64,000 nt of DNA from Paenibacillus sp. CAA11 (GTDB lineage: Bacteria; Bacillota; Bacilli; Paenibacillales; Paenibacillaceae). A program made the translations under genes and the position numbers. This document shows positions 1-64,000 of the stretch, piece after piece. The DNA is taken from positions 3,455,001 through 3,519,000 of the forward strand of contig NZ_CP028922.1 of the NCBI RefSeq assembly GCF_003060825.1, read 5' to 3'. The notes under the pieces were generated by a model. It saw only the letters and a program-made list of their open reading frames with translations, did no database searches and was not told the origin of the DNA. How positions within the stretch are numbered: position 1 is the stretch's first letter; each line of letters opens with the position of its first letter.

Positions 1-15
1 AAATTATACGAAAGA

Positions 16-882
16 GTGTGCAGCCAGATGGAATATGAGCTCATAACATTTAATCAAAATCTGCCGGTAAAAATTATTCTTCATCCCGTAGACGATACCC
101 GGTTTATCCCGAGACATTGGCATGAAAGCATAGAGATTTCTTACGTACTTTCAGGAAGCATTGAATCCATCTATATCGAAGGGACAAATTATAGATCCGA
201 ACAGGGTGATATCGTTGTGATTAATTCGAACGAGGTTCATTCCTTTTCTGTGAATCCGCAAGAAGAGGGCTCGGCGCTGACGGTCATCATTTCCTACGAG
301 TTCTTAAAGTCCAACTTTCCGGATATGGACCGCTTCACGTTCCAGTGTATCTCAAGAGAGGTGACAGACCAGAACCAGCTCTTAAATATTCAACAACTAC
401 GCGAAAATCTGGACACCCTCGTTACGACCTATCGGAATCGTGAGACAGACCCGCTTGCTCCGATCAAAATTAAAGGGCTAACCCATGAGCTGATTTATGT
501 GCTGCTAAAGAATTTTGCCGTTGAGAAAAAAACTGCAGGGATCATTAAATCCCAGAAACATCTGATCCTGTTAACGGAAATCACGAACTTTATCAAGGAA
601 CAGTACAACCAGCCACTGTCTATTGATTTCATTTCTACCCATTTTGGGTTCAGCTCTGAGTATCTGTGTCGGTTCTTCCGCAAGCATATCGGAATGACGA
701 TTCTTCAGTACATCAACACGATCCGGCTGGAAAAAGCCTACCGTGATCTGGTGACAACAGACCATTCTATTACCCAAATTGCTTATGAGAACGGGTTCCC
801 GAACTTAAAATCATTCAATCGAGTCTTTAAAGGCGTATACCTGGTCACGCCAGACCAATACCGCAAGTCAAAGCGACAATAG
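16..882 (+). CDS. AraC family transcriptional regulator (N-terminal cupin, C-terminal HTH); start possibly outside window
   Basis: The protein has a sugar-sensing cupin arm at about residues 20-95 (RHWHESIEISYVLSG, then the EVHSFSV histidine) and two AraC helix-turn-helix motifs at the C-terminus (ISTHFGFSSEYLCRFFRKH; SITQIAYENGFPNLKSFNRVFK). This is the standard layout of AraC/XylS activators of carbohydrate operons. No stop codon precedes the frame inside the window, so the true start may lie upstream. The candidates visible are GTG at 16 and ATG at 28, neither with a clear ribosome binding site. It resembles the regulator at 51970-52788 in length and HTH wording, so the two are probably paralogues. 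Its target is most likely to the left of the window, because the next gene on the right has its own promoter. The effector is unknown. Confidence 0.9.
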   Translation: MCSQMEYELITFNQNLPVKIILHPVDDTRFIPRHWHESIEISYVLSGSIESIYIEGTNYRSEQGDIVVINSNEVHSFSVNPQEEGSALTVIISYEFLKSNFPDMDRFTFQCISREVTDQNQLLNIQQLRENLDTLVTTYRNRETDPLAPIKIKGLTHELIYVLLKNFAVEKKTAGIIKSQKHLILLTEITNFIKEQYNQPLSIDFISTHFGFSSEYLCRFFRKHIGMTILQYINTIRLEKAYRDLVTTDHSITQIAYENGFPNLKSFNRVFKGVYLVTPDQYRKSKRQ

Positions 883-940
883 ACCTAGAAAAATGTCGAA
901 TGATCAAGAAACGCCTCTATTTTAGCTAAGAATGAACCAT

Positions 941-966
941 ATCCTTAGTAGGATTTTTGCTACAAT
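941..966 (+). promoter_or_regulatory. Extended -10 promoter with overlapping palindrome, upstream of the alpha/beta hydrolase
   Basis: TACAAT at 961-966 is preceded by TG at 958-959, giving an extended -10 element; no good -35 is visible. A perfect palindrome ATCCT-TAGT-AGGAT lies at 941-954, where a repressor or activator could sit. The gene begins 48 bases downstream of the -10. Confidence 0.45.
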
Positions 967-1013
967 AGCAGGGAGAACTCATACATAAGACACATTTTTG
1001 GAGGGGAAGAACC

Positions 1014-1991
1014 TTGTACAAGAAACTATTGATTTCTATGACTGCAGTGCTGGCCTTCGCTGGATTTGCTAATCTGGGAAGCCCCAATCAGGGAGCTTTC
1101 TCACCTGCAGCTGCATCCGCAGCATCGGTTCAAGCAAGCACAAATTCATCGGCTTATGATGATATCAATGAGAAGGTAGACGGCTCCTTAGTCCTTGAAG
1201 GGGATATCGCATTTGCATATCCGGGTTCCAACGGGGTTACGCTGCGCGGATCCATTCGACTGCCTAATTCCTATGAGAAGGGGAAAAAGTATCCTGTAGC
1301 GATTCTGTCCCATGGTGTATTGGGAGATCGGAATCAGCAAGGAATGTTTACCCAGCTTACAGATGCTTTGCAAAAAAAAGGGATGGTCACCGTCCGCTTT
1401 GACTTCGACGGTTATGGCGAAAGTGACGGAGAACTTAAATATAATTCGATCAAATCCGAGAAAGAAGACCTCAGCGCGATCATTGACTACGTAAAAACGC
1501 TCGATTATGTGGATACCAACAGAATTAATCTGGTAGGCTACAGCATGGGCGGAGCGGCAACCAGCTTGGTAGCTGGAGAAAGAGCCAATGAAATCCATAG
1601 TGTGGCACTCTGGTCGGCAGCAGCAATCTTGGTTGATGACGCTGAGAGAGGCAGCCTGCTCGGGGCAACCGTTGATGTGAATAACCTTCCGGATGAAATT
1701 CCGATCTTCGGCGGAGCTTATACGTTCGGCAAGAAATGGTTTGAAGACGCCATTGGCTTGGATATTTACGGTATTGCGCAGAAATATGAAGGCGATGTGC
1801 TGATTGTCCATGGCGATAAAGACCAAGTTGTACCTATGAGCTATTCCAAGAAATATGACAAAGTCTACGGCAAAGGCGCTAAGCTTGTTGTTGTCAAAGG
1901 CGGCGAGCATGTCTACGCAGGTGACGCTTTGGATATGGCTGTAAAGCGGACTGTGAACTTCCTTTACAAAGAGAATAAAGTGAAGAAATAA
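1014..1991 (+). CDS. Secreted alpha/beta hydrolase (esterase/acyl hydrolase)
   Basis: The start is TTG at 1014, behind a strong GGAGGGG ribosome binding site. A signal peptide (KK, hydrophobic stretch, Ala-rich cleavage region near residues 34-38) shows export. The alpha/beta-hydrolase fold is clear: oxyanion region LSHGVLGDR, nucleophile elbow GYSMGG with Ser177, acid Asp270 in HGDKDQVVP and His299 in GGEHVY. The length (325 residues) fits extracellular esterases of the BAAT/serine-aminopeptidase group. The substrate cannot be read from sequence; feruloyl or acetyl esters of plant polymers are possible given the GH genes nearby. It is a single-gene unit between its own promoter and a terminator. 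Confidence 0.88.
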   Translation: MYKKLLISMTAVLAFAGFANLGSPNQGAFSPAAASAASVQASTNSSAYDDINEKVDGSLVLEGDIAFAYPGSNGVTLRGSIRLPNSYEKGKKYPVAILSHGVLGDRNQQGMFTQLTDALQKKGMVTVRFDFDGYGESDGELKYNSIKSEKEDLSAIIDYVKTLDYVDTNRINLVGYSMGGAATSLVAGERANEIHSVALWSAAAILVDDAERGSLLGATVDVNNLPDEIPIFGGAYTFGKKWFEDAIGLDIYGIAQKYEGDVLIVHGDKDQVVPMSYSKKYDKVYGKGAKLVVVKGGEHVYAGDALDMAVKRTVNFLYKENKVKK

Positions 1992-2002
1992 GGTTAGGTA
2001 AT

Positions 2003-2070
2003 ATCCCCTCTGAGTAGCGCTCCATAAAAGCCCCATGGTTCATGGGTGGAGGATGCTCGGAGGGGATTTT
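2003..2070 (+). terminator. Rho-independent terminator after the alpha/beta hydrolase
   Basis: ATCCCCTCTGAG (2003-2014) pairs with CTCGGAGGGGAT (2056-2067), with an inner CCCATG/CATGGG arm, and is followed by TTTTT. Confidence 0.8.
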
Positions 2071-2261
2071 TGCATGCTTTAGATTTTGTTTTCCCATCAA
2101 GGAAATCAAAAATTTTGAACAGTATTATATAGATCATGATTATATCCGATGATATTGGGCTGTTGCATAGTAGGGAACTAATGATATAGGAGGAGATTTT
2201 CCAATTATTTTGCACATGGCCGCTCGATTCATTCGGCACTGGGTGGGGGTAAAAGAATAAA

Positions 2262-2287
2262 CCTTGGAGGGAATTACCCTCACAAGG
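2262..2287 (-). terminator. Terminator hairpin behind the decayed immunity-like gene; copy of the one at 2478-2501
   Basis: CCTTGGAGGG/CCCTCACAAGG forms a stem that, on the minus strand, is followed by a T-rich tract. The flank (about 2226-2288) is recognisably similar to 2441-2502, including ACTGGGTGGG versus ACTGAGTGGG. This points to duplication of a gene-plus-terminator cassette. Confidence 0.55.
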
Positions 2288-2380
2288 CTATTTGTCAAAT
2301 ATCTTTTTGATTCTTTCACGGTCAAAGTCGAGTATCCAATCATTGTATTTTTTATAATTGATTCTAATATCCCCTTGTTT
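2288..2380 (-). pseudogene. C-terminal remnant of a small gene, probably an old immunity gene
   Basis: Thirty open codons end in TAG at 2288. The encoded tail includes NYKKYNDWILDFDRERI followed by KKIFDK, which is protein-like in composition and charge. An in-frame TAA at 2381-2383 and the absence of a start and ribosome binding site show it is broken. It sits directly in front of a terminator that is a copy of the one behind the intact small gene at 2514-2816, so it is most simply the end of a displaced neighbour gene. The family is not recognised. Confidence 0.4.
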
Positions 2381-2477
2381 TTAGCTAATATTATAATATA
2401 GTACGGAAATGTTGAGAGTTAAGTTATATTGAACGTAGCCCCTGAATTATTCAACACTGAGTGGGTAAAAAGAAAGA

Positions 2478-2501
2478 CCTTGAGGATTACTGCCCCCAAG
2501 G
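2478..2501 (-). terminator. Terminator after the putative immunity gene
   Basis: On the minus strand the CCTTGGGGGC...CCTCAAGG hairpin is followed by a T-rich tract (TCTTTCTTTTT). It lies 12 bases beyond the stop of the 100-residue gene. Confidence 0.55.
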
Positions 2502-2513
2502 CCTCTGAAAAGA

Positions 2514-2816
2514 CTAATTTGAATCTCGATAATTCCCTGCCATTTTTTTTACTAACTCATGGATTTGGTCAATATGCCAAATATAATCTGAAAGTTTCAA
2601 GTGCAATTGTAGCAGAGTTTCAACAGTTTCATCTACTGAAAGCGAATCACTATTTTCAAGCTTGGATAAGGTATTCCGGAGTTCAGTAATCATTACTTGG
2701 AAATCTTTCAAATTAGTATGTTGTTCATTTAATTCTTCCTGAGTGATTACCTTCACTCGGCATGAATCATTTATACTGGAAAGGATGTTATATGTCCTGA
2801 ATAATTCGTTTTGCAT
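2514..2816 (-). CDS. Small acidic helical protein, putative immunity protein to the adjacent toxin module
   Basis: This 100-residue protein has a well-placed ribosome binding site (GAAAGGAG, 7 bases before ATG 2816) and its own terminator, which supports it as a real gene. It is acidic and predicted helical throughout (for example ELRNTLSKLENSDSLSVDET and LHLKLSDYIWHIDQIHEL), with no signal peptide or membrane segment. It begins 14 bases after the stop of the HINT-toxin fragment, the usual position of a cognate immunity gene in polymorphic toxin loci. The immunity role is inferred from position only; I do not recognise the family. Confidence 0.65.
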   Translation of the reverse strand: MQNELFRTYNILSSINDSCRVKVITQEELNEQHTNLKDFQVMITELRNTLSKLENSDSLSVDETVETLLQLHLKLSDYIWHIDQIHELVKKMAGNYRDSN

Positions 2817-2830
2817 ATATTCTCTCCTTT

Positions 2831-3793
2831 CTAAGGAATTCTTCGCCCTTCTTTCAACGCCGCTTCTGTATTTTTAGTATTAAACGAGCCGTCCAAATTT
2901 AAAACTGCTTTTACCTTTCCTCGACCATCAAATACTTCGATATGGTCACGATGTAACGTGTCTAAATAATATTGGTCACCTTTCTTCAAGTAACTATTAC
3001 CTGTTTTCCCAGTAACCGTATAGACTGTAGCACCCTTCACCACAGTACTCGTTTTTTGCGATCGATTTTTCAGCGAAGAACCAAAGTCAAGCTTAAAGAA
3101 CTCAGACATATTATTCGCTTTAAGAATCTCACAATTATGCACCCAAACTCCAAGATTAGAAACAAAATACGAGTTAAAATCAGCTACCTCAAAGTTATAA
3201 ACCGTTGCTTCTCGCGGCTCTTTTTCAATCTTATCTATTGCCAGTTTAGAACCGTCACTCGAGACAAGCAAGTCGCCAACTTTCAGATCTTTAACGAACG
3301 TCCATCCCTTGCCATCCAACCAAAACGGATGCTCTCCAGTAACCTCAATGATTTCGTCTCCGATGTCGACATGGTAAATTTCGTTATCCTGTTTTTGGAA
3401 CAGCCCCACGACCTCTTTATACGCGACTGCTCCAGTCTCGTCAGACTTAGCGAGAACCTTGTCCCCTACCTCGATTTCCTCGATAGGTTTCTCCCCTTCG
3501 TCTGTAAGCACCTTCGTTCCTGCAGTAAAACAGTTACATCCCTTTAACGCCTTGCTTGATGATGTACCATTCTTCCCTTTAACAAGACCACCTTGTGGAT
3601 CTAACATTCCCAAATTACCTAAAAAACTTGAATAAACAGTAGGAGTAATGTAAGCACTATAGGCTTCTAATAGATAGGTTCTAGCCCAGTCCGAATTCCC
3701 TTTACTATTTTTGTAAGAGCTAGTTTGAGTCGCTAAATCAAATAGATAATTAAATGTATTGTTATTGTCATTAAAAACAGGCGTATGACATTC
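2831..3793 (-). pseudogene. Orphan polymorphic-toxin C-terminal module: pre-toxin HINT domain plus E3-type RNase-like domain, N-terminus lost
   Basis: The longest stretch with a possible start (TTG at 3613) gives 260 residues. The HINT (autoprotease) fold begins at CFTAGTKV (Cys28), continues through VTGEHPFWL (His95) and ends at VWVHNC (residues 156-161). The last 100 residues are the toxin. YYLDTLHRDHIEVFD (Asp218, His221, Glu226) and a C-terminal KEGRRI resemble the Asp-His-Glu-Arg active site of colicin E3-type 16S rRNases, with one extra residue between His and Glu. The frame stays open upstream to 3793 (about 60 more codons, including SDWARTYLLEAYSAY) and then meets TAA/TGA, with no start or ribosome binding site. 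The delivery part is therefore missing. Such silent tail modules normally serve as recombination donors for full-length toxins. The nuclease class is a moderately confident guess. Confidence 0.75.
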
Positions 3794-3796
3794 TTA

Positions 3797-4335
3797 TCAA
3801 GTAGAAAAACTATTTTTTATTGGTTGTGCAATTTCCCAATTAATCAATTTAATACTATACTTTTGGAGTAATTCATCTGCAGTAATTAATTCGGTTGTAG
3901 TTATATCATCATCCTTTTGAATCATTAGAGCATTAGGAAATAGATTATGAGGTTGTTTATTGTTGAAGTCTCCCATATAATAATCTGCTCTTCCAGATGG
4001 GAAGTAAATTTCTATAGAGTTGTCATTTTTAATAAAGTTAATCTTTCTTTCCCACTAGCTAAGTATTGGTTCCACTTGCGGTACTTACCTCGACCCTCAT
4101 CAGCACGTATACCAACATATTCACATATTAATGTATCTTCTATAACCATTCGTTTCCCATTTAACTCATATTCCAATCGAAATGGAAATTCCCCATATTT
4201 GAGTTTAGGACTCGGTGGGGTATCTTCAGACTGTATTCCAATAAATATAGCTAACCACGGGAACACAAAATAGGAAATAACTATAAGAATTAGAAGCAAG
4301 GGTATTCCGAACACGGCCATAAACTTAAAATTCAT
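3797..4335 (-). pseudogene. Membrane-anchored protein of unknown function, single-base frameshift
   Basis: A clear ATG at 4335 with an upstream AAAGGT site opens a protein with an N-terminal membrane helix (residues 5-33) and a conserved-looking domain (KLKYGEFPFRLEYELNGKRM, EDTLICEYVGIRADEG). This frame stops at 4012. The continuation lies in the next frame, from NDNSIEIYFPSGRADYYMGD through ADELLQKYSIKLINWE to a stop at 3797-3799. Adding one base in the T tract at 4026-4030 (A tract on the coding strand) joins the halves into about 179 residues. The tail ends four bases before the orphan toxin fragment and in the same frame. I recall similar proteins from Bacillota but cannot name the family. 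The frameshift could be real decay or a homopolymer sequencing error. Confidence 0.7.
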
Positions 4336-4514
4336 TTGGTTCTTACCTTTCTAATAGCGATATCACACAAACCCCTAATTTACTTATTTCATATCGGGAA
4401 ATCCTGTTAGTTACTAAATAGGGAAAAAGACCCTTTGTATATTTTCCTAACTATATCTCTAGGGCCATATCGCCCTTTACCTCCCCCCATTGCCTCTCCA
4501 ACCCGCTTTCTACA

Positions 4515-4560
4515 TTGACAAAATTCTATTGACATTGTCATAGTTAAACTCAACTATAGT
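4515..4560 (+). promoter_or_regulatory. Promoter/operator region of the IclR regulator
   Basis: Two TTGACA hexamers (4515-4520 and 4529-4534) precede AT-rich -10 candidates (CATAGT at 4539-4544 and TATAGT at 4555-4560). The first TTGACA and CATAGT are 18 bases apart. An imperfect palindrome CTATTGACA-T-TGTCATAG spans 4526-4543, covering the second TTGACA, and is a plausible autoregulatory operator. Confidence 0.5.
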
Positions 4561-4598
4561 AATGTAGCAAAATATACATATGACTGGGAGGCGCGCTT

Positions 4599-5402
4599 GT
4601 GAGTGAGAAGAAACCTCGATTAATCCAATCCGTGCAGCGGGCGCTTGATATTATCAACTGCTTTGATTCTTTGCATGTTCAATTATCTCTGACCGAAATC
4701 AGTGAGAAGCTTAACTTGAATATTAGTACGGTCTATGGCTTAATTCATACGCTATGTGCTTATTCTTACATGGATAAGAATCCGGAGAACGGGAAATACA
4801 GACTGGGCTTAGAATTCCTGATCAAAGCGAATCTGGTCTCGCAGAGTCTTGATCTCAAGGAAATTGGCCATGCCCATTTAACCGAGCTGACCAAGAAATA
4901 TCATGAAACTTCACATCTATATGTATACCAGCATGAACAAATTTTTTGCGTAGATAAGGTGGAGTCCCCGAACAACTATTTTATTGTCAGCTCCAGAGCG
5001 GGACACAAGCTGCCCATGCACGCTTCCGCTTCCGGCAAAGTATTCTTGGCCCATATGTCCGAAGCAGAGCTGCAGCAATTCTTGAGCAGCTATAGGCTCA
5101 CTTCATTGACAGATAAGACCCTTACGAATGAAGAGAACCTGCTGCGCAACCTGCGGCAGATCAGAGAACAGGGGTATGGAATTGAGGATGAAGAGATTGA
5201 GACGGGCGCTTATAGTATTGCGGCTCCTGTCAAGGATGCAGGAAACAGGATTGTTGGAACCATCAGCGTGGTTGGGTCACTGGCGCGAATCAAAGAGCAG
5301 GAGGAACATATTCTCACGGATCTGCTCTCCGCTGCTGCTTCTATCTCGAATCAATTCGGTTACCAGCCAACGCCCACTTACGAGAAAGAAGCTCGCATTT
5401 AA
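4599..5402 (+). CDS. IclR family transcriptional regulator
   Basis: The start is GTG at 4599 behind GGGAGGCG. Residues 8-65 form the winged HTH (QSVQRALDIINCF, LTEISEKLNLNISTVYGLIH). Residues 80-250 form the IclR effector domain, with the typical LPMHASASGKVFLAHM and GYGIEDEEIETGAYSIAAPV signatures. Length 267 is normal for the family. It converges on the carbamoylase/ABC operon (5441-11838) and shares a bidirectional terminator with it. The operon encodes uptake and hydrolysis of a small amide-like substrate and no other nearby gene encodes a regulator, so it is the likely regulator of that operon. The ligand is unknown. Confidence 0.93.
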   Translation: MSEKKPRLIQSVQRALDIINCFDSLHVQLSLTEISEKLNLNISTVYGLIHTLCAYSYMDKNPENGKYRLGLEFLIKANLVSQSLDLKEIGHAHLTELTKKYHETSHLYVYQHEQIFCVDKVESPNNYFIVSSRAGHKLPMHASASGKVFLAHMSEAELQQFLSSYRLTSLTDKTLTNEENLLRNLRQIREQGYGIEDEEIETGAYSIAAPVKDAGNRIVGTISVVGSLARIKEQEEHILTDLLSAAASISNQFGYQPTPTYEKEARI

Positions 5403-5416
5403 GTGCGAGCTTCTTT
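5386..5416. terminator. Bidirectional terminator between the IclR gene and the ABC/hydrolase operon
   Basis: AAAGAAGCTCGCA pairs perfectly with TGCGAGCTTCTTT around a 5-base loop. The IclR stop codon lies inside the loop. T tracts flank both sides, so it can serve both converging transcripts. Confidence 0.85.
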
Positions 5417-5440
5417 GAATTATAAAATTTAATAGTTGTC

Positions 5441-6682
5441 TCACCGAGTATCCCCTTGAGCCAGCTGCAGCAAGGTATGATAAAGCACCTCGGTACCCTG
5501 TCCGCAATCTGCCTGGGAGCTCCATTCCTTCGGGCTGTGGCTGATTCCTTCCTCGGAACGCACAAAAATCATGCCTACCGGCCACTTCGAGCTGAACTGC
5601 ATTCCGTCATGACCCGCACCGCTTACAAGCTCGGGTAACTGCGAACGTCCAGCCAGCGTTCCAGCCTGAACAATAGCCTCCTTCACTTCCGGAGCACTCG
5701 GCGCTGGAGCGACCCTCTGCAGCAAGCCGATCTCAAGCACTGTCTGGTGCTTCAGACAGGTCTGTTCTGCATACTCACGAATGCGGGATTCCAGTACATC
5801 TCGATCCGCTTCATCAATATCCCGCAAATCAAGGGAGAATTGAACCTGGCTCGGAATGACATTAATTCCGCCAGGCAGCGTATGGAACTTACCTACTGTG
5901 GCAACGGCGTTCGGAAATTTTTTAGTCTCTGCATAGATGAAATTCAGCACTTCCGCCGCTGCCTGCACCGGATCTCTTCTGATATTCATCGGGGTTGCCC
6001 CCGCATGTCCTGCCTGACCTGTGATGGTGAACTGCTGCCACAAGGGCCCCGCTATACCGGTAACTACTCCTACAGGTTCATTGAAGTTTTCAAGCACTTT
6101 GCCCTGTTCAATATGTAGTTCAACATAGGCCTTTACTTGGTCCGGCGCTTTAGCGGCTTCGTGCAGGCGCTCAGGCTCCAGCTTCACCGCCCGCATGGCT
6201 TCTTCTATCGAAATCTGATCTGCATCTCGGTGCTTCAGATCCTCCTGCCGCAGGGTTCCGGCAACGGCACGGCTTCCGATCATGCCGAATCCAAAGCGCG
6301 AGCCCTCCTCATCCGTAAAAGCAATAACCTCTATTGGATGAACCGTCTGAACCTGCTGCTCCTCCATGGATTGCAAAGCCTCTATGGCAGCCAGAACGCC
6401 CAAGGCTCCATCGAACTTCCCGCCATCCGGCACGGTATCAATATGCGAGCCTGTAAGGACAACAGAAGCCTGCGGATCCGTCCCCTCTCGGCGCCCGATC
6501 AGGTTGCCGGCTGCATCCTCATGCACGGAAAGTCCGGCTTCGCTCATATAGCGTGCGACTAGGCTCTTAGCCTGCCGCTCCTCTTCCGTGAACGAATAGC
6601 GGGTCACGCCTCCGCTCTCCTGAGCGCCAATCTCGCCTAATTCCATGAGCCTGTCCCAGAGGCGCTCTGCATTAATCACCAT
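5441..6682 (-). CDS. M20 family amidohydrolase (N-carbamoyl-L-amino acid hydrolase / allantoate amidohydrolase type)
   Basis: This is a zinc-dependent N-carbamoyl amidohydrolase. The start is taken at ATG 6682 (MVINAERLWD), where the family normally begins; the frame is also open upstream inside the preceding gene. Metal-binding motifs are GSHIDTVPDGGKFDGALG (His, then shared Asp), DEEGSRFG (Glu), the LHIEQG histidine and SGAGHDGMQ near the end. The length of 413 residues matches HyuC/AmaB/AllC enzymes. It overlaps the ATC-hydrolase gene by 11 bases, so the two are co-translated. In Pseudomonas, L-ATC hydrolase makes N-carbamoyl-L-cysteine and an M20 enzyme of this family releases L-cysteine. 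The pairing here suggests the same two steps. The alternative substrates N-carbamoyl amino acids, allantoate or ureidoglycolate cannot be excluded from sequence. Confidence 0.88.
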   Translation of the reverse strand: MVINAERLWDRLMELGEIGAQESGGVTRYSFTEEERQAKSLVARYMSEAGLSVHEDAAGNLIGRREGTDPQASVVLTGSHIDTVPDGGKFDGALGVLAAIEALQSMEEQQVQTVHPIEVIAFTDEEGSRFGFGMIGSRAVAGTLRQEDLKHRDADQISIEEAMRAVKLEPERLHEAAKAPDQVKAYVELHIEQGKVLENFNEPVGVVTGIAGPLWQQFTITGQAGHAGATPMNIRRDPVQAAAEVLNFIYAETKKFPNAVATVGKFHTLPGGINVIPSQVQFSLDLRDIDEADRDVLESRIREYAEQTCLKHQTVLEIGLLQRVAPAPSAPEVKEAIVQAGTLAGRSQLPELVSGAGHDGMQFSSKWPVGMIFVRSEEGISHSPKEWSSQADCGQGTEVLYHTLLQLAQGDTR

Positions 6683-7259
6683 TAGGCTCGTCTCCGGCGC
6701 TTTCCTGCTGTGGGCTGCTTCCATCCTCAGCTTCTTCTTTCATTTTAAAGCGGAAATGGCAGTGCCCATCCTTCACCAAATACTTATCATGCTCGACTTC
6801 AAAGTTGGCATTATAGCCCCGGGCAATGGCCGGATCGATCATTTGACAATACAGAATTCCGTACTCTTCCATGCCATCCTTCTTCCACTGGTCACCGAAG
6901 GCGCAGCGCGTGAAATTCTGCTCAATTTCTAACGGATGGTATTCCGTAACATATTCAAACAGGTCGCTCCTCCCCATATCGTAATTCGGCAAATAGCTGT
7001 GAATATCGTTCGGCTGTCCAACTGCTGCGGCACGGCGGGCGATATCCCGTCCTCTTTCCTCGCCAAAAGTGCGAACACCCTCGCGGATAGCGTCTTGTCC
7101 CGCTTCCCCAAAGCGGTCGACCACCGCCTTGGACAAGTGAGCAAATAATTTGGCCATAATTGTATATGGCTCAACCGGCTCCAGACTCTCGTCATGATTT
7201 AGCTTTTGCTTGGCTTCCTTCTCGGCTTGATTCTGGTTCTGTTGCTGTCCCTGTCCCAT
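6672..7259 (-). CDS. L-2-amino-thiazoline-4-carboxylic acid (ATC) hydrolase family protein
   Basis: The 195-residue protein starts at ATG 7259 behind GGGGAGGC. Its body carries features I associate with the ATC-hydrolase family: HLSKAVVDRFGEAGQDAIREG near the N-terminus, a central FTRCAFGDQWKKDG, YCQMIDPAIARGYN, and a C-terminal KDGHCHFRF. The conserved Cys and His residues are candidates for catalysis. The hydrophilic Gln/Lys-rich first 25 residues are not conserved-looking. It lies between the ATP-binding protein gene and the M20 amidohydrolase, overlapping the latter. The predicted reaction is ring opening of a thiazoline-type heterocycle to an N-carbamoyl amino acid. Family assignment is fairly sure; the actual substrate is inference. 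Confidence 0.8.
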   Translation of the reverse strand: MGQGQQQNQNQAEKEAKQKLNHDESLEPVEPYTIMAKLFAHLSKAVVDRFGEAGQDAIREGVRTFGEERGRDIARRAAAVGQPNDIHSYLPNYDMGRSDLFEYVTEYHPLEIEQNFTRCAFGDQWKKDGMEEYGILYCQMIDPAIARGYNANFEVEHDKYLVKDGHCHFRFKMKEEAEDGSSPQQESAGDEPNGD

Positions 7260-7289
7260 GTTAGCTGCCTCCCCAATGATTTGCTTATT

Positions 7290-8027
7290 CTACTGGCTGA
7301 TCCCCAAATAAATGGATTTCACCACATCGTTGTCTCTCAACTCCTCGGCAGTTCCTTGTACGACGATACTGCCTGTCTCCATCACGTAGCCGCGGGTAGC
7401 AACCGCCAGAGCCATCTTGGCATTTTGTTCAACCAGAAGCACTGACACGCCTTCCTTGTTAATTTGCCGAATGGCTGTAAATATCTCCTTCACGATGAGA
7501 GGAGCCAGTCCCATGGACGGCTCATCCAGCAGCAGCAGCTTAGGCCTAGCCATAAGTGCCCGCGCAATCGCCAGCATCTGCTGTTCGCCCCCGCTCATAG
7601 TGCCTGCCAATTGTTTCTTTCGCTCTTCTAAGCGCGGGAACAATTGATACATTTTGCGAATATCTTCAGCAATCACTGCTTTATCGCGGCGAACATAAGC
7701 GCCGAGCTTCAGATTCTCCAGCACGGTCAGATCGGGGAAGATCCCTCTTCCTTCAGGAACTTGGGAAATCCCAAGTTCTACAATACGATGGGGCGCAAGC
7801 TTAGTAATGTCTGCGCCCTCGAACTGAATTCTCCCCTGGATATGCCCGCTAAGTCCTGAAATACTGCGAAGAGTAGAGGTTTTCCCCGAGCCGTTCGTTC
7901 CGATCAGCGCAACGATCTCACCCGAATATACATCCAGGCTCAACTGCTTTACCGCCTGAATCACACCATAGCTGACCAATAGCTCCTGAAGCTCAAGGAT
8001 CTTCTGCTTCTTAAGAACATCTGTCAC
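7290..8027 (-). CDS. livF: Branched-chain amino acid-type ABC transporter ATP-binding protein LivF
   Basis: This is an ABC ATPase of the LivF class. It has Walker A IGTNGSGKTST (residues about 42-52), the Q-loop region with SQVPEGRGIFPDLTVLENL typical of LivF, signature MSGGEQQMLAIARAL, Walker B LLLLDEPSMGLAP and the H-loop replaced by VEQNAKMAL as usual in LivF. Length 245 is normal. The start is GTG at 8027, overlapping the livG stop by four bases (GTGA). It energises the LivHM channel together with LivG. Given the hydrolase genes in the same transcript, the cargo is more likely an amide or heterocyclic amino acid than leucine. Confidence 0.93.
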   Translation of the reverse strand: MTDVLKKQKILELQELLVSYGVIQAVKQLSLDVYSGEIVALIGTNGSGKTSTLRSISGLSGHIQGRIQFEGADITKLAPHRIVELGISQVPEGRGIFPDLTVLENLKLGAYVRRDKAVIAEDIRKMYQLFPRLEERKKQLAGTMSGGEQQMLAIARALMARPKLLLLDEPSMGLAPLIVKEIFTAIRQINKEGVSVLLVEQNAKMALAVATRGYVMETGSIVVQGTAEELRDNDVVKSIYLGISQ

Positions 8028-8806
8028 AGCTCCACCTCCTCCCCGCCAAGATAAGCGTTGATCACATTCGGATCGTTCTGGATCTGCTGCGGAGTACCCT
8101 CCGCGATTTTCTCACCATAATTCAGTACGACAATACGGTCGGAAATATCCATAATCATCCCCATGTCATGCTCAATCAGAATGATCTCAATGCTGAACTC
8201 CTTCGCTAGCTGCTTGATTTTCTGGATCAAACCCGCTTTCTCGGCCGCATTCATCCCCGCTGCAGGCTCATCAAGCAGCAGCACCTCACAACCTGTGGCA
8301 AGTGCCCTGGCAATCTCCAGCAGACGCTGCTCACCGTAAGGCAAACTGCCGGCAAATACATCCAGCTTATGGTCCAGCCCAACGATGGCGAGCTTCTCCA
8401 CACATGACTGAGCAATCGCCTCACGCTTGCGGCGAAGAGTGGTCTGCGGCTGAAATACGGACGAGAACAGTCCTTCTTTATTGCAGTCGGCATGTGCGAC
8501 AAGCACATTTTCCAGCACCGTCATGTTCTTAAGCAATCTGGTGTTCTGGAAGGTTCGCGCGATTCCCATTCCTACTCTTTGATACGGCTTCAGCTTGTTA
8601 ATGACCGTATCTTTGTAAGTAATTGTTCCGGAAGTAGGCCGGTAAATGCCCGTAAGCAGGTTGAAGAGAGTGGTCTTCCCTGCTCCATTCGGTCCAATGA
8701 CCGACAATATTTCACCGCGGCGAACTTCCATATTCACCCCGTTCAAAGCAACCAATCCGCCGAATTTGACCGACACCTGATTCAATTCAAGCACCTTATC
8801 CATCAC
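8024..8806 (-). CDS. livG: Branched-chain amino acid-type ABC transporter ATP-binding protein LivG
   Basis: Walker A is IGPNGAGKTTLFNLLTG, followed by the LivG-typical GIARTFQNTRLLKNMTVLEN, signature LPYGEQRLLEIARALA, Walker B VLLLDEPAAGMN, and a terminal IEHDMGMIMDISDRIVVL. Length is 260. The start GTG 8806/ATG 8803 overlaps the livM stop, so translation is coupled. It pairs with LivF in the membrane-bound transporter. Confidence 0.94.
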   Translation of the reverse strand: MMDKVLELNQVSVKFGGLVALNGVNMEVRRGEILSVIGPNGAGKTTLFNLLTGIYRPTSGTITYKDTVINKLKPYQRVGMGIARTFQNTRLLKNMTVLENVLVAHADCNKEGLFSSVFQPQTTLRRKREAIAQSCVEKLAIVGLDHKLDVFAGSLPYGEQRLLEIARALATGCEVLLLDEPAAGMNAAEKAGLIQKIKQLAKEFSIEIILIEHDMGMIMDISDRIVVLNYGEKIAEGTPQQIQNDPNVINAYLGGEEVEL

Positions 8807-9774
8807 TTACTCTCGCCTTTCTGCACAGTACCATAGAAGTTAAACTTCCGGTGCTTCTCTCCCCAGAACCCGGACGGTTTAAAGATCATCATCATCACAA
8901 TCGCCAGTCCCATCAAAATCATGCGGTAATCGCTGACGTATCTTAGAATTTCAGGAGTAACGACCATGATCACCGCTCCGAGAATCGAACCAGGCAGACT
9001 TGCGCTTCCTCCTAAGATCACCATCGCCAGAATATTCACAGAATCCATGTACCTGAATGCGTCCGGACTAATAAATGAAATGTAGGCAGCCCAGAACGCA
9101 CCCGCCGCTCCCGCAAAAAATCCACCCAGCGTAAACGCCAGCAGCTTATAGCGGTTAGGACGAATGCCTATGGACGCTGACAGCGTCTCATCTTCACGCA
9201 CTGTCAGCAGACTGAGCCCAATTCCTGAATGCACCACTCTATGAATCACAAAATAAGTAATCACCGCGAGAATCAGAATCAAATAATAGAATTCCAGCTT
9301 GCCGCTGAACGTATATCCAAATAAGGAAGGGGCAGGAATGCCAGGTAAGCCCATGGGCCCCCGGGTCACATCCACCCAATTGACAAAGATCAAGCGGACG
9401 ATTTCCCCAAAGCCCAATGTAACGATCCCCAGATAATCTCCTCTAAGCCGGATGACAGGACTGCCTAAGATGAAGCCGAAGAAACCGGCAATGATCGCTG
9501 ACGCAGGCAGCGCAATCCAGAAGGAGAGGCCCAAATGGATCATTAAGAGCGCTGCAGCATAGGCGCCGATTCCATAAAAAGCAGCATGTCCCAGCGCAAA
9601 CTGTCCCGCATAGCCAATAATGATATTAAGACTCATGGATAATACGGAGAAAATACCGATCATAATTACGATATGAATGAAGTAATCATTGATTTGCTGC
9701 AGGATCACAGGCATGACAATGATGAATAGTGCAGCCACAAAGAGAAGGGCTGTTTTCTTTCTCATGGTTATCAC
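8803..9774 (-). CDS. livM: Branched-chain amino acid-type ABC transporter permease LivM
   Basis: This is a polytopic membrane protein (about 8-10 helices, 323 residues) of the LivM class. It carries the signature region IIGYAGQFALGHAAFYGIGA, the cytosolic loop GLSLLTVREDETLSASIG, and GGSASLPGSILGAV near the C-terminus. The ribosome binding site AAGGTG better fits ATG at 9765 than GTG at 9774. It starts right after the livH stop and forms the channel with LivH. Confidence 0.93.
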   Translation of the reverse strand: MITMRKKTALLFVAALFIIVMPVILQQINDYFIHIVIMIGIFSVLSMSLNIIIGYAGQFALGHAAFYGIGAYAAALLMIHLGLSFWIALPASAIIAGFFGFILGSPVIRLRGDYLGIVTLGFGEIVRLIFVNWVDVTRGPMGLPGIPAPSLFGYTFSGKLEFYYLILILAVITYFVIHRVVHSGIGLSLLTVREDETLSASIGIRPNRYKLLAFTLGGFFAGAAGAFWAAYISFISPDAFRYMDSVNILAMVILGGSASLPGSILGAVIMVVTPEILRYVSDYRMILMGLAIVMMMIFKPSGFWGEKHRKFNFYGTVQKGESK

Positions 9775-10647
9775 CTACACCTTGTTGATATCTTTCTTGC
9801 CCAATATGCCTGAGGGTCTGATCAGCAGCACGATAATGAGAATAGCGAAGGAAATTACACTCTTATATTGAGTAGAAATATATGCGCCGCCGAGCGTTTC
9901 CACCAGACCAAGCAGCACGCCGCCCAGCATCGCTCCCGGGATGTTCCCGATCCCCCCAAGTACCGCTGCCGTAAAGGCATTGATTCCTGCCATATATCCC
10001 ATGGTCGGATAAACTGCGTTGTAATAAATCCCCACCATAATCCCGGCGCAGGAGGCCAGAGCCGAACCAATGGCGAACGCCAGGCTGATCATTCGGTTTG
10101 TATTAATTCCCATCAGCGCTGCATTCGTGAGACTCATGGAGGTGGCCCGCATCGCCGTGCCTGTCTTTGTCTTCGTTACGAACAGCTGCAGGGCGAGCAT
10201 CAAGATCAAGGACAATACCAGAATTAGAATTTGAATTTCCGAGAACGTAACGCTTCCGAGCGTATAAGTGCGGCTGCCAAAGGCCGTTGGAAAAGGATGC
10301 ATCTCGGTTCCCCATAATTTCTGCGCCAGACTGATCAGCAGTGTCGATACCCCCAGCGCACTGATTAACGGAACAATCCGGTCCGCTGTTCTAAGCGGGC
10401 GGTAGGCAAGCCGCTCAATAATGATGCCGAGAAACGCCGTTCCCGCAGCCGACAGTAAAAATGCAAGATAGAGGGGAAGATGAAATTCCTGCATAAAGAA
10501 GAGGCCCAAAAAGCTGCCCACCATGTAAATATCACCATGCGCGAAATTAACAATTTTCAAGATTCCATATACCATCGTGTAGCCTAAAGCGATCAAAGCA
10601 TAGATCATGCCGATGGTCAGTCCATTCGTTAATTGCTGGAGGAACAT
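9775..10647 (-). CDS. livH: Branched-chain amino acid-type ABC transporter permease LivH
   Basis: LivH-type permease of 290 residues. The N-terminus QQLTNGLTIGMIYALIALGY and motif ILKIVNFAHGDIYMVG are diagnostic of LivH. The coupling loop TKTGTAMRATSMSLTNAALM and the C-terminal FTAAVLGGIGNIPGAMLGG are present. The start at ATG 10647 follows AAAGGATG. It lies between the binding-protein gene and livM in the same transcript. Confidence 0.94.
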   Translation of the reverse strand: MFLQQLTNGLTIGMIYALIALGYTMVYGILKIVNFAHGDIYMVGSFLGLFFMQEFHLPLYLAFLLSAAGTAFLGIIIERLAYRPLRTADRIVPLISALGVSTLLISLAQKLWGTEMHPFPTAFGSRTYTLGSVTFSEIQILILVLSLILMLALQLFVTKTKTGTAMRATSMSLTNAALMGINTNRMISLAFAIGSALASCAGIMVGIYYNAVYPTMGYMAGINAFTAAVLGGIGNIPGAMLGGVLLGLVETLGGAYISTQYKSVISFAILIIVLLIRPSGILGKKDINKV

Positions 10648-10710
10648 AGTAACATCCTTTCAAAGCCAGGGAGCAGGAAAGTGAATCTTCCCTGCTCCTA
10701 GTTCACAAAA

Positions 10711-11838
10711 TTATTGATAAAGCTCAAATTTGCCGTCTTTCACCGTCAAGCGCGAAGGAACCGTGACCACATCGCCATTCTTATCAAAACTGATCGTACC
10801 GGTTGGACCCTTATAATCCTTCAAGGTCTCAAGGTACTGCTTAATGCTTTCACGATCAGCGCCCTTCTCCTGGATGGCCTTAATGATTACAGAGGTGGCC
10901 ACATAGGAATAAGCTGCATACGTATCCGGCTTGCTGTTATATTTAGCTTGATACTGCTCGTCAAACTTAGTTGCTTCAGCATTATCCCCACCGGGATAGA
11001 AGAAACCGATCAGCTTAAAGCCTTCAACCGATTCTTTGCCGAGACCCAGCAGTGCTTGCGAGTAAAGGCTGTCTACCCCGATAAAATTAACATTTAGGTT
11101 CAGCTTTTTCGCCTGCTGGGAGATCAGAGCTGCTTCATTATAGAAGCCGCCGATAAAGATCGCGTCCGGCTGCTTGTCCTTGATCTTAGTTAGGGCCGTG
11201 CTGAAGTCCTTATCCCCTGGGTTGTAGGCTTCTGCTGCAACCACTTCGATCCCGTTCGCAGGGGCGGATTTCTTATAGACATCAAGAAGTCCCAGTCCAA
11301 AGTCAGATTGTTCATAGATCAGAGCCACTTTCTTGTAGCCCAGCTCCTTAGACCAGTTCGCAAGATAATCCGCTTGAAAGGCATCTGTCGTAATGACGCG
11401 GAACGTATAATTCCCTGCATCCGTAACCGCTGGAGCGCTAGAAGAAGGAGACACCTGAACGATTTTGCTCTTGTTATAAATTGGAGCCGTTGCTAATGTG
11501 GCCGAACTGTTAAAATGACCTACAACGCCCAAAATGCTCTTGTCCGATACAAATTTATTGGCAACGTTAACAGCTTCATTCGAGTCCCCCTTATCATCTT
11601 GGACGACGACCTCCACCTTCTTGCCATTAATGCCGCCTGCTTCGTTAATTTGAGCGGCTGCCAGTTCGGCTCCGTTCTTAAAAGCCGTTCCGTATTGCGC
11701 CTCTGTCCCGGATATTGGAGCCGCCAGACCGATGCGAATCGTATTGCTGTCCGCCTTGGATTCACTGCCGGCGCCGCATCCGCTGAGCACCCCTGCAAGC
11801 AATCCTGTTATGGCGAGTACACTTAACGTCTTCTTCAT
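10711..11838 (-). CDS. ABC transporter substrate-binding lipoprotein, LivJ/LivK type
   Basis: Periplasmic-binding-protein type I of the branched-chain class. ATG 11838 behind GAGGGGG is preferred over an upstream in-frame TTG at 11853. A lipoprotein signal (MKKTLSVLAITGLLAGVLSGC) attaches it to the membrane outer face. The mature part begins with IRIGLAAPISGTEAQYGTAF and contains ELAAAQINEAGGINGKKVEV, both standard for the class. It is the first gene of the operon and has its own promoter. A 63-base gap to livH is the largest in the operon. Ligand specificity is not readable; the operon's hydrolases suggest a thiazoline, carbamoyl or amide amino acid. Confidence 0.92.
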   Translation of the reverse strand: MKKTLSVLAITGLLAGVLSGCGAGSESKADSNTIRIGLAAPISGTEAQYGTAFKNGAELAAAQINEAGGINGKKVEVVVQDDKGDSNEAVNVANKFVSDKSILGVVGHFNSSATLATAPIYNKSKIVQVSPSSSAPAVTDAGNYTFRVITTDAFQADYLANWSKELGYKKVALIYEQSDFGLGLLDVYKKSAPANGIEVVAAEAYNPGDKDFSTALTKIKDKQPDAIFIGGFYNEAALISQQAKKLNLNVNFIGVDSLYSQALLGLGKESVEGFKLIGFFYPGGDNAEATKFDEQYQAKYNSKPDTYAAYSYVATSVIIKAIQEKGADRESIKQYLETLKDYKGPTGTISFDKNGDVVTVPSRLTVKDGKFELYQ

Positions 11839-11887
11839 CTTTATCCCCCTCAATCAATAATTAATCCTATGAGTTAAGTTTGTTTTA

Positions 11888-11949
11888 ATTATAGTGATTA
11901 ATCTTGAAAAATCAACAATTATTTATCAATGTCATATCCATTTTGATAA
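11888..11949 (-). promoter_or_regulatory. Promoter of the ABC/hydrolase operon with upstream inverted repeat
   Basis: On the minus strand TTGATT (11915-11910) and TATAAT (11893-11888) are 16 bases apart. Just upstream, TTATCAA/TTGATAA form a perfect inverted repeat at 11923-11949. Its centre contains ATGTCATA, resembling the TTGTCATAG half of the palindrome in front of the IclR gene, so it is a candidate IclR-type operator. Weak further hairpins lie in 11980-12090. Confidence 0.55.
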
Positions 11950-12095
11950 TATCAAAACCATCAGGTGTGATCATAATAAAAACGCCCGGTTTTCGGACGC
12001 TCAGGCCTATGGCTTTCATCATAGATCGTTAAGGCATTTAAAGAGATTCTTGCTTAAGCTAGTCTCAATTGGAACTGAACGACCGCATAACAAAA

Positions 12096-12135
12096 GGGGG
12101 ATCCGCAAAGCCGTTTGGCTTCTCGCGGATCCCCC
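12096..12135 (-). terminator. Strong terminator after the serine hydrolase gene
   Basis: GGGGGATCCGC pairs perfectly with GCGGATCCCCC, with an inner AAGCC/GGCTT arm. On the minus strand it is followed by TTTTG. It separates this gene from the downstream ABC operon promoter. Confidence 0.85.
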
Positions 12136-12191
12136 TTAAACTCATCATATATGAATCAAATAATATGAATGCTGTTGACCTCTGTTACTCA

Positions 12192-14267
12192 TTACTTCTT
12201 CAACTGAATCTCAAAGGCAGCGTGCTCTTCACCAGCAAATACAATGGTTCCGTCCTTAGGAAGCGTGACTTCGTTATCGCCGCTAACGACAGTAAAGTTC
12301 ACACATAACCCGTTCGCATCATATACCGCAAAGGCTCCGCGTTCAGGCATCTTCACCGTCATCGTCTTGCCAGCGGCTTCCTCAGGAACCGTGTACCATC
12401 TGGCCGTCTCTCCATTCTGCAGCTTCACAGAAGAACTGTTCCCAGCATACAGAGACTTGACCCCATCTTCGCTCATATAAATTGTACCGGCTGCCTCTAT
12501 ATATTCCACATTCCCTTTGGTGTAGAAGTGATATTCTGCCGTATCTCGGCTGCCCGTTGCAGGAATTTGGTGCTGACTTCCCGCCGTGTTCGCATCTTCA
12601 ATCTTCTTATCGACCAAGTACCCTTTCAGCTCATCTGCCCGGGCAACTTGAACTGCTGGCAGCATCAGCTGATAGACGGCCGAGCTGTATTTCTCATTTA
12701 CAGGATAGTAGACTTTACCTTCCCTCTTCGCCCAGGCGGCTTCTGTCTCAGGAGATAACGCTACTTCTTCCAACTTCTCAGCGGAGTAAGCATTTAATGC
12801 CAACTGTCCCAGCCCAGGGACCGTAGCATATTGTCTCTCCCACAAATAGGTGCGGCCATTCTTCTCGGTTACGAAGCTGATCTTGGCGCTCCCATCCTCG
12901 GAGACGAAGGTTCCTTCTGCGGTGTAGACAAGCTTTTGCGCAGGATCCTTAGGGTTAAGCGGTGTCGTTAACACCATTTCTCCATCCGCAAACGCTACCT
13001 TAATCTGCTGGCCGCTAGCCCCGTAATAGCCTGCATATTTGAGCATACTGCTTGGAATTTCAGCTTTCACTGGCTTGCCAAAGGACTTGGCCGGCTTAAG
13101 CTCTTTGATGATTCCCTTTTGCTTCAAATTCTGAAGCAGAAGCTCTGCCGCAAGCAGCTGGTCCACCGAGCTGGAACCGCCGGATGATAGGACGGCAGCC
13201 GCCATATTTTGCTCCGGAAGAACGATCAGAGAGGCATGATACAGCAAGGTATCTCCGCCCTTAGTCAGCGCCTTCATGCCGTAATCATTGAACGGGTACA
13301 GATTCACACTGTCCCAGCCCAGCCCGAAATTTACTGAATTATCGGAATCCTGCGGCCATAATCCCTTCTTATACTCGGCCTGAGCCATGGCCTGCACAGA
13401 CTGTTCGGACAGGACGTCCTTAGAGCCCTTCATAAATACGTTCGCGAATTGCACGAGATCCTCAGCAGTGGAATAAATTCCTCCTGTTCCGATCACATTC
13501 ACCGTCTCGTTAGGAAGCTGGCCTTGATAGGTTGGATAATATAGTGCGGCCATCTTGCTAACATCCACCTGATCCTTAGGTGTCTTGGTATGCTCCAGCT
13601 TCAGCGGTCCGGTCAGGAACTGATGAATGAATGCGGTATAATCCATTCCACTAACTCGTTCTACCAAAATCTCAGCCAGGGTAAAGCCGTCATTGCAATA
13701 TACCGAGAAAGCACCCGGATCAGCCTTCAGGCTTTGGGTGGATAATTGCTTCAGCAAGGTATCATGGGCGTAGGAATCATTATCCTCAAACAGGAAGGCA
13801 CTGCCCAGACTTGAACCGGGAAGCCCAGAGGAATGATTGAGCAGCATCCGAGGTGTGATCTGCTTATAGCGATCGTCCTTCATTTTGAATTCCGGTATGT
13901 ACTGAATCAAAGGGGTATCCAGATTAATCTTCCCTTGATCTACCAGCTTCATCACAGCTGCGGCTGTGAACATTTTACTAGTTGATCCAATTCCGTACAT
14001 CGTCTCTGACGTCAGTGGGACTTTCCCTTCTGCATCATTTAGTCCCGCCTGCCCGGATATCGTGATCTTGCCTTGATCAATCAGGGCATACTGTACGCTT
14101 GTTGTCTGGTATTTCTTGGTAATTAGCTCCGCCTTCTCGGCTACAAGCTTCTCAAGTGTTCCTCCTGAAGTGACAGGAACGGTAGTCTCCGCTGCAAATG
14201 CGCCTGCCGGCACGAGCAGCATGACGACGAGGACAGTTACCAGCATGCTTAGCAGTCTTTGTTTCAA
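12192..14267 (-). CDS. Exported serine hydrolase, class C beta-lactamase/penicillin-binding-protein-like
   Basis: The start is TTG at 14267 with AAGGAGG 6 bases upstream. A signal peptide (residues 1-25, ending GAFAAE) directs export. Catalytic motifs of the beta-lactamase (class C)/PBPX family are seen: Ser95-T-S-Lys98 in YGIGSTSKMF, YCN in FSVYCNDGFTLAEILVER, and a KGGDTLLYHAS third motif followed by LIVLPEQN. The catalytic domain ends near residue 400. About 290 residues of beta-rich C-terminal domain follow, an arrangement seen in large secreted family members acting on peptidoglycan peptides or D-amino acid peptides. It is a single-gene unit with its own terminator. True beta-lactamase activity is unlikely but untested. 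Confidence 0.88.
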   Translation of the reverse strand: MKQRLLSMLVTVLVVMLLVPAGAFAAETTVPVTSGGTLEKLVAEKAELITKKYQTTSVQYALIDQGKITISGQAGLNDAEGKVPLTSETMYGIGSTSKMFTAAAVMKLVDQGKINLDTPLIQYIPEFKMKDDRYKQITPRMLLNHSSGLPGSSLGSAFLFEDNDSYAHDTLLKQLSTQSLKADPGAFSVYCNDGFTLAEILVERVSGMDYTAFIHQFLTGPLKLEHTKTPKDQVDVSKMAALYYPTYQGQLPNETVNVIGTGGIYSTAEDLVQFANVFMKGSKDVLSEQSVQAMAQAEYKKGLWPQDSDNSVNFGLGWDSVNLYPFNDYGMKALTKGGDTLLYHASLIVLPEQNMAAAVLSSGGSSSVDQLLAAELLLQNLKQKGIIKELKPAKSFGKPVKAEIPSSMLKYAGYYGASGQQIKVAFADGEMVLTTPLNPKDPAQKLVYTAEGTFVSEDGSAKISFVTEKNGRTYLWERQYATVPGLGQLALNAYSAEKLEEVALSPETEAAWAKREGKVYYPVNEKYSSAVYQLMLPAVQVARADELKGYLVDKKIEDANTAGSQHQIPATGSRDTAEYHFYTKGNVEYIEAAGTIYMSEDGVKSLYAGNSSSVKLQNGETARWYTVPEEAAGKTMTVKMPERGAFAVYDANGLCVNFTVVSGDNEVTLPKDGTIVFAGEEHAAFEIQLKK

Positions 14268-14472
14268 AGAAAAACCTCCTTATTTTTGAAAATCCATAAT
14301 TTAGTACGTATGAACATATAAGTAGGTTTCTTAAATTTGACGTGAACTGAACCCTGTACATAAGAAGAGTCGTCTTATTTTGTCCTCTTATCTTGTGAGC
14401 TGTATCACAAGCCCTGCTGTGAACGGAGTTTATATTGGGAAGTGTACAGAATCTCCACAGGAGGCGCTTAAC

Positions 14473-14814
14473 ATGAACAAGAAGGTTATTCAGGAATTTC
14501 AACAATATCAGGAAGACCGTTTTACAAAACGAATTATTTTTCACGAAGGAGAAAGCACCGTGTTCCTGCTGAATTTCATGCCAGGGCAGGAGCTTCCTGC
14601 CCATAATCATCCGGGAGCCGATGTATTTATTACAGCCCTCACGGGCAGCGGAACGATGGTGGTCGATGGAAAAGAGCATGCCTTAGCCCAAGGAGAAGCG
14701 ATTCATATTGCGGGGAATGAGGTATTCGCTTACCGTAACAGCGGCGGGGAGCCGGTCTCTCTGTATGTCGTTCTCGCGAAGGTGCCGGATGAGCGATATG
14801 TGAAGGAGATCTAA
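14473..14814 (+). CDS. Small cupin-domain protein
   Basis: A 113-residue cupin_2 protein starting at ATG 14473 with AGGAGG 8 bases upstream. The metal-binding motif 1 is PGQELPAHNHPGADVF and motif 2 is GEAIHIAGNEVFAYRN, with the glycine-rich turn GSGTMVVDGKEHAL between them. Single-domain cupins of this size bind a divalent metal and act as dioxygenases, isomerases or sensors; no substrate can be named. Its 3' end is overlapped by a convergent minus-strand gene. Confidence 0.85.
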   Translation: MNKKVIQEFQQYQEDRFTKRIIFHEGESTVFLLNFMPGQELPAHNHPGADVFITALTGSGTMVVDGKEHALAQGEAIHIAGNEVFAYRNSGGEPVSLYVVLAKVPDERYVKEI

Positions 14815-15154
14815 GTTTAGACAGGTTGATGTCCTCTATAGCGTCTTGAATGATGCCCCGGTACTGCTCGTTATGCTTGAGCTCTCGCAGAAGTATTGGC
14901 TTCACGATCCGTTTATCCAAGCCGCCTTTGGTCCTCGCAGTGTGCGCAAGGCCGAGCAAGGCATTTCCCCGTATGCCAGCGTCTTCATGATCTGCGAGCC
15001 GAAGGCACAAATTCTGCGCGAACCGCGAACTGTGATGATACAGCCCCACCGTAAGCGGCAGCACCCGCAATTCATCGACCCGCTGACGTTCCACAATCTC
15101 TTCTATCTCAGGCTGACTTAAGGGTTCTATATGCTGATACATACGCTCCTTCAT
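14639..15154 (-). CDS. HEAT-repeat-like small protein with read-through C-terminus
   Basis: ATG 15154 has an AGGAGAG site. Residues 1-112 look real: a helical, HEAT-like protein (SRFAQNLCLRLADHEDAGIR, GNALLGLAHTARTKGGLDKR, NEQYRGIIQDAIEDINLSKL). The remaining 58 or so residues are Pro/Arg/His-rich and lie opposite the genuine cupin gene, so they look like unselected read-through. The ancestral stop or true C-terminus was probably lost by a deletion or frameshift near 14815-14830. HEAT-like proteins of this size occur as immunity proteins in toxin loci, but no toxin is adjacent. It follows the next gene by 30 bases, probably in one transcript. Confidence 0.55.
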   Translation of the reverse strand: MKERMYQHIEPLSQPEIEEIVERQRVDELRVLPLTVGLYHHSSRFAQNLCLRLADHEDAGIRGNALLGLAHTARTKGGLDKRIVKPILLRELKHNEQYRGIIQDAIEDINLSKLRSPSHIAHPAPSRERHTERPAPRRCYGKRIPHSPQYESLLLGLRHALFHRPPSFRCP

Positions 15155-15184
15155 TTTATCACTCTCCTAGCAAAAATAGGCAGT

Positions 15185-15712
15185 TTAAGCCCTTTGCTGA
15201 ATATATCTCCTGAAGCAGCCTTTAAACCTCTCATAGAGCGGTGTAATACCGCTAATTTCTTCCTTAAATTCATCATATATTGCTGCACGCTGCTGCTGCT
15301 CCAGTGCCGCATCAAACTCCGCATGCTCGTAAATGTTAAGCAGTTCATAGAAGAATTCACAAGGCTCCTTAACCGCCTGAACAGAATCGGCATAACTGCC
15401 CGCCGAATAAAGGAAGGTTGCCCAGGAAATCTCTCGGCGCTCATAGCGTAAATATAAGCAGGCTATATAGAGATCACATAAATAATCCGTATCCAAGGGC
15501 ACAAAGGGCTCCGAATGAACAAATTTACTCACAATGCTAACAGCCTGCGGCTGAAACCGTGTCACAGACAAATCTATAATCCAATAAGGCGGATGGGGGT
15601 GTTCTTCAATGATCTCGTCGCAAAACAGCTGAAAATACTTGTAATTAATCAGCTCGCTCTCTAGTAAAATCAGCAATTGGCCTGCAAAGCCCTTATCTAG
15701 TTCCAACTCCAT
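15185..15712 (-). CDS. Conserved-looking hypothetical protein, 175 residues
   Basis: ATG 15712 (MELELDKGF) is preferred because GAGGGGGG lies 5 bases upstream; an in-frame ATG at 15751 lacks a site. The protein is soluble, acidic, with no signal peptide, and rich in aromatic residues (for example HPHPPYWIIDLSVTRFQP, YLCDLYIACLYLRYERREIS). I do not recognise the family. The pairing with a HEAT-like gene 30 bases downstream suggests a two-gene unit, perhaps orphan immunity genes, but that is speculative. Confidence 0.6.
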   Translation of the reverse strand: MELELDKGFAGQLLILLESELINYKYFQLFCDEIIEEHPHPPYWIIDLSVTRFQPQAVSIVSKFVHSEPFVPLDTDYLCDLYIACLYLRYERREISWATFLYSAGSYADSVQAVKEPCEFFYELLNIYEHAEFDAALEQQQRAAIYDEFKEEISGITPLYERFKGCFRRYIQQRA

Positions 15713-15829
15713 GCTGCCCCCCTCTATCATTCCAACTAAGATGACCATCATCGTGATTATTTTACTATACTCCTTGAAGTTTTTTCCGTTTATAATAGCT
15801 ACTTAATAATACTAGAAGGGGTGATAGGA

Positions 15830-16375
15830 TTGTTTCCGGTGTTAGAGACAGAAAGGCTCAGGCTTAGGGAAGTCACCTTAGAGGACGCAGACGGACTCTT
15901 TGCTTGTTTCTCCAATGACCAGGTCACGCGCTATTATGGACAGGAACCCTTACAGCATATAGAACAAGCTGAGAAGTTGGTTGAACACTTTGCAAATCTC
16001 TACAATGATACAAGGGGCATACGCTGGGGAATTGAGCGAAAAGAGATTCAAGGGATCATTGGAACCCTCGGTTACCATGCTTGGTCTCCTAAACATAAGC
16101 GGGCAGAAATAGGCTATGAAGTTCACCCAAGCCAGTGGGGACAGGGCTTTGCTACAGAAGCCTTGTCCAAGGCACTTGCCTATGGCTTTGAGGTAATGGA
16201 GCTCATTCGGATCAGTGCCGTAGTGTATACCCGCAATGAAGCTTCCCAGCAGCTGCTGGTCAAAGCAGGCTTCCAAAAGGAGGGACTTCTGCGAAAATAT
16301 ATGTTCCAAAACGGTGCGGCCCACGATACCTATATCTATTCCTTACTTAGAGAAGATTTTAGCGACACAGTGTAA
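15830..16375 (+). CDS. GNAT N-acetyltransferase, RimJ/RimL type
   Basis: Start TTG at 15830 gives the family-typical beginning MFPVLETERLRLREV and places AGAAGGGG about 9 bases upstream; GTG at 15821 would be too close to that site. The acetyl-CoA loop is HPSQWGQGFATEALSKALAYGF, followed by RISAVVYTRNEASQQLLVKAGF and the FQKEGLLRKY strand. About 181 residues. Proteins of this class acetylate N-terminal alpha-amines of ribosomal proteins or small amines; the target is unknown. Confidence 0.88.
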   Translation: MFPVLETERLRLREVTLEDADGLFACFSNDQVTRYYGQEPLQHIEQAEKLVEHFANLYNDTRGIRWGIERKEIQGIIGTLGYHAWSPKHKRAEIGYEVHPSQWGQGFATEALSKALAYGFEVMELIRISAVVYTRNEASQQLLVKAGFQKEGLLRKYMFQNGAAHDTYIYSLLREDFSDTV

Positions 16376-16405
16376 ATAACAGCTATCCTTAATCATAAAA
16401 AAACT

Positions 16406-16446
16406 GGGAAGGCTTGCTAGTATATCCACAACGCTGCAGCCTTCCC
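16406..16446. terminator. Bidirectional terminator
   Basis: GGGAAGGCT (16406-16414) pairs with AGCCTTCCC (16438-16446). On the minus strand it is followed by AGTTTTTTT, and on the plus strand by a weak TTC tract. It serves the GNAT gene and the convergent ABC operon. Confidence 0.75.
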
Positions 16447-16569
16447 TTCATGCCATCACAGTATCGCTAGAAATACTCTGAACAGCGCCTTGCATCTATT
16501 GCTCTGCCAAATCCTCCTTTCCCTATAGCCGGGCTGCAGAGCCATCCCAAGCTCTAGGCTCGTCGTCCT

Positions 16570-16854
16570 TTAGGCTCGTCCTGAACCACACTCCCACAGC
16601 CGAGTAAGCCGCACAAGCTTCCGCAAATCCTCATACAGCTCGATGCGTTTAGATCCTCTTTCTGCCAGCGGCTCTAGTGTCTGCACCGCTCTCTCATAAG
16701 GACTTGATATAAACCGGTCAATCCTTTCATCCGCTAGAAGGGCTGCCACCTGAAGAGCATCTCTCCCGCCCTGTTCGGTTAATCCTCGCATTCTCTCCTG
16801 GCCTTCTATGTACTCGGATTCAGCATGCCTGACAAAATAAAGCATGGTATTCAT
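16570..16854 (-). pseudogene. Truncated histidine phosphatase (phosphoglycerate mutase-like)
   Basis: The start of a histidine-phosphatase domain is clear: LYFVRHAESEY (catalytic RHG-like RHA), LTEQGGRDALQVAALL, and RFISSPYERAVQTLEPLAE. The reading frame then degenerates (LTRLWECGSGRA) and stops at 94 residues, about half the usual 190. The C-terminal catalytic histidine motif is absent. The downstream 150 bases to the terminator hold no continuation I can reconstruct confidently. It lies 54 bases behind the ABC permease gene. Probably a decayed gene. Confidence 0.65.
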
Positions 16855-16907
16855 CTCTGTTCCCCCTCTCCCTTATCACCTCGTTACTTCCCTTGCTTCC
16901 TTGATTT

Positions 16908-18521
16908 CTATTTCAACCGGAAAGTTCGGTTCCCCATTCGGCTGACCAGTACAACAGCTAGAGTAAGGTAGATAAGTGCAGCCGCGCATACGATCAGGGC
17001 AAACCAGCCTGGGGCTGCGTTAATCCTTAAGGAGATAATGCAGAGGATCGACAAAGCCCAGTTCACAATAAACATGAAAGGATTCTTCATATTGAACTCG
17101 GTCGTATAGGGCTGGAATATATAATAAACAAATAGATGGTGTACGCTGTAGAACACAGCTAGTCCAAGCGGCACCAACACTGCAGCTGCCATCTCGATGC
17201 CCGTCCATTCGGCGCCTGCCAGGATGAGGAGAACCGTAAGCGCTAAGCTAATAGCTGCTCCGGGAATCAGATTCAGGAGGATGATGCGGATAAGCCGCAG
17301 GCGGAAATTTTGCATTAACGCAGCCCGTTCACGGTAGAAGCCATAATGCAGCAGCTGCATGTCACAATTATAGAACATAGCCTTGCACACCTTTTCCCCG
17401 ATCGATAGAAAGAACATGATGAAGACCAGTCCAGGCAGGCTGTTATGCAGAGCTGTGAACCGACTCCCAGCAAGGTCCGGCTGAATGAAGGTAAAGATAA
17501 GACCTGCCGCGAAGAGCGCGCCAATAATACGCAGTCTTGCGTAAAGGGGTCGAATGATGGTCCGGCTGTGTCTTTGAAAAAAAGCCGCGTTAAGCAGATG
17601 ATATCCGGATTTGTTCCTAAGACTCCCATGTGCCCTTTTACTGGCTGAGAAGTCCTCTTCCTTCGTCTCTACATCCGCCTTCTGCGCATCCTTCATCATC
17701 TGACCCAGATTCAGCAGTGGCTCATCCTTCTGAGTGATTGCATAAACTGCAGCCCGGTAACGGGGATAGCGAGCCAAATACCAGATGCCCCATAGGCCAG
17801 CAGCGGTGAAGATGAGAGCAACAGGCAGGCTCAGGAACAGCCGGACAGACAAGACTGGCATCTCCAGCAGCAGCGGAAGATAAGCCAGCGCCGCCCCCGC
17901 GAAGATTCCCAGCCAGATGACAGCGTTATTTTTAATTAAGATAATCCCCTTCTTGTCAAAAACCCACAAATGCAGTGCCTCTGACGCCACTCTCCAAAGC
18001 ACCATGAAGAGCGTGAGGAGTACACCCTGCCATACCGGGGCCCCCGTCAGGCCGAACAACACCGTAACTACTGGCAGGAAATAGACCAAGAAGGATACGT
18101 AACGAGAACTCATCAAGGCATGCATATACCGGTCGGCCGGCAGCCTCATGAGCCTTACCGCAACATACTTTTCCCGCTTCGGGTACAGAATTTGTGAGTT
18201 GCTCATGGCCCCCGCGAGAAAGCTCAGCATCACAAACATATGGAGGAACAAATTTTGCTGCTCTAACTGACTTAATCCTTCACTCATATAGACAGCAGGA
18301 TAATAGATGAGTAACCCGACATAAAGCAGCTTGTTCAGGAACCCCCACAGAATGGTGAGGATTAGGGCGACTACAGCTGCAAAGCGTTTGACCCCAAGAT
18401 TGGCGTACGCCCTATCCTTGATTTGCTTGCCGATCAATGGAAGCCTCTGAAGATAATAAATCAGGGCATTCGCGACCGAAGAAACCTTGATTCTCAGAGA
18501 CGTATTAAGGGTTCGGAGCAT
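16908..18521 (-). CDS. ABC transporter permease, exporter type
   Basis: A 537-residue protein with about 10-12 hydrophobic segments and a hydrophilic insert around residues 275-310 (MMKDAQKADVETKEEDF). The N-terminus overlaps the end of the ATPase gene by 17 bases, so the two are translationally coupled and form one transporter. The size and layout resemble the two-component EcsB/YthQ-like permeases of Bacillota. No substrate can be inferred. Confidence 0.8.
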   Translation of the reverse strand: MLRTLNTSLRIKVSSVANALIYYLQRLPLIGKQIKDRAYANLGVKRFAAVVALILTILWGFLNKLLYVGLLIYYPAVYMSEGLSQLEQQNLFLHMFVMLSFLAGAMSNSQILYPKREKYVAVRLMRLPADRYMHALMSSRYVSFLVYFLPVVTVLFGLTGAPVWQGVLLTLFMVLWRVASEALHLWVFDKKGIILIKNNAVIWLGIFAGAALAYLPLLLEMPVLSVRLFLSLPVALIFTAAGLWGIWYLARYPRYRAAVYAITQKDEPLLNLGQMMKDAQKADVETKEEDFSASKRAHGSLRNKSGYHLLNAAFFQRHSRTIIRPLYARLRIIGALFAAGLIFTFIQPDLAGSRFTALHNSLPGLVFIMFFLSIGEKVCKAMFYNCDMQLLHYGFYRERAALMQNFRLRLIRIILLNLIPGAAISLALTVLLILAGAEWTGIEMAAAVLVPLGLAVFYSVHHLFVYYIFQPYTTEFNMKNPFMFIVNWALSILCIISLRINAAPGWFALIVCAAALIYLTLAVVLVSRMGNRTFRLK

Positions 18522-19221
18522 GGTCTTCCTCCTTCAGCAGCTGGATGACACTCTCCTCAAATTCAGGACTGTGAAGCAAATGGGCTGGAACGGCATCCAG
18601 CTTCCCGTTATGTAAGACGACCAATTCATCGCATAGGTCTGAAGCAAGCTGTAAGATATGGGTGGAGAAGATAATAATATGCTCCTGCTTCATTTCGCGC
18701 AGCAATTTCTTCATTTCCAGAGCTACCACAACATCAAACGAGGTTAGAGGCTCATCCAGCAAAATCAGCGGCGGCCGGGTAATCATATAGCACAGCATTT
18801 GGATTTTATTCTTCATACCGTGGGAATAGCCCTTGATCAGCCGGTGCCGGTCCTCTTCCTCAATCTTAATCAAGCTCATATAGTCATCAATCGATCGGTC
18901 ACCTTGAATATGATCATGATTGGCATCCATGAAAAATTTGAGGAATTCATACCCGGTCAGAAACTCCGGCAGAATCGGAAGCGAGTGCACATAGCCAACA
19001 TGCTCCTCGCGCAGCACTTTAGACACATCACCCTCTACAAGCCGCGCGGCCCCCGCATCCGCAGCCAAATCGCCGCTAAGACAGTTGAACAAGGTGGTCT
19101 TCCCGGCACCATTGCGGCCTAGAAGGCCATAAATTTTGCCTTGTTCAAAACTATAATCAATGTTCTCCAAGACTCGCTTATCTCCAAAGCTCTTACGGAT
19201 ATTTTCCAAGATCAATTGCAT
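18505..19221 (-). CDS. ABC transporter ATP-binding protein
   Basis: A 238-residue ATPase: Walker A LLGRNGAGKTTLFNCLSG, Q-loop region GYVHSLPILPEFLTGYEFL, a modified signature YSHGMKNKIQMLCYMI, Walker B LILLDEPLTSFDV and switch FSTHILQLASDLCDELVVL. The signature GYSHGMKNK is typical of drug or peptide exporter ATPases of the BcrA/EcsA group. It is the first gene of a two-gene transporter, followed by the truncated phosphatase. Confidence 0.92.
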   Translation of the reverse strand: MQLILENIRKSFGDKRVLENIDYSFEQGKIYGLLGRNGAGKTTLFNCLSGDLAADAGAARLVEGDVSKVLREEHVGYVHSLPILPEFLTGYEFLKFFMDANHDHIQGDRSIDDYMSLIKIEEEDRHRLIKGYSHGMKNKIQMLCYMITRPPLILLDEPLTSFDVVVALEMKKLLREMKQEHIIIFSTHILQLASDLCDELVVLHNGKLDAVPAHLLHSPEFEESVIQLLKEEDHAPNP

Positions 19222-19338
19222 ATTTCCATTCCTCCCTCCTTAACCAAATAACAGACATATACACTCCATCATACGGCCTAAACTTGAATCCGTTGCATGA
19301 ACAGCAGCTCCCCTTATCTGTAAAGCGCTCCCATCCCC

Positions 19339-20232
19339 CTAATCATTATTCATAAAGGTTCTATGATAGGCGTTGCGGAACTGCTTCGGCGTCATGTTCT
19401 CGTATCTTCTAAATAACCTCATAAAATATTTCTCATCTGAAAATCCAACCTCTGCAGCAATCTCCTTAATGGTCAGCGTAGTTCTGGACAACAGCTCCTT
19501 CGCTTTGCCAATACGGACGCTATGGATATACTCCAGCGGATTCTTAGAGGTATGCTGCTTGAACAGCCGGGTCAGATAATCCTTGTTATAGCTGAATCTG
19601 CAGGCGATTTCGCTGACGGTTAAGGGCTCCGCGGCATGAATGCGTGTCCACTCCAGAATTTTGGCAAATTGAATATCGCCCTTAGCCCCTCCCCCTCTTA
19701 AGCTGTAGCTGCTTAGAATCTGCTCGGAAATCTCAATCAACAGGGACGTAAACGGATAATTCACACTGTGGTAAGTCAAATAATTCGAATTGGCAATATG
19801 GAGGATTTGATTGATCAGCACACTGATCCGGTCATTGGCCCCGAGATGCATAAATTTAGGGATATACAGGTGGCGTATAGAGCAGCTGCGCGGAAGTGCC
19901 TTGTGAATAAGGGCCGCTTCACGCTTCATCTCTTCCTGGGTCAGCACGGTAAACTCTTCGGGCAAATCAAAATGGAACCAATAGAAGGACACCCCCGGAG
20001 TGGATGCCTGGTATCCGGCATGCCTGCGCCCTGGGGATAGCAGCAGGAGATCGCCGGGACCCACCTCATACTTATTCTCTTCTTCCTGAATATAGACGAT
20101 CCCGTTAACGCCAAGGATCAACTCATAGCTGTCCATCACCCGGTCTGCATGGCTCCAGGCTGCTTCGGACAGGAACTCCCCAGCCGACGTAAATGGAATA
20201 GGCCAGTCCACATTAACCTTTATAAATGACAT
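19339..20232 (-). CDS. AraC family regulator, probable activator of the GH127 gene
   Basis: N-terminal cupin (YELILGVNGIVYIQEE, GPGDLLLLSPGRRHAGYQ) and C-terminal double HTH (EIACRFSYNKDYLTRLFKQH; IKEIAAEVGFSDEKYFMRLF) with the family-closing YENMTPKQFRNAYH. Length 297. It is divergent from the GH127 beta-L-arabinofuranosidase with a 145-base shared promoter region, the usual regulator-target arrangement. The ligand is probably an arabinose-containing sugar, by inference. Confidence 0.9.
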   Translation of the reverse strand: MSFIKVNVDWPIPFTSAGEFLSEAAWSHADRVMDSYELILGVNGIVYIQEEENKYEVGPGDLLLLSPGRRHAGYQASTPGVSFYWFHFDLPEEFTVLTQEEMKREAALIHKALPRSCSIRHLYIPKFMHLGANDRISVLINQILHIANSNYLTYHSVNYPFTSLLIEISEQILSSYSLRGGGAKGDIQFAKILEWTRIHAAEPLTVSEIACRFSYNKDYLTRLFKQHTSKNPLEYIHSVRIGKAKELLSRTTLTIKEIAAEVGFSDEKYFMRLFRRYENMTPKQFRNAYHRTFMNND

Positions 20233-20377
20233 CCTAGCTTCGCTCCCAACAAGTCGGATTCATCCACCTTTTGTACGGATAGGCTACCGACAAATCCAAC
20301 TTTGAATGTTAACTTAAGGATAAAATATACACCTGCCATCTCAACTGTGGCAAGGGACTAAAGGAGAGAAAATAGAA

Positions 20378-22627
20378 ATGGCCGCACAAGCTTTTGACTT
20401 AAGTAAAGTCCGAATTCACTCAGGGCCTCTGAAGCATGCCATGGAACTAAATGGCGCCTATCTGCTGAAGCTGATCCCGGACCGCCTGCTGTCCCGGTTC
20501 AGAGAATACGCCGGGCTAACTCCCAAAGCCCCTCATTATGAGGGCTGGGAAGCGATGGGGATCAGCGGACATACGCTGGGACACTATTTATCAGGCTGTT
20601 CCTTGATGTATGCCTCCACGGGTGAACCCGCCTTTTTGGAGCGAGTGAACTATATCGTGGATGAGCTAGAGCTCTGTCAGCGCGCTCATGGAAACGGATT
20701 CATTTCCGGCATTCCCCGCGGCAAGGAGCTGTTTGAAGAGGTCAAGACCGGCGATATTCGCTCCCAGGGCTTTGACCTGAATGGCGGATGGGTGCCGCTG
20801 TACACGATGCACAAGCTGTTCGCCGGCCTGCGGGATGCCTACCGCCTTGCTGACAACAAGAAGGCGCTGGAGCTTGAGGTTCGATTAGGGGAATGGCTGG
20901 AGGATGTATTCGCGAACTTGAGCGACGAACAGGTACAACAGGTGCTGCACTGCGAATTCGGCGGAATGAATGAAGTCCTGACCGACCTGGCCAGCGATTC
21001 AGGCCAGCCCAAGTTCCTTAAGCTCGCAGAGAAATTTTATCATGGCGAAGTGCTGGACGACCTCGCCGGAGCCCGTGACACCTTATCCGGCCGCCATGCC
21101 AACACCCAGATCCCGAAGATTATCGGGGCAGCAAGACAGTACGAGGTAACCGGCAAAGAGATTTACAGTAATATCTCCCGCTTTTTCTGGGATCGCGTGG
21201 TGCACCACCATTCCTATGTCATCGGCGGCAACAGCTACAATGAGCATTTCGGCGACCCCGGGCATTTGAATGACCGGCTGGGTGAAGGCACCTGTGAGAC
21301 CTGTAATACCTATAATATGCTTAAACTAACACGCCATATGTTTGCTTGGGATGAGCAAGCAGCCTATGCCGATTACTATGAGAGAGCTATGTTTAATCAT
21401 ATTTTGGCCTCCCAGCAGCCGGAGGACGGCAGCGTCTGTTATTTCGTCTCCCTGGAGATGGGCGGGCGCAAGTCGTTCAATTCCCAGTTCGACAGCTTCA
21501 CCTGCTGTGTCGGGACCGGAATGGAGAGCCACGCCATGTATGGGGCGGCCCTATATTTCCATGCTGGGGATACGCTCTATGTCAATCAATATGTATCCTC
21601 CACCTTGGATTGGGAGCAGAAGGGCGTGAAGCTTACCCAAGAGACGACCTTCCCGGCTGATGGCAAAGGGAAACTCACGATTCGGCTGCAGGAACCTGGG
21701 CGCTTCACCCTTAAGCTGAGATGCCCTTACTGGGCAGAGCAAGGCATGAGCATCCGAGTCAATGGGCGCCAGCTGGACGGTCCATTCAAGCCTTCCACCT
21801 ATGTCAGCATAGAACGCGAATGGCAGTCCGGCGATGTCGTGGAATACGACATTCCCATGACCGTGCGAACCGAATCTATGCCCGACAATCTGAAACGGAT
21901 CGCCTTCCTGTACGGTCCGCTTGTCCTCGCTGGCGATCTAGGCCCACTAGAATCGGAGAAAATGCATACGAAGACGCTAGCCTCAGTGCTGATTGGAAGC
22001 GCAAACGGGCTGGCTGCGAAGATGACTCCGCTTGCCGGCGCGAAGAACCGCTTCCTCCTGGAAGATGGTGGGGTCGACGGAAACCTAGAGCTGCGCCCGT
22101 TCTATGAGATGTACGACCACCGCTATACGGTCTACTGGGATGTATTCACGCCGGAGGAATGGGCTCATGCCCAAGCCGAATACAAGGCGGCCATTGAGAC
22201 CAATATCCGGCTGGAGCAGCGCACCGTGGACTTCGTCCAACCGGCCGAGATGCAGCCGGAACGGGATCACCAATTCGAAGGAGAACATGTGGGGCTTGGC
22301 TCCATCTATAACCGGAAGTATCGCGATACTTGGCCGAATGGATGGTTCTCCTTCGTTATGAAAGTTCTGCCTGATGAGCCGGCAGAGCTTGCGGTTACGT
22401 ACTTGGTCGGAGGTACCCCGCTGGATGGATTTGATCTTACCGCAAGCGGACTGCCACTTGGCCCAGGAAAGCTAGAATCCAAAGAGATCGGTAAGTTCGA
22501 GACGTATATTTATGAGCTTCCCCTTCAGGTCACAGAGGGGCGATCGGAGGTAACCATCAAATTCGCCGCCCTTCCTGGCCGCAAGGTAGCCAGAGTTGCC
22601 GGCTTGCGGATTGTGCGCAAGGATTGA
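20378..22627 (+). CDS. GH127 beta-L-arabinofuranosidase (DUF1680 family)
   Basis: The 749-residue protein has no signal peptide, so it acts inside the cell on imported arabino-oligosaccharides, such as those of hydroxyproline-rich plant glycoproteins. The GH127 barrel is clear: YEGWEAMGISGHTLGHYLSG, RSQGFDLNGGWVPLYTMHK, CEFGGMNEVLTDLA and LSGRHANTQIPKIIGA. In the known enzyme HypBA1 a Glu and three Cys bind zinc, and one Cys is the nucleophile. Here these correspond to Glu307-Thr-Cys309 (GTCETCNTYNM) and Cys376-Cys377 (SFTCCVGTGMESH), all intact. A beta-sandwich C-terminus follows. ATG 20378 has AAGGAG about 11 bases upstream. It is divergent from an AraC gene and ends in a terminator. Confidence 0.93.
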   Translation: MAAQAFDLSKVRIHSGPLKHAMELNGAYLLKLIPDRLLSRFREYAGLTPKAPHYEGWEAMGISGHTLGHYLSGCSLMYASTGEPAFLERVNYIVDELELCQRAHGNGFISGIPRGKELFEEVKTGDIRSQGFDLNGGWVPLYTMHKLFAGLRDAYRLADNKKALELEVRLGEWLEDVFANLSDEQVQQVLHCEFGGMNEVLTDLASDSGQPKFLKLAEKFYHGEVLDDLAGARDTLSGRHANTQIPKIIGAARQYEVTGKEIYSNISRFFWDRVVHHHSYVIGGNSYNEHFGDPGHLNDRLGEGTCETCNTYNMLKLTRHMFAWDEQAAYADYYERAMFNHILASQQPEDGSVCYFVSLEMGGRKSFNSQFDSFTCCVGTGMESHAMYGAALYFHAGDTLYVNQYVSSTLDWEQKGVKLTQETTFPADGKGKLTIRLQEPGRFTLKLRCPYWAEQGMSIRVNGRQLDGPFKPSTYVSIEREWQSGDVVEYDIPMTVRTESMPDNLKRIAFLYGPLVLAGDLGPLESEKMHTKTLASVLIGSANGLAAKMTPLAGAKNRFLLEDGGVDGNLELRPFYEMYDHRYTVYWDVFTPEEWAHAQAEYKAAIETNIRLEQRTVDFVQPAEMQPERDHQFEGEHVGLGSIYNRKYRDTWPNGWFSFVMKVLPDEPAELAVTYLVGGTPLDGFDLTASGLPLGPGKLESKEIGKFETYIYELPLQVTEGRSEVTIKFAALPGRKVARVAGLRIVRKD

Positions 22628-22634
22628 TTCTTAA

Positions 22635-22662
22635 GGGAGGCTTACCCGGTAAGCCTCCTTGT
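22635..22662 (+). terminator. Terminator after the GH127 gene
   Basis: GGAGGCTTACC (22636-22646) and GGTAAGCCTCC (22648-22658) form a perfect 11-base stem with a minimal loop, followed by TTGTTT. Confidence 0.88.
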
Positions 22663-22682
22663 TTCCCCTTATATACACAGAA

Positions 22683-22829
22683 TCATGCGCCTCCCTGATC
22701 TAACTCCAGAACCAGTGCCTTCAGCACCCGGTAGATTTCCCACGTAGCAGAGAGAAGCAAGCTGCAGAGGGCGTTCCTCATCAGCTTATTCAACTCGGCT
22801 TCCTCTTCGGCCAACTTGTTGGTTGAGAG
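22683..22829 (-). pseudogene. Possible gene remnant in a 540-base gene-free stretch
   Basis: Between 22660 and 23171 there is no convincing gene. On the minus strand about 48 codons stay open here and encode a helical, acidic-then-hydrophobic tail (LAEEEAELNKLMRNAL and ATWEIYRVLKALVLELD). The frame is closed upstream by TAA at 22830-22832 with no start or ribosome binding site. It may be the C-terminus of a lost gene, but chance cannot be excluded. The rest holds an AT-rich palindrome (GCTTGTTTTTT/CAAAAACAAGC near 22919-22940) and the leader described next. Confidence 0.25.
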
Positions 22830-23000
22830 TTAGAGCCCGCCCCGTTCCTAACTCAAACTCGCCCCATTGTGTTCTCACTCCTTCCGGAGCAGATGATCTA
22901 TTGAATACAGTGTAGCCCGCTTGTTTTTTCAAAAACAAGCTTAACTTTCAGTTATTACCCCACCGGATTGGCATTTTTCACACTCTATTCACCAAAAATG

Positions 23001-23117
23001 TAGTCAAATGTTAAATAAGGAGTTATAATACAAATCAGTTCATCGTTAATCTGAATATTCCTTACACAGGTGAAGCACACCTCCGCATATCATCAGGATG
23101 CCGGAGGTGTTTTTTTT
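23001..23117 (+). promoter_or_regulatory. Promoter with short leader ending in a strong terminator (attenuator or small RNA)
   Basis: TAGTCA (23001-23006) and a perfect TATAAT (23024-23029) are 17 bases apart. About 75 bases after the presumed start site, ACACCTCCG pairs with CGGAGGTGT (23077-23110), followed by eight T. No gene ends here, so the terminator belongs to a short transcript of roughly 80 bases. It is either a regulatory leader of the stalk-domain gene, which starts 55 bases later, or an independent small RNA. I recognise no riboswitch class. Confidence 0.55.
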
Positions 23118-23171
23118 GTGTAGAAATTGGCGATGACTATACTACGGAAAACGTTGGGAGAGAAATATGTG

Positions 23172-24098
23172 ATGAAGAAACTACTAGCTTTTCTAACCGC
23201 TGCAGCTATGTTATCTGCTGTTCTAGCCGACTCGGCAGCAGCTGCCGCTTCGATCAAGCGTGTGAGTAAGCCACAGATTCAAGTGCTGCTAGATGGGAAG
23301 AAGATGAGCTTCGCCGATGCCAAGCCTTTCTCCGACAGCAGCAAGAGGGTTCTCGTTCCAATCCGCTTCGTCTCTGAAGCGCTTGGTGCCAAGGTCGACT
23401 GGAACAGTGCAAAGTCTACGGTGAATATCTCAATGAACAAGAAAGAGGTCACTCTGGTTCTGGGACAGTCATCAGCTAAGGTCAATGGAGTAACGATGAA
23501 ATTTGATACCCAAGCGGTCTCAAGCCACTCCCGTATCTTTGTGCCACTGCGATTTGTATCCGAGGCATTAGGGCAGACCGTGAATTGGGATTCCCAGGGG
23601 AGCTGGGTTTGGATTGGGAAGCAGGAAGTGCCGAAGATTGAGGATGTTAGCGAGTTGAAGGACTTGGGAGAGTATAAGAAGTATTTTAGTGGGGACTACG
23701 GTAGGAGTTTAATTAGTTATGGGAAAGATAGTAAATTCAAATCAATAAGAATTATATCTGCAGCTCAATTACCCGTAAAAATTCTCGATCATACAATTTA
23801 TGACATTTGGACTGTATCTGATGGGGATAATATTGGTCTACAAATTAGATATAAAGGACCAGACTTAGATATGTTCTTTATCTCTTCTAAATTTGAACCT
23901 AAACAAAGATCTGGCTACATAAAAAAAATTTCTGAGGGTTTTAAGATAGCTACATATGAGTTAAAGCATCCTGGAGATGGACTGTTCCACGGGGACAATA
24001 ATTGGAGAACCCTTTCATTAAAGTCAATTGATTATTTTTGCTTTCGATCTTATATCGGAGAAGATAGCGTTCATCTCTTGTTTAACCCTTTTAAATGA
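23172..24098 (+). CDS. Secreted protein with N-terminal copper-amine-oxidase-like stalk domain
   Basis: ATG 23172 is preferred over an in-frame TTG at 23127 because a GGGAGAG site and a proper signal peptide (KKLLAFLTAAAMLSAVLADS) follow it. Residues about 25-150 are two stalk-domain repeats, each ending in the signature VPIRFVSEALGAKVDW and VPLRFVSEALGQTVNW. These domains are common cell-surface modules in Paenibacillus. The last 155 residues are unlike any domain I know and are encoded by distinctly AT-rich DNA (from about 23690), unlike the stalk part. The next gene starts 20 bases downstream, so the two are likely one transcript. Confidence 0.85.
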   Translation: MKKLLAFLTAAAMLSAVLADSAAAAASIKRVSKPQIQVLLDGKKMSFADAKPFSDSSKRVLVPIRFVSEALGAKVDWNSAKSTVNISMNKKEVTLVLGQSSAKVNGVTMKFDTQAVSSHSRIFVPLRFVSEALGQTVNWDSQGSWVWIGKQEVPKIEDVSELKDLGEYKKYFSGDYGRSLISYGKDSKFKSIRIISAAQLPVKILDHTIYDIWTVSDGDNIGLQIRYKGPDLDMFFISSKFEPKQRSGYIKKISEGFKIATYELKHPGDGLFHGDNNWRTLSLKSIDYFCFRSYIGEDSVHLLFNPFK

Positions 24099-24118
24099 TT
24101 CATTACAGGAGAATCAAT

Positions 24119-27100
24119 ATGAAATTCAAAGCACTAATTTATTTTATTTTGTTATTATTTTTAATTTTACTTATTACACCGAGTACAAAAGTATTTAGTG
24201 CAATACAAGGACCTAACACACTAATAACAACTAAGAGTGCCCAAAATGAAAATGTGTACTACACTGTTGCACTCTTTTATGTTGATGTATGGACAGATTC
24301 TTCAAATAATTATATTGCCGACCCCTTTTCTGGTGAGATTTTAAGAAGGGGACAATATCTTGATCGAATGCATTACGATTGGATCTATGAATTTAACTTC
24401 CCTGGTAGAAAAATCAAAGATATTTCAGCTAGCGAATTTGAGAATAGTGTGCAAGGTGAAACCGACTTATGGGTAGATACAATGTTTTCCACTTCAAGGT
24501 TTGGTAAACACTTTACCGATTATGAAGAAAACCTTGGAAAAACTAATAAAGTTTATGTAATTAATAAGATTGGAAAAGGTACACCATCTGGACAAATTAC
24601 TCTAAATCAAACAGCAACCTTATCAGGAACTCCGAAAAGTCTCCCAAGAGACGGACTTGCAAAAAACGTATATGGCTTCGAATATTACTTCCCAATCCTT
24701 ATCCGCATCGAACTCGAACCCCTCTCCGGCAAAGCCGAAATCAGACACTTCACCAAAGACGGAAAGAGTCTTGACGGTGTGGATGGATTTAAGAATTACG
24801 AAGAGAAGCTGGAATTGAAGAAACCGTATACTCCTAAGCACACTCCTGAGCCAGCGAATTATAAGTATATTGGCTATAAGAAGAGCACGGTTAGCTTACC
24901 CTCCGGTGGTGAACGGCAAGAGGGCGAACCCCCGGCCATAAGTGAGTACGAAGGAGATTTCCCTGTTTACTACATAAATTATTACTATGAGAAAATCGGT
25001 CAGCAGTGCAAGCCTGGAGAACCGTCTTGCGGAGGAGAAGCTCCCCCACCTGATGTTAACTGCACCGAGCAAACCGGGCAGATTCTAAGCGGAGATATCT
25101 CCGATCCTGCAGCTAGTGCTGTCATAAGAGCAGATAGGCGTGGAAGCGAGCAGTTTAATGTGCTTGACGGAATTCCTACCTCCGAAAGCCTATACGGAAA
25201 TGTATCGGCCAAGAATTACTTATATCGGGATAAGTTCGTCCAGAAGGTTGGAAGATGCACCTATACGGTTCCTGTGACCAAGACCTACAACCTGGAATGG
25301 ACCGAGACGGAGGATGGCCCCCCTGATGCGAAGGGAAAGCCTACGAAAGTAGAGGTTCCCAAGACCGATTCAAAGACTGTAACCAAAACCTACACCGTGG
25401 AGCGATCTTATGCTTATTGGAAGATTGAAAATTTAGAGGTCTACCGAATTCGGGAAGCCGAGCTTCAGAATTATGCCTTTGCGAACAGCAGCATTCAAAT
25501 ACTTCCAAGCGGATATCTTCCTCCAGACTACGAGTTCTCCACTGGTGGCGGCTATACACCGGCGCCGAGTAAAGAGGTGACGCTTCCCTCCGAGAAGGCA
25601 GGCAAAAATGTGCCTGACCAAGACTTCAAGAGTGATGCGGAGAAGGCCATTGCGAAGATAAAGGTGCGCAGCGACTATTTGAAATTCAATGGCAGCCTGA
25701 TTATGGATAATAGGGAAACAGAGGAGAACGCCCCGGTCCCTGGCCAAATCCCTGCTCCTGCCGCCATCGGCCAGGATATCTTGTACAGCACAGGCCATGT
25801 CATTCCGAGCACGAAAGTGAACAAGAAGGACCAGCCCAGCAGCGGAACCCTGCATTACAGTCTGATGAATGCAAGCATAGGCGGAGGCTCTGACCGAAGC
25901 TACCCGATTCAGGGCATCAACCCTGTCACTGTTCATACGCCAGTGGTGATGTATGCTTCCGTCTCTGACGACCAGGCTCATAACCAGAAAACAACCCCCA
26001 CTGCGGGAAGGTCCGCTGTGATTCTGGATCGTCCGTTTACGGTTACTCTGCCCACTGCCGGGCAGCATGTTCAATATACCGGGTACGGTTACCGTGATTA
26101 TGCGAAATATACTCGAACCAAACAGGTACAATTTCCGTTCGACGTATATACGGATTCCAGAGATAAGTACATCCCCAAGAATACTTGGATCGATGTCCCG
26201 GTCGGGCAAACTCAGGTTAGCTTCTTCCTCCCCGTCTGGGTAGACGAAGGCTATTACGATGTCCGGTTCCGCAGCATCGTGGAGAACGCGCCTTTTGACT
26301 ATTCCGAGCAGCTCCTTGCCAACACTGCGCTGGTTCATCATGCCGCGGGAGATAGCATTCCGGTAGAAGTCATTGGGCGGCTGTATGATTTTCATGTGAC
26401 AGACATCGCAGATTATCTATGGGAGCCGGTGTTCCGCTTACAGAAGGGCAGCAGCATGCCCACAGGCCATTCCTATTGGGTAGGACAATCGGGCATTGAT
26501 GGCGCCTTAAGAGGGAATGACAGCCTGTTTACCCTTCCCATTCATCCTGGGAGCCACCCGGATACCGGTTATCGCAATGTCGCCGTTAAGACCGGATACC
26601 ATTTTAAATTTGATTTTAAAACGAAAGGGAATATGTTTGACTTAGGGGACCAAATTCGGATTACGCCCTCGTTCTTCTTCGTCACCAAAGATGGGCGGAC
26701 AAGAGTTCCGGTAGATCTGTACTATCATGATCCTATACGAAAATTCATCAAGATCGGGTCTCCCGAGGATACGGTCAAGCGCTATGTCCTGCTTGGGGAT
26801 CGGCTGCGAAATGTTCCCGCCGAAGAGTTAACAGATACCGCTCTGTACCGCTACGACCATGATTATACCTTTGGCCAAATCGCTAATCTCAGCCGCAATC
26901 ATTTTGTGTCCAGATATCTTTACCGTGCAGCCAACACCCGCATCCCCATTGGCTCCTTTAGCCTGCTGACGCTTCCCGGAGAAGCCCGAACCCTGATCGG
27001 TCCTAAAACGGGAGTCCCTGCTTCCGTGCAGCCTGACAGGGCCAATGCCGCCATCCAAAAATGGTACGGAGAATACAGTCTGCCGGCCGACGTCTACGCA

Positions 27101-27412
27101 GTAAGGGCCGGGACTCGCTTATCTGAGTACGGCCGGACACATCGCGGTTTGACAGATCGGTCCTCCGTCTTCCTAAGGAATGGTTATATCATCGTAAATT
27201 TCAATCTGGAGTCCCTCCCCATGGGAGACCCTGCCCGGCCGCGCCTGCAATACATTCATGCACCACTCATGAACCAGTGGAGACTGGAGGGGTTTAAATC
27301 TCTTGTAACAGATTCCTTCAAGCACACCTTTCAGCTGCAAGACGGAGATGTGGTCTTCTATGATGCCGATCTCTCCAGCCGAGATGACTTCCAAGCGAGT
27401 GTAACACATTAG
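24119..27412 (+). CDS. Large exported protein, DUF5704-like, unknown function
   Basis: ATG 24119 with CAGGAG 7 bases upstream opens a signal peptide (KFKALIYFILLLFLILLITP, cleavage near FSA). About 1,097 residues follow, with no membrane anchor or sorting signal visible at the end. Recognisable landmarks are GDFPVYYINYYYEK, a Cys/Pro-rich CKPGEPSCGGEAPPPDVNC and many beta-rich segments. It fits my recollection of the Paenibacillus-type DUF5704 proteins, large exported proteins of unknown role. The first 180 codons (to about 24660) are AT-rich; the rest matches the genome average, so the protein looks mosaic. It follows the stalk-domain gene in the same transcript and ends at a bidirectional terminator. 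Confidence 0.78.
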   Translation: MKFKALIYFILLLFLILLITPSTKVFSAIQGPNTLITTKSAQNENVYYTVALFYVDVWTDSSNNYIADPFSGEILRRGQYLDRMHYDWIYEFNFPGRKIKDISASEFENSVQGETDLWVDTMFSTSRFGKHFTDYEENLGKTNKVYVINKIGKGTPSGQITLNQTATLSGTPKSLPRDGLAKNVYGFEYYFPILIRIELEPLSGKAEIRHFTKDGKSLDGVDGFKNYEEKLELKKPYTPKHTPEPANYKYIGYKKSTVSLPSGGERQEGEPPAISEYEGDFPVYYINYYYEKIGQQCKPGEPSCGGEAPPPDVNCTEQTGQILSGDISDPAASAVIRADRRGSEQFNVLDGIPTSESLYGNVSAKNYLYRDKFVQKVGRCTYTVPVTKTYNLEWTETEDGPPDAKGKPTKVEVPKTDSKTVTKTYTVERSYAYWKIENLEVYRIREAELQNYAFANSSIQILPSGYLPPDYEFSTGGGYTPAPSKEVTLPSEKAGKNVPDQDFKSDAEKAIAKIKVRSDYLKFNGSLIMDNRETEENAPVPGQIPAPAAIGQDILYSTGHVIPSTKVNKKDQPSSGTLHYSLMNASIGGGSDRSYPIQGINPVTVHTPVVMYASVSDDQAHNQKTTPTAGRSAVILDRPFTVTLPTAGQHVQYTGYGYRDYAKYTRTKQVQFPFDVYTDSRDKYIPKNTWIDVPVGQTQVSFFLPVWVDEGYYDVRFRSIVENAPFDYSEQLLANTALVHHAAGDSIPVEVIGRLYDFHVTDIADYLWEPVFRLQKGSSMPTGHSYWVGQSGIDGALRGNDSLFTLPIHPGSHPDTGYRNVAVKTGYHFKFDFKTKGNMFDLGDQIRITPSFFFVTKDGRTRVPVDLYYHDPIRKFIKIGSPEDTVKRYVLLGDRLRNVPAEELTDTALYRYDHDYTFGQIANLSRNHFVSRYLYRAANTRIPIGSFSLLTLPGEARTLIGPKTGVPASVQPDRANAAIQKWYGEYSLPADVYAVRAGTRLSEYGRTHRGLTDRSSVFLRNGYIIVNFNLESLPMGDPARPRLQYIHAPLMNQWRLEGFKSLVTDSFKHTFQLQDGDVVFYDADLSSRDDFQASVTH

Positions 27413-27463
27413 CCTATTCGCTTATAGGAGTCTCCTAACCTAACTAACCCTACCTATACACCA

Positions 27464-27512
27464 AAAAAACAACTAAAGCCCAGCATAACCGTCTAAGCGG
27501 CCGAGCTGGGCT
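27464..27512. terminator. Bidirectional terminator
   Basis: AGCCCAGC (27477-27484) pairs with GCTGGGCT (27505-27512). The minus-strand side carries a T7 tract after a few bases and the plus side TTCTTC. It serves the DUF5704-like gene and the lipase gene, which converge. Confidence 0.75.
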
Positions 27513-27560
27513 TCTTCGCTAATTTATTTCACATACCAAAGCAAACAAGGCAAGCAAAAG

Positions 27561-29540
27561 TCACACCACAGAGCTGCGGATGCCGCTCTTCAACATCATT
27601 TCGATCTTGATGTACTGCTCCTGGGCCTTGGCTAGGGAACGAGTCTTTCGCTGCAGCTCCGCAGACAGCCTTCTGCTGCGATCCCGAACGTCAGAACATG
27701 CTTTTTGAACCTGTCTCAGCTGGCTTTGAACATTCCCCTCGCTGTAAGCTCTACCTACTCCCGAGGTAATTCGTTGCGCCTCGCTTAGGATTTTAGTAAC
27801 CTTCCCTTCCATACGGGAATCTAAGCTTCGCAGCTTGGCCTGCAGATCGCCCAGTCGTGAGACATTCACCAGCATAAGTCCCTGCGAAGCGGAGGCCAGA
27901 CCTCTAGCCACCTTGCCCGCAAAATTTTTGACCGTTGCCGCCGTATGCTTGCCTGCACTCTTGATACCACTCTTCGTCAACTTCACCATCGATTGCATGC
28001 CTTCTTTGAAATCCTTGACCTTGGCCTTGGCTCCTTCTTTAACCTGATGAAACGTATGCTTAACCGCATCGACGGCACTGTTCCAAGTATCCTTCAAGGC
28101 CTGAATCGTTTTCTTGGCTCCTTCTACAATCGCATTGCAAAGATTCTTGATCGCCTGAGCCATTCTGGTCATGAACTGGCCAACCGCAGCAGCGGCCGCC
28201 TCTGCGCCATCCTTAATGGCCCGGGCTGTATCCTGAATACCCGCCCTCATTTGAGCCCAGCCATCCTTGACCTGCTGTGCGAATTTTGCCACCGCGGCAC
28301 CGATATTGCCGGCTACTTCCTTCATTTTATCGACAGCCTGCTCAAACTTCTTCACAATCCAGTCCCCGAACTGCTGCAGCTTCTCCATGACGAACTGTCC
28401 CAAATTGGAGAGATTCTTACCCAGCGAATGAATGAAATCATCTGAGAACAAATAGGGCATTAGCGCACCTGCCGCAAAGGTCACGGCCAATTCAGCTTCA
28501 TCTCCGTACTTCTCAGCAATGCTGGAGAAAGCGTAGTCGTCCAAATGGCTGAGAACCATCACGATTCCTGTTCCGGTCTGGAGAACGCCTTCTTTCTCAA
28601 AGCCCTCCGCTCCGCTTTCCATCAAGGCCAGCAGCCCGTCAATGGCATAGCTGCGGAACGGCTCCTCCATCGTCTTATTGATATAGACGGTATAATCGTT
28701 GATAAATTGCGCAATTGTCCCCTGCGGGGCTTTCTCCCGAAGCTGCCCTTGCTCATCAAGCACAATATTCGGACGGTGATTAAAGATAAATTTCTCTTGT
28801 TTGTCCGTGTCGATGTACTTGATCACTCCGGCAATGGGATTCAGCAGACAGTTCACGAAGTCATCTTCTGCCGAGATCGAGACGATCTTATGCTTATTCG
28901 CTGCAATCTCATCCTTGTATTTCTCCAGAAATTCCTTGGAGAAGCCTTGACCGTCAAACGAAACCGCCCGGTCTACCTTATCCGACAGAATCGCCACGTA
29001 TTGGGTCTTATTGCCTCCCTTAGAATGGCCAGTTACCGTGATATTGTCGTATTCCAGACTCTCAATATACTTCAGCGCTGCCTTCTGCTGGACCGTATCG
29101 GATACATATCCCCCTTGGCCGTTATCATGCCATTCGTAGTCCCCGCCCGTGCCGCGGAAGACAACCGTTGCTTGCCCCTTGGGATCCACAAAGGTGGCTA
29201 CGCGCATGCCTTTCTCCAACACCTGACCATCGCTGTCCTTGATGACCTGCCCGCTCTTGTTATACATAACCCCGGTTTGGCCGTGCTTGACCTTTAGTGC
29301 CTTCAATTCAGGGTCTTTTTCGATCGCTTTAAGTATCGTAACCCATTCTTTCTTAGACATTTTGCAGGGATACTCGTCTTCTCCACCGATATCATTAAGG
29401 TTGCGGCTTTGCTCTAATCCATCCTTGTACAGCATGGTTTTGACGATGGAGCCTACGGTCATATCCTCCCGGTTTACCACATTCTGAAGATAAATCAGGT
29501 TATCCAGCAGAAGCAGCTGGCTTTCGCTGAGCTCAGACAT
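27561..29540 (-). CDS. Lipase-domain protein with long helical C-terminus; candidate type VII secreted lipase toxin (TslA-like layout)
   Basis: Residues about 80-270 form a lipase-type alpha/beta hydrolase of the DUF2974/class 3 kind: VVFRGTGGDYEWHDN, nucleophile elbow TGHSKGG with Ser173, acid candidates Asp226/227 in SAEDD, and His255 in FNHRPN. Residues about 360-659 are long amphipathic helices (KLQQFGDWIVKKFEQAVDKM, SRRLSAELQRKTRSLAKAQE) without signal peptide or membrane anchor. A lipase first and a helical targeting part last is the reverse of normal LXG toxins, and is the layout reported for the S. aureus type VII lipase TslA. Start ATG 29540 follows AAGGGGG. It is the last gene of a four-gene unit with a WXG100-like protein and a lipoprotein. 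Toxin function is inference from layout; a housekeeping lipase is the alternative. Confidence 0.75.
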   Translation of the reverse strand: MSELSESQLLLLDNLIYLQNVVNREDMTVGSIVKTMLYKDGLEQSRNLNDIGGEDEYPCKMSKKEWVTILKAIEKDPELKALKVKHGQTGVMYNKSGQVIKDSDGQVLEKGMRVATFVDPKGQATVVFRGTGGDYEWHDNGQGGYVSDTVQQKAALKYIESLEYDNITVTGHSKGGNKTQYVAILSDKVDRAVSFDGQGFSKEFLEKYKDEIAANKHKIVSISAEDDFVNCLLNPIAGVIKYIDTDKQEKFIFNHRPNIVLDEQGQLREKAPQGTIAQFINDYTVYINKTMEEPFRSYAIDGLLALMESGAEGFEKEGVLQTGTGIVMVLSHLDDYAFSSIAEKYGDEAELAVTFAAGALMPYLFSDDFIHSLGKNLSNLGQFVMEKLQQFGDWIVKKFEQAVDKMKEVAGNIGAAVAKFAQQVKDGWAQMRAGIQDTARAIKDGAEAAAAAVGQFMTRMAQAIKNLCNAIVEGAKKTIQALKDTWNSAVDAVKHTFHQVKEGAKAKVKDFKEGMQSMVKLTKSGIKSAGKHTAATVKNFAGKVARGLASASQGLMLVNVSRLGDLQAKLRSLDSRMEGKVTKILSEAQRITSGVGRAYSEGNVQSQLRQVQKACSDVRDRSRRLSAELQRKTRSLAKAQEQYIKIEMMLKSGIRSSVV

Positions 29541-29553
29541 GCTATTAGCCCCC

Positions 29554-30261
29554 TTATTCCAAAATTTCGAGGTTATTGCTGATCATAATGATCTTATAGT
29601 CGCGTACAAAATACTCCCCGGTATCCTTAGCGCTTAACGCAGCCATGTTGATATCATCGAATTTGCTATCCTTGACTACATACAGCCTTACATCACCAAC
29701 CATTTTGTGCTGAATCATACGTTTGGCAATTTGGTTCAAGCTTGCCTCATCATCCTTGCCCGCAGCCGAGGATTCCTTCACAAAGATTACGCTATCCGAA
29801 TTGAACGTCTCTCCTTCACGATAGATCTCCTCAAGCTTCGTCGCCTTCGTCAGCCGGTCCGGGAAGACACCTTCCCCAAAGCTAACAAAGACCTTAGAGT
29901 CCTTATATATTTCCTGAGCAAACCGGGACATCATCTCTTCATATTGCGGCCTGATATATATGCCAAAGTACCCGTCACGAATGCTGTAGGTGCCATCTTT
30001 CATCCGGGTTCCCCAGATATCAAAGGCATCCTGCTCACTTCCCGATTTCGGATAGGCACGCAGTTGATCATAGCTATAGGCAAAGCCGCTTAAAGTTAGA
30101 GACAGAGGAACAAATTCCTCCCCATATTTCTTCTCCAGGTGTTCCATCATCTCCGCCTTAATCGCTTCCGGGTCCGGCTTCTTCTTCATGCATGCACTCA
30201 CTCCTAGTAAAATGATCAATGCCAACAGCAACAGTACAGCTCGCTTTATCCAAGAATTCAA
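29554..30261 (-). CDS. Lipoprotein, putative immunity protein to the lipase
   Basis: Start TTG 30261 sits 7 bases behind GGGAGGAG. A lipobox VSAC with Cys24 follows a hydrophobic stretch (AVLLLLALIILLG), so the mature 212 residues are anchored outside the membrane. Recognisable segments are EEFVPLSLTLSGFAYSYDQL and FGIYIRPQYEEMMSRFAQEI. It lies 13 bases before the lipase gene. In the TslA system the immunity factor TilA is also a lipoprotein, because the lipase acts on the membrane from outside. The protein is not obviously a TilA homologue, so equivalence is by position and topology only. Confidence 0.7.
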   Translation of the reverse strand: MNSWIKRAVLLLLALIILLGVSACMKKKPDPEAIKAEMMEHLEKKYGEEFVPLSLTLSGFAYSYDQLRAYPKSGSEQDAFDIWGTRMKDGTYSIRDGYFGIYIRPQYEEMMSRFAQEIYKDSKVFVSFGEGVFPDRLTKATKLEEIYREGETFNSDSVIFVKESSAAGKDDEASLNQIAKRMIQHKMVGDVRLYVVKDSKFDDINMAALSAKDTGEYFVRDYKIIMISNNLEILE

Positions 30262-30359
30262 TTGAAAGCTCCTCCCGGTTCACTGATCTGTCCGCCCGGG
30301 CAAGAATGCCCGCTGCATTTCATTTTGGCATTACATTTTGGGATTTCACACATCTAAAT

Positions 30360-31529
30360 CTACCATTCCAAGCTAAGTTCAGGGGCTGAGAGCTGCCGTT
30401 CCAAATGCCGACTAATGGCTAAATCCAAGATTTCCTGCAGCTTCTCCTGCTCCTGTACCATCAGTTCACTGATCCGGCTTCCGAAGCCGGCCATCCAAGG
30501 CTCTACTTGGAGCATCTCTCTATCCAGCGTGAACAAAGCCGCTCCCATTAAGATAGTCTGTACACTGTCAAAAATAAGACCAACGCGCTCTGCCGCCTGC
30601 TGGGCATAAGCCTCTGCACACGCAGGCACGGCCTTTTGGTAATCCTCGTCTGTAATTTTCGCCAGCTCAAGCTCCAGTTCACAACGATTCGCCTCCAGCA
30701 GCTGTCGGGCGTGCCGAATCGTATGCTCGATAGACTGCGAGATCGTCCCTTCACTCAATTCTCCTATATGTAAATAGACCGAATAAACCCCTAAATCAGG
30801 CAGTACGCCCCCCTCTTCTTCCGCCTCCGAAAAAAAATATCTCCAGATTTCCGGCTCCACAGCTCCGGCTGAGCTGTAGAACCAGCTGACGAATCGGGAG
30901 AACTCGCTCTGCTCAGACAGAATCGGTCTTCCATCATCGCTGAACGCCAGCCGATTGGATAAAGGTCCCTCTGCCTCATCATCCTCTACACGCTGTTTGA
31001 CGAATGCTACCTTCGCGGTGGCGTCTCCGACAGGATCATCCGCACAGACATAGTTGACCGCTTTGCCTGGCAGCTCCTCCACACTGGGCGCGCCAAAAAC
31101 CACCGCCTCGATATCAAGAGCATCCGCAAGCTGTGCGGCACGCCAGCCGCTATACCCCATGCCCGTGCAGATGCATCTCGCTCCATCTATAAGACGAAGC
31201 TTGAGGTCCTGTGCAGCCCTGTTCATATCGTACACCGTATGCAGCCTTGCTGCCGGTAGATCCTGAAGTACAATAACCATCACATTCGCATCCTCATGAT
31301 GGAACAGGTACAGCTCCGGGTAACTTGGCCCTTCAACAAGCTCCAGCAGCTTATACTTCATAAGTCTCTGCGAGCTGCGCATATTTTGTGCCAGATCAAG
31401 ACAGCCCTTGGCCGCCATCTCCGGCTGTAGAATTGTCAGCAGCTCCAAGATCGAGGCGGACCGCTGTGTACGCAGCAGATTTGTATGAGCCAGCTCACAT
31501 AGCCATAAATACTCCCTTTCGCTTAACAT
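30360..31529 (-). CDS. Degenerate lipase-fold protein, probable accessory of the lipase system
   Basis: The 389-residue protein starts at ATG 31529 (GGGGAG upstream). Its N-terminus (LSEREYLWLCELAHTNLLR) parallels that of the lipase two genes downstream. A Rossmann-like block CICTGMGYSGWRAAQLADAL, then EAVVFGAPS, matches the lipase nucleophile elbow TGHSKGG, but the position of the catalytic Ser carries Gly125. No acid/His pair is evident. It therefore looks like a catalytically dead paralogue with a helical C-terminal half (residues about 255-389). It could be a chaperone, adaptor or decoy immunity. There is no signal peptide. A 98-base gap to the lipoprotein gene contains a GC-rich hairpin without a T run. 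Confidence 0.65.
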   Translation of the reverse strand: MLSEREYLWLCELAHTNLLRTQRSASILELLTILQPEMAAKGCLDLAQNMRSSQRLMKYKLLELVEGPSYPELYLFHHEDANVMVIVLQDLPAARLHTVYDMNRAAQDLKLRLIDGARCICTGMGYSGWRAAQLADALDIEAVVFGAPSVEELPGKAVNYVCADDPVGDATAKVAFVKQRVEDDEAEGPLSNRLAFSDDGRPILSEQSEFSRFVSWFYSSAGAVEPEIWRYFFSEAEEEGGVLPDLGVYSVYLHIGELSEGTISQSIEHTIRHARQLLEANRCELELELAKITDEDYQKAVPACAEAYAQQAAERVGLIFDSVQTILMGAALFTLDREMLQVEPWMAGFGSRISELMVQEQEKLQEILDLAISRHLERQLSAPELSLEW

Positions 31530-31560
31530 CGTCTAAAGTTCTCCCCGCATCCTTCTGGCA

Positions 31561-31881
31561 TTATTTTTTACTCTTTTGCTTTTGCAGGAGTGCCTTCTTC
31601 TCTTCAGCCCGCTTGCGGTCATCCGCGGCCTGGACCTCATGGGCAAGTCTGTTCAGTCCTGTCTCAAGCTCACGAATCTCCGCGTACAGGCGCTGCATCT
31701 CGCCCCTTGTCTTGCCCAAGTAATCTTCCTTGAACGCCTCGCTGGCTTTCCCCTTCCACCAGGAGGAAGTGCCCTGCGCCACTGCTGTAAACTGCTTCTC
31801 CATACTTTTGAGGTCTGCCTCTCCCTCGGATATTCTTCTAGCCGCCGATCTAATCTCACTTGCGGAATACACGCTCTTCAT
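31561..31881 (-). CDS. WXG100/ESAT-6-like protein
   Basis: Taken from ATG 31881; a GTG at 31911 would add ten residues but has no ribosome binding site, while AGGAGG lies unusually close to the ATG. The 106-residue protein is helical with a central WWKGKASEAF turn, the W-x-G signature of type VII secretion partners, flanked by ADLKSMEKQFTAVAQ and ELETGLNRLAHEVQAADD helices. The C-terminus is a charged coil (KRAEEKKALLQKQKSK). It is the first gene of the unit ending in the lipase, as expected for a targeting partner of a type VII substrate. No EssC/EssB core genes are in the window. Confidence 0.82.
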   Translation of the reverse strand: MKSVYSASEIRSAARRISEGEADLKSMEKQFTAVAQGTSSWWKGKASEAFKEDYLGKTRGEMQRLYAEIRELETGLNRLAHEVQAADDRKRAEEKKALLQKQKSKK

Positions 31882-32093
31882 TCCTCCTGTCCCTAATTCA
31901 ACTCCGAACACGAATTCAATGATTTACCAAATATACTATCCTATCCCCCTTGAAATCTCCACTGAAAACAAGGAGTATAACTGTAAAATCCGGCTTATGT
32001 CCTACAAACCTCTGCTCCTGTGAACTAGATAAAAGTGATTTTTCAGCTTGACAATAGTCCCCAATTAGGACATGAGTAATAGACTTGATCATA

Positions 32094-32142
32094 TGAAAAA
32101 AAGCCGCCCTAAGTTAGCAGTATAACCTGCTAAAAAGGCAGC
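32094..32142 (-). terminator. Terminator after the exopolysaccharide operon
   Basis: GCCGCC/GGCAGC outer and TTAGCAG/CTGCTAA inner arms form a long hairpin, followed on the minus strand by seven T. It sits about 40 bases beyond the DHHW gene stop. The stretch 31912-32093 shows no other feature. Confidence 0.75.
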
Positions 32143-32184
32143 CTTTTCTATCCGTAAATCCGTATAGTTCCAGTTTTCGAGTTA

Positions 32185-33393
32185 TTACTTTCCCCCATAA
32201 GGGAAAAATTCACTGACTAAGTCTTGCGGAGAGATGGACACAAACACATGGTCCAGCTTCGTCTGTTCTGCAAACTTCATCACGTCGTCCTTATAATAAC
32301 GAGGATCGATTAAATATATATCAGAGCATACCGTGGAGAGGAACGAAATCATCGGCACAGCCAGCGAATCTTTGACAAACATCACCTTAAGCCCATTCGG
32401 CCGGTCTTTGTTTGTAATATGCACCAGCCCCTGATTCCCATAAAGATAAGTAAAATATTTATCGCCGTTCAGCCCATATTCATCGCCTTTATAATTCAGC
32501 GGATAACTGGTCAGCAGCGCATCCTCAAACCGTCCGCTCAGGTTCGTCGTAAGCTCTCCTGTCTTGAAATAGAAGCTGTAATTCGTTCTGAATTTGGGAT
32601 AGATCAGATCGAAATCATCAGCCCCGGCATAGTATTTGCCTGTCTTCCGTCCAAGTGATCCAATGAAGGCATCCTTATACGTAATCACATTATAGTTGCT
32701 GATATCCGTATAGAAGTGTTCCGGGTCCAGCGGCTTCTTGTACATCTCGTCCATGTGCTTGACCAGCTGCTCAAATCCCCAGAAGGCCGTGCGGATATGC
32801 CAGTGATGATCGGTATTGAAGAAGAGCTGCTCGGGAGGAATCCCGCTCTCCAGAAGGCCTTCACGTAAATCTAAAGTGTCAATACGATCCTGCTTCAGCT
32901 GAGCCAGAAATTGATCGGCAGTCTCGTTATTATAGTTATAAGGAATGCCTTTGGGCAAAGAGCTGTACCCCCGAACATACTTATCCGGTGTCATGACATA
33001 AGTGAGCTTGGTTCCAGATGGCAGGACTTCCTTAAGAGCGTTCACCCTACGGGCAAGATCGCCAGTTGGATTCGGCCCGGTTGCAAAATAGGTGAATTGA
33101 AGCTTGCCTTGAGCATCCTTAACAACCTCAAAATTCGATTCCTCGTTCTTATCCATCAGCGATTGCAGATAACCATAGCCCTCAATGAAGGCATATTTCT
33201 CATAGAAGTGATCGTTGATCGTGCTGTCCAGCTTATTAATGGTCCCTTTAAGGGCTGAGAAATGAAAATCGCTGGACTGCAGCGTCTCCTTGATTGGCTG
33301 AAAGGACAGCCTTATATTTTGAATCGCCAAGGCAAACAGAACGAGGATAAACAAGGCAGCCGTAATCTTCTTCTTGGTAAAATGTCTGTCCAT
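32185..33393 (-). CDS. DHHW/AlgJ-AlgX-like acetylation protein
   Basis: A 402-residue protein with one N-terminal membrane anchor (ITAALFILVLFALAIQNI) and an extracytoplasmic SGNH-like domain. The diagnostic motif is FFNTDHHWHIRTAFWGFEQL (DHHW), and the later MFVKDSLAVPMISFL holds the Ser of the SGNH block. AlgJ/AlgX-like proteins work with an MBOAT protein to O-acetylate a secreted polysaccharide. The adjacent upstream gene is exactly such an MBOAT, 17 bases away, and a glycan synthase heads the operon. It is the last gene of the four-gene unit. Confidence 0.87.
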   Translation of the reverse strand: MDRHFTKKKITAALFILVLFALAIQNIRLSFQPIKETLQSSDFHFSALKGTINKLDSTINDHFYEKYAFIEGYGYLQSLMDKNEESNFEVVKDAQGKLQFTYFATGPNPTGDLARRVNALKEVLPSGTKLTYVMTPDKYVRGYSSLPKGIPYNYNNETADQFLAQLKQDRIDTLDLREGLLESGIPPEQLFFNTDHHWHIRTAFWGFEQLVKHMDEMYKKPLDPEHFYTDISNYNVITYKDAFIGSLGRKTGKYYAGADDFDLIYPKFRTNYSFYFKTGELTTNLSGRFEDALLTSYPLNYKGDEYGLNGDKYFTYLYGNQGLVHITNKDRPNGLKVMFVKDSLAVPMISFLSTVCSDIYLIDPRYYKDDVMKFAEQTKLDHVFVSISPQDLVSEFFPYGGK

Positions 33394-33410
33394 AAGCTCT
33401 ACTTCCCCTA

Positions 33411-34832
33411 CTAGAAATTAAAGTAAATAAACGGATTATATGTACCCTTAACCAAATAAGCCACACAAACCAGGAAGATCATGATCATGCCGAGCGGGTA
33501 CACAAGCTCAAACACCCGGCTGAAGCGTGCTCCCTCTACCGTAAACTTATTGATTTTCTTGGCAATAGGGGTCGAGAACAGCAGTCCAAGAATGAAGAAT
33601 ACGGCGTACTCTTTCATGAACATATAAGTAGTGTCACTCCAGAATCCCGTCCCATGAAGGCCAAACATGCTGGATAGGTAATTGCCAGCATCGACAAGGC
33701 TTGGCGAACGGAAGATAACCCAGCCGATGACCACCACGAACATGGCATACACATGGCGAAGCAATCGAAAGCGCGAAGTCTTGTCTACATTAAATACCTT
33801 CTCCAGTGCAATAAAGGCGAAATTGATCAGCCCCCAAATGACGAACGTCCATTCCGCACCATGCCACACCCCCGTCAGGCCCCATACAACCAGCAGGTTA
33901 CGAATCATTTTATCCTTGTTCGCTACACGGGAACCGCCAAGCGGGAAATAGACATATTCTTTGAACCATGTTCCCAGAGATATATGCCATCTGCGCCAAA
34001 ATTCCGAGATCGACTTGGAGATATAAGGGTAGTTGAAGTTCTCTTCAAATTTGAAGCCGAACATCAGCCCAAGGCCAATGGCCATATCAGAATACCCGGA
34101 GAAATCGAAATAAATTTGCAGCGTATAAGCAATTGCACCCAGCCAAGCCAGACTTACCGGAAGCCCGGAGTCAGAGCTCATGCTGAAGATGTGGTCGGCT
34201 ACAATGGCCATGCTGTTGGACAGCAGTACCTTTTTCGAGAGGCCTGTAATAAACCGGCAGCACCCTACCGAGAACTTCTGCCAAGTCTCCTTGCGCTGTA
34301 CCATTTGCTCCGCGATCGTCTTATAACGAAGGATCGGACCCGCCACCAGTTGGGGGAAGAAGGAGATATACAGTGCCACATAGAACAGATTTTTCTGTAC
34401 CTTTCCCTGCTGACGATATACATCAATCACATAAGAAATCGCATGGAACGTAAAGAATGAAATCCCTAACGGTAGCGCAATGTTGGGAACATTAATATGG
34501 AACAGCGTATTCTCGTTCACAATGCTGAGTGCAAAGGCCAAATACTTGAATACAAACAGCAGGCCCAGATTGAAGATTAACATCAGGGTTAGTATCCATT
34601 TGGCCGCGGCCTTGCGCTGCCTGTATTTGTCCACCCAGAGGGCAAAGAAGTAATTGAATACGATGGAAGCCAGCATAATGAGTACAAACCAGGGCTCGCC
34701 CCATGCATAGAAAAACAGGCTGAATATCAGCAGTATGATGTTTTTTAGAATGAGAGAAAACCGCAGTGCATAATACAGCACCAGCACTACGGGGAGAAAA
34801 TAAAATAAAAATACGACACTAGAAAACAGCAA
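33411..34832 (-). CDS. MBOAT family O-acyltransferase (AlgI/DltB type)
   Basis: A 473-residue polytopic protein. The MBOAT signatures are LPLGISFFTFHAISYVIDVY, YFDFSGYSDMAIGLGLMFGF, PYISKSISEFWRRWHISLGT with the conserved WH, and GVWHGAEWTFVIWGLINF holding the active-site His. It moves acetyl groups across the membrane for a partner transferase, here the DHHW protein just downstream. AlgI-type rather than DltB-type is supported by that partner and by the absence of D-alanine ligation genes. Confidence 0.93.
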   Translation of the reverse strand: MLFSSVVFLFYFLPVVLVLYYALRFSLILKNIILLIFSLFFYAWGEPWFVLIMLASIVFNYFFALWVDKYRQRKAAAKWILTLMLIFNLGLLFVFKYLAFALSIVNENTLFHINVPNIALPLGISFFTFHAISYVIDVYRQQGKVQKNLFYVALYISFFPQLVAGPILRYKTIAEQMVQRKETWQKFSVGCCRFITGLSKKVLLSNSMAIVADHIFSMSSDSGLPVSLAWLGAIAYTLQIYFDFSGYSDMAIGLGLMFGFKFEENFNYPYISKSISEFWRRWHISLGTWFKEYVYFPLGGSRVANKDKMIRNLLVVWGLTGVWHGAEWTFVIWGLINFAFIALEKVFNVDKTSRFRLLRHVYAMFVVVIGWVIFRSPSLVDAGNYLSSMFGLHGTGFWSDTTYMFMKEYAVFFILGLLFSTPIAKKINKFTVEGARFSRVFELVYPLGMIMIFLVCVAYLVKGTYNPFIYFNF

Positions 34833-34881
34833 TTGGCGTCCTCCTTACTAACTTGCCATGTCAAAATCGCGGGAGCTATGC

Positions 34882-36012
34882 TTAAAAGCCAGAACGATCT
34901 TGGCTTTTTCGTCTCCAGAACACATAAAGGATAAGCACGAGAGCCAAGCTCAGTACCGATCCTATGCGGATAAATGACTTTAGTCCGCCGTGAAGCCAGG
35001 GATCAGATTCACGTGTTAAAGGCGACAGTTTATCCGGTGTAGGCAGCGAGAGGCTTGTCCCGTCTTTTTCCGTGCGCTTAAGAGTCCACGAAGGAACCAG
35101 CTTCACCTCAAAGGGGAAGCTCCATCTTGAGCCTACGTCCATCCGCATGGAGAGCTGGCCCGCGGTCACCCCCGCTTTCAGAGTCAGCTTTCCGTCAGCA
35201 GTAAGGCTGGCGTCCTGCTCAGGCTTGGCCAGTCTGAAGGACGCGGTCAGCTTATCCGGAAGTCCCTTCGGGCTGTAACCCGCGATAGATTCGCCCTGCA
35301 CCGGCTTCTGAACCTCCAATTCGCCGTTTACGCGAACGCGTGCGATCTCATTGTCAGCTCGCGCCTCCGCTTTCGGGATTCCGCGAATATTCCCAAAGCG
35401 GAAGCTTTGCTCGGCCTTCTCTTCCAGACTCGTCGTAATTCCCCAAGAAGCGATTGCAGCAATCAGCTGGCTTGGATTCTCCCTCTCGGATGCAGAAGGG
35501 CCCTGCGGCAGCAAGCTCGCAAAAGGAACATGAACCGTCCCTTGAAAATGTCCCTTCAGCTCCAGGGAGCCATAGGTATTAAAAATAGCTTCGAGCCTCT
35601 CTTGTCCCGCCGTCTCCAGCAGGGCCATGCCGCCGATCGGTATGGTAAGACCGGTTCCATCCTGCAAGGTAGCCACAACATTCATCTTAAGCGGCTGGTC
35701 CGATCCATTTGCCAGGTTAAAGCTGATCTCCCCATAATTGTTCCAATTCCGCTGCCGATTCTCAAAGACATACGCTGAATAGCTTCCTTTAGCCAAATGC
35801 CGGGTACTGACGTGAACCTGTACAGTCCCCGCCTCCCCTTTCGGATTCACTGTCACCTTAGGCCCGTTAGACCACTGCTTGACCTGCTTCGGGTTCATAT
35901 TTAGATCAAAATCTGCCGCTGCATGTGCCCGAAGCTCAGTTCCGTTCCCTAGTAAGAACAGCGCTGCCAGCAAGGCAGCGATCACAGCTTTAGAAAGGTT
36001 ATACTTCCTCAT
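34882..36012 (-). CDS. Exported, C-terminally membrane-anchored protein of the glycan operon (possible BcsB stand-in)
   Basis: ATG 36012 is chosen because AGGAGG sits 5 bases upstream and a signal peptide follows (SKAVIAALLAALFLLGNG, AHAAA); the frame is open further upstream. The mature part is beta-rich (SFNLANGSDQPLKMNVVATL, HFQGTVHVPFASLLPQ, suggestive of a carbohydrate-binding sandwich). It ends in one membrane helix (SVLSLALVLILYVFW) with a short basic tail. In cellulose systems BcsB has this topology (outside domains plus C-terminal anchor beside BcsA), but is about twice as long. Position 13 bases after the synthase supports an analogous role. The family is not recognised. Confidence 0.7.
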   Translation of the reverse strand: MRKYNLSKAVIAALLAALFLLGNGTELRAHAAADFDLNMNPKQVKQWSNGPKVTVNPKGEAGTVQVHVSTRHLAKGSYSAYVFENRQRNWNNYGEISFNLANGSDQPLKMNVVATLQDGTGLTIPIGGMALLETAGQERLEAIFNTYGSLELKGHFQGTVHVPFASLLPQGPSASERENPSQLIAAIASWGITTSLEEKAEQSFRFGNIRGIPKAEARADNEIARVRVNGELEVQKPVQGESIAGYSPKGLPDKLTASFRLAKPEQDASLTADGKLTLKAGVTAGQLSMRMDVGSRWSFPFEVKLVPSWTLKRTEKDGTSLSLPTPDKLSPLTRESDPWLHGGLKSFIRIGSVLSLALVLILYVFWRRKSQDRSGF

Positions 36013-36025
36013 ACTAACCTCCTGT

Positions 36026-38326
36026 TTAAACATACAGCATCTCATTGAACTCATCCGAGCCCGGAGCATTCTTACTCCGGCTGCGCTGCTGCTGCTCCAG
36101 CACATATTGTCCGTACCACTGCCTCATAAGCTCTTCAAGCTGTCCGCTCTTTGCAAGGCTGCGGTAATTGTTCACCCGGTACAGAACGCCCTGCTTCGAA
36201 CGGATGGATTCCGCGAAGCTTGTTTCCAAGACCAGATCGTTATCCAGCTGCAAGGTAAGCTCTGAAGGGATATGCTCTGAAGGCAGTTCAACAAGAATAT
36301 ATTCATAGTTGAAATCCATCAGCTTGACGGCGCCCCATTCTTTGGAATCCACCTCATGCTGCAGAGGAACTCGCGCCAGCTTGCGATTGGATGTCAGCTC
36401 CGTCTGACCTCTTTTCACAAAATTCAGACGAATGTCCTCAAAGGTGCTGATATCCTGATCCAGATGTTGTGGAAGGGTAGGCTCACGATCATAGACGATA
36501 TGAAGCAGACTTCTCTGCTGCTCCTCGTCGATATCTGTAATTTGGAACGCGTACTTCCACCCGCCGTTTACTTTGGTGACGTGAGTCACCTTTGCCCCAA
36601 ACGTGCTGCGGTCCCTTTCCGTAGATAATTGGATGTGAACTTCCTCGTCATACGGAATATACTTGGGAGACTCAAGAATCAGAGACAGCCCGCCTTCGGA
36701 AATATCGTGGGTTTTAGCCTTAATCACCTCAGCAGGGGCTGATATCTCGCAGTCAACGGATGCGAGGGTCCGTTCAAAGTTTCGAAGCACCTTTCTGCCC
36801 GTCATGAAGAAGATCGACATCAGGATGTTGTAGAAATTAATCAGCAGCCAGAACAAGACGACAATATACCCGATCGAACCTTCGGCAAACGTCATTCTCA
36901 CACAGTTGACGATCCCGATGATCGATAACACCGCCAAAATAGTGTGAGGGATCAGCAGGGTGAGCTGATATTTACGCTCATTCCCCGCTCTGTCCTTGCG
37001 GGTTACAGCAAACTTCTTCTGCGTAATGCCGAACGTTTCTAGAATGACAGCCGGAAGCAAGGCCGGGAATAGAATAGTCTCATAGACATTGGTCCATTTG
37101 GTGGTTCGTATATTATGAGATAGCATCTTAAGACAAGTATTGGTTAGCAAATACATTGGAAGCCAGAAGACCAGAATCTCAAGAAGCGTACATTTCACAA
37201 CAAGCACACTAAATACCGCAAATAAAATAGGGGACATAATATAAATCAATCGCTTGATACCGGAATACCAGTAGGTAATGGATGAAATATAATTCAATTT
37301 CTGGCCGAGCGTCAGCCCCTTCTTAAATGCGATGTGCAGCTTTCTGCCTGTCTGAATGCAGCCTCTGGCCCATCTTTGCCGCTGCTTGATCAAGCTTTTG
37401 AGATCAGAAGGAGCCAGCCCTGAGGCAAGCACCTCGCTCGTGGCATAACACGTATAGCCTTTGGCCTGAATCTCGATTCCGGTAGCGAAATCCTCCGTGA
37501 TCACTCCTGTGAAGAAGCCCCCAATATCCTCAAGCGCCTGACGTGAGAGCATTGTATTGGTACCGCCGTAAATCACCGAATTGGTCTTATTTCTTCCAAC
37601 CTGCACATCCCGGTAGAAATAATCCTGCTCGTTCGGAATGCGATTCTCCGAGTACAGGTTGTACTGGAATTGGTCCGGGTTATAGAAGCTCTGCGGCGCC
37701 TGAACAAAACCTACCTTCTCTTCCCCTAGAAAATAAGGAACGCATGAGGTGAGAAATTGATGACGTGGAATCATGTCCGCATCAAATGTCACGATCAGCG
37801 GAGAGCTTGAGTGCTTAAGAGCATTGTTCAAATTCCCGGCTTTAGCATGCTTGCGGTCTGTTCGGGTTAAATAGTTAATGTTCATCTGCGCGGCAAGCTC
37901 TTTCATCTCAGGCCGATTAGAGTCGTCGCATAAATAGATATGTACCTTCGACTTATCGGGATAATCCATATTCAAGCACCCATTGATCGTCTTGTAGAGC
38001 AGCGATACAGGCTCGTTATAGGTGGCGATGAATACATCGACATCCGGGTACTTGGATTCATCCACTGCCGGACGATCCGGATACTCAATACGGGTCATAT
38101 TATAAAAATGAACCGCGAGCTCGAACATCCCGATCAGCTCTACGATGAGCAGCGCAAGGCCGGCGATCGTTGCTACCAGGCCATGGCCGAACGGCAGCGT
38201 GTAGACGATCCTCCAATAGATGTAAGCTAAGGATGATAGGATCGTGGCTGCAACCAGGATCTTATTGCGTGTTCTTGTAAAATTCAAATCATATCCAACC
38301 TCTCTTTCAGCCGGTTTATAACCCAT
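36026..38326 (-). CDS. BcsA-like GT2 polysaccharide synthase with PilZ-like domain
   Basis: A 766-residue membrane glycosyltransferase. It has VDVFIATYNEP, DADMIPRH (the DxD), VITEDFATG (TED acid) and KQRQRWARGC (QxxRW), which together define processive cellulose-synthase-type enzymes. Membrane helices flank the domain. After the last helix, residues about 555-640 resemble PilZ: THDISEGGLSLILESP is the D-x-S-x-x-G part, but the preceding arginine pair (RxxxR) that binds c-di-GMP is not evident. A further 120-residue tail follows. It starts the operon synthase, exported protein, MBOAT, DHHW. The product is therefore a beta-glucan-like chain, probably acetylated. It could be cellulose or another beta-linked glycan. 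Confidence 0.88.
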   Translation of the reverse strand: MGYKPAEREVGYDLNFTRTRNKILVAATILSSLAYIYWRIVYTLPFGHGLVATIAGLALLIVELIGMFELAVHFYNMTRIEYPDRPAVDESKYPDVDVFIATYNEPVSLLYKTINGCLNMDYPDKSKVHIYLCDDSNRPEMKELAAQMNINYLTRTDRKHAKAGNLNNALKHSSSPLIVTFDADMIPRHQFLTSCVPYFLGEEKVGFVQAPQSFYNPDQFQYNLYSENRIPNEQDYFYRDVQVGRNKTNSVIYGGTNTMLSRQALEDIGGFFTGVITEDFATGIEIQAKGYTCYATSEVLASGLAPSDLKSLIKQRQRWARGCIQTGRKLHIAFKKGLTLGQKLNYISSITYWYSGIKRLIYIMSPILFAVFSVLVVKCTLLEILVFWLPMYLLTNTCLKMLSHNIRTTKWTNVYETILFPALLPAVILETFGITQKKFAVTRKDRAGNERKYQLTLLIPHTILAVLSIIGIVNCVRMTFAEGSIGYIVVLFWLLINFYNILMSIFFMTGRKVLRNFERTLASVDCEISAPAEVIKAKTHDISEGGLSLILESPKYIPYDEEVHIQLSTERDRSTFGAKVTHVTKVNGGWKYAFQITDIDEEQQRSLLHIVYDREPTLPQHLDQDISTFEDIRLNFVKRGQTELTSNRKLARVPLQHEVDSKEWGAVKLMDFNYEYILVELPSEHIPSELTLQLDNDLVLETSFAESIRSKQGVLYRVNNYRSLAKSGQLEELMRQWYGQYVLEQQQRSRSKNAPGSDEFNEMLYV

Positions 38327-38509
38327 GACTATATGACTATTTCCATATTATACTTAAGCACTGAACAATTTCTGAACAAGCCTAAGAAAAACAAGCAAAA
38401 AGACATATAAATGCCGCGGGCACCCATATGTCCATGATGAAAATAATCATTAGCCTTTCATTTCCATAGTACTTTTAGATTATAATAGAACCTCTTTATT
38501 GTAAAGTTA

Positions 38510-38545
38510 CAAAAAAGTCAGCCATCCTATGAAATAGGCTTGACT
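38510..38545 (-). terminator. Terminator after yhaM
   Basis: AGTCAGCC/GGCTTGACT with inner CCTAT/ATAGG arms; on the minus strand it is followed by six T. The stretch 38327-38509 upstream of the synthase shows only AT-rich sequence. Confidence 0.8.
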
Positions 38546-38575
38546 GACCTGAATAATAACTGTTCTGTTTTAAGT

Positions 38576-39532
38576 TTAGACCTTCATCCGGTAAATCGCC
38601 TTGTTCTCCAGCCCGCGGATGAACGGCGTCCACGCCTCCGTATCCGGCGTCGTATTCAGGGCATCTTCTACCATCTGCAGCTTAGCATCCATCGCATCAA
38701 TATGGTGCAGAGCTACCGCCTCTGCGGTTTGCGGTTGAACCGGGCTGCCCCATTCCCCCAGGTTGTGATGTGACAATACCAAATGCTGCAAGGCCATGAC
38801 TTTAGGCGAATCCGGTTCAAGATTCAGACGGACGGCCGCTTCGGTAATCCAGCTTGAAGCCATAGCGATATGGCCGATCAGCTTGCCAGGAACGCTGTAT
38901 TCGGACACGATGCCAAGCTGGGCGATCATCTCTTCGGGCTTGGCAATATCATGAAGCACGATGCCTGCCTTGAGCAGATCGGCATTCAGGAACGGCCGCT
39001 GCTTGCACAGAAATTCACCAAGCTCTAGCATGCGCACCATATGGTAGGCCAGGCCGGCAAAATAGGCATGATGGTGTGTTTTTGCAGCCGGGTAATGGGT
39101 CAGTTTGTCCTCCACCTTGGTTACGCAAAAATTGACGAGCGAGCGGATTTCCTCATCGGCAATGCTGTCAATCACCCGCTGGATTGCGTGGATCAGTTCA
39201 TCCGGGCCAATTGGAGCAGATCTTACAAAATCGGTAAGACGAACCCCGTCTCCATCACTCGCAGGACGCATCTGAATGATCTTGATCTGCAGCCGTTCCC
39301 GGTATGTCTGTACAATCCCCCGAACCTTGACCAGTCCCATGGGGAAGAAGCTTTCTTTATCGGTAGACGAAGCATCCCACAGCTTGGCTGTCAGCTGCCC
39401 GCTGGCATCACATAATACAAGATCAAGGTAGTCCTTGGGAGGTGTTGCATTGGTCTGTTTAATTTCGAGCTCTTTGATCAGATAGAAGCCGACGAACTCA
39501 TCCTGGCTTTTTAATTCCTTAATCAGTGTCAA
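38576..39532 (-). CDS. yhaM: 3'-5' exoribonuclease YhaM
   Basis: A 318-residue protein with an N-terminal OB-fold nucleic-acid-binding domain (LKSQDEFVGFYLIKELEIKQ, LVLCDASGQLTAKLWDASS) and an HD-superfamily domain. Metal ligands are in TKVEDKLTHYPAAKTHHHAY, KAGIVLHDIAKPEEMI and LQHLVLSHHNLGEWGSPVQP. This domain order and length are those of Bacillota YhaM, which trims RNA ends in a Mn-dependent way. Single-gene transcript with its own terminator. Confidence 0.92.
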   Translation of the reverse strand: MTLIKELKSQDEFVGFYLIKELEIKQTNATPPKDYLDLVLCDASGQLTAKLWDASSTDKESFFPMGLVKVRGIVQTYRERLQIKIIQMRPASDGDGVRLTDFVRSAPIGPDELIHAIQRVIDSIADEEIRSLVNFCVTKVEDKLTHYPAAKTHHHAYFAGLAYHMVRMLELGEFLCKQRPFLNADLLKAGIVLHDIAKPEEMIAQLGIVSEYSVPGKLIGHIAMASSWITEAAVRLNLEPDSPKVMALQHLVLSHHNLGEWGSPVQPQTAEAVALHHIDAMDAKLQMVEDALNTTPDTEAWTPFIRGLENKAIYRMKV

Positions 39533-39625
39533 AGCTTTGTTCCTCCTATAAATGATACTTCTATTATACTAGCATCTTTTGAAAAAGAACGTACCTTCTA
39601 CAATGAACTTGCCTGCATATACCAA

Positions 39626-39653
39626 AAGGCCAGGGTCCATCGGCCCTGGCCTT
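39626..39653 (-). terminator. Terminator downstream of the formate/nitrite channel gene
   Basis: AAGGCCAGGG (39626-39635) pairs perfectly with CCCTGGCCTT (39644-39653); the minus-strand side continues TTTTGG. It lies about 150 bases beyond the channel gene stop. Nothing else was seen in 39533-39801. Confidence 0.7.
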
Positions 39654-39801
39654 GCGTTAGCATTCGTTCTGCCCGGAAGCGATGAGATCTACCCTACGGT
39701 CCTAAAGCCCGTCCCTCCTCAGTGTCGTTGAAGGCTGGAGCCTTTAGCTCATCATTTTATACCACGCCGAAAAAAAACCGGGCGGCAGCTTTTGCACCTG
39801 C

Positions 39802-40668
39802 TTATCCCTTATGAGATGATTCAGCAGCCAGGGTCTGGCGTCCGCCATTTCCGGCAGAAGCACGTCCTGATGCCGAAGCTTCATTGGGAGCATCGGCTGC
39901 AACTTGACGGCGGCGGTATGCGCCAAAGTAAGCAAGGGACACAAAGACTGCTCCGCCCACAAGATTGCCCAGCAGTACAGGCACAAAATTTGTGAAATAA
40001 TCTCCCCAATTCAGCTCCCCTGCAAAAATAGCAGCCGGAATTACAAACATATTCGCCACGACGTGCTGAAAACCAATCGCAACAAATGCCATAACAGGGA
40101 ACCAGATCCCGGCAAACTTGCCTACGGAATCTTTGCTGCCATTAGCCAACCAGATCGCCAGACAGACGAGCCAGTTACAGCCAATTGCCGAAATGAACGC
40201 CTCTGTAAAGCCTTCATGAACCTTGGCATGGGCAATGGCGAGGGTCTTGGCCAAATAATCCCCTTCGGTCAGGCCAACAATGTGGCCAAAGAAATAAGCT
40301 ACAAAAATTGCGCCCACAAAATTCATTGCAAGAACAATAATCCAGTTCTTCAGTACATCAACAAACCGGATTTTACGAGCAAACCATGCCAGTGACATCG
40401 TCATCATATTGCCTGTCAGTAGTTCCCCTCCGGCCAGCACAGTCAGCACAAGCCCAATAGGAAACACCGAAGCTCCTATGAACCCAGTAATGGACCCCCA
40501 ATCTTTGGGAGCGGTTCCAATAACTCGGATATCCAGAAGGAATCCTAAAGAGATGAACGCTCCGCCGAAAAAACCAAGGATCAACAGTGCGCTCCAAGGC
40601 AGCTTCGCCTTCTTCACCCCCGCCTCAGCGGTGATCTGCATAATTTGTTGTGGTGGATGAAAAGACAT
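39802..40668 (-). CDS. Formate/nitrite transporter (FocA/NirC family)
   Basis: ATG 40668 (MSFHPPQQIMQI) follows GGAGGTTATTT. The 288-residue protein has six membrane segments and FNT-family signatures: LLTGNMMTMSLAWFARKI, the AIGCNWLVCLAIWLANGS loop, and GFQHVVANMFVIPAAIFAGE with the conserved His and Asn of the pore. A Ser/Gly/Ala-rich C-terminal tail of 35 residues is extra. Formate rather than nitrite is the likely cargo because moaA, fdhD and formate dehydrogenase follow upstream. It is expressed behind a long structured leader. Confidence 0.92.
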   Translation of the reverse strand: MSFHPPQQIMQITAEAGVKKAKLPWSALLILGFFGGAFISLGFLLDIRVIGTAPKDWGSITGFIGASVFPIGLVLTVLAGGELLTGNMMTMSLAWFARKIRFVDVLKNWIIVLAMNFVGAIFVAYFFGHIVGLTEGDYLAKTLAIAHAKVHEGFTEAFISAIGCNWLVCLAIWLANGSKDSVGKFAGIWFPVMAFVAIGFQHVVANMFVIPAAIFAGELNWGDYFTNFVPVLLGNLVGGAVFVSLAYFGAYRRRQVAADAPNEASASGRASAGNGGRQTLAAESSHKG

Positions 40669-40927
40669 AAATAACCTCCAGATTATCATTAAAATGACAG
40701 CACAAAAAAACCACCATAAAGCTGGCCCTTTGCCTAAGTGGAAATTAAATTCCGCAGTGCAAATCGAGCTGCTTCCATGCCGGTTAACCTCCCTACAGCA
40801 ACCTATAGGGGAATCAATCAACGATTGGTTTTTATTGTTTAAAGCAAAGACAATAACTTGAATTTGCTTCAAACCAGACTTTTGTCTGCTGCATGTTAAG
40901 ATTATTCCAGCGTGTTATTTTTGTCAA
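40669..40927 (-). promoter_or_regulatory. Promoter and ~225-nt structured leader with intrinsic terminator (riboswitch-like attenuator) of the formate channel
   Basis: TTGACA (40927-40922) and TAATCT (40904-40899) are exactly 17 bases apart. The leader from about 40892 holds a CAGAC/GTCTG hairpin (40874-40888), several further stems, then CCAC(T)...(A)TGGTGG (40741-40711) followed by seven T (40710-40704), a terminator 36 bases before the start codon. Alternative pairing with upstream leader segments looks possible. I do not recognise the class. Location in a formate/molybdopterin locus makes a cofactor or metabolite sensor plausible. Confidence 0.6.
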
Positions 40928-40954
40928 TATTGTGAACGAATTAAATTTGAAATT

Positions 40955-41974
40955 TTATCCGCCGATATGTGACATTTCTACCTTGGCTCCGCTGCCGTGG
41001 CCCATTCCGCGCTCCAGAGAATAGCGGTCATGCCGCATCTCCCAAATCCCGCGAACCCGCTCGGCCAATTCCAGATCACTGCCGCCACAGCGAAGCAGTT
41101 CCCGCAGATCATGTCCTTCTGAAGCGAACAGACAAGTATAGAGCTTCCCTTCAGCGGACAGGCGCGCACGTGTACAAGAAGAACAGAAAGCCTCAGACAC
41201 GGACGAAATAAATCCGATTTCTCCCCCTCCGTCCGTAAAGCGATACCTCGTAGCAACCTCTCCCGGATAATTCGGCGCAAGCGCCTCTAGCGGCCATACG
41301 GCACCGATGCGCTCCAGCAGCTCCTGCTTGCTGACCACCTGCTGCCGATTCCATCCGTTGGTATTGCCAACATCCATATATTCAACCATCCGCAGAATAA
41401 TGCCCTTATTGCGGAAATATTCCACCATGGGCAGGACGGACTGGTCATTTACACCTTTCTGGACCACCATGTTCACCTTCACCACGAGACCGGCTTCCTT
41501 CGCGGCATCAATCCCGGCAAGTACCGGATTTACTCCGGATCGCCCTCCGTTCATATACCTGAAGGTCTCCTCATCCAGTGAATCCAGGCTGATCGTCGCT
41601 CTCTGCAGACCTGCAGCCCGAAGAGCCGCTGCTTTCTTAGCCAGCAGACTTCCATTGGTCGTCAGCGAAATATCCTCCGCCCCCTCGATCCCGGCAAGCC
41701 TTGCCACAATCTCTGGCAAGTCCTTGCGCAGCAACGGCTCGCCGCCGGTAATTCGCAGCTTGCGAACCCCCAAGTTCACAAAAATCCGCCCCAGGCGCTC
41801 AATCTCCTCTGCAGTGAGTACACTCTCCCTCGGAAGAAACGCATAGTTCTCGTCAAAAATTTCTGCAGGCATGCAGTAACGGCAGCGGAAATTGCAGCGA
41901 TCCGTTACCGAGATCCGCAGGTCCCGCATGATTCGGCTGTGTTTATCATATGCTGTCAAAGATGCCCTCTCCAT
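40955..41974 (-). CDS. moaA: GTP 3',8-cyclase MoaA (molybdenum cofactor synthesis)
   Basis: Radical-SAM enzyme for the first step of molybdopterin synthesis. ISVTDRCNFRCRYCMPAEIF contains the CxxxCxxC cluster motif. LRITGGEPLLRKDLPEIV and ISLTTNGSLLAKKA follow. The second, C-terminal cluster is formed by FCSSCTRARLSAEGKLYTCL. The protein ends in Gly-Gly (SHIGG), as MoaA does; this tail is needed for activity. 339 residues. The cofactor is needed by the formate dehydrogenase encoded at 43496-46432. Confidence 0.95.
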   Translation of the reverse strand: MERASLTAYDKHSRIMRDLRISVTDRCNFRCRYCMPAEIFDENYAFLPRESVLTAEEIERLGRIFVNLGVRKLRITGGEPLLRKDLPEIVARLAGIEGAEDISLTTNGSLLAKKAAALRAAGLQRATISLDSLDEETFRYMNGGRSGVNPVLAGIDAAKEAGLVVKVNMVVQKGVNDQSVLPMVEYFRNKGIILRMVEYMDVGNTNGWNRQQVVSKQELLERIGAVWPLEALAPNYPGEVATRYRFTDGGGEIGFISSVSEAFCSSCTRARLSAEGKLYTCLFASEGHDLRELLRCGGSDLELAERVRGIWEMRHDRYSLERGMGHGSGAKVEMSHIGG

Positions 41975-42029
41975 TTCTCGCTACCAAGCGAAGCTTGTTA
42001 TTGTGTAGTCCCTAGAATAACACAACACC

Positions 42030-42833
42030 TTAGTTCGTGTCTTCATAATCCGCAATTCGCTCCGGATGAGTGTAGACATTACAAGAGTCATTGCGGATAA
42101 AGCCTACGGTGGTGATGCCGAGCTGATCAGCGAGGTCCAGAGCCAGCGCTGTTGGCGCCGATTTGGACAGGACGACCTCACAGCCGATCTTGGCGACCTT
42201 GAGCAGAATTTCAGAGGAGATTCTGCCGCTGAATGCAATAATTTTGTCCTTCAGCTCAAGGCCGTGCTTTAAGCAGTGACCATAAATTTTGTCAAGCGCA
42301 TTATGCCTCCCGATATCACAGCGAGCCAGCAGAATGCCCTGATGGTCACATAATGCGGCGTTGTGCACGCCCCCTGTACGGCGGAATAAATCAGCATGCA
42401 TCAACACGTCATTCATCAGCCGGAAGCAATCCTCGAAGGTAAGCTTAACATTCACACCATCCATGATCCTCGCGTTTCGCGCATCGTTGAAGAACACGAA
42501 TCCGGAGCGGCTCATACCGCAGCAGGATGTAATGTAGCGCTTTGCAGACATTTTCTGATGCAGCGGATTCCACCGCTCGGTCCGAATATGAACAAAGCCT
42601 TCCTCCTCCTGCACCCACAGCTCCTGGATATCGGCATACTCCTTGATCATTCCTTCGGATGCTAAATACCCGATAGCCATGTCTTCGATATATTCGGGAG
42701 AGCATACCAAAGTAGCTAGTTCCTCCCCGTTGACCTTCAAGGTAACCGGGTGTTCCGTTACGATCAGATCCTCTTCATGCGTAATTCGCCCACGCTGATA
42801 GCGCACTACATGATTGGCGCGCTGCATTTTCAT
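42030..42833 (-). CDS. fdhD: Formate dehydrogenase accessory sulfurtransferase FdhD
   Basis: 267 residues. RITHEEDLIVTEHPVTLKVN at the start, CSPEYIEDMAIGYLASEGMI, the Cys-containing RYITSCCGMSRSGF loop that carries sulfur, and RTGGVHNAALCDHQGI, RCDIGRHNALDKIYGHCL are FdhD hallmarks. FdhD hands sulfur to the molybdenum cofactor of formate dehydrogenase. It is located between moaA and the divergent dehydrogenase gene and follows the DUF2294 gene by six bases. Confidence 0.95.
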   Translation of the reverse strand: MKMQRANHVVRYQRGRITHEEDLIVTEHPVTLKVNGEELATLVCSPEYIEDMAIGYLASEGMIKEYADIQELWVQEEEGFVHIRTERWNPLHQKMSAKRYITSCCGMSRSGFVFFNDARNARIMDGVNVKLTFEDCFRLMNDVLMHADLFRRTGGVHNAALCDHQGILLARCDIGRHNALDKIYGHCLKHGLELKDKIIAFSGRISSEILLKVAKIGCEVVLSKSAPTALALDLADQLGITTVGFIRNDSCNVYTHPERIADYEDTN

Positions 42834-42839
42834 GGCTTC

Positions 42840-43187
42840 TCATCCTTGCTCAATATTTTTTTCGAAAATAAAAACCGAGATGGCAACATCCTCATCCACT
42901 TTAATATCCGTGAACAAATGAACCAGCTTAGAGCCGCACAGCTCCTCCATCCCGTCAGGAACATGATTGTCGTACAGCTTCTTGATCATGTGTGTTCTTG
43001 CATTGTGCACCATCTGAATCCCTTCCGGCGTATTAGCTATAAACTTCTCCGTCGGGGTAAAGTTGCCGTACATCTTCGTGATCGCCATATTCTCAACAAA
43101 AGTCGTATGGATTCGCTCAGGTCCTTTGCCAAAGGTATCCTTCCGAACCTTCCTTACAATCTCATTGAAAGCGGCCTCTTTCTTCAA
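42840..43187 (-). CDS. DUF2294 family protein
   Basis: 115 residues, cytosolic. GKGPERIHTTFVENMAITKM near the start and TPTEKFIANTPEGIQMVHNA are the features I associate with DUF2294, small proteins found beside formate dehydrogenase genes in Bacillota. The biochemical role is unknown; some are linked to bicarbonate or CO2 handling, but that is uncertain. It is the first gene of the transcript with fdhD and is divergent from the dehydrogenase. Shortly before its start lies the ribosome binding site GGAGGG. Confidence 0.82.
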   Translation of the reverse strand: MKKEAAFNEIVRKVRKDTFGKGPERIHTTFVENMAITKMYGNFTPTEKFIANTPEGIQMVHNARTHMIKKLYDNHVPDGMEELCGSKLVHLFTDIKVDEDVAISVFIFEKNIEQG

Positions 43188-43262
43188 ATGAATCCCTCCA
43201 AGGGATAACTCCCGTATTTAATCAAACTCCATTTTAGGCGTCTTACCATTAAAGATGCAGTC

Positions 43263-43416
43263 TTGTTTTTTTTTCGAAGAGGAGTATAATCTTGATAGTC
43301 ATAAAATTGTCATATATTATTGGATTGATCCGTTAGTAGGTCATTGCTAATGAATTACTCCACTTTAAATATACGGTCCGAGACTTCGGGCTGTACATTT
43401 GAGGTGGAGTTTTTTT
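43263..43416 (+). promoter_or_regulatory. Promoter and ~200-nt leader with intrinsic terminator before the formate dehydrogenase gene
   Basis: TTGTTT (43263-43268) and a perfect TATAAT (43285-43290) are 16 bases apart. The leader contains a long hairpin, ACTCCAC...GTGGAGT (43357-43410) with inner TTTAAAT, TAC and CCGA arms, ending in seven T. This is a full terminator about 80 bases before the start codon, so an antitermination or riboswitch mechanism is likely. The layout parallels the formate channel leader, though the sequences differ. The class is not recognised. Confidence 0.6.
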
Positions 43417-43495
43417 ATGACTTTTTTTCCAGGGGAAACGAAACCGAACAAGAGTTAAGCGCCACTGAGGCAAAAAGAAGTAAAGGAGTATCCGT

Positions 43496-46432
43496 ATGAA
43501 CGAGCAATCTATCAAGATTAGTGTCAACGGGGAGAACTACGAGGCGAAGCAGGGGATGTCCGTACTGGAAGTTATTAACCTGGCGGAGATCGCCCATCCA
43601 CAGATCTGCCATGTGCCGGAAGTCGACCCGATTCAGACCTGTGATACCTGTATCGTGGAGATTAATGGGCAGCTGAAGCGGGCCTGTTCCACCCCCGCAG
43701 CAGAAGGTATGAGGATCAGCACAAATTCAGAAGCCGCCAAAGCCGCACAGACAGAAGGCATGGATCGGCTGCTGGAGAATCACATGCTGTACTGTACCGT
43801 GTGTGACAATAACAACGGTAACTGTAAACTGCATAATACCGTGGAAATGATGGAGATTGAGCACCAGAAATATCCATACCGCCCAAAGGTATCGCCAGCG
43901 GAAGTAGATATGTCACATCCCTTCTATCGCTATGATCCGAATCAATGTATTGCCTGCGGACAATGCGTAGAGGTTTGTCAGAACCTCCAAGTTAATGAAA
44001 CCCTTTCCATAGATTGGGAGGCCGATATCCCCCGTGTGATTTGGGATCAGGGCTCCGCGATTAATGATTCGTCCTGTGTAAGCTGCGGCCAGTGTGTCAC
44101 GATTTGTCCGTGCAACGCACTGATGGAGAAATCCATGCTCGGCGAAGCCGGCTTCATGTCCGGTGTGGGCGAGGAAGTGCTGGAGCCGATGATCGACATC
44201 GTTAAGGCTGTTGAGCCTGGCTATAGCGGAGTGTTCGCTATCTCTGAGATCGAAGCTGCAATGCGGGACACTCGTACGCGTAAGACCAAGACGGTCTGCA
44301 CCTTCTGCGGGGTAGGCTGCTCCTTCGAGGTCTGGACCAAGGGACGCAAGATTCTCAAGGTTCAGCCTTCTCATGATGCACCGGTCAATGCCATCTCTAC
44401 CTGTGTGAAAGGAAAATTCGGATGGGACTTTGTGAACAGCGACCAGCGCCTGACTACCCCGCTGATCCGTCAGGGAGATGCATTTGTTGAAGCTACCTGG
44501 GACGAAGCTCTATCCCTAGTGGCGGAGCGCCTAGGCTCGATCAAGAAAGAGTACGGCTCTGACAAGATCGGCTTCATCTCTTCTTCCAAGATTACCAACG
44601 AAGAGAATTATGTCATCCAGAAGCTGGCCCGTCAGGTCTTCGAGACGAACAACATCGATAACTGCTCCCGCTACTGCCAGTCCCCGGCTTCAGACGGATT
44701 AATGTCAACCGTCGGCATTGGCGGCGACTCGGGCACGATCAAGGATATCGCATCAGCCGGACTCGTTATTCTGGTTGGCTGCGCCCCAGCCGAAGGACAT
44801 CCCGTGCTGGCTACCCGCATCAAGCGGGCTCACAAGCTGCACGGCCAGAAGCTGATCGTTGCCGACCTGCGCAAGCATGAGATGGCGGAGCGCTCCGATC
44901 TGTTCATTCGTCCAAAGCAGGGAACCGACTTTGTATGGCTGACCGCCGTGACCAAATACATGATCGATCAAGGCTGGCATGATGCAAGCTTCATTACCGA
45001 TCATGTCAACTTCTTCGCAGAATACGAGAAAGTCTTAGAGAAATACACCCTTGAATTTGCTGAGCAGGAGACTGGTCTCTCCCGCGCGGAGCTGATCTCG
45101 ATTGCCGAGATGATCCGTGATGCGGACGGAACCGCTATCTGTTGGGGGATGGGCGTTACCCAGAATATCGCCGGCTCTCACACCTCTGCGGCAATCTCTA
45201 ATCTTCTGCTGGCTACAGGCAACTATATGCGTCCTGGCGCTGGCGCTTATCCGCTCCGCGGACATAACAATGTACAGGGCGCCTGCGATATGGGCACACT
45301 GCCGCCATGGCTGCCGGGCTATCAGCATGTATCGGATGATGAAGCGCGCAAGCGGTTTGAGGAAGCCTATGGCACGCTGATTTCTCCCGTGCCGGGCAAA
45401 GACAACATCCGCATGCTCGATGATATCGAGCTTGGCGAGATGAAAGCCATGTACCTCGTTGGCGAAGATATGGCTTGGGTTGACTCCAATGCCAACCATG
45501 TGCATGAAGTGCTCAGCAAGCTGGATTTCTTCGTCGTTCAGGATGTCTTCCTGTCCACGACTGCGCAATTTGCGGACGTCATTCTTCCTGCGGCGCCTTC
45601 GCTCGAGAAAGAAGGAACCTTCTCGAATACAGAACGCCGGGTTCAGCGCCTCTACCAGGTATTCGAACCGCTTGGCGAATCCAAGCCGGACTGGTGGATT
45701 ACAACCCAAATCGCCAAGCATATGGGCTTCGATTGGGGCTATACCCATCCGTCTGAGATTTTTGCCGAGATGGCGAGCTTGACTCCGTTCTTCTCTGGCT
45801 GCAGCTATGACATGCTGGAAGACTGGGGCAGCTTCCTGTGGGGCTCCGCATCCGGTGAAAGCACCCCGCTGCTCTATACGGACGGCTTCTACTTCCCGGA
45901 TAAGAAGGCCCGCTTCTCGCTGGTGGAGTACGTTCCTCCCGTGGAATATCCAGCCGAGTTCGATCTCGTGCTGAACAACGGGCGCCTGCTGGAGCATTTC
46001 CATGAAGGCAACCTGACGAATAAGTCGCAGGGGATTAACCACAAGTTCCCAGACGTATTCGTAGAAGTATCTCCTGAGCTAGCGAAAGAACGAGGTGTCG
46101 AAGACGGCTCCCTGGTCCGGCTGGAATCGCCTTATGGTGCGATCAAGCTGCGGGCGCTTGTCACCGACCGGGTGCGCGGACATGAGGTTTATGTGCCCAT
46201 GCACTCCAACAGTCATGAGAGTGCGGTCAACCTGCTTACCGGATCAGCCGTGGATGTACGGACACACACTCCTGCCTATAAGCAAACCAAAGTGCGCATG
46301 CAGATTCTTAACGTGAAGGGCGTTAACCCGCTGCCGCAGACAAATCCTCGCTATAAGAAGCGCAACCCGCAGAACGGGGTTGAAGTTCAGCGGAAGTGGA
46401 ACCGTCAGGATTTCGTATCGCTGGTAGACTAG
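43496..46432 (+). CDS. Formate dehydrogenase, molybdopterin catalytic subunit with NuoG-like iron-sulfur N-terminus
   Basis: 978 residues; ATG 43496 follows AAAGGAG. Residues 1-75 form a [2Fe-2S] domain (ICHVPEVDPIQTCDTCIVEI), then a His/Cys cluster region (LYCTVCDNNNGNC), two [4Fe-4S] motifs (QCIACGQCVEVC; SCVSCGQCVTICPC) and the molybdopterin oxidoreductase body starting with VCTFCGVGCSFEVWTKG. The Mo ligand is Cys (NCSRYCQSPASDGL), not selenocysteine, so the enzyme is a cytosolic YjgC-type formate dehydrogenase. The C-terminal dinucleotide-binding domain includes YVPMHSNSHESAVN. It is co-transcribed with the DUF1641 gene. Confidence 0.94.
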   Translation: MNEQSIKISVNGENYEAKQGMSVLEVINLAEIAHPQICHVPEVDPIQTCDTCIVEINGQLKRACSTPAAEGMRISTNSEAAKAAQTEGMDRLLENHMLYCTVCDNNNGNCKLHNTVEMMEIEHQKYPYRPKVSPAEVDMSHPFYRYDPNQCIACGQCVEVCQNLQVNETLSIDWEADIPRVIWDQGSAINDSSCVSCGQCVTICPCNALMEKSMLGEAGFMSGVGEEVLEPMIDIVKAVEPGYSGVFAISEIEAAMRDTRTRKTKTVCTFCGVGCSFEVWTKGRKILKVQPSHDAPVNAISTCVKGKFGWDFVNSDQRLTTPLIRQGDAFVEATWDEALSLVAERLGSIKKEYGSDKIGFISSSKITNEENYVIQKLARQVFETNNIDNCSRYCQSPASDGLMSTVGIGGDSGTIKDIASAGLVILVGCAPAEGHPVLATRIKRAHKLHGQKLIVADLRKHEMAERSDLFIRPKQGTDFVWLTAVTKYMIDQGWHDASFITDHVNFFAEYEKVLEKYTLEFAEQETGLSRAELISIAEMIRDADGTAICWGMGVTQNIAGSHTSAAISNLLLATGNYMRPGAGAYPLRGHNNVQGACDMGTLPPWLPGYQHVSDDEARKRFEEAYGTLISPVPGKDNIRMLDDIELGEMKAMYLVGEDMAWVDSNANHVHEVLSKLDFFVVQDVFLSTTAQFADVILPAAPSLEKEGTFSNTERRVQRLYQVFEPLGESKPDWWITTQIAKHMGFDWGYTHPSEIFAEMASLTPFFSGCSYDMLEDWGSFLWGSASGESTPLLYTDGFYFPDKKARFSLVEYVPPVEYPAEFDLVLNNGRLLEHFHEGNLTNKSQGINHKFPDVFVEVSPELAKERGVEDGSLVRLESPYGAIKLRALVTDRVRGHEVYVPMHSNSHESAVNLLTGSAVDVRTHTPAYKQTKVRMQILNVKGVNPLPQTNPRYKKRNPQNGVEVQRKWNRQDFVSLVD

Positions 46433-46453
46433 ATCACGGAAGGAGACAGACCG

Positions 46454-46951
46454 ATGGCAAAACCCATTTCCCTTGTCAAAAAGCGGATGATTACCGAGGA
46501 AGAACGCCAGGAACAGACCATTCAGCGTCTAAAACAGCAGCTTGCCGAGAGCAATGAGGCGCTAGAGAAGTCCTTGGTCATTCTGAATGAGCTGCATCAA
46601 AGCGGCATTCTTGAAGCAGCCGAATCCATGCTGAAGGCCAAAGCCAAAATTGCAGAAATTGCGCTGGGACAAATCTCGCGTAAAGAGGTTACTAACCTAA
46701 TCAATAACGGCATGGCTGCAGCCGGGGCTCTCACGAATATTGATCCGGCCCAGACATCGAAGCTGATGAATGGCTTGACTTCAGGCATTCAGGAGGCGAA
46801 TGCCTCGACCGGAGGCGCCAAGAAGATCGGATTGTTTACGCTCATGAAGTCCCTTAAGGATCCGGATGTGAACCGGGCTCTTGGGTTTGGGCTTAACTTC
46901 CTGAAGGGCCTCGGCCGAGGACTTCAGGACAAAGATGAACCGAACGCTTAA
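46454..46951 (+). CDS. DUF1641 protein, YjgD-type partner of formate dehydrogenase
   Basis: 165 residues; the AAGGAGAC site and ATG 46454 lie 21 bases after the dehydrogenase stop. It has an N-terminal coiled coil (EERQEQTIQRLKQQLAESNE) and the DUF1641 core ending in GAKKIGLFTLMKSLKDPDVN, RALGFGLNFLKGLGRGL. In Bacillus, YjgD accompanies YjgC; it is proposed to be a second subunit or electron-transfer adaptor, not yet settled. Confidence 0.9.
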   Translation: MAKPISLVKKRMITEEERQEQTIQRLKQQLAESNEALEKSLVILNELHQSGILEAAESMLKAKAKIAEIALGQISRKEVTNLINNGMAAAGALTNIDPAQTSKLMNGLTSGIQEANASTGGAKKIGLFTLMKSLKDPDVNRALGFGLNFLKGLGRGLQDKDEPNA

Positions 46952-47005
46952 GGCTATTTCTTCTATTAATATAAAATGTGCAATCTTTTCTCAGATGCAT
47001 ACATG

Positions 47006-47051
47006 AAGGGGCATTCTCTTTGCAGGAATACTGCAGAGAGAACGCCCCTTT
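47006..47051 (+). terminator. Terminator after the formate dehydrogenase operon
   Basis: AAGGGGC...GCCCCTT with inner TTCTCT/AGAGAA and CTGCAG/TTTGCAG arms makes a long stem followed by TTTGTC. Confidence 0.8.
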
Positions 47052-47209
47052 GTCTATCGTTGTGGCAGCTTCTTTACATCTAACTGGTTATGACTGCAAC
47101 CTTTTTTTTGCAAAAATATGGTATAAAGCGAACAAAAATTGTATTATATAACCATATCGAAAATCAAGAGTATTTCATAGATGCAGATATAGAAAGGACG
47201 CTTCGCCCC

Positions 47210-48469
47210 ATGAGTGCATTACCCCAGTTTGAAGAATCGGACATCATTTGCAAAATGATTACTGACAGCTTTGAAGTGAACATTTTCAAGTCAGATGAAC
47301 AAGGAAAGCTTCTTTCCAGCACAGTGAAAGACTTGCCTGCCCACCCATTGAAAAAAAACTGGCAGGAGCTTTTGCACCCTTATCTTAGCCAAATAGCCCC
47401 ATCACCCTATCCGCAGTGGGTATCAACCCCTTATCTCGAAAACTTTCTTATTATTCCGATCGTCCAGTTTGAGTGGAATTTCGGGCATTTAATCATCGGC
47501 CCAGTCCTGGAGGCTGTTCTCACAGATCAGGTCGTTGACGGCCTAATGTATGATCATCGGATTCCCCAGGAGCGCAGAAAAGAGCTATTGGAATATTACA
47601 GAAATATTCCGATTTATAGCGGCACCAAGCTTCTTCAGATAGGAATACTCCTCTATTACTCCATTTACCGAAAGCAGCTTGATATGAAAGAGTTGATAGA
47701 GCATATGGAGAAGGACAACTCCCACGCCATAAAAGTGAAGGACAGGCTAAATAACCATTTGAATAAGAGTTATCAGAACCCGCCACAGCAGCATAACTAC
47801 TTACTTGAACAGCAGGTGTTACAGTGTATTCGGGAAGGGCGTAAGGATGAGCTGATGCAATTTGCAGAGCTGCACCGACAGCATGAGGGGATCGGCATAC
47901 TTTCCCAGAAGAGCCACCTGCGGCATCTGAAGAATGTCGGCATTTGTTCTATTACACTTTACACGCGGGCGAGTATTGAGGGCGGGCTTCATCAAGAGGT
48001 CGCCTTTCCATTAAGTGATCTGTATATTCAAGAGCTTGAGGAGCTGCATACGGCTGAAGAGATCTATACCCTGCTAGACCATGCCTTATCTGACTTTACA
48101 GGCAAAGTTCAGGAGATCAAGGAGCTGCAGTACAGCAAGCCCGTCACGATATGCAGAAGGTATATTTTCAACCATATCTACCAGCCGATTACGCTGGAGC
48201 AGCTTGGAGAAGCATCAGGCCTTCATCCCGGTTATTTATCACGTTTGTTCAAACGAGAGGTCGGTATAGGAATCAACCAGTACATAAGACAGGAACGGAT
48301 TGAGGAAGCCAAGAAGCTGTTAAAATTATCGGATTATCCACTATCCAAAATTTGCTTGATGCTAAACTTTAACGATCAGAGCTATTTCACCAAGACCTTT
48401 AAGGCGATGACAGGCGTCACGCCAGGACAATACCGTAACGCCGCGCATAACGAGCCGGCCACTAGCTAA
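47210..48469 (+). CDS. AraC family transcriptional regulator with large N-terminal sensor domain
   Basis: ATG 47210 (MSALPQFEESDIICKMI) is preferred over ATG 47090, which has no ribosome binding site; AAAGGA precedes 47210 at a long spacing. About 420 residues: an N-terminal sensor (SFEVNIFKSDEQGKLLSS, FLIIPIVQFEWNFGHLIIGP), a helical middle section (LLEQQVLQCIREGRKDELMQ) and the AraC double HTH (LEQLGEASGLHPGYLSRLFK; LSKICLMLNFNDQSYFTKTF). This is the type of Paenibacillus/Bacillus regulator that controls sugar or surface genes. Target unknown; it converges on the next gene. Confidence 0.85.
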   Translation: MSALPQFEESDIICKMITDSFEVNIFKSDEQGKLLSSTVKDLPAHPLKKNWQELLHPYLSQIAPSPYPQWVSTPYLENFLIIPIVQFEWNFGHLIIGPVLEAVLTDQVVDGLMYDHRIPQERRKELLEYYRNIPIYSGTKLLQIGILLYYSIYRKQLDMKELIEHMEKDNSHAIKVKDRLNNHLNKSYQNPPQQHNYLLEQQVLQCIREGRKDELMQFAELHRQHEGIGILSQKSHLRHLKNVGICSITLYTRASIEGGLHQEVAFPLSDLYIQELEELHTAEEIYTLLDHALSDFTGKVQEIKELQYSKPVTICRRYIFNHIYQPITLEQLGEASGLHPGYLSRLFKREVGIGINQYIRQERIEEAKKLLKLSDYPLSKICLMLNFNDQSYFTKTFKAMTGVTPGQYRNAAHNEPATS

Positions 48470-48470
48470 G

Positions 48471-48833
48471 CTATCTTATCGTCTTCACAGGAGCGGTGAG
48501 ATAGGCTTGCGCCTCCTCTAAGCTGTCAAAGGACGCTGCCATACTGCCAAACATCTGCTTCATCTGTATTCTTAATGTCACTGAAGGGGCGTAAAATGCC
48601 CACTTCGCAATGCCATGCTCTTGGCTGATGGGCCCCAATGATGCCAAGGCTACAGCAACTTGTTGGGGAAATCTACGGCTTAAGCTTAAATCACCCAGCA
48701 CGATAAACCCGGGCTTGGCCTGCTGAACGGCTTGTTTATAATACTCTATGTAATGAATTACTTCTTCCATGGTGATGCTTCGGATTGCGCAAGTAATCTG
48801 GTTGCTCTGTTCATTGTATGTAATCTCAAACAT
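48471..48833 (-). CDS. Small hypothetical protein, STAS/SpoIIAA-like fold suspected
   Basis: 120 residues, AGGAGG site before ATG 48833. Strand-helix pattern (FEITYNEQSNQITCAIRSIT, PGFIVLGDLSLSRRFPQQVA, AKWAFYAPSVTLRIQMKQMF) resembles the small alpha/beta STAS-like proteins, including the GDLSLS turn. No domain motif decides it. It follows the NRPS-like gene by 39 bases on the same strand and is probably co-transcribed, hence under the same c-di-GMP switch. Confidence 0.55.
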   Translation of the reverse strand: MFEITYNEQSNQITCAIRSITMEEVIHYIEYYKQAVQQAKPGFIVLGDLSLSRRFPQQVAVALASLGPISQEHGIAKWAFYAPSVTLRIQMKQMFGSMAASFDSLEEAQAYLTAPVKTIR

Positions 48834-48872
48834 TGTACTTGTCCTCCTGTAACAACTTGATGCTAGATCTTT

Positions 48873-50810
48873 CTATTTGCGGTCTCTTGTCCTTAGCAGC
48901 TGGACCGTTCCATCCGGCAGCCAGCGGGCCTGCCTGCCTGTTCTGTAACTCTTTCTCTGAGGTCTCCAATTCCAGGGATCATTCATAAAAACATCTGTAT
49001 CTGCCTCCCTCTCCTTGTCTTCGTCTTCCCATTCGAATTCCTTACCTAGGATCATTAATTCTCCCGGAATGAAGGCAGGCTGTAGGTGGCCGCATGAATC
49101 CAGAATGGCCCACTGCACACCTGCAATAGGCTTGATGCGCGGGAAGCGCTCCTCTTCCCTGGATATCAGCTGTATGCCTGCGATCCCTCCGCTCTGCGCC
49201 AGGCTGTAGCCAGCATACACTCTATACGGAGGCAGGCTGCCCGGCAAGCTGCCGCATAGTCCCCAGGTAAGCAGTGCACGAAGCGAGCGATTCTCTAACT
49301 TCATGATAGGAATGCTGAGCTCCGGGGGAATCAAAGTACAGGTGATTGCATGTTCATCAAAATAATGATACAGCCCTTCTGCATCCTTCGCCAGTTCTTC
49401 AGACACGATATGAAGGGTTGCCCCTGAGGCCAAATAAGCGGGGTAGCTCCAGCTAGGAATGCCTGTCTCCCACTGCTCAACAATTACCCCACGGTCATCG
49501 GGACTCAGTTCAAAATGCTGCCGATGCCAGGAAGCAAGCTGGACCAGCGTACGATGATCATAAACCCTCCTTTTCGCCACCCCCTCTGTATCGAAACTGT
49601 ACAGCACACAGGCTCTGTCAAAAGCGGCCGGGCTTTTAGCAGGAGCACAAACAGCAGCCGGCTTCTGTAGAGCCTCCGCTGCATGAAGGGTTGGAATCTG
49701 AGTCGCCTCTAAGCGGTCATCAGGCTTTAGGAGCAGCAGAAGCTTAGCTCTGCTATTCTTAATCACATGCTGCGCCTGCTTCGCAGTGAATGACAGTGGG
49801 ATGGGAATATAAGCGGCCCCGGCGGCCAGTATCCCTAACATAAGGGGCAGCAGAAGCAGATGAGGTATAACCTGAAGTGCAACGAGATCACCTCTGCCGA
49901 TCCCATACCCGGTGATCACTTCTGCTAAGCGTTTTACGGCATGGTCTAACTGAGTGTATGTCAGCTTCTCTGTCCCATGAACGACAGCAGAATGCCCCGG
50001 CGTCTGCTCAGCCTGATCATTCAATAAAGTAAGCAGCGTCGCCCCCGGCAGCTCCGGCGGAGATGAGGCACTGAATTTGGTGTCAAGCTGCCGCTTCTCC
50101 TCGGAAGTTAACATCTCAACAGCGCTAATCGGCGTCATCGGAGTTTGAAGACCAGCCTCCAGCATATGATCCAAATGGCAGATCAGCCGGTCCACCATAA
50201 CCCGGTGATAGCGATCGCTTCGGAACAAGGCTTCTACTTGAATTCCACCTTCGGCGAATTTGACATTAAGCAGAAGCTCACATCCTGACTCTTGGACTCT
50301 CTCCTTCGTTGACTTCGTTAGTTTGAGTCCTAGGGCAGCCCGAATCGGCAAGTCCTTTCCAAGAGAAGCGGACAAATTAACAAATTCCTGCGGTGCTATA
50401 GCTCGCTGGCCTTCCTGATCTATGCTGTCCTTCATCTGCTCGAAGGCAAACCCCAGCGGCCAGTTCAAGCCGAATTGAAGCTCCAGTGGGATCACTTGAT
50501 CAGGCTGAGTGGTGATGGCTGCCAGCCACACGGCATGGCTTCCGTAGTAACGCTGAAGCACAAGACCCAAAGCCGTGCAGCATGCTGCCAAACGGTGTTC
50601 TGCTGACATGGCCAGCAGGCGCTGCCCGCCGAGCGAATAGGCCTTAATTATCGAGCCTTCGGTTATTTCATAGCCTGGATCTGATGATAAAGCTGGCACT
50701 GGAAGATCATTTACAAGGCTATCCTGGGTCTCTGTGCTTTGAAGACGGTGCCTCCAATATTCCAAATTATTTAACGGCTTGTCAGCCTCAATTATATTTC
50801 CCGGAGACAT
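48873..50810 (-). CDS. Degenerate NRPS-like protein: condensation tail plus adenylation-like domain, no carrier domain
   Basis: ATG 50810 (MSPGNIIEADKP) is favoured by GGGGGG just upstream; ATG 50831 is an alternative. Residues about 1-245 resemble the end of a condensation domain (YHRVMVDRLICHLDHMLEA, then PISAVEMLTSEEKRQLD linker). Residues about 260-640 follow the adenylation layout: LLTLLNDQAEQTPGHSAVVH, LTYTQLDHAVKRLAEVITGY, and YRTGRQARWLPDGTVQLL. However, the ATP-binding P-loop SGTTGxPKG is replaced by SFDTEGVAKRR, the A7 aspartate is changed (YRTGR, not YRTGD), and the sequence ends before the A8/A10 lysine and the carrier domain. Adenylation is therefore unlikely. It may be a decayed or repurposed module. 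A c-di-GMP riboswitch precedes it. Confidence 0.78.
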   Translation of the reverse strand: MSPGNIIEADKPLNNLEYWRHRLQSTETQDSLVNDLPVPALSSDPGYEITEGSIIKAYSLGGQRLLAMSAEHRLAACCTALGLVLQRYYGSHAVWLAAITTQPDQVIPLELQFGLNWPLGFAFEQMKDSIDQEGQRAIAPQEFVNLSASLGKDLPIRAALGLKLTKSTKERVQESGCELLLNVKFAEGGIQVEALFRSDRYHRVMVDRLICHLDHMLEAGLQTPMTPISAVEMLTSEEKRQLDTKFSASSPPELPGATLLTLLNDQAEQTPGHSAVVHGTEKLTYTQLDHAVKRLAEVITGYGIGRGDLVALQVIPHLLLLPLMLGILAAGAAYIPIPLSFTAKQAQHVIKNSRAKLLLLLKPDDRLEATQIPTLHAAEALQKPAAVCAPAKSPAAFDRACVLYSFDTEGVAKRRVYDHRTLVQLASWHRQHFELSPDDRGVIVEQWETGIPSWSYPAYLASGATLHIVSEELAKDAEGLYHYFDEHAITCTLIPPELSIPIMKLENRSLRALLTWGLCGSLPGSLPPYRVYAGYSLAQSGGIAGIQLISREEERFPRIKPIAGVQWAILDSCGHLQPAFIPGELMILGKEFEWEDEDKEREADTDVFMNDPWNWRPQRKSYRTGRQARWLPDGTVQLLRTRDRK

Positions 50811-50852
50811 AGGATCCCCCCATTCTCGCATTGCCGTTCTTCACATTAACAT

Positions 50853-50990
50853 AAAAAAAATAACCCGCCGCCAAGGAGAGTTACAAACATGGTTACGCCC
50901 AAGGACTCGGCAGCTGGCTGGCTGATGCAACAATTTTGCATGTAAGCCCCTAAAGCTTTGCGTCACCGCCTTCCGACGGGTTTGCCTTTT
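50853..50990 (-). ncRNA. Cyclic di-GMP-I (GEMM-I) riboswitch with expression-platform terminator
   Basis: On the minus strand GGCAAACC (near 50985-50978), an AAGGCGG stem strand and GACGCAAAGC (50964-50955) occur in the order and spacing of the GEMM-I aptamer, followed by GGGGCTTACAT and a GGGCGTAACC close. The GCAAACC...GACGCAAAGC pair is highly characteristic. Downstream, TAACTC/GGGTTA (50883-50861) forms a stem followed by eight T, a terminator about 50 bases before the NRPS-like gene. The switch probably controls the two minus-strand genes 50810-48471. The direction of control cannot be read with certainty. Confidence 0.88.
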
Positions 50991-51183
50991 ATAGATAAAT
51001 AAATAATAATATTGCCAATTATGTAAATATAAATTGTATATTTTGGACTACCGGACTATTTCAAAAAATGACTATAGTATAATATATCTATGTATTATAT
51101 TACCATAATGAGCTTACTTTACAATACACTCCCCTGGGATTTTGTATTTTTATGTCGAAAAATATCTTAGGTATAGCAAAAAA

Positions 51184-51203
51184 AGACCGCATTTCTGCGG
51201 TCT
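51184..51203 (-). terminator. Terminator after the 100-residue helical protein gene
   Basis: AGACCGCA pairs with TGCGGTCT across a 4-base loop; the minus strand continues with seven T. The AT-rich stretch 50991-51183 shows no gene, and probably carries the riboswitch promoter. Confidence 0.85.
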
Positions 51204-51253
51204 ATGCCTATATTCATGTTATATGAATCTATGAATTAAAGTTATCCTTCAGA

Positions 51254-51556
51254 TTATTCAACGCCATCCTTGAAATGGCTGCTCCAATGTTTATCGCCTT
51301 TATGATTAAGGTCTTCCGCAGTCTTCTCCAAAGTTTGCAGCAGCGCTTCCTTTACTTTGGCCACAGTCTCACGAAATACGGTCACCTCAGAGCCTTTAAT
51401 CTTCTCTCCGTACAAAGCTTGCGCGGCATTGTATTCCCGATGCTCTTCCACCAGGTTCTCAATCGAAGCAAGTGCGTGTTCAACAAAATGAGTGAGCGTG
51501 TGATGCTCCTTCGAAAGAGACTGCTTCAAATCCTGAACTTTTGCTAATGTTGCCAT
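51254..51556 (-). CDS. Small helical protein of unknown function
   Basis: 100 residues starting at ATG 51556 with AGAGGTGA upstream. It is predicted fully helical, and rich in His and Glu (SKEHHTLTHFVEHALASIEN, VTVFRETVAKVKEALLQTLE, HKGDKHWSSHFKDGVE). There is no signal or membrane segment. The His/Glu-rich helices recall hemerythrin-like or DUF-type stress proteins, but no defining motif is present. It is a single-gene transcript with its own terminator in an AT-rich surrounding. Confidence 0.65.
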   Translation of the reverse strand: MATLAKVQDLKQSLSKEHHTLTHFVEHALASIENLVEEHREYNAAQALYGEKIKGSEVTVFRETVAKVKEALLQTLEKTAEDLNHKGDKHWSSHFKDGVE

Positions 51557-51672
51557 AACAGATCACCTCTATAATAAATTGTAAATTTACAATCTGAAAA
51601 ATTTCACGAAATTTTCAACAAATTCATTTTAATATGTAATAATTTATATTGCAATTAGAAAATTATTGTTTT

Positions 51673-51825
51673 ATGAAATTTTTTATAAATGAGACCTATT
51701 TGCAAATGCAAGCTCAAACGAAGCGTAAAGAGCTGATTCGAGAAGATGAGCGATGGTTTTTGGGAAGTACGCCGAATTTTGTTGAGCGCTTTCATGAGGA
51801 AGGGTTGCAGAATTCAGAAGGGTAG
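51673..51825 (+). pseudogene. Short open frame, probable remnant of a larger gene continuing to about 51970
   Basis: ATG 51673 opens 50 codons (including KRKELIREDERWFLGSTPNF and ERFHEEGLQNSEG) without a ribosome binding site. Three bases later another frame (51828 onward) continues with protein-like text (YNISWTLDFDPENEYGESLN, CIGESVMEAYSVISQLFS) and runs into the AraC gene end. The two could be halves of a frameshifted gene of about 100 residues. Family unknown. The preceding 110 bases are very AT-rich. Confidence 0.3.
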
Positions 51826-51969
51826 TTATGTTTCTTACCAGGGGGATGCTGTACAATATTTCGTGGACACTTGATTTCGATCCAGAGAATGAATATGGCG
51901 AAAGCCTTAATTTGAAATTCTGTATCGGTGAATCTGTCATGGAGGCTTATTCGGTAATCAGTCAGCTAT

Positions 51970-52788
51970 TCAGTTGGACTTTTTGTATTCATAGGGCGTT
52001 TTCCCCATGACTTCCTTAAATGCTTTTCTAAAGGACTTCACGTTAGGGAACCCGGTCTCATAGGAAATCTCAGTAAGCGATTTGTTCGTTGTATCCAGCA
52101 GCTCGATCGCCTTTTCCAGGCAAAGGATCTGCTTGTATTCCATAAATGTCTGGCCAGTGTATTCATGAAACATCCGGGACAAATAAGCCTTGGAATAACC
52201 GCATGTGCGAGCTGTTTCAGCCAAGCTAATATTTTCAGTATAGTGCTCTTTTATAAAATCCAAAATATCTTGAATTTTTTGCTGTTTGGCACTGCTGGTA
52301 GCGGATGTAATCTCGGCTATCTGGCCAAAATGTTGCACCAACCAATATTTGAGCTCAATGACCCGGCTCTGGGCCAGAATATAGTCATAGGTTCCTGTAG
52401 ATATTTGCAGGTTATATATTTCCATTAGCAACGCTCTCAGGTTGGAGAGGATCGACTCTTCCAGCTGTCCTTCAGATGTGTTCAACTGAATGATAATCTG
52501 TTCGCCGGCAAAAAAGGATTCCGAAAAATGCAGCACAAGCACACGGTTCTCCGTAAGACTTTGAGTCGAGTGAGGGACATTGCTGTTAATGAACAACAAA
52601 TCCTGATCCGTCAAAGTGGTTACTTTCCCTTCATGCCATACTCGCAGGCTTCCGCTAATACAGTAAATCAGCTCCATATTGCTGTGAAAATGCATCGGAA
52701 TAACTCTCTCTGTATTGCTGGCTTGAAAAATAAAAAGGTTTATCAGTTTTTTTCGATCTATTTCAATATGTTCATACATCTTTTTCAT
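51970..52788 (-). CDS. AraC family regulator of the beta-fructoside/beta-glucoside PTS operon
   Basis: 272 residues with N-terminal cupin (IPMHFHSNMELIYCISGSLR, LLFINSNVPHSTQSL) and C-terminal double HTH (LAETARTCGYSKAYLSRMFH; LTEISYETGFPNVKSFRKAF) closing with MGKTPYEYKKSN. It lies directly downstream of the PTS operon on the same strand, behind a terminator, so it likely has its own promoter. Role in sensing the PTS substrate is inferred from position. Similar in make-up to the AraC gene at 16-882. Confidence 0.9.
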   Translation of the reverse strand: MKKMYEHIEIDRKKLINLFIFQASNTERVIPMHFHSNMELIYCISGSLRVWHEGKVTTLTDQDLLFINSNVPHSTQSLTENRVLVLHFSESFFAGEQIIIQLNTSEGQLEESILSNLRALLMEIYNLQISTGTYDYILAQSRVIELKYWLVQHFGQIAEITSATSSAKQQKIQDILDFIKEHYTENISLAETARTCGYSKAYLSRMFHEYTGQTFMEYKQILCLEKAIELLDTTNKSLTEISYETGFPNVKSFRKAFKEVMGKTPYEYKKSN

Positions 52789-52924
52789 TTTAACACCCCG
52801 TTAACAAGCCATGAACAATGAACCTGCGTGTTTCCTTGAAACTATACCCTGTTTCTTTATCTATTACTATATCTATAGCAAAATGCGTAATCAAGCAACA
52901 TCGTATTAAAATGAAGGAACAACA

Positions 52925-52965
52925 AAAAAGAAGGCAGCTTTCTGCATAAGCGGATCACTGCCTTC
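52925..52965 (-). terminator. Terminator after the PTS operon
   Basis: GAAGGCAG (52930-52937) pairs with CTGCCTTC (52958-52965); the minus strand continues CTTTTTTG. Confidence 0.85.
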
Positions 52966-53019
52966 TCTGAATGGCTTGTACATTCCAAGGAAAGCCTCTA
53001 TAGTACAAGCACTATCTGA

Positions 53020-53523
53020 TTATGACTGTAAATGCACCGTCATGATTGGCTCCTTAGAACCGCTGGGTTTCTGACTGTTATGTATCTCTACACGTCCACC
53101 AGATTCCAGCCCATCCGGAACAATTACTGGGCTAATCACTGACAGGCCCGCTGCCTTGATAGTGTCGATATTGAACTCGAGCAGCAATTGTCCCTCTCTT
53201 ACCTTGGAACCGGTACTCACATGCGCTGTGAACCCCTCTCCTTTTAGTGACACCGTTTCGATGCCAACATGAATCAGAACCTGGATGCCACTTTTGTGCT
53301 CAATAATGACGGCGTGATTGCTTTTATCTATAATATAAGCAATTTTTCCGTCAAATGGAGCGTATACCTTACCTTCCGTAGGTTCTATAGCCACGCCTTC
53401 GCCCATATGACCTCCGGCAAACGCGGGATCAGGCACTTGTGTTAGCTCTACCACTCTCCCAGGAATTGGAGCTGTAATCTCCAGTGAATCTAATGCCTTT
53501 TTGTTTTTTCCCCATTGGAACAT
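53020..53523 (-). CDS. PTS glucose-type EIIA component
   Basis: 167 residues of the EIIA-Glc fold: ITAPIPGRVVELTQVPDPAF, GEGVAIEPTEGKVYAPFDGK, and the phosphorylated His85 in VLIHVGIETVSLKGEGF with the supporting His70. It is a free-standing EIIA; the EIIBC protein of the same operon lacks an A domain, so this protein supplies the phosphate. It is the last gene, 13 bases after the GH32 gene. Confidence 0.94.
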   Translation of the reverse strand: MFQWGKNKKALDSLEITAPIPGRVVELTQVPDPAFAGGHMGEGVAIEPTEGKVYAPFDGKIAYIIDKSNHAVIIEHKSGIQVLIHVGIETVSLKGEGFTAHVSTGSKVREGQLLLEFNIDTIKAAGLSVISPVIVPDGLESGGRVEIHNSQKPSGSKEPIMTVHLQS

Positions 53524-53536
53524 CCGAATCCCCTCC

Positions 53537-54916
53537 CTAATCTATACTTCTTTGCAATGGATACATGCTAAAGACTACTTCACTGCTGTCAGACTCAAAG
53601 CGCATGCTTCGCTCAGTGGTATCCTCCAAGAAATATCGCAAAGAGAACACTTCCTCCCCTTGATTCACAAAAAGCTCTATACTGGAACTTTCCATAAACA
53701 TTTGCAATTCTGCAAGTGGATGACGGAGCACAACTCTGCGGTGTTCCTTCTGGTTCGTTAACCAGTTGGTTCTCCATACTGTCAGGCTGTTCTGCTCATG
53801 ATCAAAGTCAACTAGAACGGCGTTTCTGATTACAATTCGGAAGCTTGCCGATTGATTGTTAAACCTCATGACAACTTCCGCTGCCAGGGAAGGCAGGGTC
53901 CATTGACCTCTGCTGTGAATTTCTCCATGCACTCCATCTTGTCTTAACAGTTGCAGCTCACGTAACGGTTGCTGATGCAGCACACCATCTTTCAGAACCA
54001 TTTCTCTGGGAAGGGTTAGTGTATGAACCCAGCCTTCCCGGATCGTTGGAACGGCTTGTTCTGATTCTTCAGTCATAGCGCTCATCCATCCGAACATGAT
54101 GATTCGATTGTTAATCTTGAATGATTGAGGAGCATAAAAATCAAATCCCCGATCGAGTTCGTTGAATCCGGACAGCTCGCCAAGAAATTGTCCGGTCTCT
54201 GAAATGCGGCCCACTATATAACCTGATTGATTCGGATTTCTATATTTGTCGCCTTCCTCCGGCAACCCTTGAGGAGAAAATACAAAGACATCATTTTCCG
54301 GAAACCGCATCACATCCGGGCATTCCCACATATACCCAAAGGAATGCTCCTGTTCAAGGAAGGATCCCTCCCACGACCAGTTGATCAAGTCTTCAGACTT
54401 GTAGACAAGCGCATCTCCCGTAAGATCTTCCCGCTGTGCGCCTACGATCAGCCACCAGTTCCCCTCACTGTCCTGCCATACTTTCGGATCGCGGACATGT
54501 CTCGTGTAGCCGGGAGGATGTTCGAACAACGGACCAAGCTTTCGGAACTGCTCTCCATCTTCAGAAACCGCCGCGCATTGATAGCTTTCTCTGCTTCCAT
54601 CGTCCCGGATCACATTGCCAGTATAGAACAGGTACAGCTTCCCGTCATGAACGATGCTCCCGCCGGAATAGATACCGTCTTTGTCGTACGGTTCCGAAGG
54701 TACCAGCGCAGCTTTTTTCCTCCGCCAGTTTACCAGATCACTCGACACAACATGCCCCCAGCTTTTGTTTTTGTGTTCTGTGCCATAGGGATTCCATTGA
54801 TAGAATACATGATATTGGTCTTGAAAGTAGGCCAGCCCATTTGGGTCATTCAGCAGACCCTGCGGCGGAGTAATATGATACTTCAGCTGATAAGCTTCAC
54901 TTTTGCTCATGATCAT
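53537..54916 (-). CDS. GH32 beta-fructofuranosidase / sucrose-6-phosphate hydrolase
   Basis: 459 residues, no signal peptide, so it acts on imported phosphosugar. GH32 catalytic motifs are all visible: nucleophile Asp24 in LLNDPNGLAYF, TRHVRDPKVW (RDP) and the acid/base Glu in YMWECPDVMRFP. ATG 54916 follows GGAGGAAC and overlaps the GH3 stop by four bases. In the operon it would split the beta-fructosyl bond of sucrose-6-phosphate or a phosphorylated fructo-oligosaccharide. Confidence 0.93.
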   Translation of the reverse strand: MIMSKSEAYQLKYHITPPQGLLNDPNGLAYFQDQYHVFYQWNPYGTEHKNKSWGHVVSSDLVNWRRKKAALVPSEPYDKDGIYSGGSIVHDGKLYLFYTGNVIRDDGSRESYQCAAVSEDGEQFRKLGPLFEHPPGYTRHVRDPKVWQDSEGNWWLIVGAQREDLTGDALVYKSEDLINWSWEGSFLEQEHSFGYMWECPDVMRFPENDVFVFSPQGLPEEGDKYRNPNQSGYIVGRISETGQFLGELSGFNELDRGFDFYAPQSFKINNRIIMFGWMSAMTEESEQAVPTIREGWVHTLTLPREMVLKDGVLHQQPLRELQLLRQDGVHGEIHSRGQWTLPSLAAEVVMRFNNQSASFRIVIRNAVLVDFDHEQNSLTVWRTNWLTNQKEHRRVVLRHPLAELQMFMESSSIELFVNQGEEVFSLRYFLEDTTERSMRFESDSSEVVFSMYPLQRSID

Positions 54917-57171
54917 GATTGTTCCTCCGACCGTAAGGAGAAGCTGAAATGAAGCGGAGTTTCCTGTGAACTTGTGCCAATATAAACTTCAAAGTCACCC
55001 AGCTCGCTCTGGTATTTCATACTGCTTCCATAGAATCTGAGCATATCTTCACGAATGGAAAATTGTACTGTTCCCGTTTCGCCGCTCCGCAAGAAGATCT
55101 GCCGGAAATCGGTCAACACCTTTACCGGCCTCGTCACGCTCGCAAACCGATCGCGGATGTACAGCTGGATCGTTTCTTTTCCGTCGAACCTTCCTGTATT
55201 AGACACGGATACTTCGATATCCACAGACTCATCCGGGCCGATTTCCTTCCGACTGACGGAAAGCAAGCTGCAATCGAATGTAGTGTAAGACTTTCCATAC
55301 CCGAACGGGTACAGCGGTTCGTTTGCTTCATCTATATACCTGGATGCAAACCGGTAAGCGCCGTTTTCCGGCAAGTTTGGCCGTCCAGAATTGAGCTCAT
55401 TGTAATAGACCGGAATTTGTCCAACACTGCGCGGAAAGGTCATTGCCAGCTTACCGGACGGATTAACCGTACCGTAAAGGATATTCGCCAGCGCTTCCCC
55501 GCCCATCGTTCCCGGATACCAGGCCTGAATGAGGGCGTCGGCTTGTTTCGCAACCTCTGTAAGAATTAAAGGACGTCCGCTATATACGATCACAACAAGC
55601 TTTTTACCCAATTGGCTCAATTCATGGAGCAGCTTCGCTTGCGTCTCCGGCAGTGTTGGATTCGTGCGTGAACCGCCCTCACCGCTCTGATAGATGCTTT
55701 CTCCCAAGGCCAGAACCACAACATCCGATTCGTTAGCATGACGGATTGCTTCCTGTAACAGAATGTCCTCATTGACCGTTTCAACAGGCAGCTTGTCCAC
55801 ATACTTCCCGAGGGGTTCCCGCGCATGATCAGGCAGCAGGTGCGCGCCTCTGCATACAGACATTTGGTCTGAATCTATATGCTTTAACAGCCCCTCTTTC
55901 AAAGTTACCGTGTCCGCTTCGTCTCCCTTGATTGCCCACATACCGAGTGTGGAGTGTTCCTCTGCGTATGGACCAATCAAAGAGATCTTGGTTTTCTTCG
56001 ATAACGGCAGCAGATCCTGTTCATTCTTCAGCAGAACGATGGACTGCTCTGCCAGGGACCGTGCAGCCGTCTTATGCTCATCTGACAAAATGCGGGTTCC
56101 CTGCTGAAGAGTAGCTTTTAAACCGCGGAACGGATCTTCAAACAATCCCAGATCGTTCTTCAGCTTTAGAACTCGGTACACGGCGTCATTCAGGAGCTGT
56201 TCCAAGTGCTCGTTACCAGATATCACGCTTTCCAGTTGGTTGGCATACACAGCTGTCTTCATATCAATGTCAACACCTGCCATCAAGGCCAGCTTAGCGG
56301 CAGTCGCTGCGTCTTCTGCGTAACCATGCATGATTAATTCTTCAACAGCAGCGTAATCAGAGATCAAAACCCCATCAAATTTCATCTCCTGTCTGAGGAG
56401 ATCCCGATTCAGCCATTCGTTACCTGTAGCGGGAATGCCATTCAGCGTATTAAAAGCCGTCATAACAAGCTTGGCCCCAGCATCAATTGCAGCTTGATAA
56501 CCCGGTAAATAATATTCACGCAGCATATGCTCCGACATGTCCACGGCGTTATATTCCCGTCCGGCTACAGGCGCTCCGTAGGCGGCAAAGTGCTTGACAC
56601 AAGCAGCGATTTTATCTTGGGGAACGCTTCCCGGCTGCTTGCCCTGGAGCCCATGTACTGTGCTTTCCGCATATTTCTTGGCCAGCAGTGTATCCTCTCC
56701 GGGGGATTCCATCACCCGGCCCCAGCGGGGATCTCTAACGATATCCACCATAGGGGAGAAGGTAACATGTATGCCTTCGTCATAACATTCACGGGCCGAA
56801 ATTGAAGCCGCCTGCTCAATCTCTTTAAAGTTCCAGCTACATGCCTGTGCAAGCGGGATCGGGAAGATCGTTCGGTACCCGTAGATGATGTCCGCCATGA
56901 ACAGCAGTGGTACTTTATGATTGGATTGTTCCAGATAATCCGTTTGCAGCCGGATAATTCTCTTTGGATCCGTCACGTTGAGGATGGAACCCGTGTTATA
57001 CACATTATAATCAGAATGAAGTCCAAGTTTTTTCAGCGGTCCCGTGACCACCGTATCCAGATCTTTTTCAAAAAAATCACCGGTCAACTGAACCAGCTGA
57101 CCAATTTTTTCTTCAACAGTAAGGCTGTCCAACTTCTCAAGCAGCAAATTGATATGCATGGTTCTCTCCAC
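54913..57171 (-). CDS. GH3 family beta-glycosidase
   Basis: 752 residues, no signal peptide. The N-terminal barrel shows FSPMVDIVRDPRWGRVMESP, KHFAAYGAP and the nucleophile Asp in FDGVLISDYAAVEEL. The C-terminal part has the alpha/beta sandwich (SIVLLKNEQDLLPLSKKTKI, VVLALGESIYQSGEGGSRTN) and a fibronectin-III-like end (YPFGYGKSYTTFDCS). The layout is that of BglX-type beta-glucosidases. Its place between PTS EIIBC and GH32 suggests a substrate carrying both a beta-linked glycosyl and a fructosyl unit, or two substrates sharing one operon. Confidence 0.93.
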   Translation of the reverse strand: MERTMHINLLLEKLDSLTVEEKIGQLVQLTGDFFEKDLDTVVTGPLKKLGLHSDYNVYNTGSILNVTDPKRIIRLQTDYLEQSNHKVPLLFMADIIYGYRTIFPIPLAQACSWNFKEIEQAASISARECYDEGIHVTFSPMVDIVRDPRWGRVMESPGEDTLLAKKYAESTVHGLQGKQPGSVPQDKIAACVKHFAAYGAPVAGREYNAVDMSEHMLREYYLPGYQAAIDAGAKLVMTAFNTLNGIPATGNEWLNRDLLRQEMKFDGVLISDYAAVEELIMHGYAEDAATAAKLALMAGVDIDMKTAVYANQLESVISGNEHLEQLLNDAVYRVLKLKNDLGLFEDPFRGLKATLQQGTRILSDEHKTAARSLAEQSIVLLKNEQDLLPLSKKTKISLIGPYAEEHSTLGMWAIKGDEADTVTLKEGLLKHIDSDQMSVCRGAHLLPDHAREPLGKYVDKLPVETVNEDILLQEAIRHANESDVVVLALGESIYQSGEGGSRTNPTLPETQAKLLHELSQLGKKLVVIVYSGRPLILTEVAKQADALIQAWYPGTMGGEALANILYGTVNPSGKLAMTFPRSVGQIPVYYNELNSGRPNLPENGAYRFASRYIDEANEPLYPFGYGKSYTTFDCSLLSVSRKEIGPDESVDIEVSVSNTGRFDGKETIQLYIRDRFASVTRPVKVLTDFRQIFLRSGETGTVQFSIREDMLRFYGSSMKYQSELGDFEVYIGTSSQETPLHFSFSLRSEEQS

Positions 57172-57185
57172 CTGTTATTTATTAT

Positions 57186-58595
57186 TTATTTAGAATTAGC
57201 AGCTTTTTCTTTGAAACCAAACAACCAGGTGAGCGCGAATGCTACCCCAAATCCGATAGCGCAGACTGCAATGTATGGAATAATCTGCGAGTTCAGATAC
57301 AGCAGCATACCCGGAATGACTGTAATCGACATACCTGTTGCCTGAACATCAAAAATCCGAGCAATGAATCCGGCGATCGCACCACCGATCAAGGCCATTA
57401 GAAACGGCTTGCCGTAACGAATATTTACGCCGAAAACGGCCGGTTCCGTAATACCGAGCAGCGCAGACAGAGAAGAAGGATAGGCAATGGACTTGGTTTT
57501 AAGACTTTTAGCCTTCAGACCTACAGCCAGTGCAGCTCCTGCTTGTGCAGCGATTGAACCGGAACTGATCGCATTGACCATATTCCATCCGGTATCACTC
57601 AGCATTTGAATTTCAATTAAGTTCAAGGCATGATGCAGCCCAGTTACAACAATAATTTGGTTAATACCTCCATAGATGAATCCGCCAATTCCGAACGGCA
57701 GCTTCAGAATCCATGTGACTGCTTCCAAGATTAGAACCTCAACCTCATGGAACACAGGGCCGATTACGAATAGTCCAAGCACTAAGGAGACCAGCAAAGT
57801 CAGGAACGGCGTCAAAATTAGATCGAGCGCAGCGGGAACGATTTTCCGAATCCTTTTCTCCAGCAAGGCTCCGACTATACCGATAATAAACGCAGGCAGC
57901 ACCGATCCCTGATAGCCGGCTACTTTAATAAATCCGAGAAACATCAGCGGGTCCTGAGCTTTCTGGGCAACATCCCAGGAGGTTGGCAGGGAAGGACTGA
58001 CTAGCATTAAGCCGATCAGAATCCCGAGCAGCGGTGATCCGCCAAATACCCGGAAGGTCGACCAGCATACCAGGACAGGCAGGAAACCAAAAGCAGTATC
58101 GGTCAAAATTTGAGTGAACATTAAGAAATTAGCAGAAATGCTGTCCGGAGTAAGTCCGAACCATCCAAGAATATGCGGCTGAGTAATCAAGCCTCTGAGA
58201 CCCATGAATAATCCAGTTGCTACCAATGCGGGAATAATGGGTACGAATATGTCACCGAACACCCGAATCATTCGTTTGAGGAAATTATCATCTTGCTCGG
58301 AGGCCTTTTCTTTCAAATCTGCCTTTGATGTCGAAGAGACATCCTCAGCGACCATCGCATCATAGACTCTATTGACGATACCGGTTCCAAAAATAATTTG
58401 ATATTGTCCAGAGGTAAAAAACACGCCTTTGGCTTTGTCTACGCTCTCAATAAATTCATCATCAATAATGTCCCGATCCTTTACAATCAATCTGAGACGT
58501 GTGGCGCAATGTGCCATCGAAATGATATTGTCTTTTCCACCCAGCCCTTTAATAACATCCTGGGCAATTTTTTGATATTCCTTTTCAGGACCCAT
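57186..58595 (-). CDS. PTS beta-glucoside/sucrose-type EIIBC component
   Basis: ATG 58595 (MGPEKEYQKIAQDV) is chosen for the GGAAGAGG site; the frame extends eight codons upstream. Residues 1-90 are the EIIB domain with phosphorylated Cys in ISMAHCATRLRLIVKDRD and TSGQYQIIFGTGIVNRVYDA. Residues 110-469 are the EIIC channel of the glucose superfamily (FGDIFVPIIPALVATGLFMG, ALLGITEPAVFGVNIRYGKP). The EIIA domain is absent and encoded at 53020-53523. It is the first gene of the operon and defines a sucrose/trehalose/beta-glucoside type uptake. Confidence 0.94.
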   Translation of the reverse strand: MGPEKEYQKIAQDVIKGLGGKDNIISMAHCATRLRLIVKDRDIIDDEFIESVDKAKGVFFTSGQYQIIFGTGIVNRVYDAMVAEDVSSTSKADLKEKASEQDDNFLKRMIRVFGDIFVPIIPALVATGLFMGLRGLITQPHILGWFGLTPDSISANFLMFTQILTDTAFGFLPVLVCWSTFRVFGGSPLLGILIGLMLVSPSLPTSWDVAQKAQDPLMFLGFIKVAGYQGSVLPAFIIGIVGALLEKRIRKIVPAALDLILTPFLTLLVSLVLGLFVIGPVFHEVEVLILEAVTWILKLPFGIGGFIYGGINQIIVVTGLHHALNLIEIQMLSDTGWNMVNAISSGSIAAQAGAALAVGLKAKSLKTKSIAYPSSLSALLGITEPAVFGVNIRYGKPFLMALIGGAIAGFIARIFDVQATGMSITVIPGMLLYLNSQIIPYIAVCAIGFGVAFALTWLFGFKEKAANSK

Positions 58596-58634
58596 CAGCC
58601 TCTTCCTTTCGCTTAACAAGTATTTTCCTGCTTA

Positions 58635-58665
58635 TAAGCATACCAAGATGGCGCTTTCAAACAGC
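58635..58665 (-). promoter_or_regulatory. Promoter overlapped by a catabolite-response element (cre)
   Basis: On the minus strand TGAAAGCGCCATCT (58659-58646) matches the Bacillota cre consensus TGWAARCGNTWNCW at 13 of 14 positions. The same stretch provides TTGAAA as -35, with TATAAG 18 bases downstream as -10. CcpA bound here would block initiation, giving glucose repression of the PTS operon. Confidence 0.7.
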
Positions 58666-58889
58666 GGTATTATTTTACGTGATTAAGGGCAAATTTTGAT
58701 CTCTTTGCACCACTTTCTGAATAAAATGCTCGGAATAACAAAAATTGCAAAAAAATGCCCGCTAACATTAAGGGGGACTGCTACTTCCCCTAATCACAGC
58801 GAGTCGCTAACCTTATGCTTAAGCAATCACTATAGTGCGCGGAACAGATGGCTTAATAGGTTGGGGCTCCGGCCAATGCCGGCAGCCTC

Positions 58890-59726
58890 CTATTCGTTCA
58901 GTAATCGGATCATTTTCTGTACAGTATCATTCTCTTCAAGAGGGCGATAAACAGTTAGCTTTAGTTCGGGGGCATCGTAAACTCGAAAAGTGATATGTTC
59001 CATAACCATGGTTCCAACACGCGGATGATTGATCATTTTCTTACCGATTGGTGTACCCGAAATATCATAGCTCGGCCACCATTGCCTGAATTCAGGGCTG
59101 ATCTCCATTAACTCTGCGACCAGATCCTTAAACCAGCTTTCCCCTACAAAAGGAGTGCTTGTTGACCGGAATTGTGCCAATAGCCGTTTTGCGTGGTTTT
59201 CCCAATCCCCTATTAGATTCCGGTAATCGGTCGAAGCAAAGCACCGCCAAATTGCGTTTCTCTCTTTTTTATCCATCTTTTCAAAATCCCCAAAGACCCG
59301 CTCGCCCGCTTTATTCCAAAGTAATATATCCCACCGCTGATCTGTAACATAAGCCGGACATCTCTCATATTCATTCATGAAGTTTTGTACGATCGGAATA
59401 AGGCTTTCCTCGATCGAAGCCGTTTGTTCTACTGGTAGCTGCCCGAGAGCTAGATTGTACAGATGATTCCTCTCCTCGGTATTAAGCTGCATGACGGTTA
59501 CGAGACATTCAAGTACCTGGGTAGAAACTTGTATATTTTTGCCTTGCTCCAGCCATGTATACCAGGTAAGACCGATGCCTGCAATCTGGGCCAACTCTTC
59601 TCTGCGCAGGCCTTGGACTTTCCTCCGCGGCCCTACAGGTAATCCGAATTGTTCAGGAGTAAGTCTGGAACGTCTTGATTTTAAAAATTTTCCTAACTCC
59701 CTGCGTTTCTCTTCCTGGTCGCTCAT
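58890..59726 (-). CDS. XRE-type HTH regulator with MmyB-like ligand domain
   Basis: ATG 59726 (MSDQEEKRRELGKFLKSR) has GAAG upstream; ATG 59732 is in frame too. The HTH includes VQGLRREELAQIAGIGLTWY TWLEQGK-type text typical of the MmyB family. The C-terminal domain (residues about 110-278) includes ILLWNKAGERVFGDFEKM, VGTMVMEHITFRVYDAPELK. MmyB-type repressors commonly control a divergent transporter or oxidoreductase gene; here the neighbour is an MFS exporter. Confidence 0.9.
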   Translation of the reverse strand: MSDQEEKRRELGKFLKSRRSRLTPEQFGLPVGPRRKVQGLRREELAQIAGIGLTWYTWLEQGKNIQVSTQVLECLVTVMQLNTEERNHLYNLALGQLPVEQTASIEESLIPIVQNFMNEYERCPAYVTDQRWDILLWNKAGERVFGDFEKMDKKERNAIWRCFASTDYRNLIGDWENHAKRLLAQFRSTSTPFVGESWFKDLVAELMEISPEFRQWWPSYDISGTPIGKKMINHPRVGTMVMEHITFRVYDAPELKLTVYRPLEENDTVQKMIRLLNE

Positions 59727-59760
59727 GATCAACTTCCCTTCGTTAAAACCATTACTTTTA

Positions 59761-59793
59761 ATACTATGATAAATACGATTCTATTCATAGTAT
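59761..59793. promoter_or_regulatory. Operator candidate between the MmyB-type regulator and the MFS gene
   Basis: ATACTATGA (59761-59769) and TCATAGTAT (59785-59793) form a perfect 9-base inverted repeat with a 15-base AT-rich spacer, in the 117-base divergent promoter region. This is a plausible site for the MmyB-type regulator on both promoters. Confidence 0.55.
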
Positions 59794-59857
59794 TGCATCC
59801 TACATTAATCTTACCACTGTAGCAACTCTCCAATTTAAAGACAAAGGAATGATTGTA

Positions 59858-61075
59858 TTGCAGAGTAACGTTAGTCCCGGGCTTACACAAGGTCTGATTG
59901 CACTTATGGCGGCAGCCTGTGGGTTTACCGTAGCGAACGTCTATTTGAACCAGACCCTTCTGGTCGATATAGCCGGAACATTCGGGGTGACTGAAGCTGC
60001 GGTGGGAATCGTGACAACACTCACTCAGGTTGGTTATGCCCTAGGGAACGTTATCATCGTACCGCTTGGGGACATTTTCGAAAGGCGCCGGCTAGTTCTT
60101 GCCTTGCTGTGTATGACATGCCTGTCACTGGTATCAGCGGCTCTCTCCGGTTCGATTACATGGTTGATCATCAGTAACTTTTGTCTTGGCTTAACCACGG
60201 TAATTCCGCAAATTATCGTACCCTTGGCAGCAGGGATGGCGGATGAACGCAGGCGCGGAAAAGTACTGGGGACGGTAGCCATCGGACTGGTCTGCGGCAT
60301 ACTGGGAGCCAGACTTGTCAGCGGCCTGGTGGATAGCTTATGGGGATGGAGAAGTATGTACTGGATTTCGTTCGGATGTATGCTTCTGCTTGCCCTACTG
60401 ATTCGGATTCGCTTTCCCGTAAGCAAAGGAACGGCCTCATTACCTTATCGCAAACTTCTTCTTTCTTTGGGGCCTCTGTTTATGAAAGAAGGCGTACTTC
60501 GGCGTTCTTGTTTAAGTCAGGGAATGATTTTTGGATCATTTAGCTTATTTTTTACGACCATTGGATTCATGTTGCAAGCGCCCCCTTACTCCTATAACAG
60601 CGCTGTTGTCGGTCTGGTCGGTCTGGTAGGAATCGGTGGCACGATCGCTACACCTACAATCGGAAGGGTCATAGATAGGAAGGGTGCTTCTTTCGCCAAC
60701 AAAATGTGTATGCTTGCGGCTATGATCTCCTTTCTGATCGCCGTGACAGCTGGACACCGGCTATCGGCTTTAATCTTGGCCGCCTTTTTGTTGACAGTCG
60801 GAACACAGGCGAACCAAGTGGCCTGTCAAGCCAACATTTTCAGCCTCTCCGCCGCTTCCGCGCGAAGTCGATTGAACGGGCTGTATATGGTTTGCACCTT
60901 CTTGGGGGGAGCATTGGGATCCTATTTAGGGGTATGGGCATGGACCCAGTGGCACTGGACAGGTGTTTGCATTTGCGGCATGGTCATGATTGCAACCGGG
61001 ATGAGCGCTGCTCTGGGAAACAAAAAAACAGCGGGAACAGCCGCAAACGATAAGTTCATGAAGAAAGGGATGTAA
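59858..61075 (+). CDS. MFS transporter (drug/metabolite exporter)
   Basis: Start TTG at 59858 is preferred because AAAGGA lies 9 bases upstream; ATG 59849 directly abuts that site. About 405 residues with 12 membrane segments. The loop 2-3 motif GNVIIVPLGDIFERRRLVLA (MFS motif A) and PLAAGMADERRRGKVLGTVA between segments 4 and 5 identify an MFS antiporter. It resembles the YgaY/arabinose-efflux-like branch. The substrate is unknown. It is followed by a carboxymuconolactone-decarboxylase-family gene seven bases on. Confidence 0.9.
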   Translation: MQSNVSPGLTQGLIALMAAACGFTVANVYLNQTLLVDIAGTFGVTEAAVGIVTTLTQVGYALGNVIIVPLGDIFERRRLVLALLCMTCLSLVSAALSGSITWLIISNFCLGLTTVIPQIIVPLAAGMADERRRGKVLGTVAIGLVCGILGARLVSGLVDSLWGWRSMYWISFGCMLLLALLIRIRFPVSKGTASLPYRKLLLSLGPLFMKEGVLRRSCLSQGMIFGSFSLFFTTIGFMLQAPPYSYNSAVVGLVGLVGIGGTIATPTIGRVIDRKGASFANKMCMLAAMISFLIAVTAGHRLSALILAAFLLTVGTQANQVACQANIFSLSAASARSRLNGLYMVCTFLGGALGSYLGVWAWTQWHWTGVCICGMVMIATGMSAALGNKKTAGTAANDKFMKKGM

Positions 61076-61081
61076 TCTAGA

Positions 61082-61477
61082 ATGGCATTTGTTGATGAAA
61101 ACTACAAAAAAGGAATGGAAGTTTTATCTAAAATTGATGGTGAAAATTATAAGGCCATTGTGGACAGCTTTCAGGATTCCGTAGCACCCGATCTGGGAAG
61201 ACTGGCTGTGGAATTTAACTATGGGCAAATTTTTTCCCGTCCCGGCTTGGATTTGAAATCGCGCCTTCTTGCCGCCGTGGCTGGTCTTACAGCCATGGGA
61301 AATACGCAGCAGCTGAAATTTTATATCAATGGCGCGTTAAATGTAGGATGGACCGAAGAGGAGATCGTCGAATGCATGATGCAAATGATCATCTACGCGG
61401 GATTTCCGGCGGGGTTAAACACGATACTCACCATCGCAACAGAAGTGTTTGAAGAAAGAAGAAAAAAATCAAAATAA
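61082..61477 (+). CDS. Carboxymuconolactone decarboxylase family protein (AhpD-like fold)
   Basis: 131 residues. VAPDLGRLAVEFNYGQIFSR, LKSRLLAAVAGLTAMGNTQQ and LNVGWTEEEIVECMMQMIIY AGFPAGLN-type text are typical of the family. The peroxidase CxxC of AhpD is absent, so it belongs to the gamma-carboxymuconolactone decarboxylase branch. Role: decarboxylation or handling of an aromatic breakdown product or oxidative stress. Seven bases after the MFS gene, so one transcript. Confidence 0.88.
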   Translation: MAFVDENYKKGMEVLSKIDGENYKAIVDSFQDSVAPDLGRLAVEFNYGQIFSRPGLDLKSRLLAAVAGLTAMGNTQQLKFYINGALNVGWTEEEIVECMMQMIIYAGFPAGLNTILTIATEVFEERRKKSK

Positions 61478-61489
61478 CCTAATCATTAA

Positions 61490-61642
61490 ACTGGAAAGGT
61501 AGAGGAAGCGAAGCTTGTACTAAGTTCCTTCTCCGAAGGGGAATGCAATGAACATGGGTCGGAACATGACAAGCAGGATTATATTCACAAGCTTCAACAG
61601 GAGAAATCCGTATATGAAGCGCGTTATGGGAACAAATCCTGA
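61490..61642 (+). pseudogene. Possible gene remnant downstream of the MFS operon
   Basis: Fifty open codons without a start encode a protein-like tail (EEAKLVLSSFSEGECNEHGS, KQDYIHKLQQEKSVYEARYG). An in-frame TAA precedes at 61487. No terminator for the MFS operon is visible here. It may be the end of a gene lost by deletion. Low confidence. Confidence 0.25.
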
Positions 61643-61684
61643 CCGGCCATATTCCTGTCGGCATAACCATGCGGAGTATCAAGG

Positions 61685-62053
61685 CTAGCTCAGCTTCTCC
61701 TCCTTCCAGACCACCTTCTCACCGTAATGCTTTCCCCAATCATACATAAGTTCTAGCACAGGCATCAGGCTCTTGCCGTAATCCGTCAGGGAGTATTCTA
61801 CCTTGGGCGGAACCTGAGCGTATACTTCACGGTGAACCAGCAGGTCCTCTTCAAGCTCGCGCAGCTGGTTTGTCAGCATTTTCTGGGTAATATGCGGAAT
61901 CAACTGCTTCAGCTCACCAAAGCGCTTGGTGCCTTCCTTCCCCAAATGCCATAAGATAATGAGCTTCCATTTACCGCCGATGACAGCCAGCGTCAGCTCC
62001 TTCTCACAGTTGATGGTCTTTAGATCAATACGTTCTTTCACATCGTTTGCCAT
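61685..62053 (-). CDS. HxlR family winged-HTH regulator
   Basis: ATG 62053 ([13 protein letters not shown]) has GGAGGG upstream; an in-frame upstream ATG at 62089 lacks one. 122 residues. HxlR signatures are present: [40 protein letters not shown], and [19 protein letters not shown]. HxlR activates hxlAB in response to formaldehyde in Bacillus subtilis, using a reactive Cys near the N-terminus; here Cys is in INCEKEL. The gene lies just downstream of hxlB on the same strand, unlike the divergent B. subtilis layout. Confidence 0.9.
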
Positions 62054-62160
62054 GGGACAATCCCTCCTTTTTGCTCCTATAGTATACATTGTATATCAAG
62101 GGGTTACAAAGATACTATGGAATATCCCGTACGAACGAAGTGACTTTATATCATAAGAAA

Positions 62161-62200
62161 AGAGACCTGACCTCATAGTTATAAGGCAGCTCTCTCTCCT
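62161..62200 (-). terminator. Terminator after hxlB
   Basis: AGAGA/TCTCT outer with CCT/AGG inner pairs form an imperfect long stem on the minus strand, followed by TTTTCTT. Positioned between hxlB and the HxlR-type gene. Confidence 0.5.
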
Positions 62201-62206
62201 GTACAC

Positions 62207-62761
62207 CTATTCTAAATTGGCATGTCTTCCATACATCATTTGTGTCCCCAGCCCTTTAATCTCCATCAGGCGTAAGATAATGGCATCCAGCATCAAGAGC
62301 ATGCTCTGCTCAAACCGCGAAGCCATCGGCTGGAGGGAAGCTGATCCCCCACTTTGATCCTTCGTGGCTGCCTCAAGCACCACCAGCTTGTCCGCCAGTC
62401 CGGCCAATGTTGACTCAGGAACAATAGTCAGGAGAGCCAGCTCTCCTCCCAGGGCCTTCGCTTTCTCAGCCATAGCCACAAGCCCTTTCGTCTCTCCCGA
62501 ACCGGAGCCAAGGATCAACAGATCTTGATTGCCGAGCGAAGGCGTAACCGTCTCGCCCACCACATAAGCATGGATCCCCATCTGCATCAGCCGCATCGCG
62601 AAGGCCTTCATCATGAGCCCCGAGCGACCGGCACCGGCCGTAAAGACTTGATCGGCGCTGAGAATGGCTTGCACCAGCCCCTCCGCATCCGCTTCAGAGA
62701 CCTGGGTTAAGGTCTGTTCAAGCTCTTCTAAGATCCGAGCTGTATATCTCGCGATTTCCAT
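62207..62761 (-). CDS. hxlB: 6-phospho-3-hexuloisomerase HxlB
   Basis: 184 residues of the SIS sugar-isomerase fold: AILSADQVFTAGAGRSGLMM, AFAMRLMQMGIHAYVVGETV, DLLILGSGSGETKGLVAMAE and QPMASRFEQSMLLMLDAIIL. It converts hexulose-6-phosphate to fructose-6-phosphate, the second step of the ribulose monophosphate pathway for formaldehyde. It lies 11 bases after hxlA. Confidence 0.93.
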   Translation of the reverse strand: MEIARYTARILEELEQTLTQVSEADAEGLVQAILSADQVFTAGAGRSGLMMKAFAMRLMQMGIHAYVVGETVTPSLGNQDLLILGSGSGETKGLVAMAEKAKALGGELALLTIVPESTLAGLADKLVVLEAATKDQSGGSASLQPMASRFEQSMLLMLDAIILRLMEIKGLGTQMMYGRHANLE

Positions 62762-62772
62762 ACAGCGCTGCC

Positions 62773-63414
62773 TTAAGCCTGCTTGACCAGCTTCTGAATT
62801 TCAGCAGCCGTCTGCCGCTTGTCCTCAGCCCCGGTAATTCCGCCGCCAACGATAACAAGATCAGGACTTGCCTTAATCGCCTCCGGCAGCGTATTCAGCT
62901 TGATGCCGCCAGCAATCGCCGTCTTGGCATTCTTCACTACGCCTTTGATAATTTCCAGCTCTTCGAAGGAATTTTTGCCTTCTGCCTGAAGATCATATCC
63001 GGTATGGACGCAGATGTAATCTACGCCGAGTGCGTCGATTTCTTTGGCACGTGTCTCAATATCCTTCACGTTAATCATATCCACCAGAATCGCTTTGTTC
63101 TGCTTCTTGGCTTCAGCAACAGCGCCCTTAATGGTCGAATCATCGGTGGCTCCGAGCACCGTAATAATATCAGCGCCTGCTTCTGCCGCCTTCATGATTT
63201 CATAACCGCCGGCATCCATAATTTTCAGATCTGCAAGCACCTTTAGATTCGGAAAAGCTTCCTTGATCTCTTTTACGGCTCTGAGCCCTTCATTAATAAC
63301 GACGGGAGTACCTATTTCTACGATATCGATATAATCAGCTACTTCAGCTACCAGAGCCTTCGCTTCCGGAATATTTACAAGATCGAGTGCCAATTGCAGT
63401 TCCATTTGAATCAT
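62773..63414 (-). CDS. hxlA: 3-hexulose-6-phosphate synthase HxlA
   Basis: 213 residues, OMP-decarboxylase superfamily barrel. MELQLALDLVNIPEAKALVA, VDIVEIGTPVVINEGLRAVK, VLADLKIMDAGGYEIMKAAE and YICVHTGYDLQAEGKN are characteristic. It condenses formaldehyde with ribulose-5-phosphate. ATG 63414 lies close to AAAGGAGAGG; the ATG three codons later would be better spaced. Formaldehyde arises from demethylations of plant compounds; formate dehydrogenase in the same window would handle the next oxidation product. Confidence 0.94.
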   Translation of the reverse strand: MIQMELQLALDLVNIPEAKALVAEVADYIDIVEIGTPVVINEGLRAVKEIKEAFPNLKVLADLKIMDAGGYEIMKAAEAGADIITVLGATDDSTIKGAVAEAKKQNKAILVDMINVKDIETRAKEIDALGVDYICVHTGYDLQAEGKNSFEELEIIKGVVKNAKTAIAGGIKLNTLPEAIKASPDLVIVGGGITGAEDKRQTAAEIQKLVKQA

Positions 63415-63554
63415 CCTCTCCTTTTTACCCTTTATTATGCTCCTTTAGGGTACCCCCACATTCTAAAGTCGTCGCTTACAAAAAGGAAGTACGCACTTTG
63501 AAGTAAGGTAGTTACCTGGACCATACTAAAGGCCTCATCAGAGAAGAGAATTAA

Positions 63555-64000
63555 TTATTTCTTGGCGAATCGGCGCTCAATTCTTCTCAGCTTCACTGGG
63601 CCCGCCACGAAGCTATAAGGGACAAAACGAACATCCGGCGGACAGCAGCCTTGCGAAGTAAAGGCGCTGATTAGCTCAGTCTCCAGCGCCCCTTGAATAT
63701 CTTCCAGCGGAACAGAGGCCCGAATTGCTGCCTCAACCTGTGTCTGCGAATGCTGGACAATACGGTATTCTAAAATCTGCGGCGAAGCCAGCATCACGGC
63801 ACGGCGAATGAAATCCGGGAAGATCGGGGCAGTCTGCTCCTCGCTTCCAAGCACTCGCCCGTAGAATACATCATCCGTTCTGCCCCCAATGGACGAGATG
63901 GCTGTAAACACACAGCCGCAAGGGCAAGGTTCCGGCCGCTCGGTGAGCAAATCATTCAGCCTGTAGCGCACAATGGGCTGCGCCTGCCTGGAGAAATCGG
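63555..64000 (-). CDS. C-terminal part of a CoA ligase / F390-synthetase-like adenylate-forming protein (cut by window end)
   Basis: The frame is open to the right edge, so only about 148 C-terminal residues are visible. SRQAQPIVRYRLNDLLTERP followed by CPCGC, then SSIGGRTDDVFYGRVLG and PDFIRRAVMLASPQILEYRI match the C-terminal lobe of phenylacetate-CoA-ligase-like and F390-synthetase-related proteins. The final basic tail is VKLRRIERRFAKK. The acid activated is unknown. The region 63415-63554 between it and hxlA shows no gene. Confidence 0.78.
   Translation of the reverse strand, partial: DFSRQAQPIVRYRLNDLLTERPEPCPCGCVFTAISSIGGRTDDVFYGRVLGSEEQTAPIFPDFIRRAVMLASPQILEYRIVQHSQTQVEAAIRASVPLEDIQGALETELISAFTSQGCCPPDVRFVPYSFVAGPVKLRRIERRFAKK

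Follow-up and report, generated by a model that had tools for sequence, protein, structure and literature searches.

A c-di-GMP-I riboswitch upstream of a truncated, apparently non-adenylating remnant of an AusA-like peptide synthetase in Paenibacillus sp. CAA11

Introduction

What does a second-messenger riboswitch control when the gene behind it seems to have lost the chemistry of its family? The question is raised by a 64,000-nucleotide stretch of the genome of Paenibacillus sp. CAA11 (hereafter the window), in which a c-di-GMP-I element on the minus strand stands before a gene resembling part of a nonribosomal peptide synthetase (NRPS). A first-pass annotation of positions 48471-50990 proposed that this gene, here called gene A, is either a repurposed binding protein or what decay has left of a pathway for a surface-active lipopeptide. 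The same interval includes a second gene that the annotation did not mention, here called gene B. Both genes and their shared leader were compared with homologous loci in related bacteria, using domain and RNA model searches, alignments, a tree, RNA folding and structure models.

The riboswitch and its expression platform

The aptamer of the c-di-GMP-I (GEMM-I) riboswitch lies at 50996-50906 (-). It matches the Rfam model RF01051 over positions 1-87 of 87, untruncated, with 63.9 bits (E = 3.5e-10) against a gathering score of 35, and it can be aligned with aptamers found 5' of intact NRPS genes in relatives. The two spaced motifs on which the riboswitch had first been recognized, GGCAAACC (50986-50979) and GACGCAAAGC (50964-50955), are both in place. 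The terminator and run of eight T reported just before the gene were also recovered: the intrinsic terminator and its U tract occupy 50884-50853 (-), with arms GUAACUC (50884-50878) and GGGUUAU (50866-50860) and the eight T at 50860-50853. All seven pairs of the terminator are formed in each of the four aligned leaders (the window and three relatives), and the window carries a two-sided, compensatory change of U-A for C-G.

Folding of the leader reveals a competing helix. The 3' strand of the aptamer's P1 helix, GCUGCCGAG (50914-50906), doubles as the 5' arm of an antiterminator, and the 3' arm, CUUGGCGGC (50875-50867), is at the same time the terminator loop. Terminator and antiterminator are thus mutually exclusive, as expected of an expression platform. 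The core pairs of the antiterminator are kept in the leaders of three relatives, and the same alternative can be read in the leaders of P. planticolens, P. terrigena and P. sp. N3.4. The free leader RNA favours the antiterminator (-21.4 kcal/mol for the longer stretch vs -8.4 kcal/mol for the isolated terminator region, two values calculated over different spans). When ligand is absent, pairing of GCUGCCGAG with CUUGGCGGC in the terminator loop would prevent termination; when c-di-GMP is bound, P1 would close, the terminator would form and expression would be turned off. The fold and its conserved pairs thus predict an OFF switch, silent when c-di-GMP is high, and the element is apparently still in working order as a putative c-di-GMP binder.

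The genome has two further c-di-GMP-I riboswitches. One, at about 3.813 Mb (L001, 1585-1501 (-)), lies directly 5' of a 63-aa frame (1489-1298 (-)) with a SinI anti-repressor domain, an arrangement by which c-di-GMP might act directly on the SinI/SinR biofilm switch. The other (L002, 1501-1580 (+)) precedes the gene for a predicted secreted transglutaminase-like protein (1593-2396 (+)), which is followed by an adhesin-like frame.

Gene A is a truncated first module without its catalytic motifs

Gene A was annotated as 652 aa at 50831-48873 (-), directly behind the riboswitch and terminator; a start at 50810 is more likely, since the relatives start there and a G-rich ribosome site is present. 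Its product begins with the C-terminal portion of a condensation domain (positions 371-455 of the PF00668 model), followed by an AMP-binding core (PF00501, 116 bits vs a gathering score of 29.9). The domain search returned no A-sub, carrier, TE or reductase domain, in agreement with the adenylation layout without a carrier described in the first-pass annotation. Aligned with the NRPS of related operons, gene A can be followed from its first residues through motif A8 and then ends, at the hinge between A-core and A-sub. The condensation N-lobe is likewise missing in all relatives, and its absence is ancestral and no sign of decay. Across the aligned module, identity has fallen to 24-28%.

The losses noticed earlier, of the P-loop and of the aspartate of YRTGD, hold up in an alignment with 14 relatives. 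At the A3 P-loop (49601-49563 (-)), YSFDTEGVAKRRV replaces YTSGSTGTPKGV, and the A7 motif (48947-48921 (-)) reads YRTGRQARW, with Arg in place of Asp. Motifs A3, A4, A5, A7 and A8 are intact in 14/14 aligned relatives. Gene A retains 4 of the 14 invariant residues of A3, 1 of the 14 of A4 and 1 of the 8 of A5. For these three motifs together, 6/36 invariant residues survive, compared with 36/84 in the non-motif part of the adenylation domain (Fisher p 0.007; A3-A5 are textbook core motifs, but were picked after the alignment had been seen). The features of an active adenylation domain (A3, A4/A5, the A7 Asp and an A-sub with the A10 Lys) are not found in gene A, which, as far as its motifs tell, cannot adenylate via the known mechanism. 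The first-pass description, a second-messenger switch standing before an NRPS fragment that does not adenylate, is upheld.

In the AlphaFold model of gene A (pLDDT 78), the condensation C-lobe and the greater part of the A-core are preserved, and the model matches C-A didomains, with a TM of 0.82 to that of Txo1, values that reflect an input including the family alignment and hence a bias towards the family fold. Residues 540-650, the last A-core subdomain, are modelled at low confidence. Neither gene A nor gene B has a match in PADLOC.

Gene B is predicted to be a STAS/SpoIIAA-like protein

Gene B (48833-48471 (-)) encodes 120 aa and begins about 40 bases 3' of gene A, with its own AGGAGG ribosome site. 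It has no Pfam or NCBIfam match, and a search of solved structures with its sequence gave chance matches only; the fold search was informative. The model of gene B (pLDDT 94.3; VIA Z 12.8 to SpoIIAA and RsbS) matches 1thn_B and 6jhk_A with Z 12.8 and an rmsd of 2.4-2.5 over 109-112 residues, and gene B is accordingly a predicted STAS/SpoIIAA-like protein. The likeness to SpoIIAA and RsbS is one of fold; identity to them is 6-13%, and gene B has a conserved DLS stretch of its own, with D48 and S50 invariant across 18 homologues.

No orthologue of gene B was found in 39 other genomes of the same genus, and homologues are present in other members of the family and of the order. The closest of them sit directly behind a large NRPS ending in a thioester reductase, and it was through these homologues that the origin of the locus could be traced. 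Paenibacillus mangrovi (L155, 9977-10348) retains gene B in the neighbourhood seen in relatives; there is no NRPS inside the fetched flank and no riboswitch upstream, and the PPTase gene is gone as well, an independent loss. Since gene B persists there with neither NRPS nor riboswitch nearby, the case suggests a role for gene B independent of the NRPS. In Paenibacillus popilliae (L078, 1501-2730, the same place as L116), three tandem copies of gene B follow the NRPS.

The intact operon in relatives

The corresponding operon was found in P. planticolens, P. terrigena, P. cookii, P. chibensis, P. dokdonensis and P. faecalis, in further Paenibacillus and in Saccharibacillus. Its NRPS, of about 2270 aa, has the order condensation C-lobe-A-T-C-A-T-reductase (PF07993) and is followed by gene B and then, in those operons examined, by the gene for an MCP-like membrane protein. 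Several intact operons have a PPTase gene close by. At eleven Paenibacillus loci, representing at least eleven species, the NRPS is immediately preceded by an aptamer of the c-di-GMP-I or c-di-GMP-I-GGC type. The aptamers of L115, L117 and L118 have GGUAAA with GACACAAAG in place of the usual GGCAAA with GACGCAAAG, a change that looks like covariation, with U-A replacing C-G, and that of L118 scores best as c-di-GMP-I-GGC. In Saccharibacillus, a PPTase gene instead lies directly 5' of the NRPS, and the aptamers there precede a neighbouring divergent gene. The NRPS of Saccharibacillus qingshengii (L144, 5788-9911) is split into a 1214-aa frame and a displaced 199-aa frame, by decay or by sequencing error.

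The best NCBIfam model for the NRPS of one intact relative (L135) is AusA (NF047350), with 1455.9 bits, below the equivalog cut-off of 2500. The intact enzymes share with AusA the A-T-C-A-T-reductase order and, near several of them, a PPTase gene; they differ in falling below the cut-off and in their c-di-GMP switch and STAS and MCP-like companions. No thioesterase or starter condensation domain was found in them. With two modules, a reductase end and neither of those domains, the predicted product is a dipeptide aldehyde or pyrazinone, and the ancestor of the locus looks like a synthetase for such a compound, as judged from domain content, and not a lipopeptide one. The lipopeptide origin put forward in the first-pass annotation was rejected on this domain order, a condensation C-lobe at the start and a reductase at the end.

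The window and the relatives share one order: switch, half-condensation start, adenylation core and gene B. In the tree, gene A groups with the first-module adenylation domains of the operon (fork 96/97), apart from the operon's second modules and from the order's other NRPS, with an end branch of about 7 that leaves its precise position uncertain. A direct contig search with gene A found no relative, and the truncated form turned up in no other genome, including the 39 others of the genus. The flanking AraC regulator has only distant paralogues in the genus (best 38-39%) and fixed no syntenic locus. The shared order and the tree trace the locus to a c-di-GMP-controlled operon for an AusA-like synthetase, a STAS-like protein (gene B) and, in the operons read that far, an MCP-like receptor. 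The synthetase of this lineage has been cut at the A-core/A-sub hinge, and the carrier, the second module, the reductase and the MCP-like gene have gone from the locus. Measured against AusA, gene A is the first C-lobe and A-core only, and catalytically dead.

The peptide pathway is lost

A whole-genome search with the intact NRPS recovered nothing besides gene A and a single acyl-ligase-like frame of 537 aa, and no remnants of the lost NRPS parts were found elsewhere in the genome. Nor does the genome have an Sfp-type PPTase, the sole ACPS-family match being a 133-aa frame of AcpS size. Because carrier, second module and reductase are absent and there is no Sfp-type PPTase, no peptide can be made, which shows, at the level of gene content, that the biosynthetic pathway is dead. 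Of the earlier suggestion of pathway decay, the biosynthetic loss therefore stands, and the lipopeptide nature of the pathway does not.

Retention or decay of gene A

Loss of the pathway leaves the question of whether gene A itself is being kept. When an intact relative was mutated neutrally to 40-45% identity, about 18-20 stops were expected over 642 codons (simulated minimum 9-12), and gene A has 0. Of the alignment columns that hold hydrophobic residues in every relative, 84% remain hydrophobic in gene A, compared with 69 +/- 4% in neutral simulations run to equal loss of invariant residues (SD 3.5-4). Both simulations ignore indels and treat the whole divergence as neutral, and the retained signal may be partly older than the truncation. 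Synonymous codon use resembles that of neighbouring genes and lies about 6 SD above random choice. Together, the open frame, the core, the codon usage and the compensated RNA hairpins favour retention by selection, and a fold modelled as largely intact counts on the same side.

These observations bear on each of the competing accounts. Gene A could be a pseudogene in slow decay, a leftover of the lost NRPS that drifts and owes its open frame to time or chance. Its missing catalytic motifs and pathway and its very long branch fit this account, and its extreme divergence is also compatible with a long period of relaxed evolution. In S. qingshengii the NRPS does not form a single open frame, in P. 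mangrovi gene B stands without it, and none of the 39 other genomes in the genus has an orthologue of gene B. The absence of stops, a core much more hydrophobic than neutral drift would leave, normal codon usage and the compensated riboswitch hairpins speak against it, and slow decay is considered unlikely, though still to be taken seriously. Quite improbable is that selection acts on gene B alone and that gene A is a translated spacer between it and the riboswitch. The short distance between the genes, the strong ribosome site of gene B and the retention of gene B without NRPS in P. mangrovi are compatible with a spacer; but a role as spacer would give a 650-residue protein no reason to keep its hydrophobic core, and with its own ribosome site gene B has no need of coupling. 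Least probable by far, and very hard to sustain, is that gene A retains adenylation or nucleotide binding by way of unusual residues: A2, A6 and A7 partly remain, but the P-loop, the A4 Asp, the A5 motif, the A7 Asp and the A-sub with the A10 lysine are all missing, and neither a carrier nor an Sfp-type PPTase is available.

The preferred reading, judged slightly likelier to be right than wrong, is that genes A and B are a repurposed non-enzymatic remnant under the inherited OFF switch, with the pathway dead. The protein of gene A would have been retained for some non-catalytic function in low-c-di-GMP (motile) cells, probably the binding of a protein or ligand together with gene B. Of the repurposed binding protein first proposed, it is retention that the evidence favours; binding itself is putative. 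In a fuller form, advanced tentatively and at a little under an even chance, the first module has turned into a stand-alone, c-di-GMP-switched regulator or scaffold that acts non-catalytically with the STAS-like gene B, a pseudo-NRPS signalling pair whose parent was a c-di-GMP-gated dipeptide-aldehyde/pyrazinone pathway with STAS-like and chemoreceptor-like proteins.

Relation to known systems and significance

Like other members of RF01051, the element in the window has a full aptamer match above the gathering score and a downstream transcription terminator. Its target is an NRPS remnant, whereas the other two copies in the genome precede a SinI-like frame and a transglutaminase gene. The types of part are all known. 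No description of a c-di-GMP switch on such an NRPS was found in the literature searched, which is not proof of novelty, and the combination of switch, AusA-like NRPS, STAS-like and receptor-like proteins and truncated survivor was likewise not found there.

The locus and its relatives tie a second-messenger riboswitch directly to an AusA-like synthetase family in at least eleven Paenibacillus species, with the prediction that the peptide would be made at low c-di-GMP. The locus offers a natural case of regulation that outlived the enzyme under its control. If gene A works, it would be a pseudoenzyme derived from an NRPS module.
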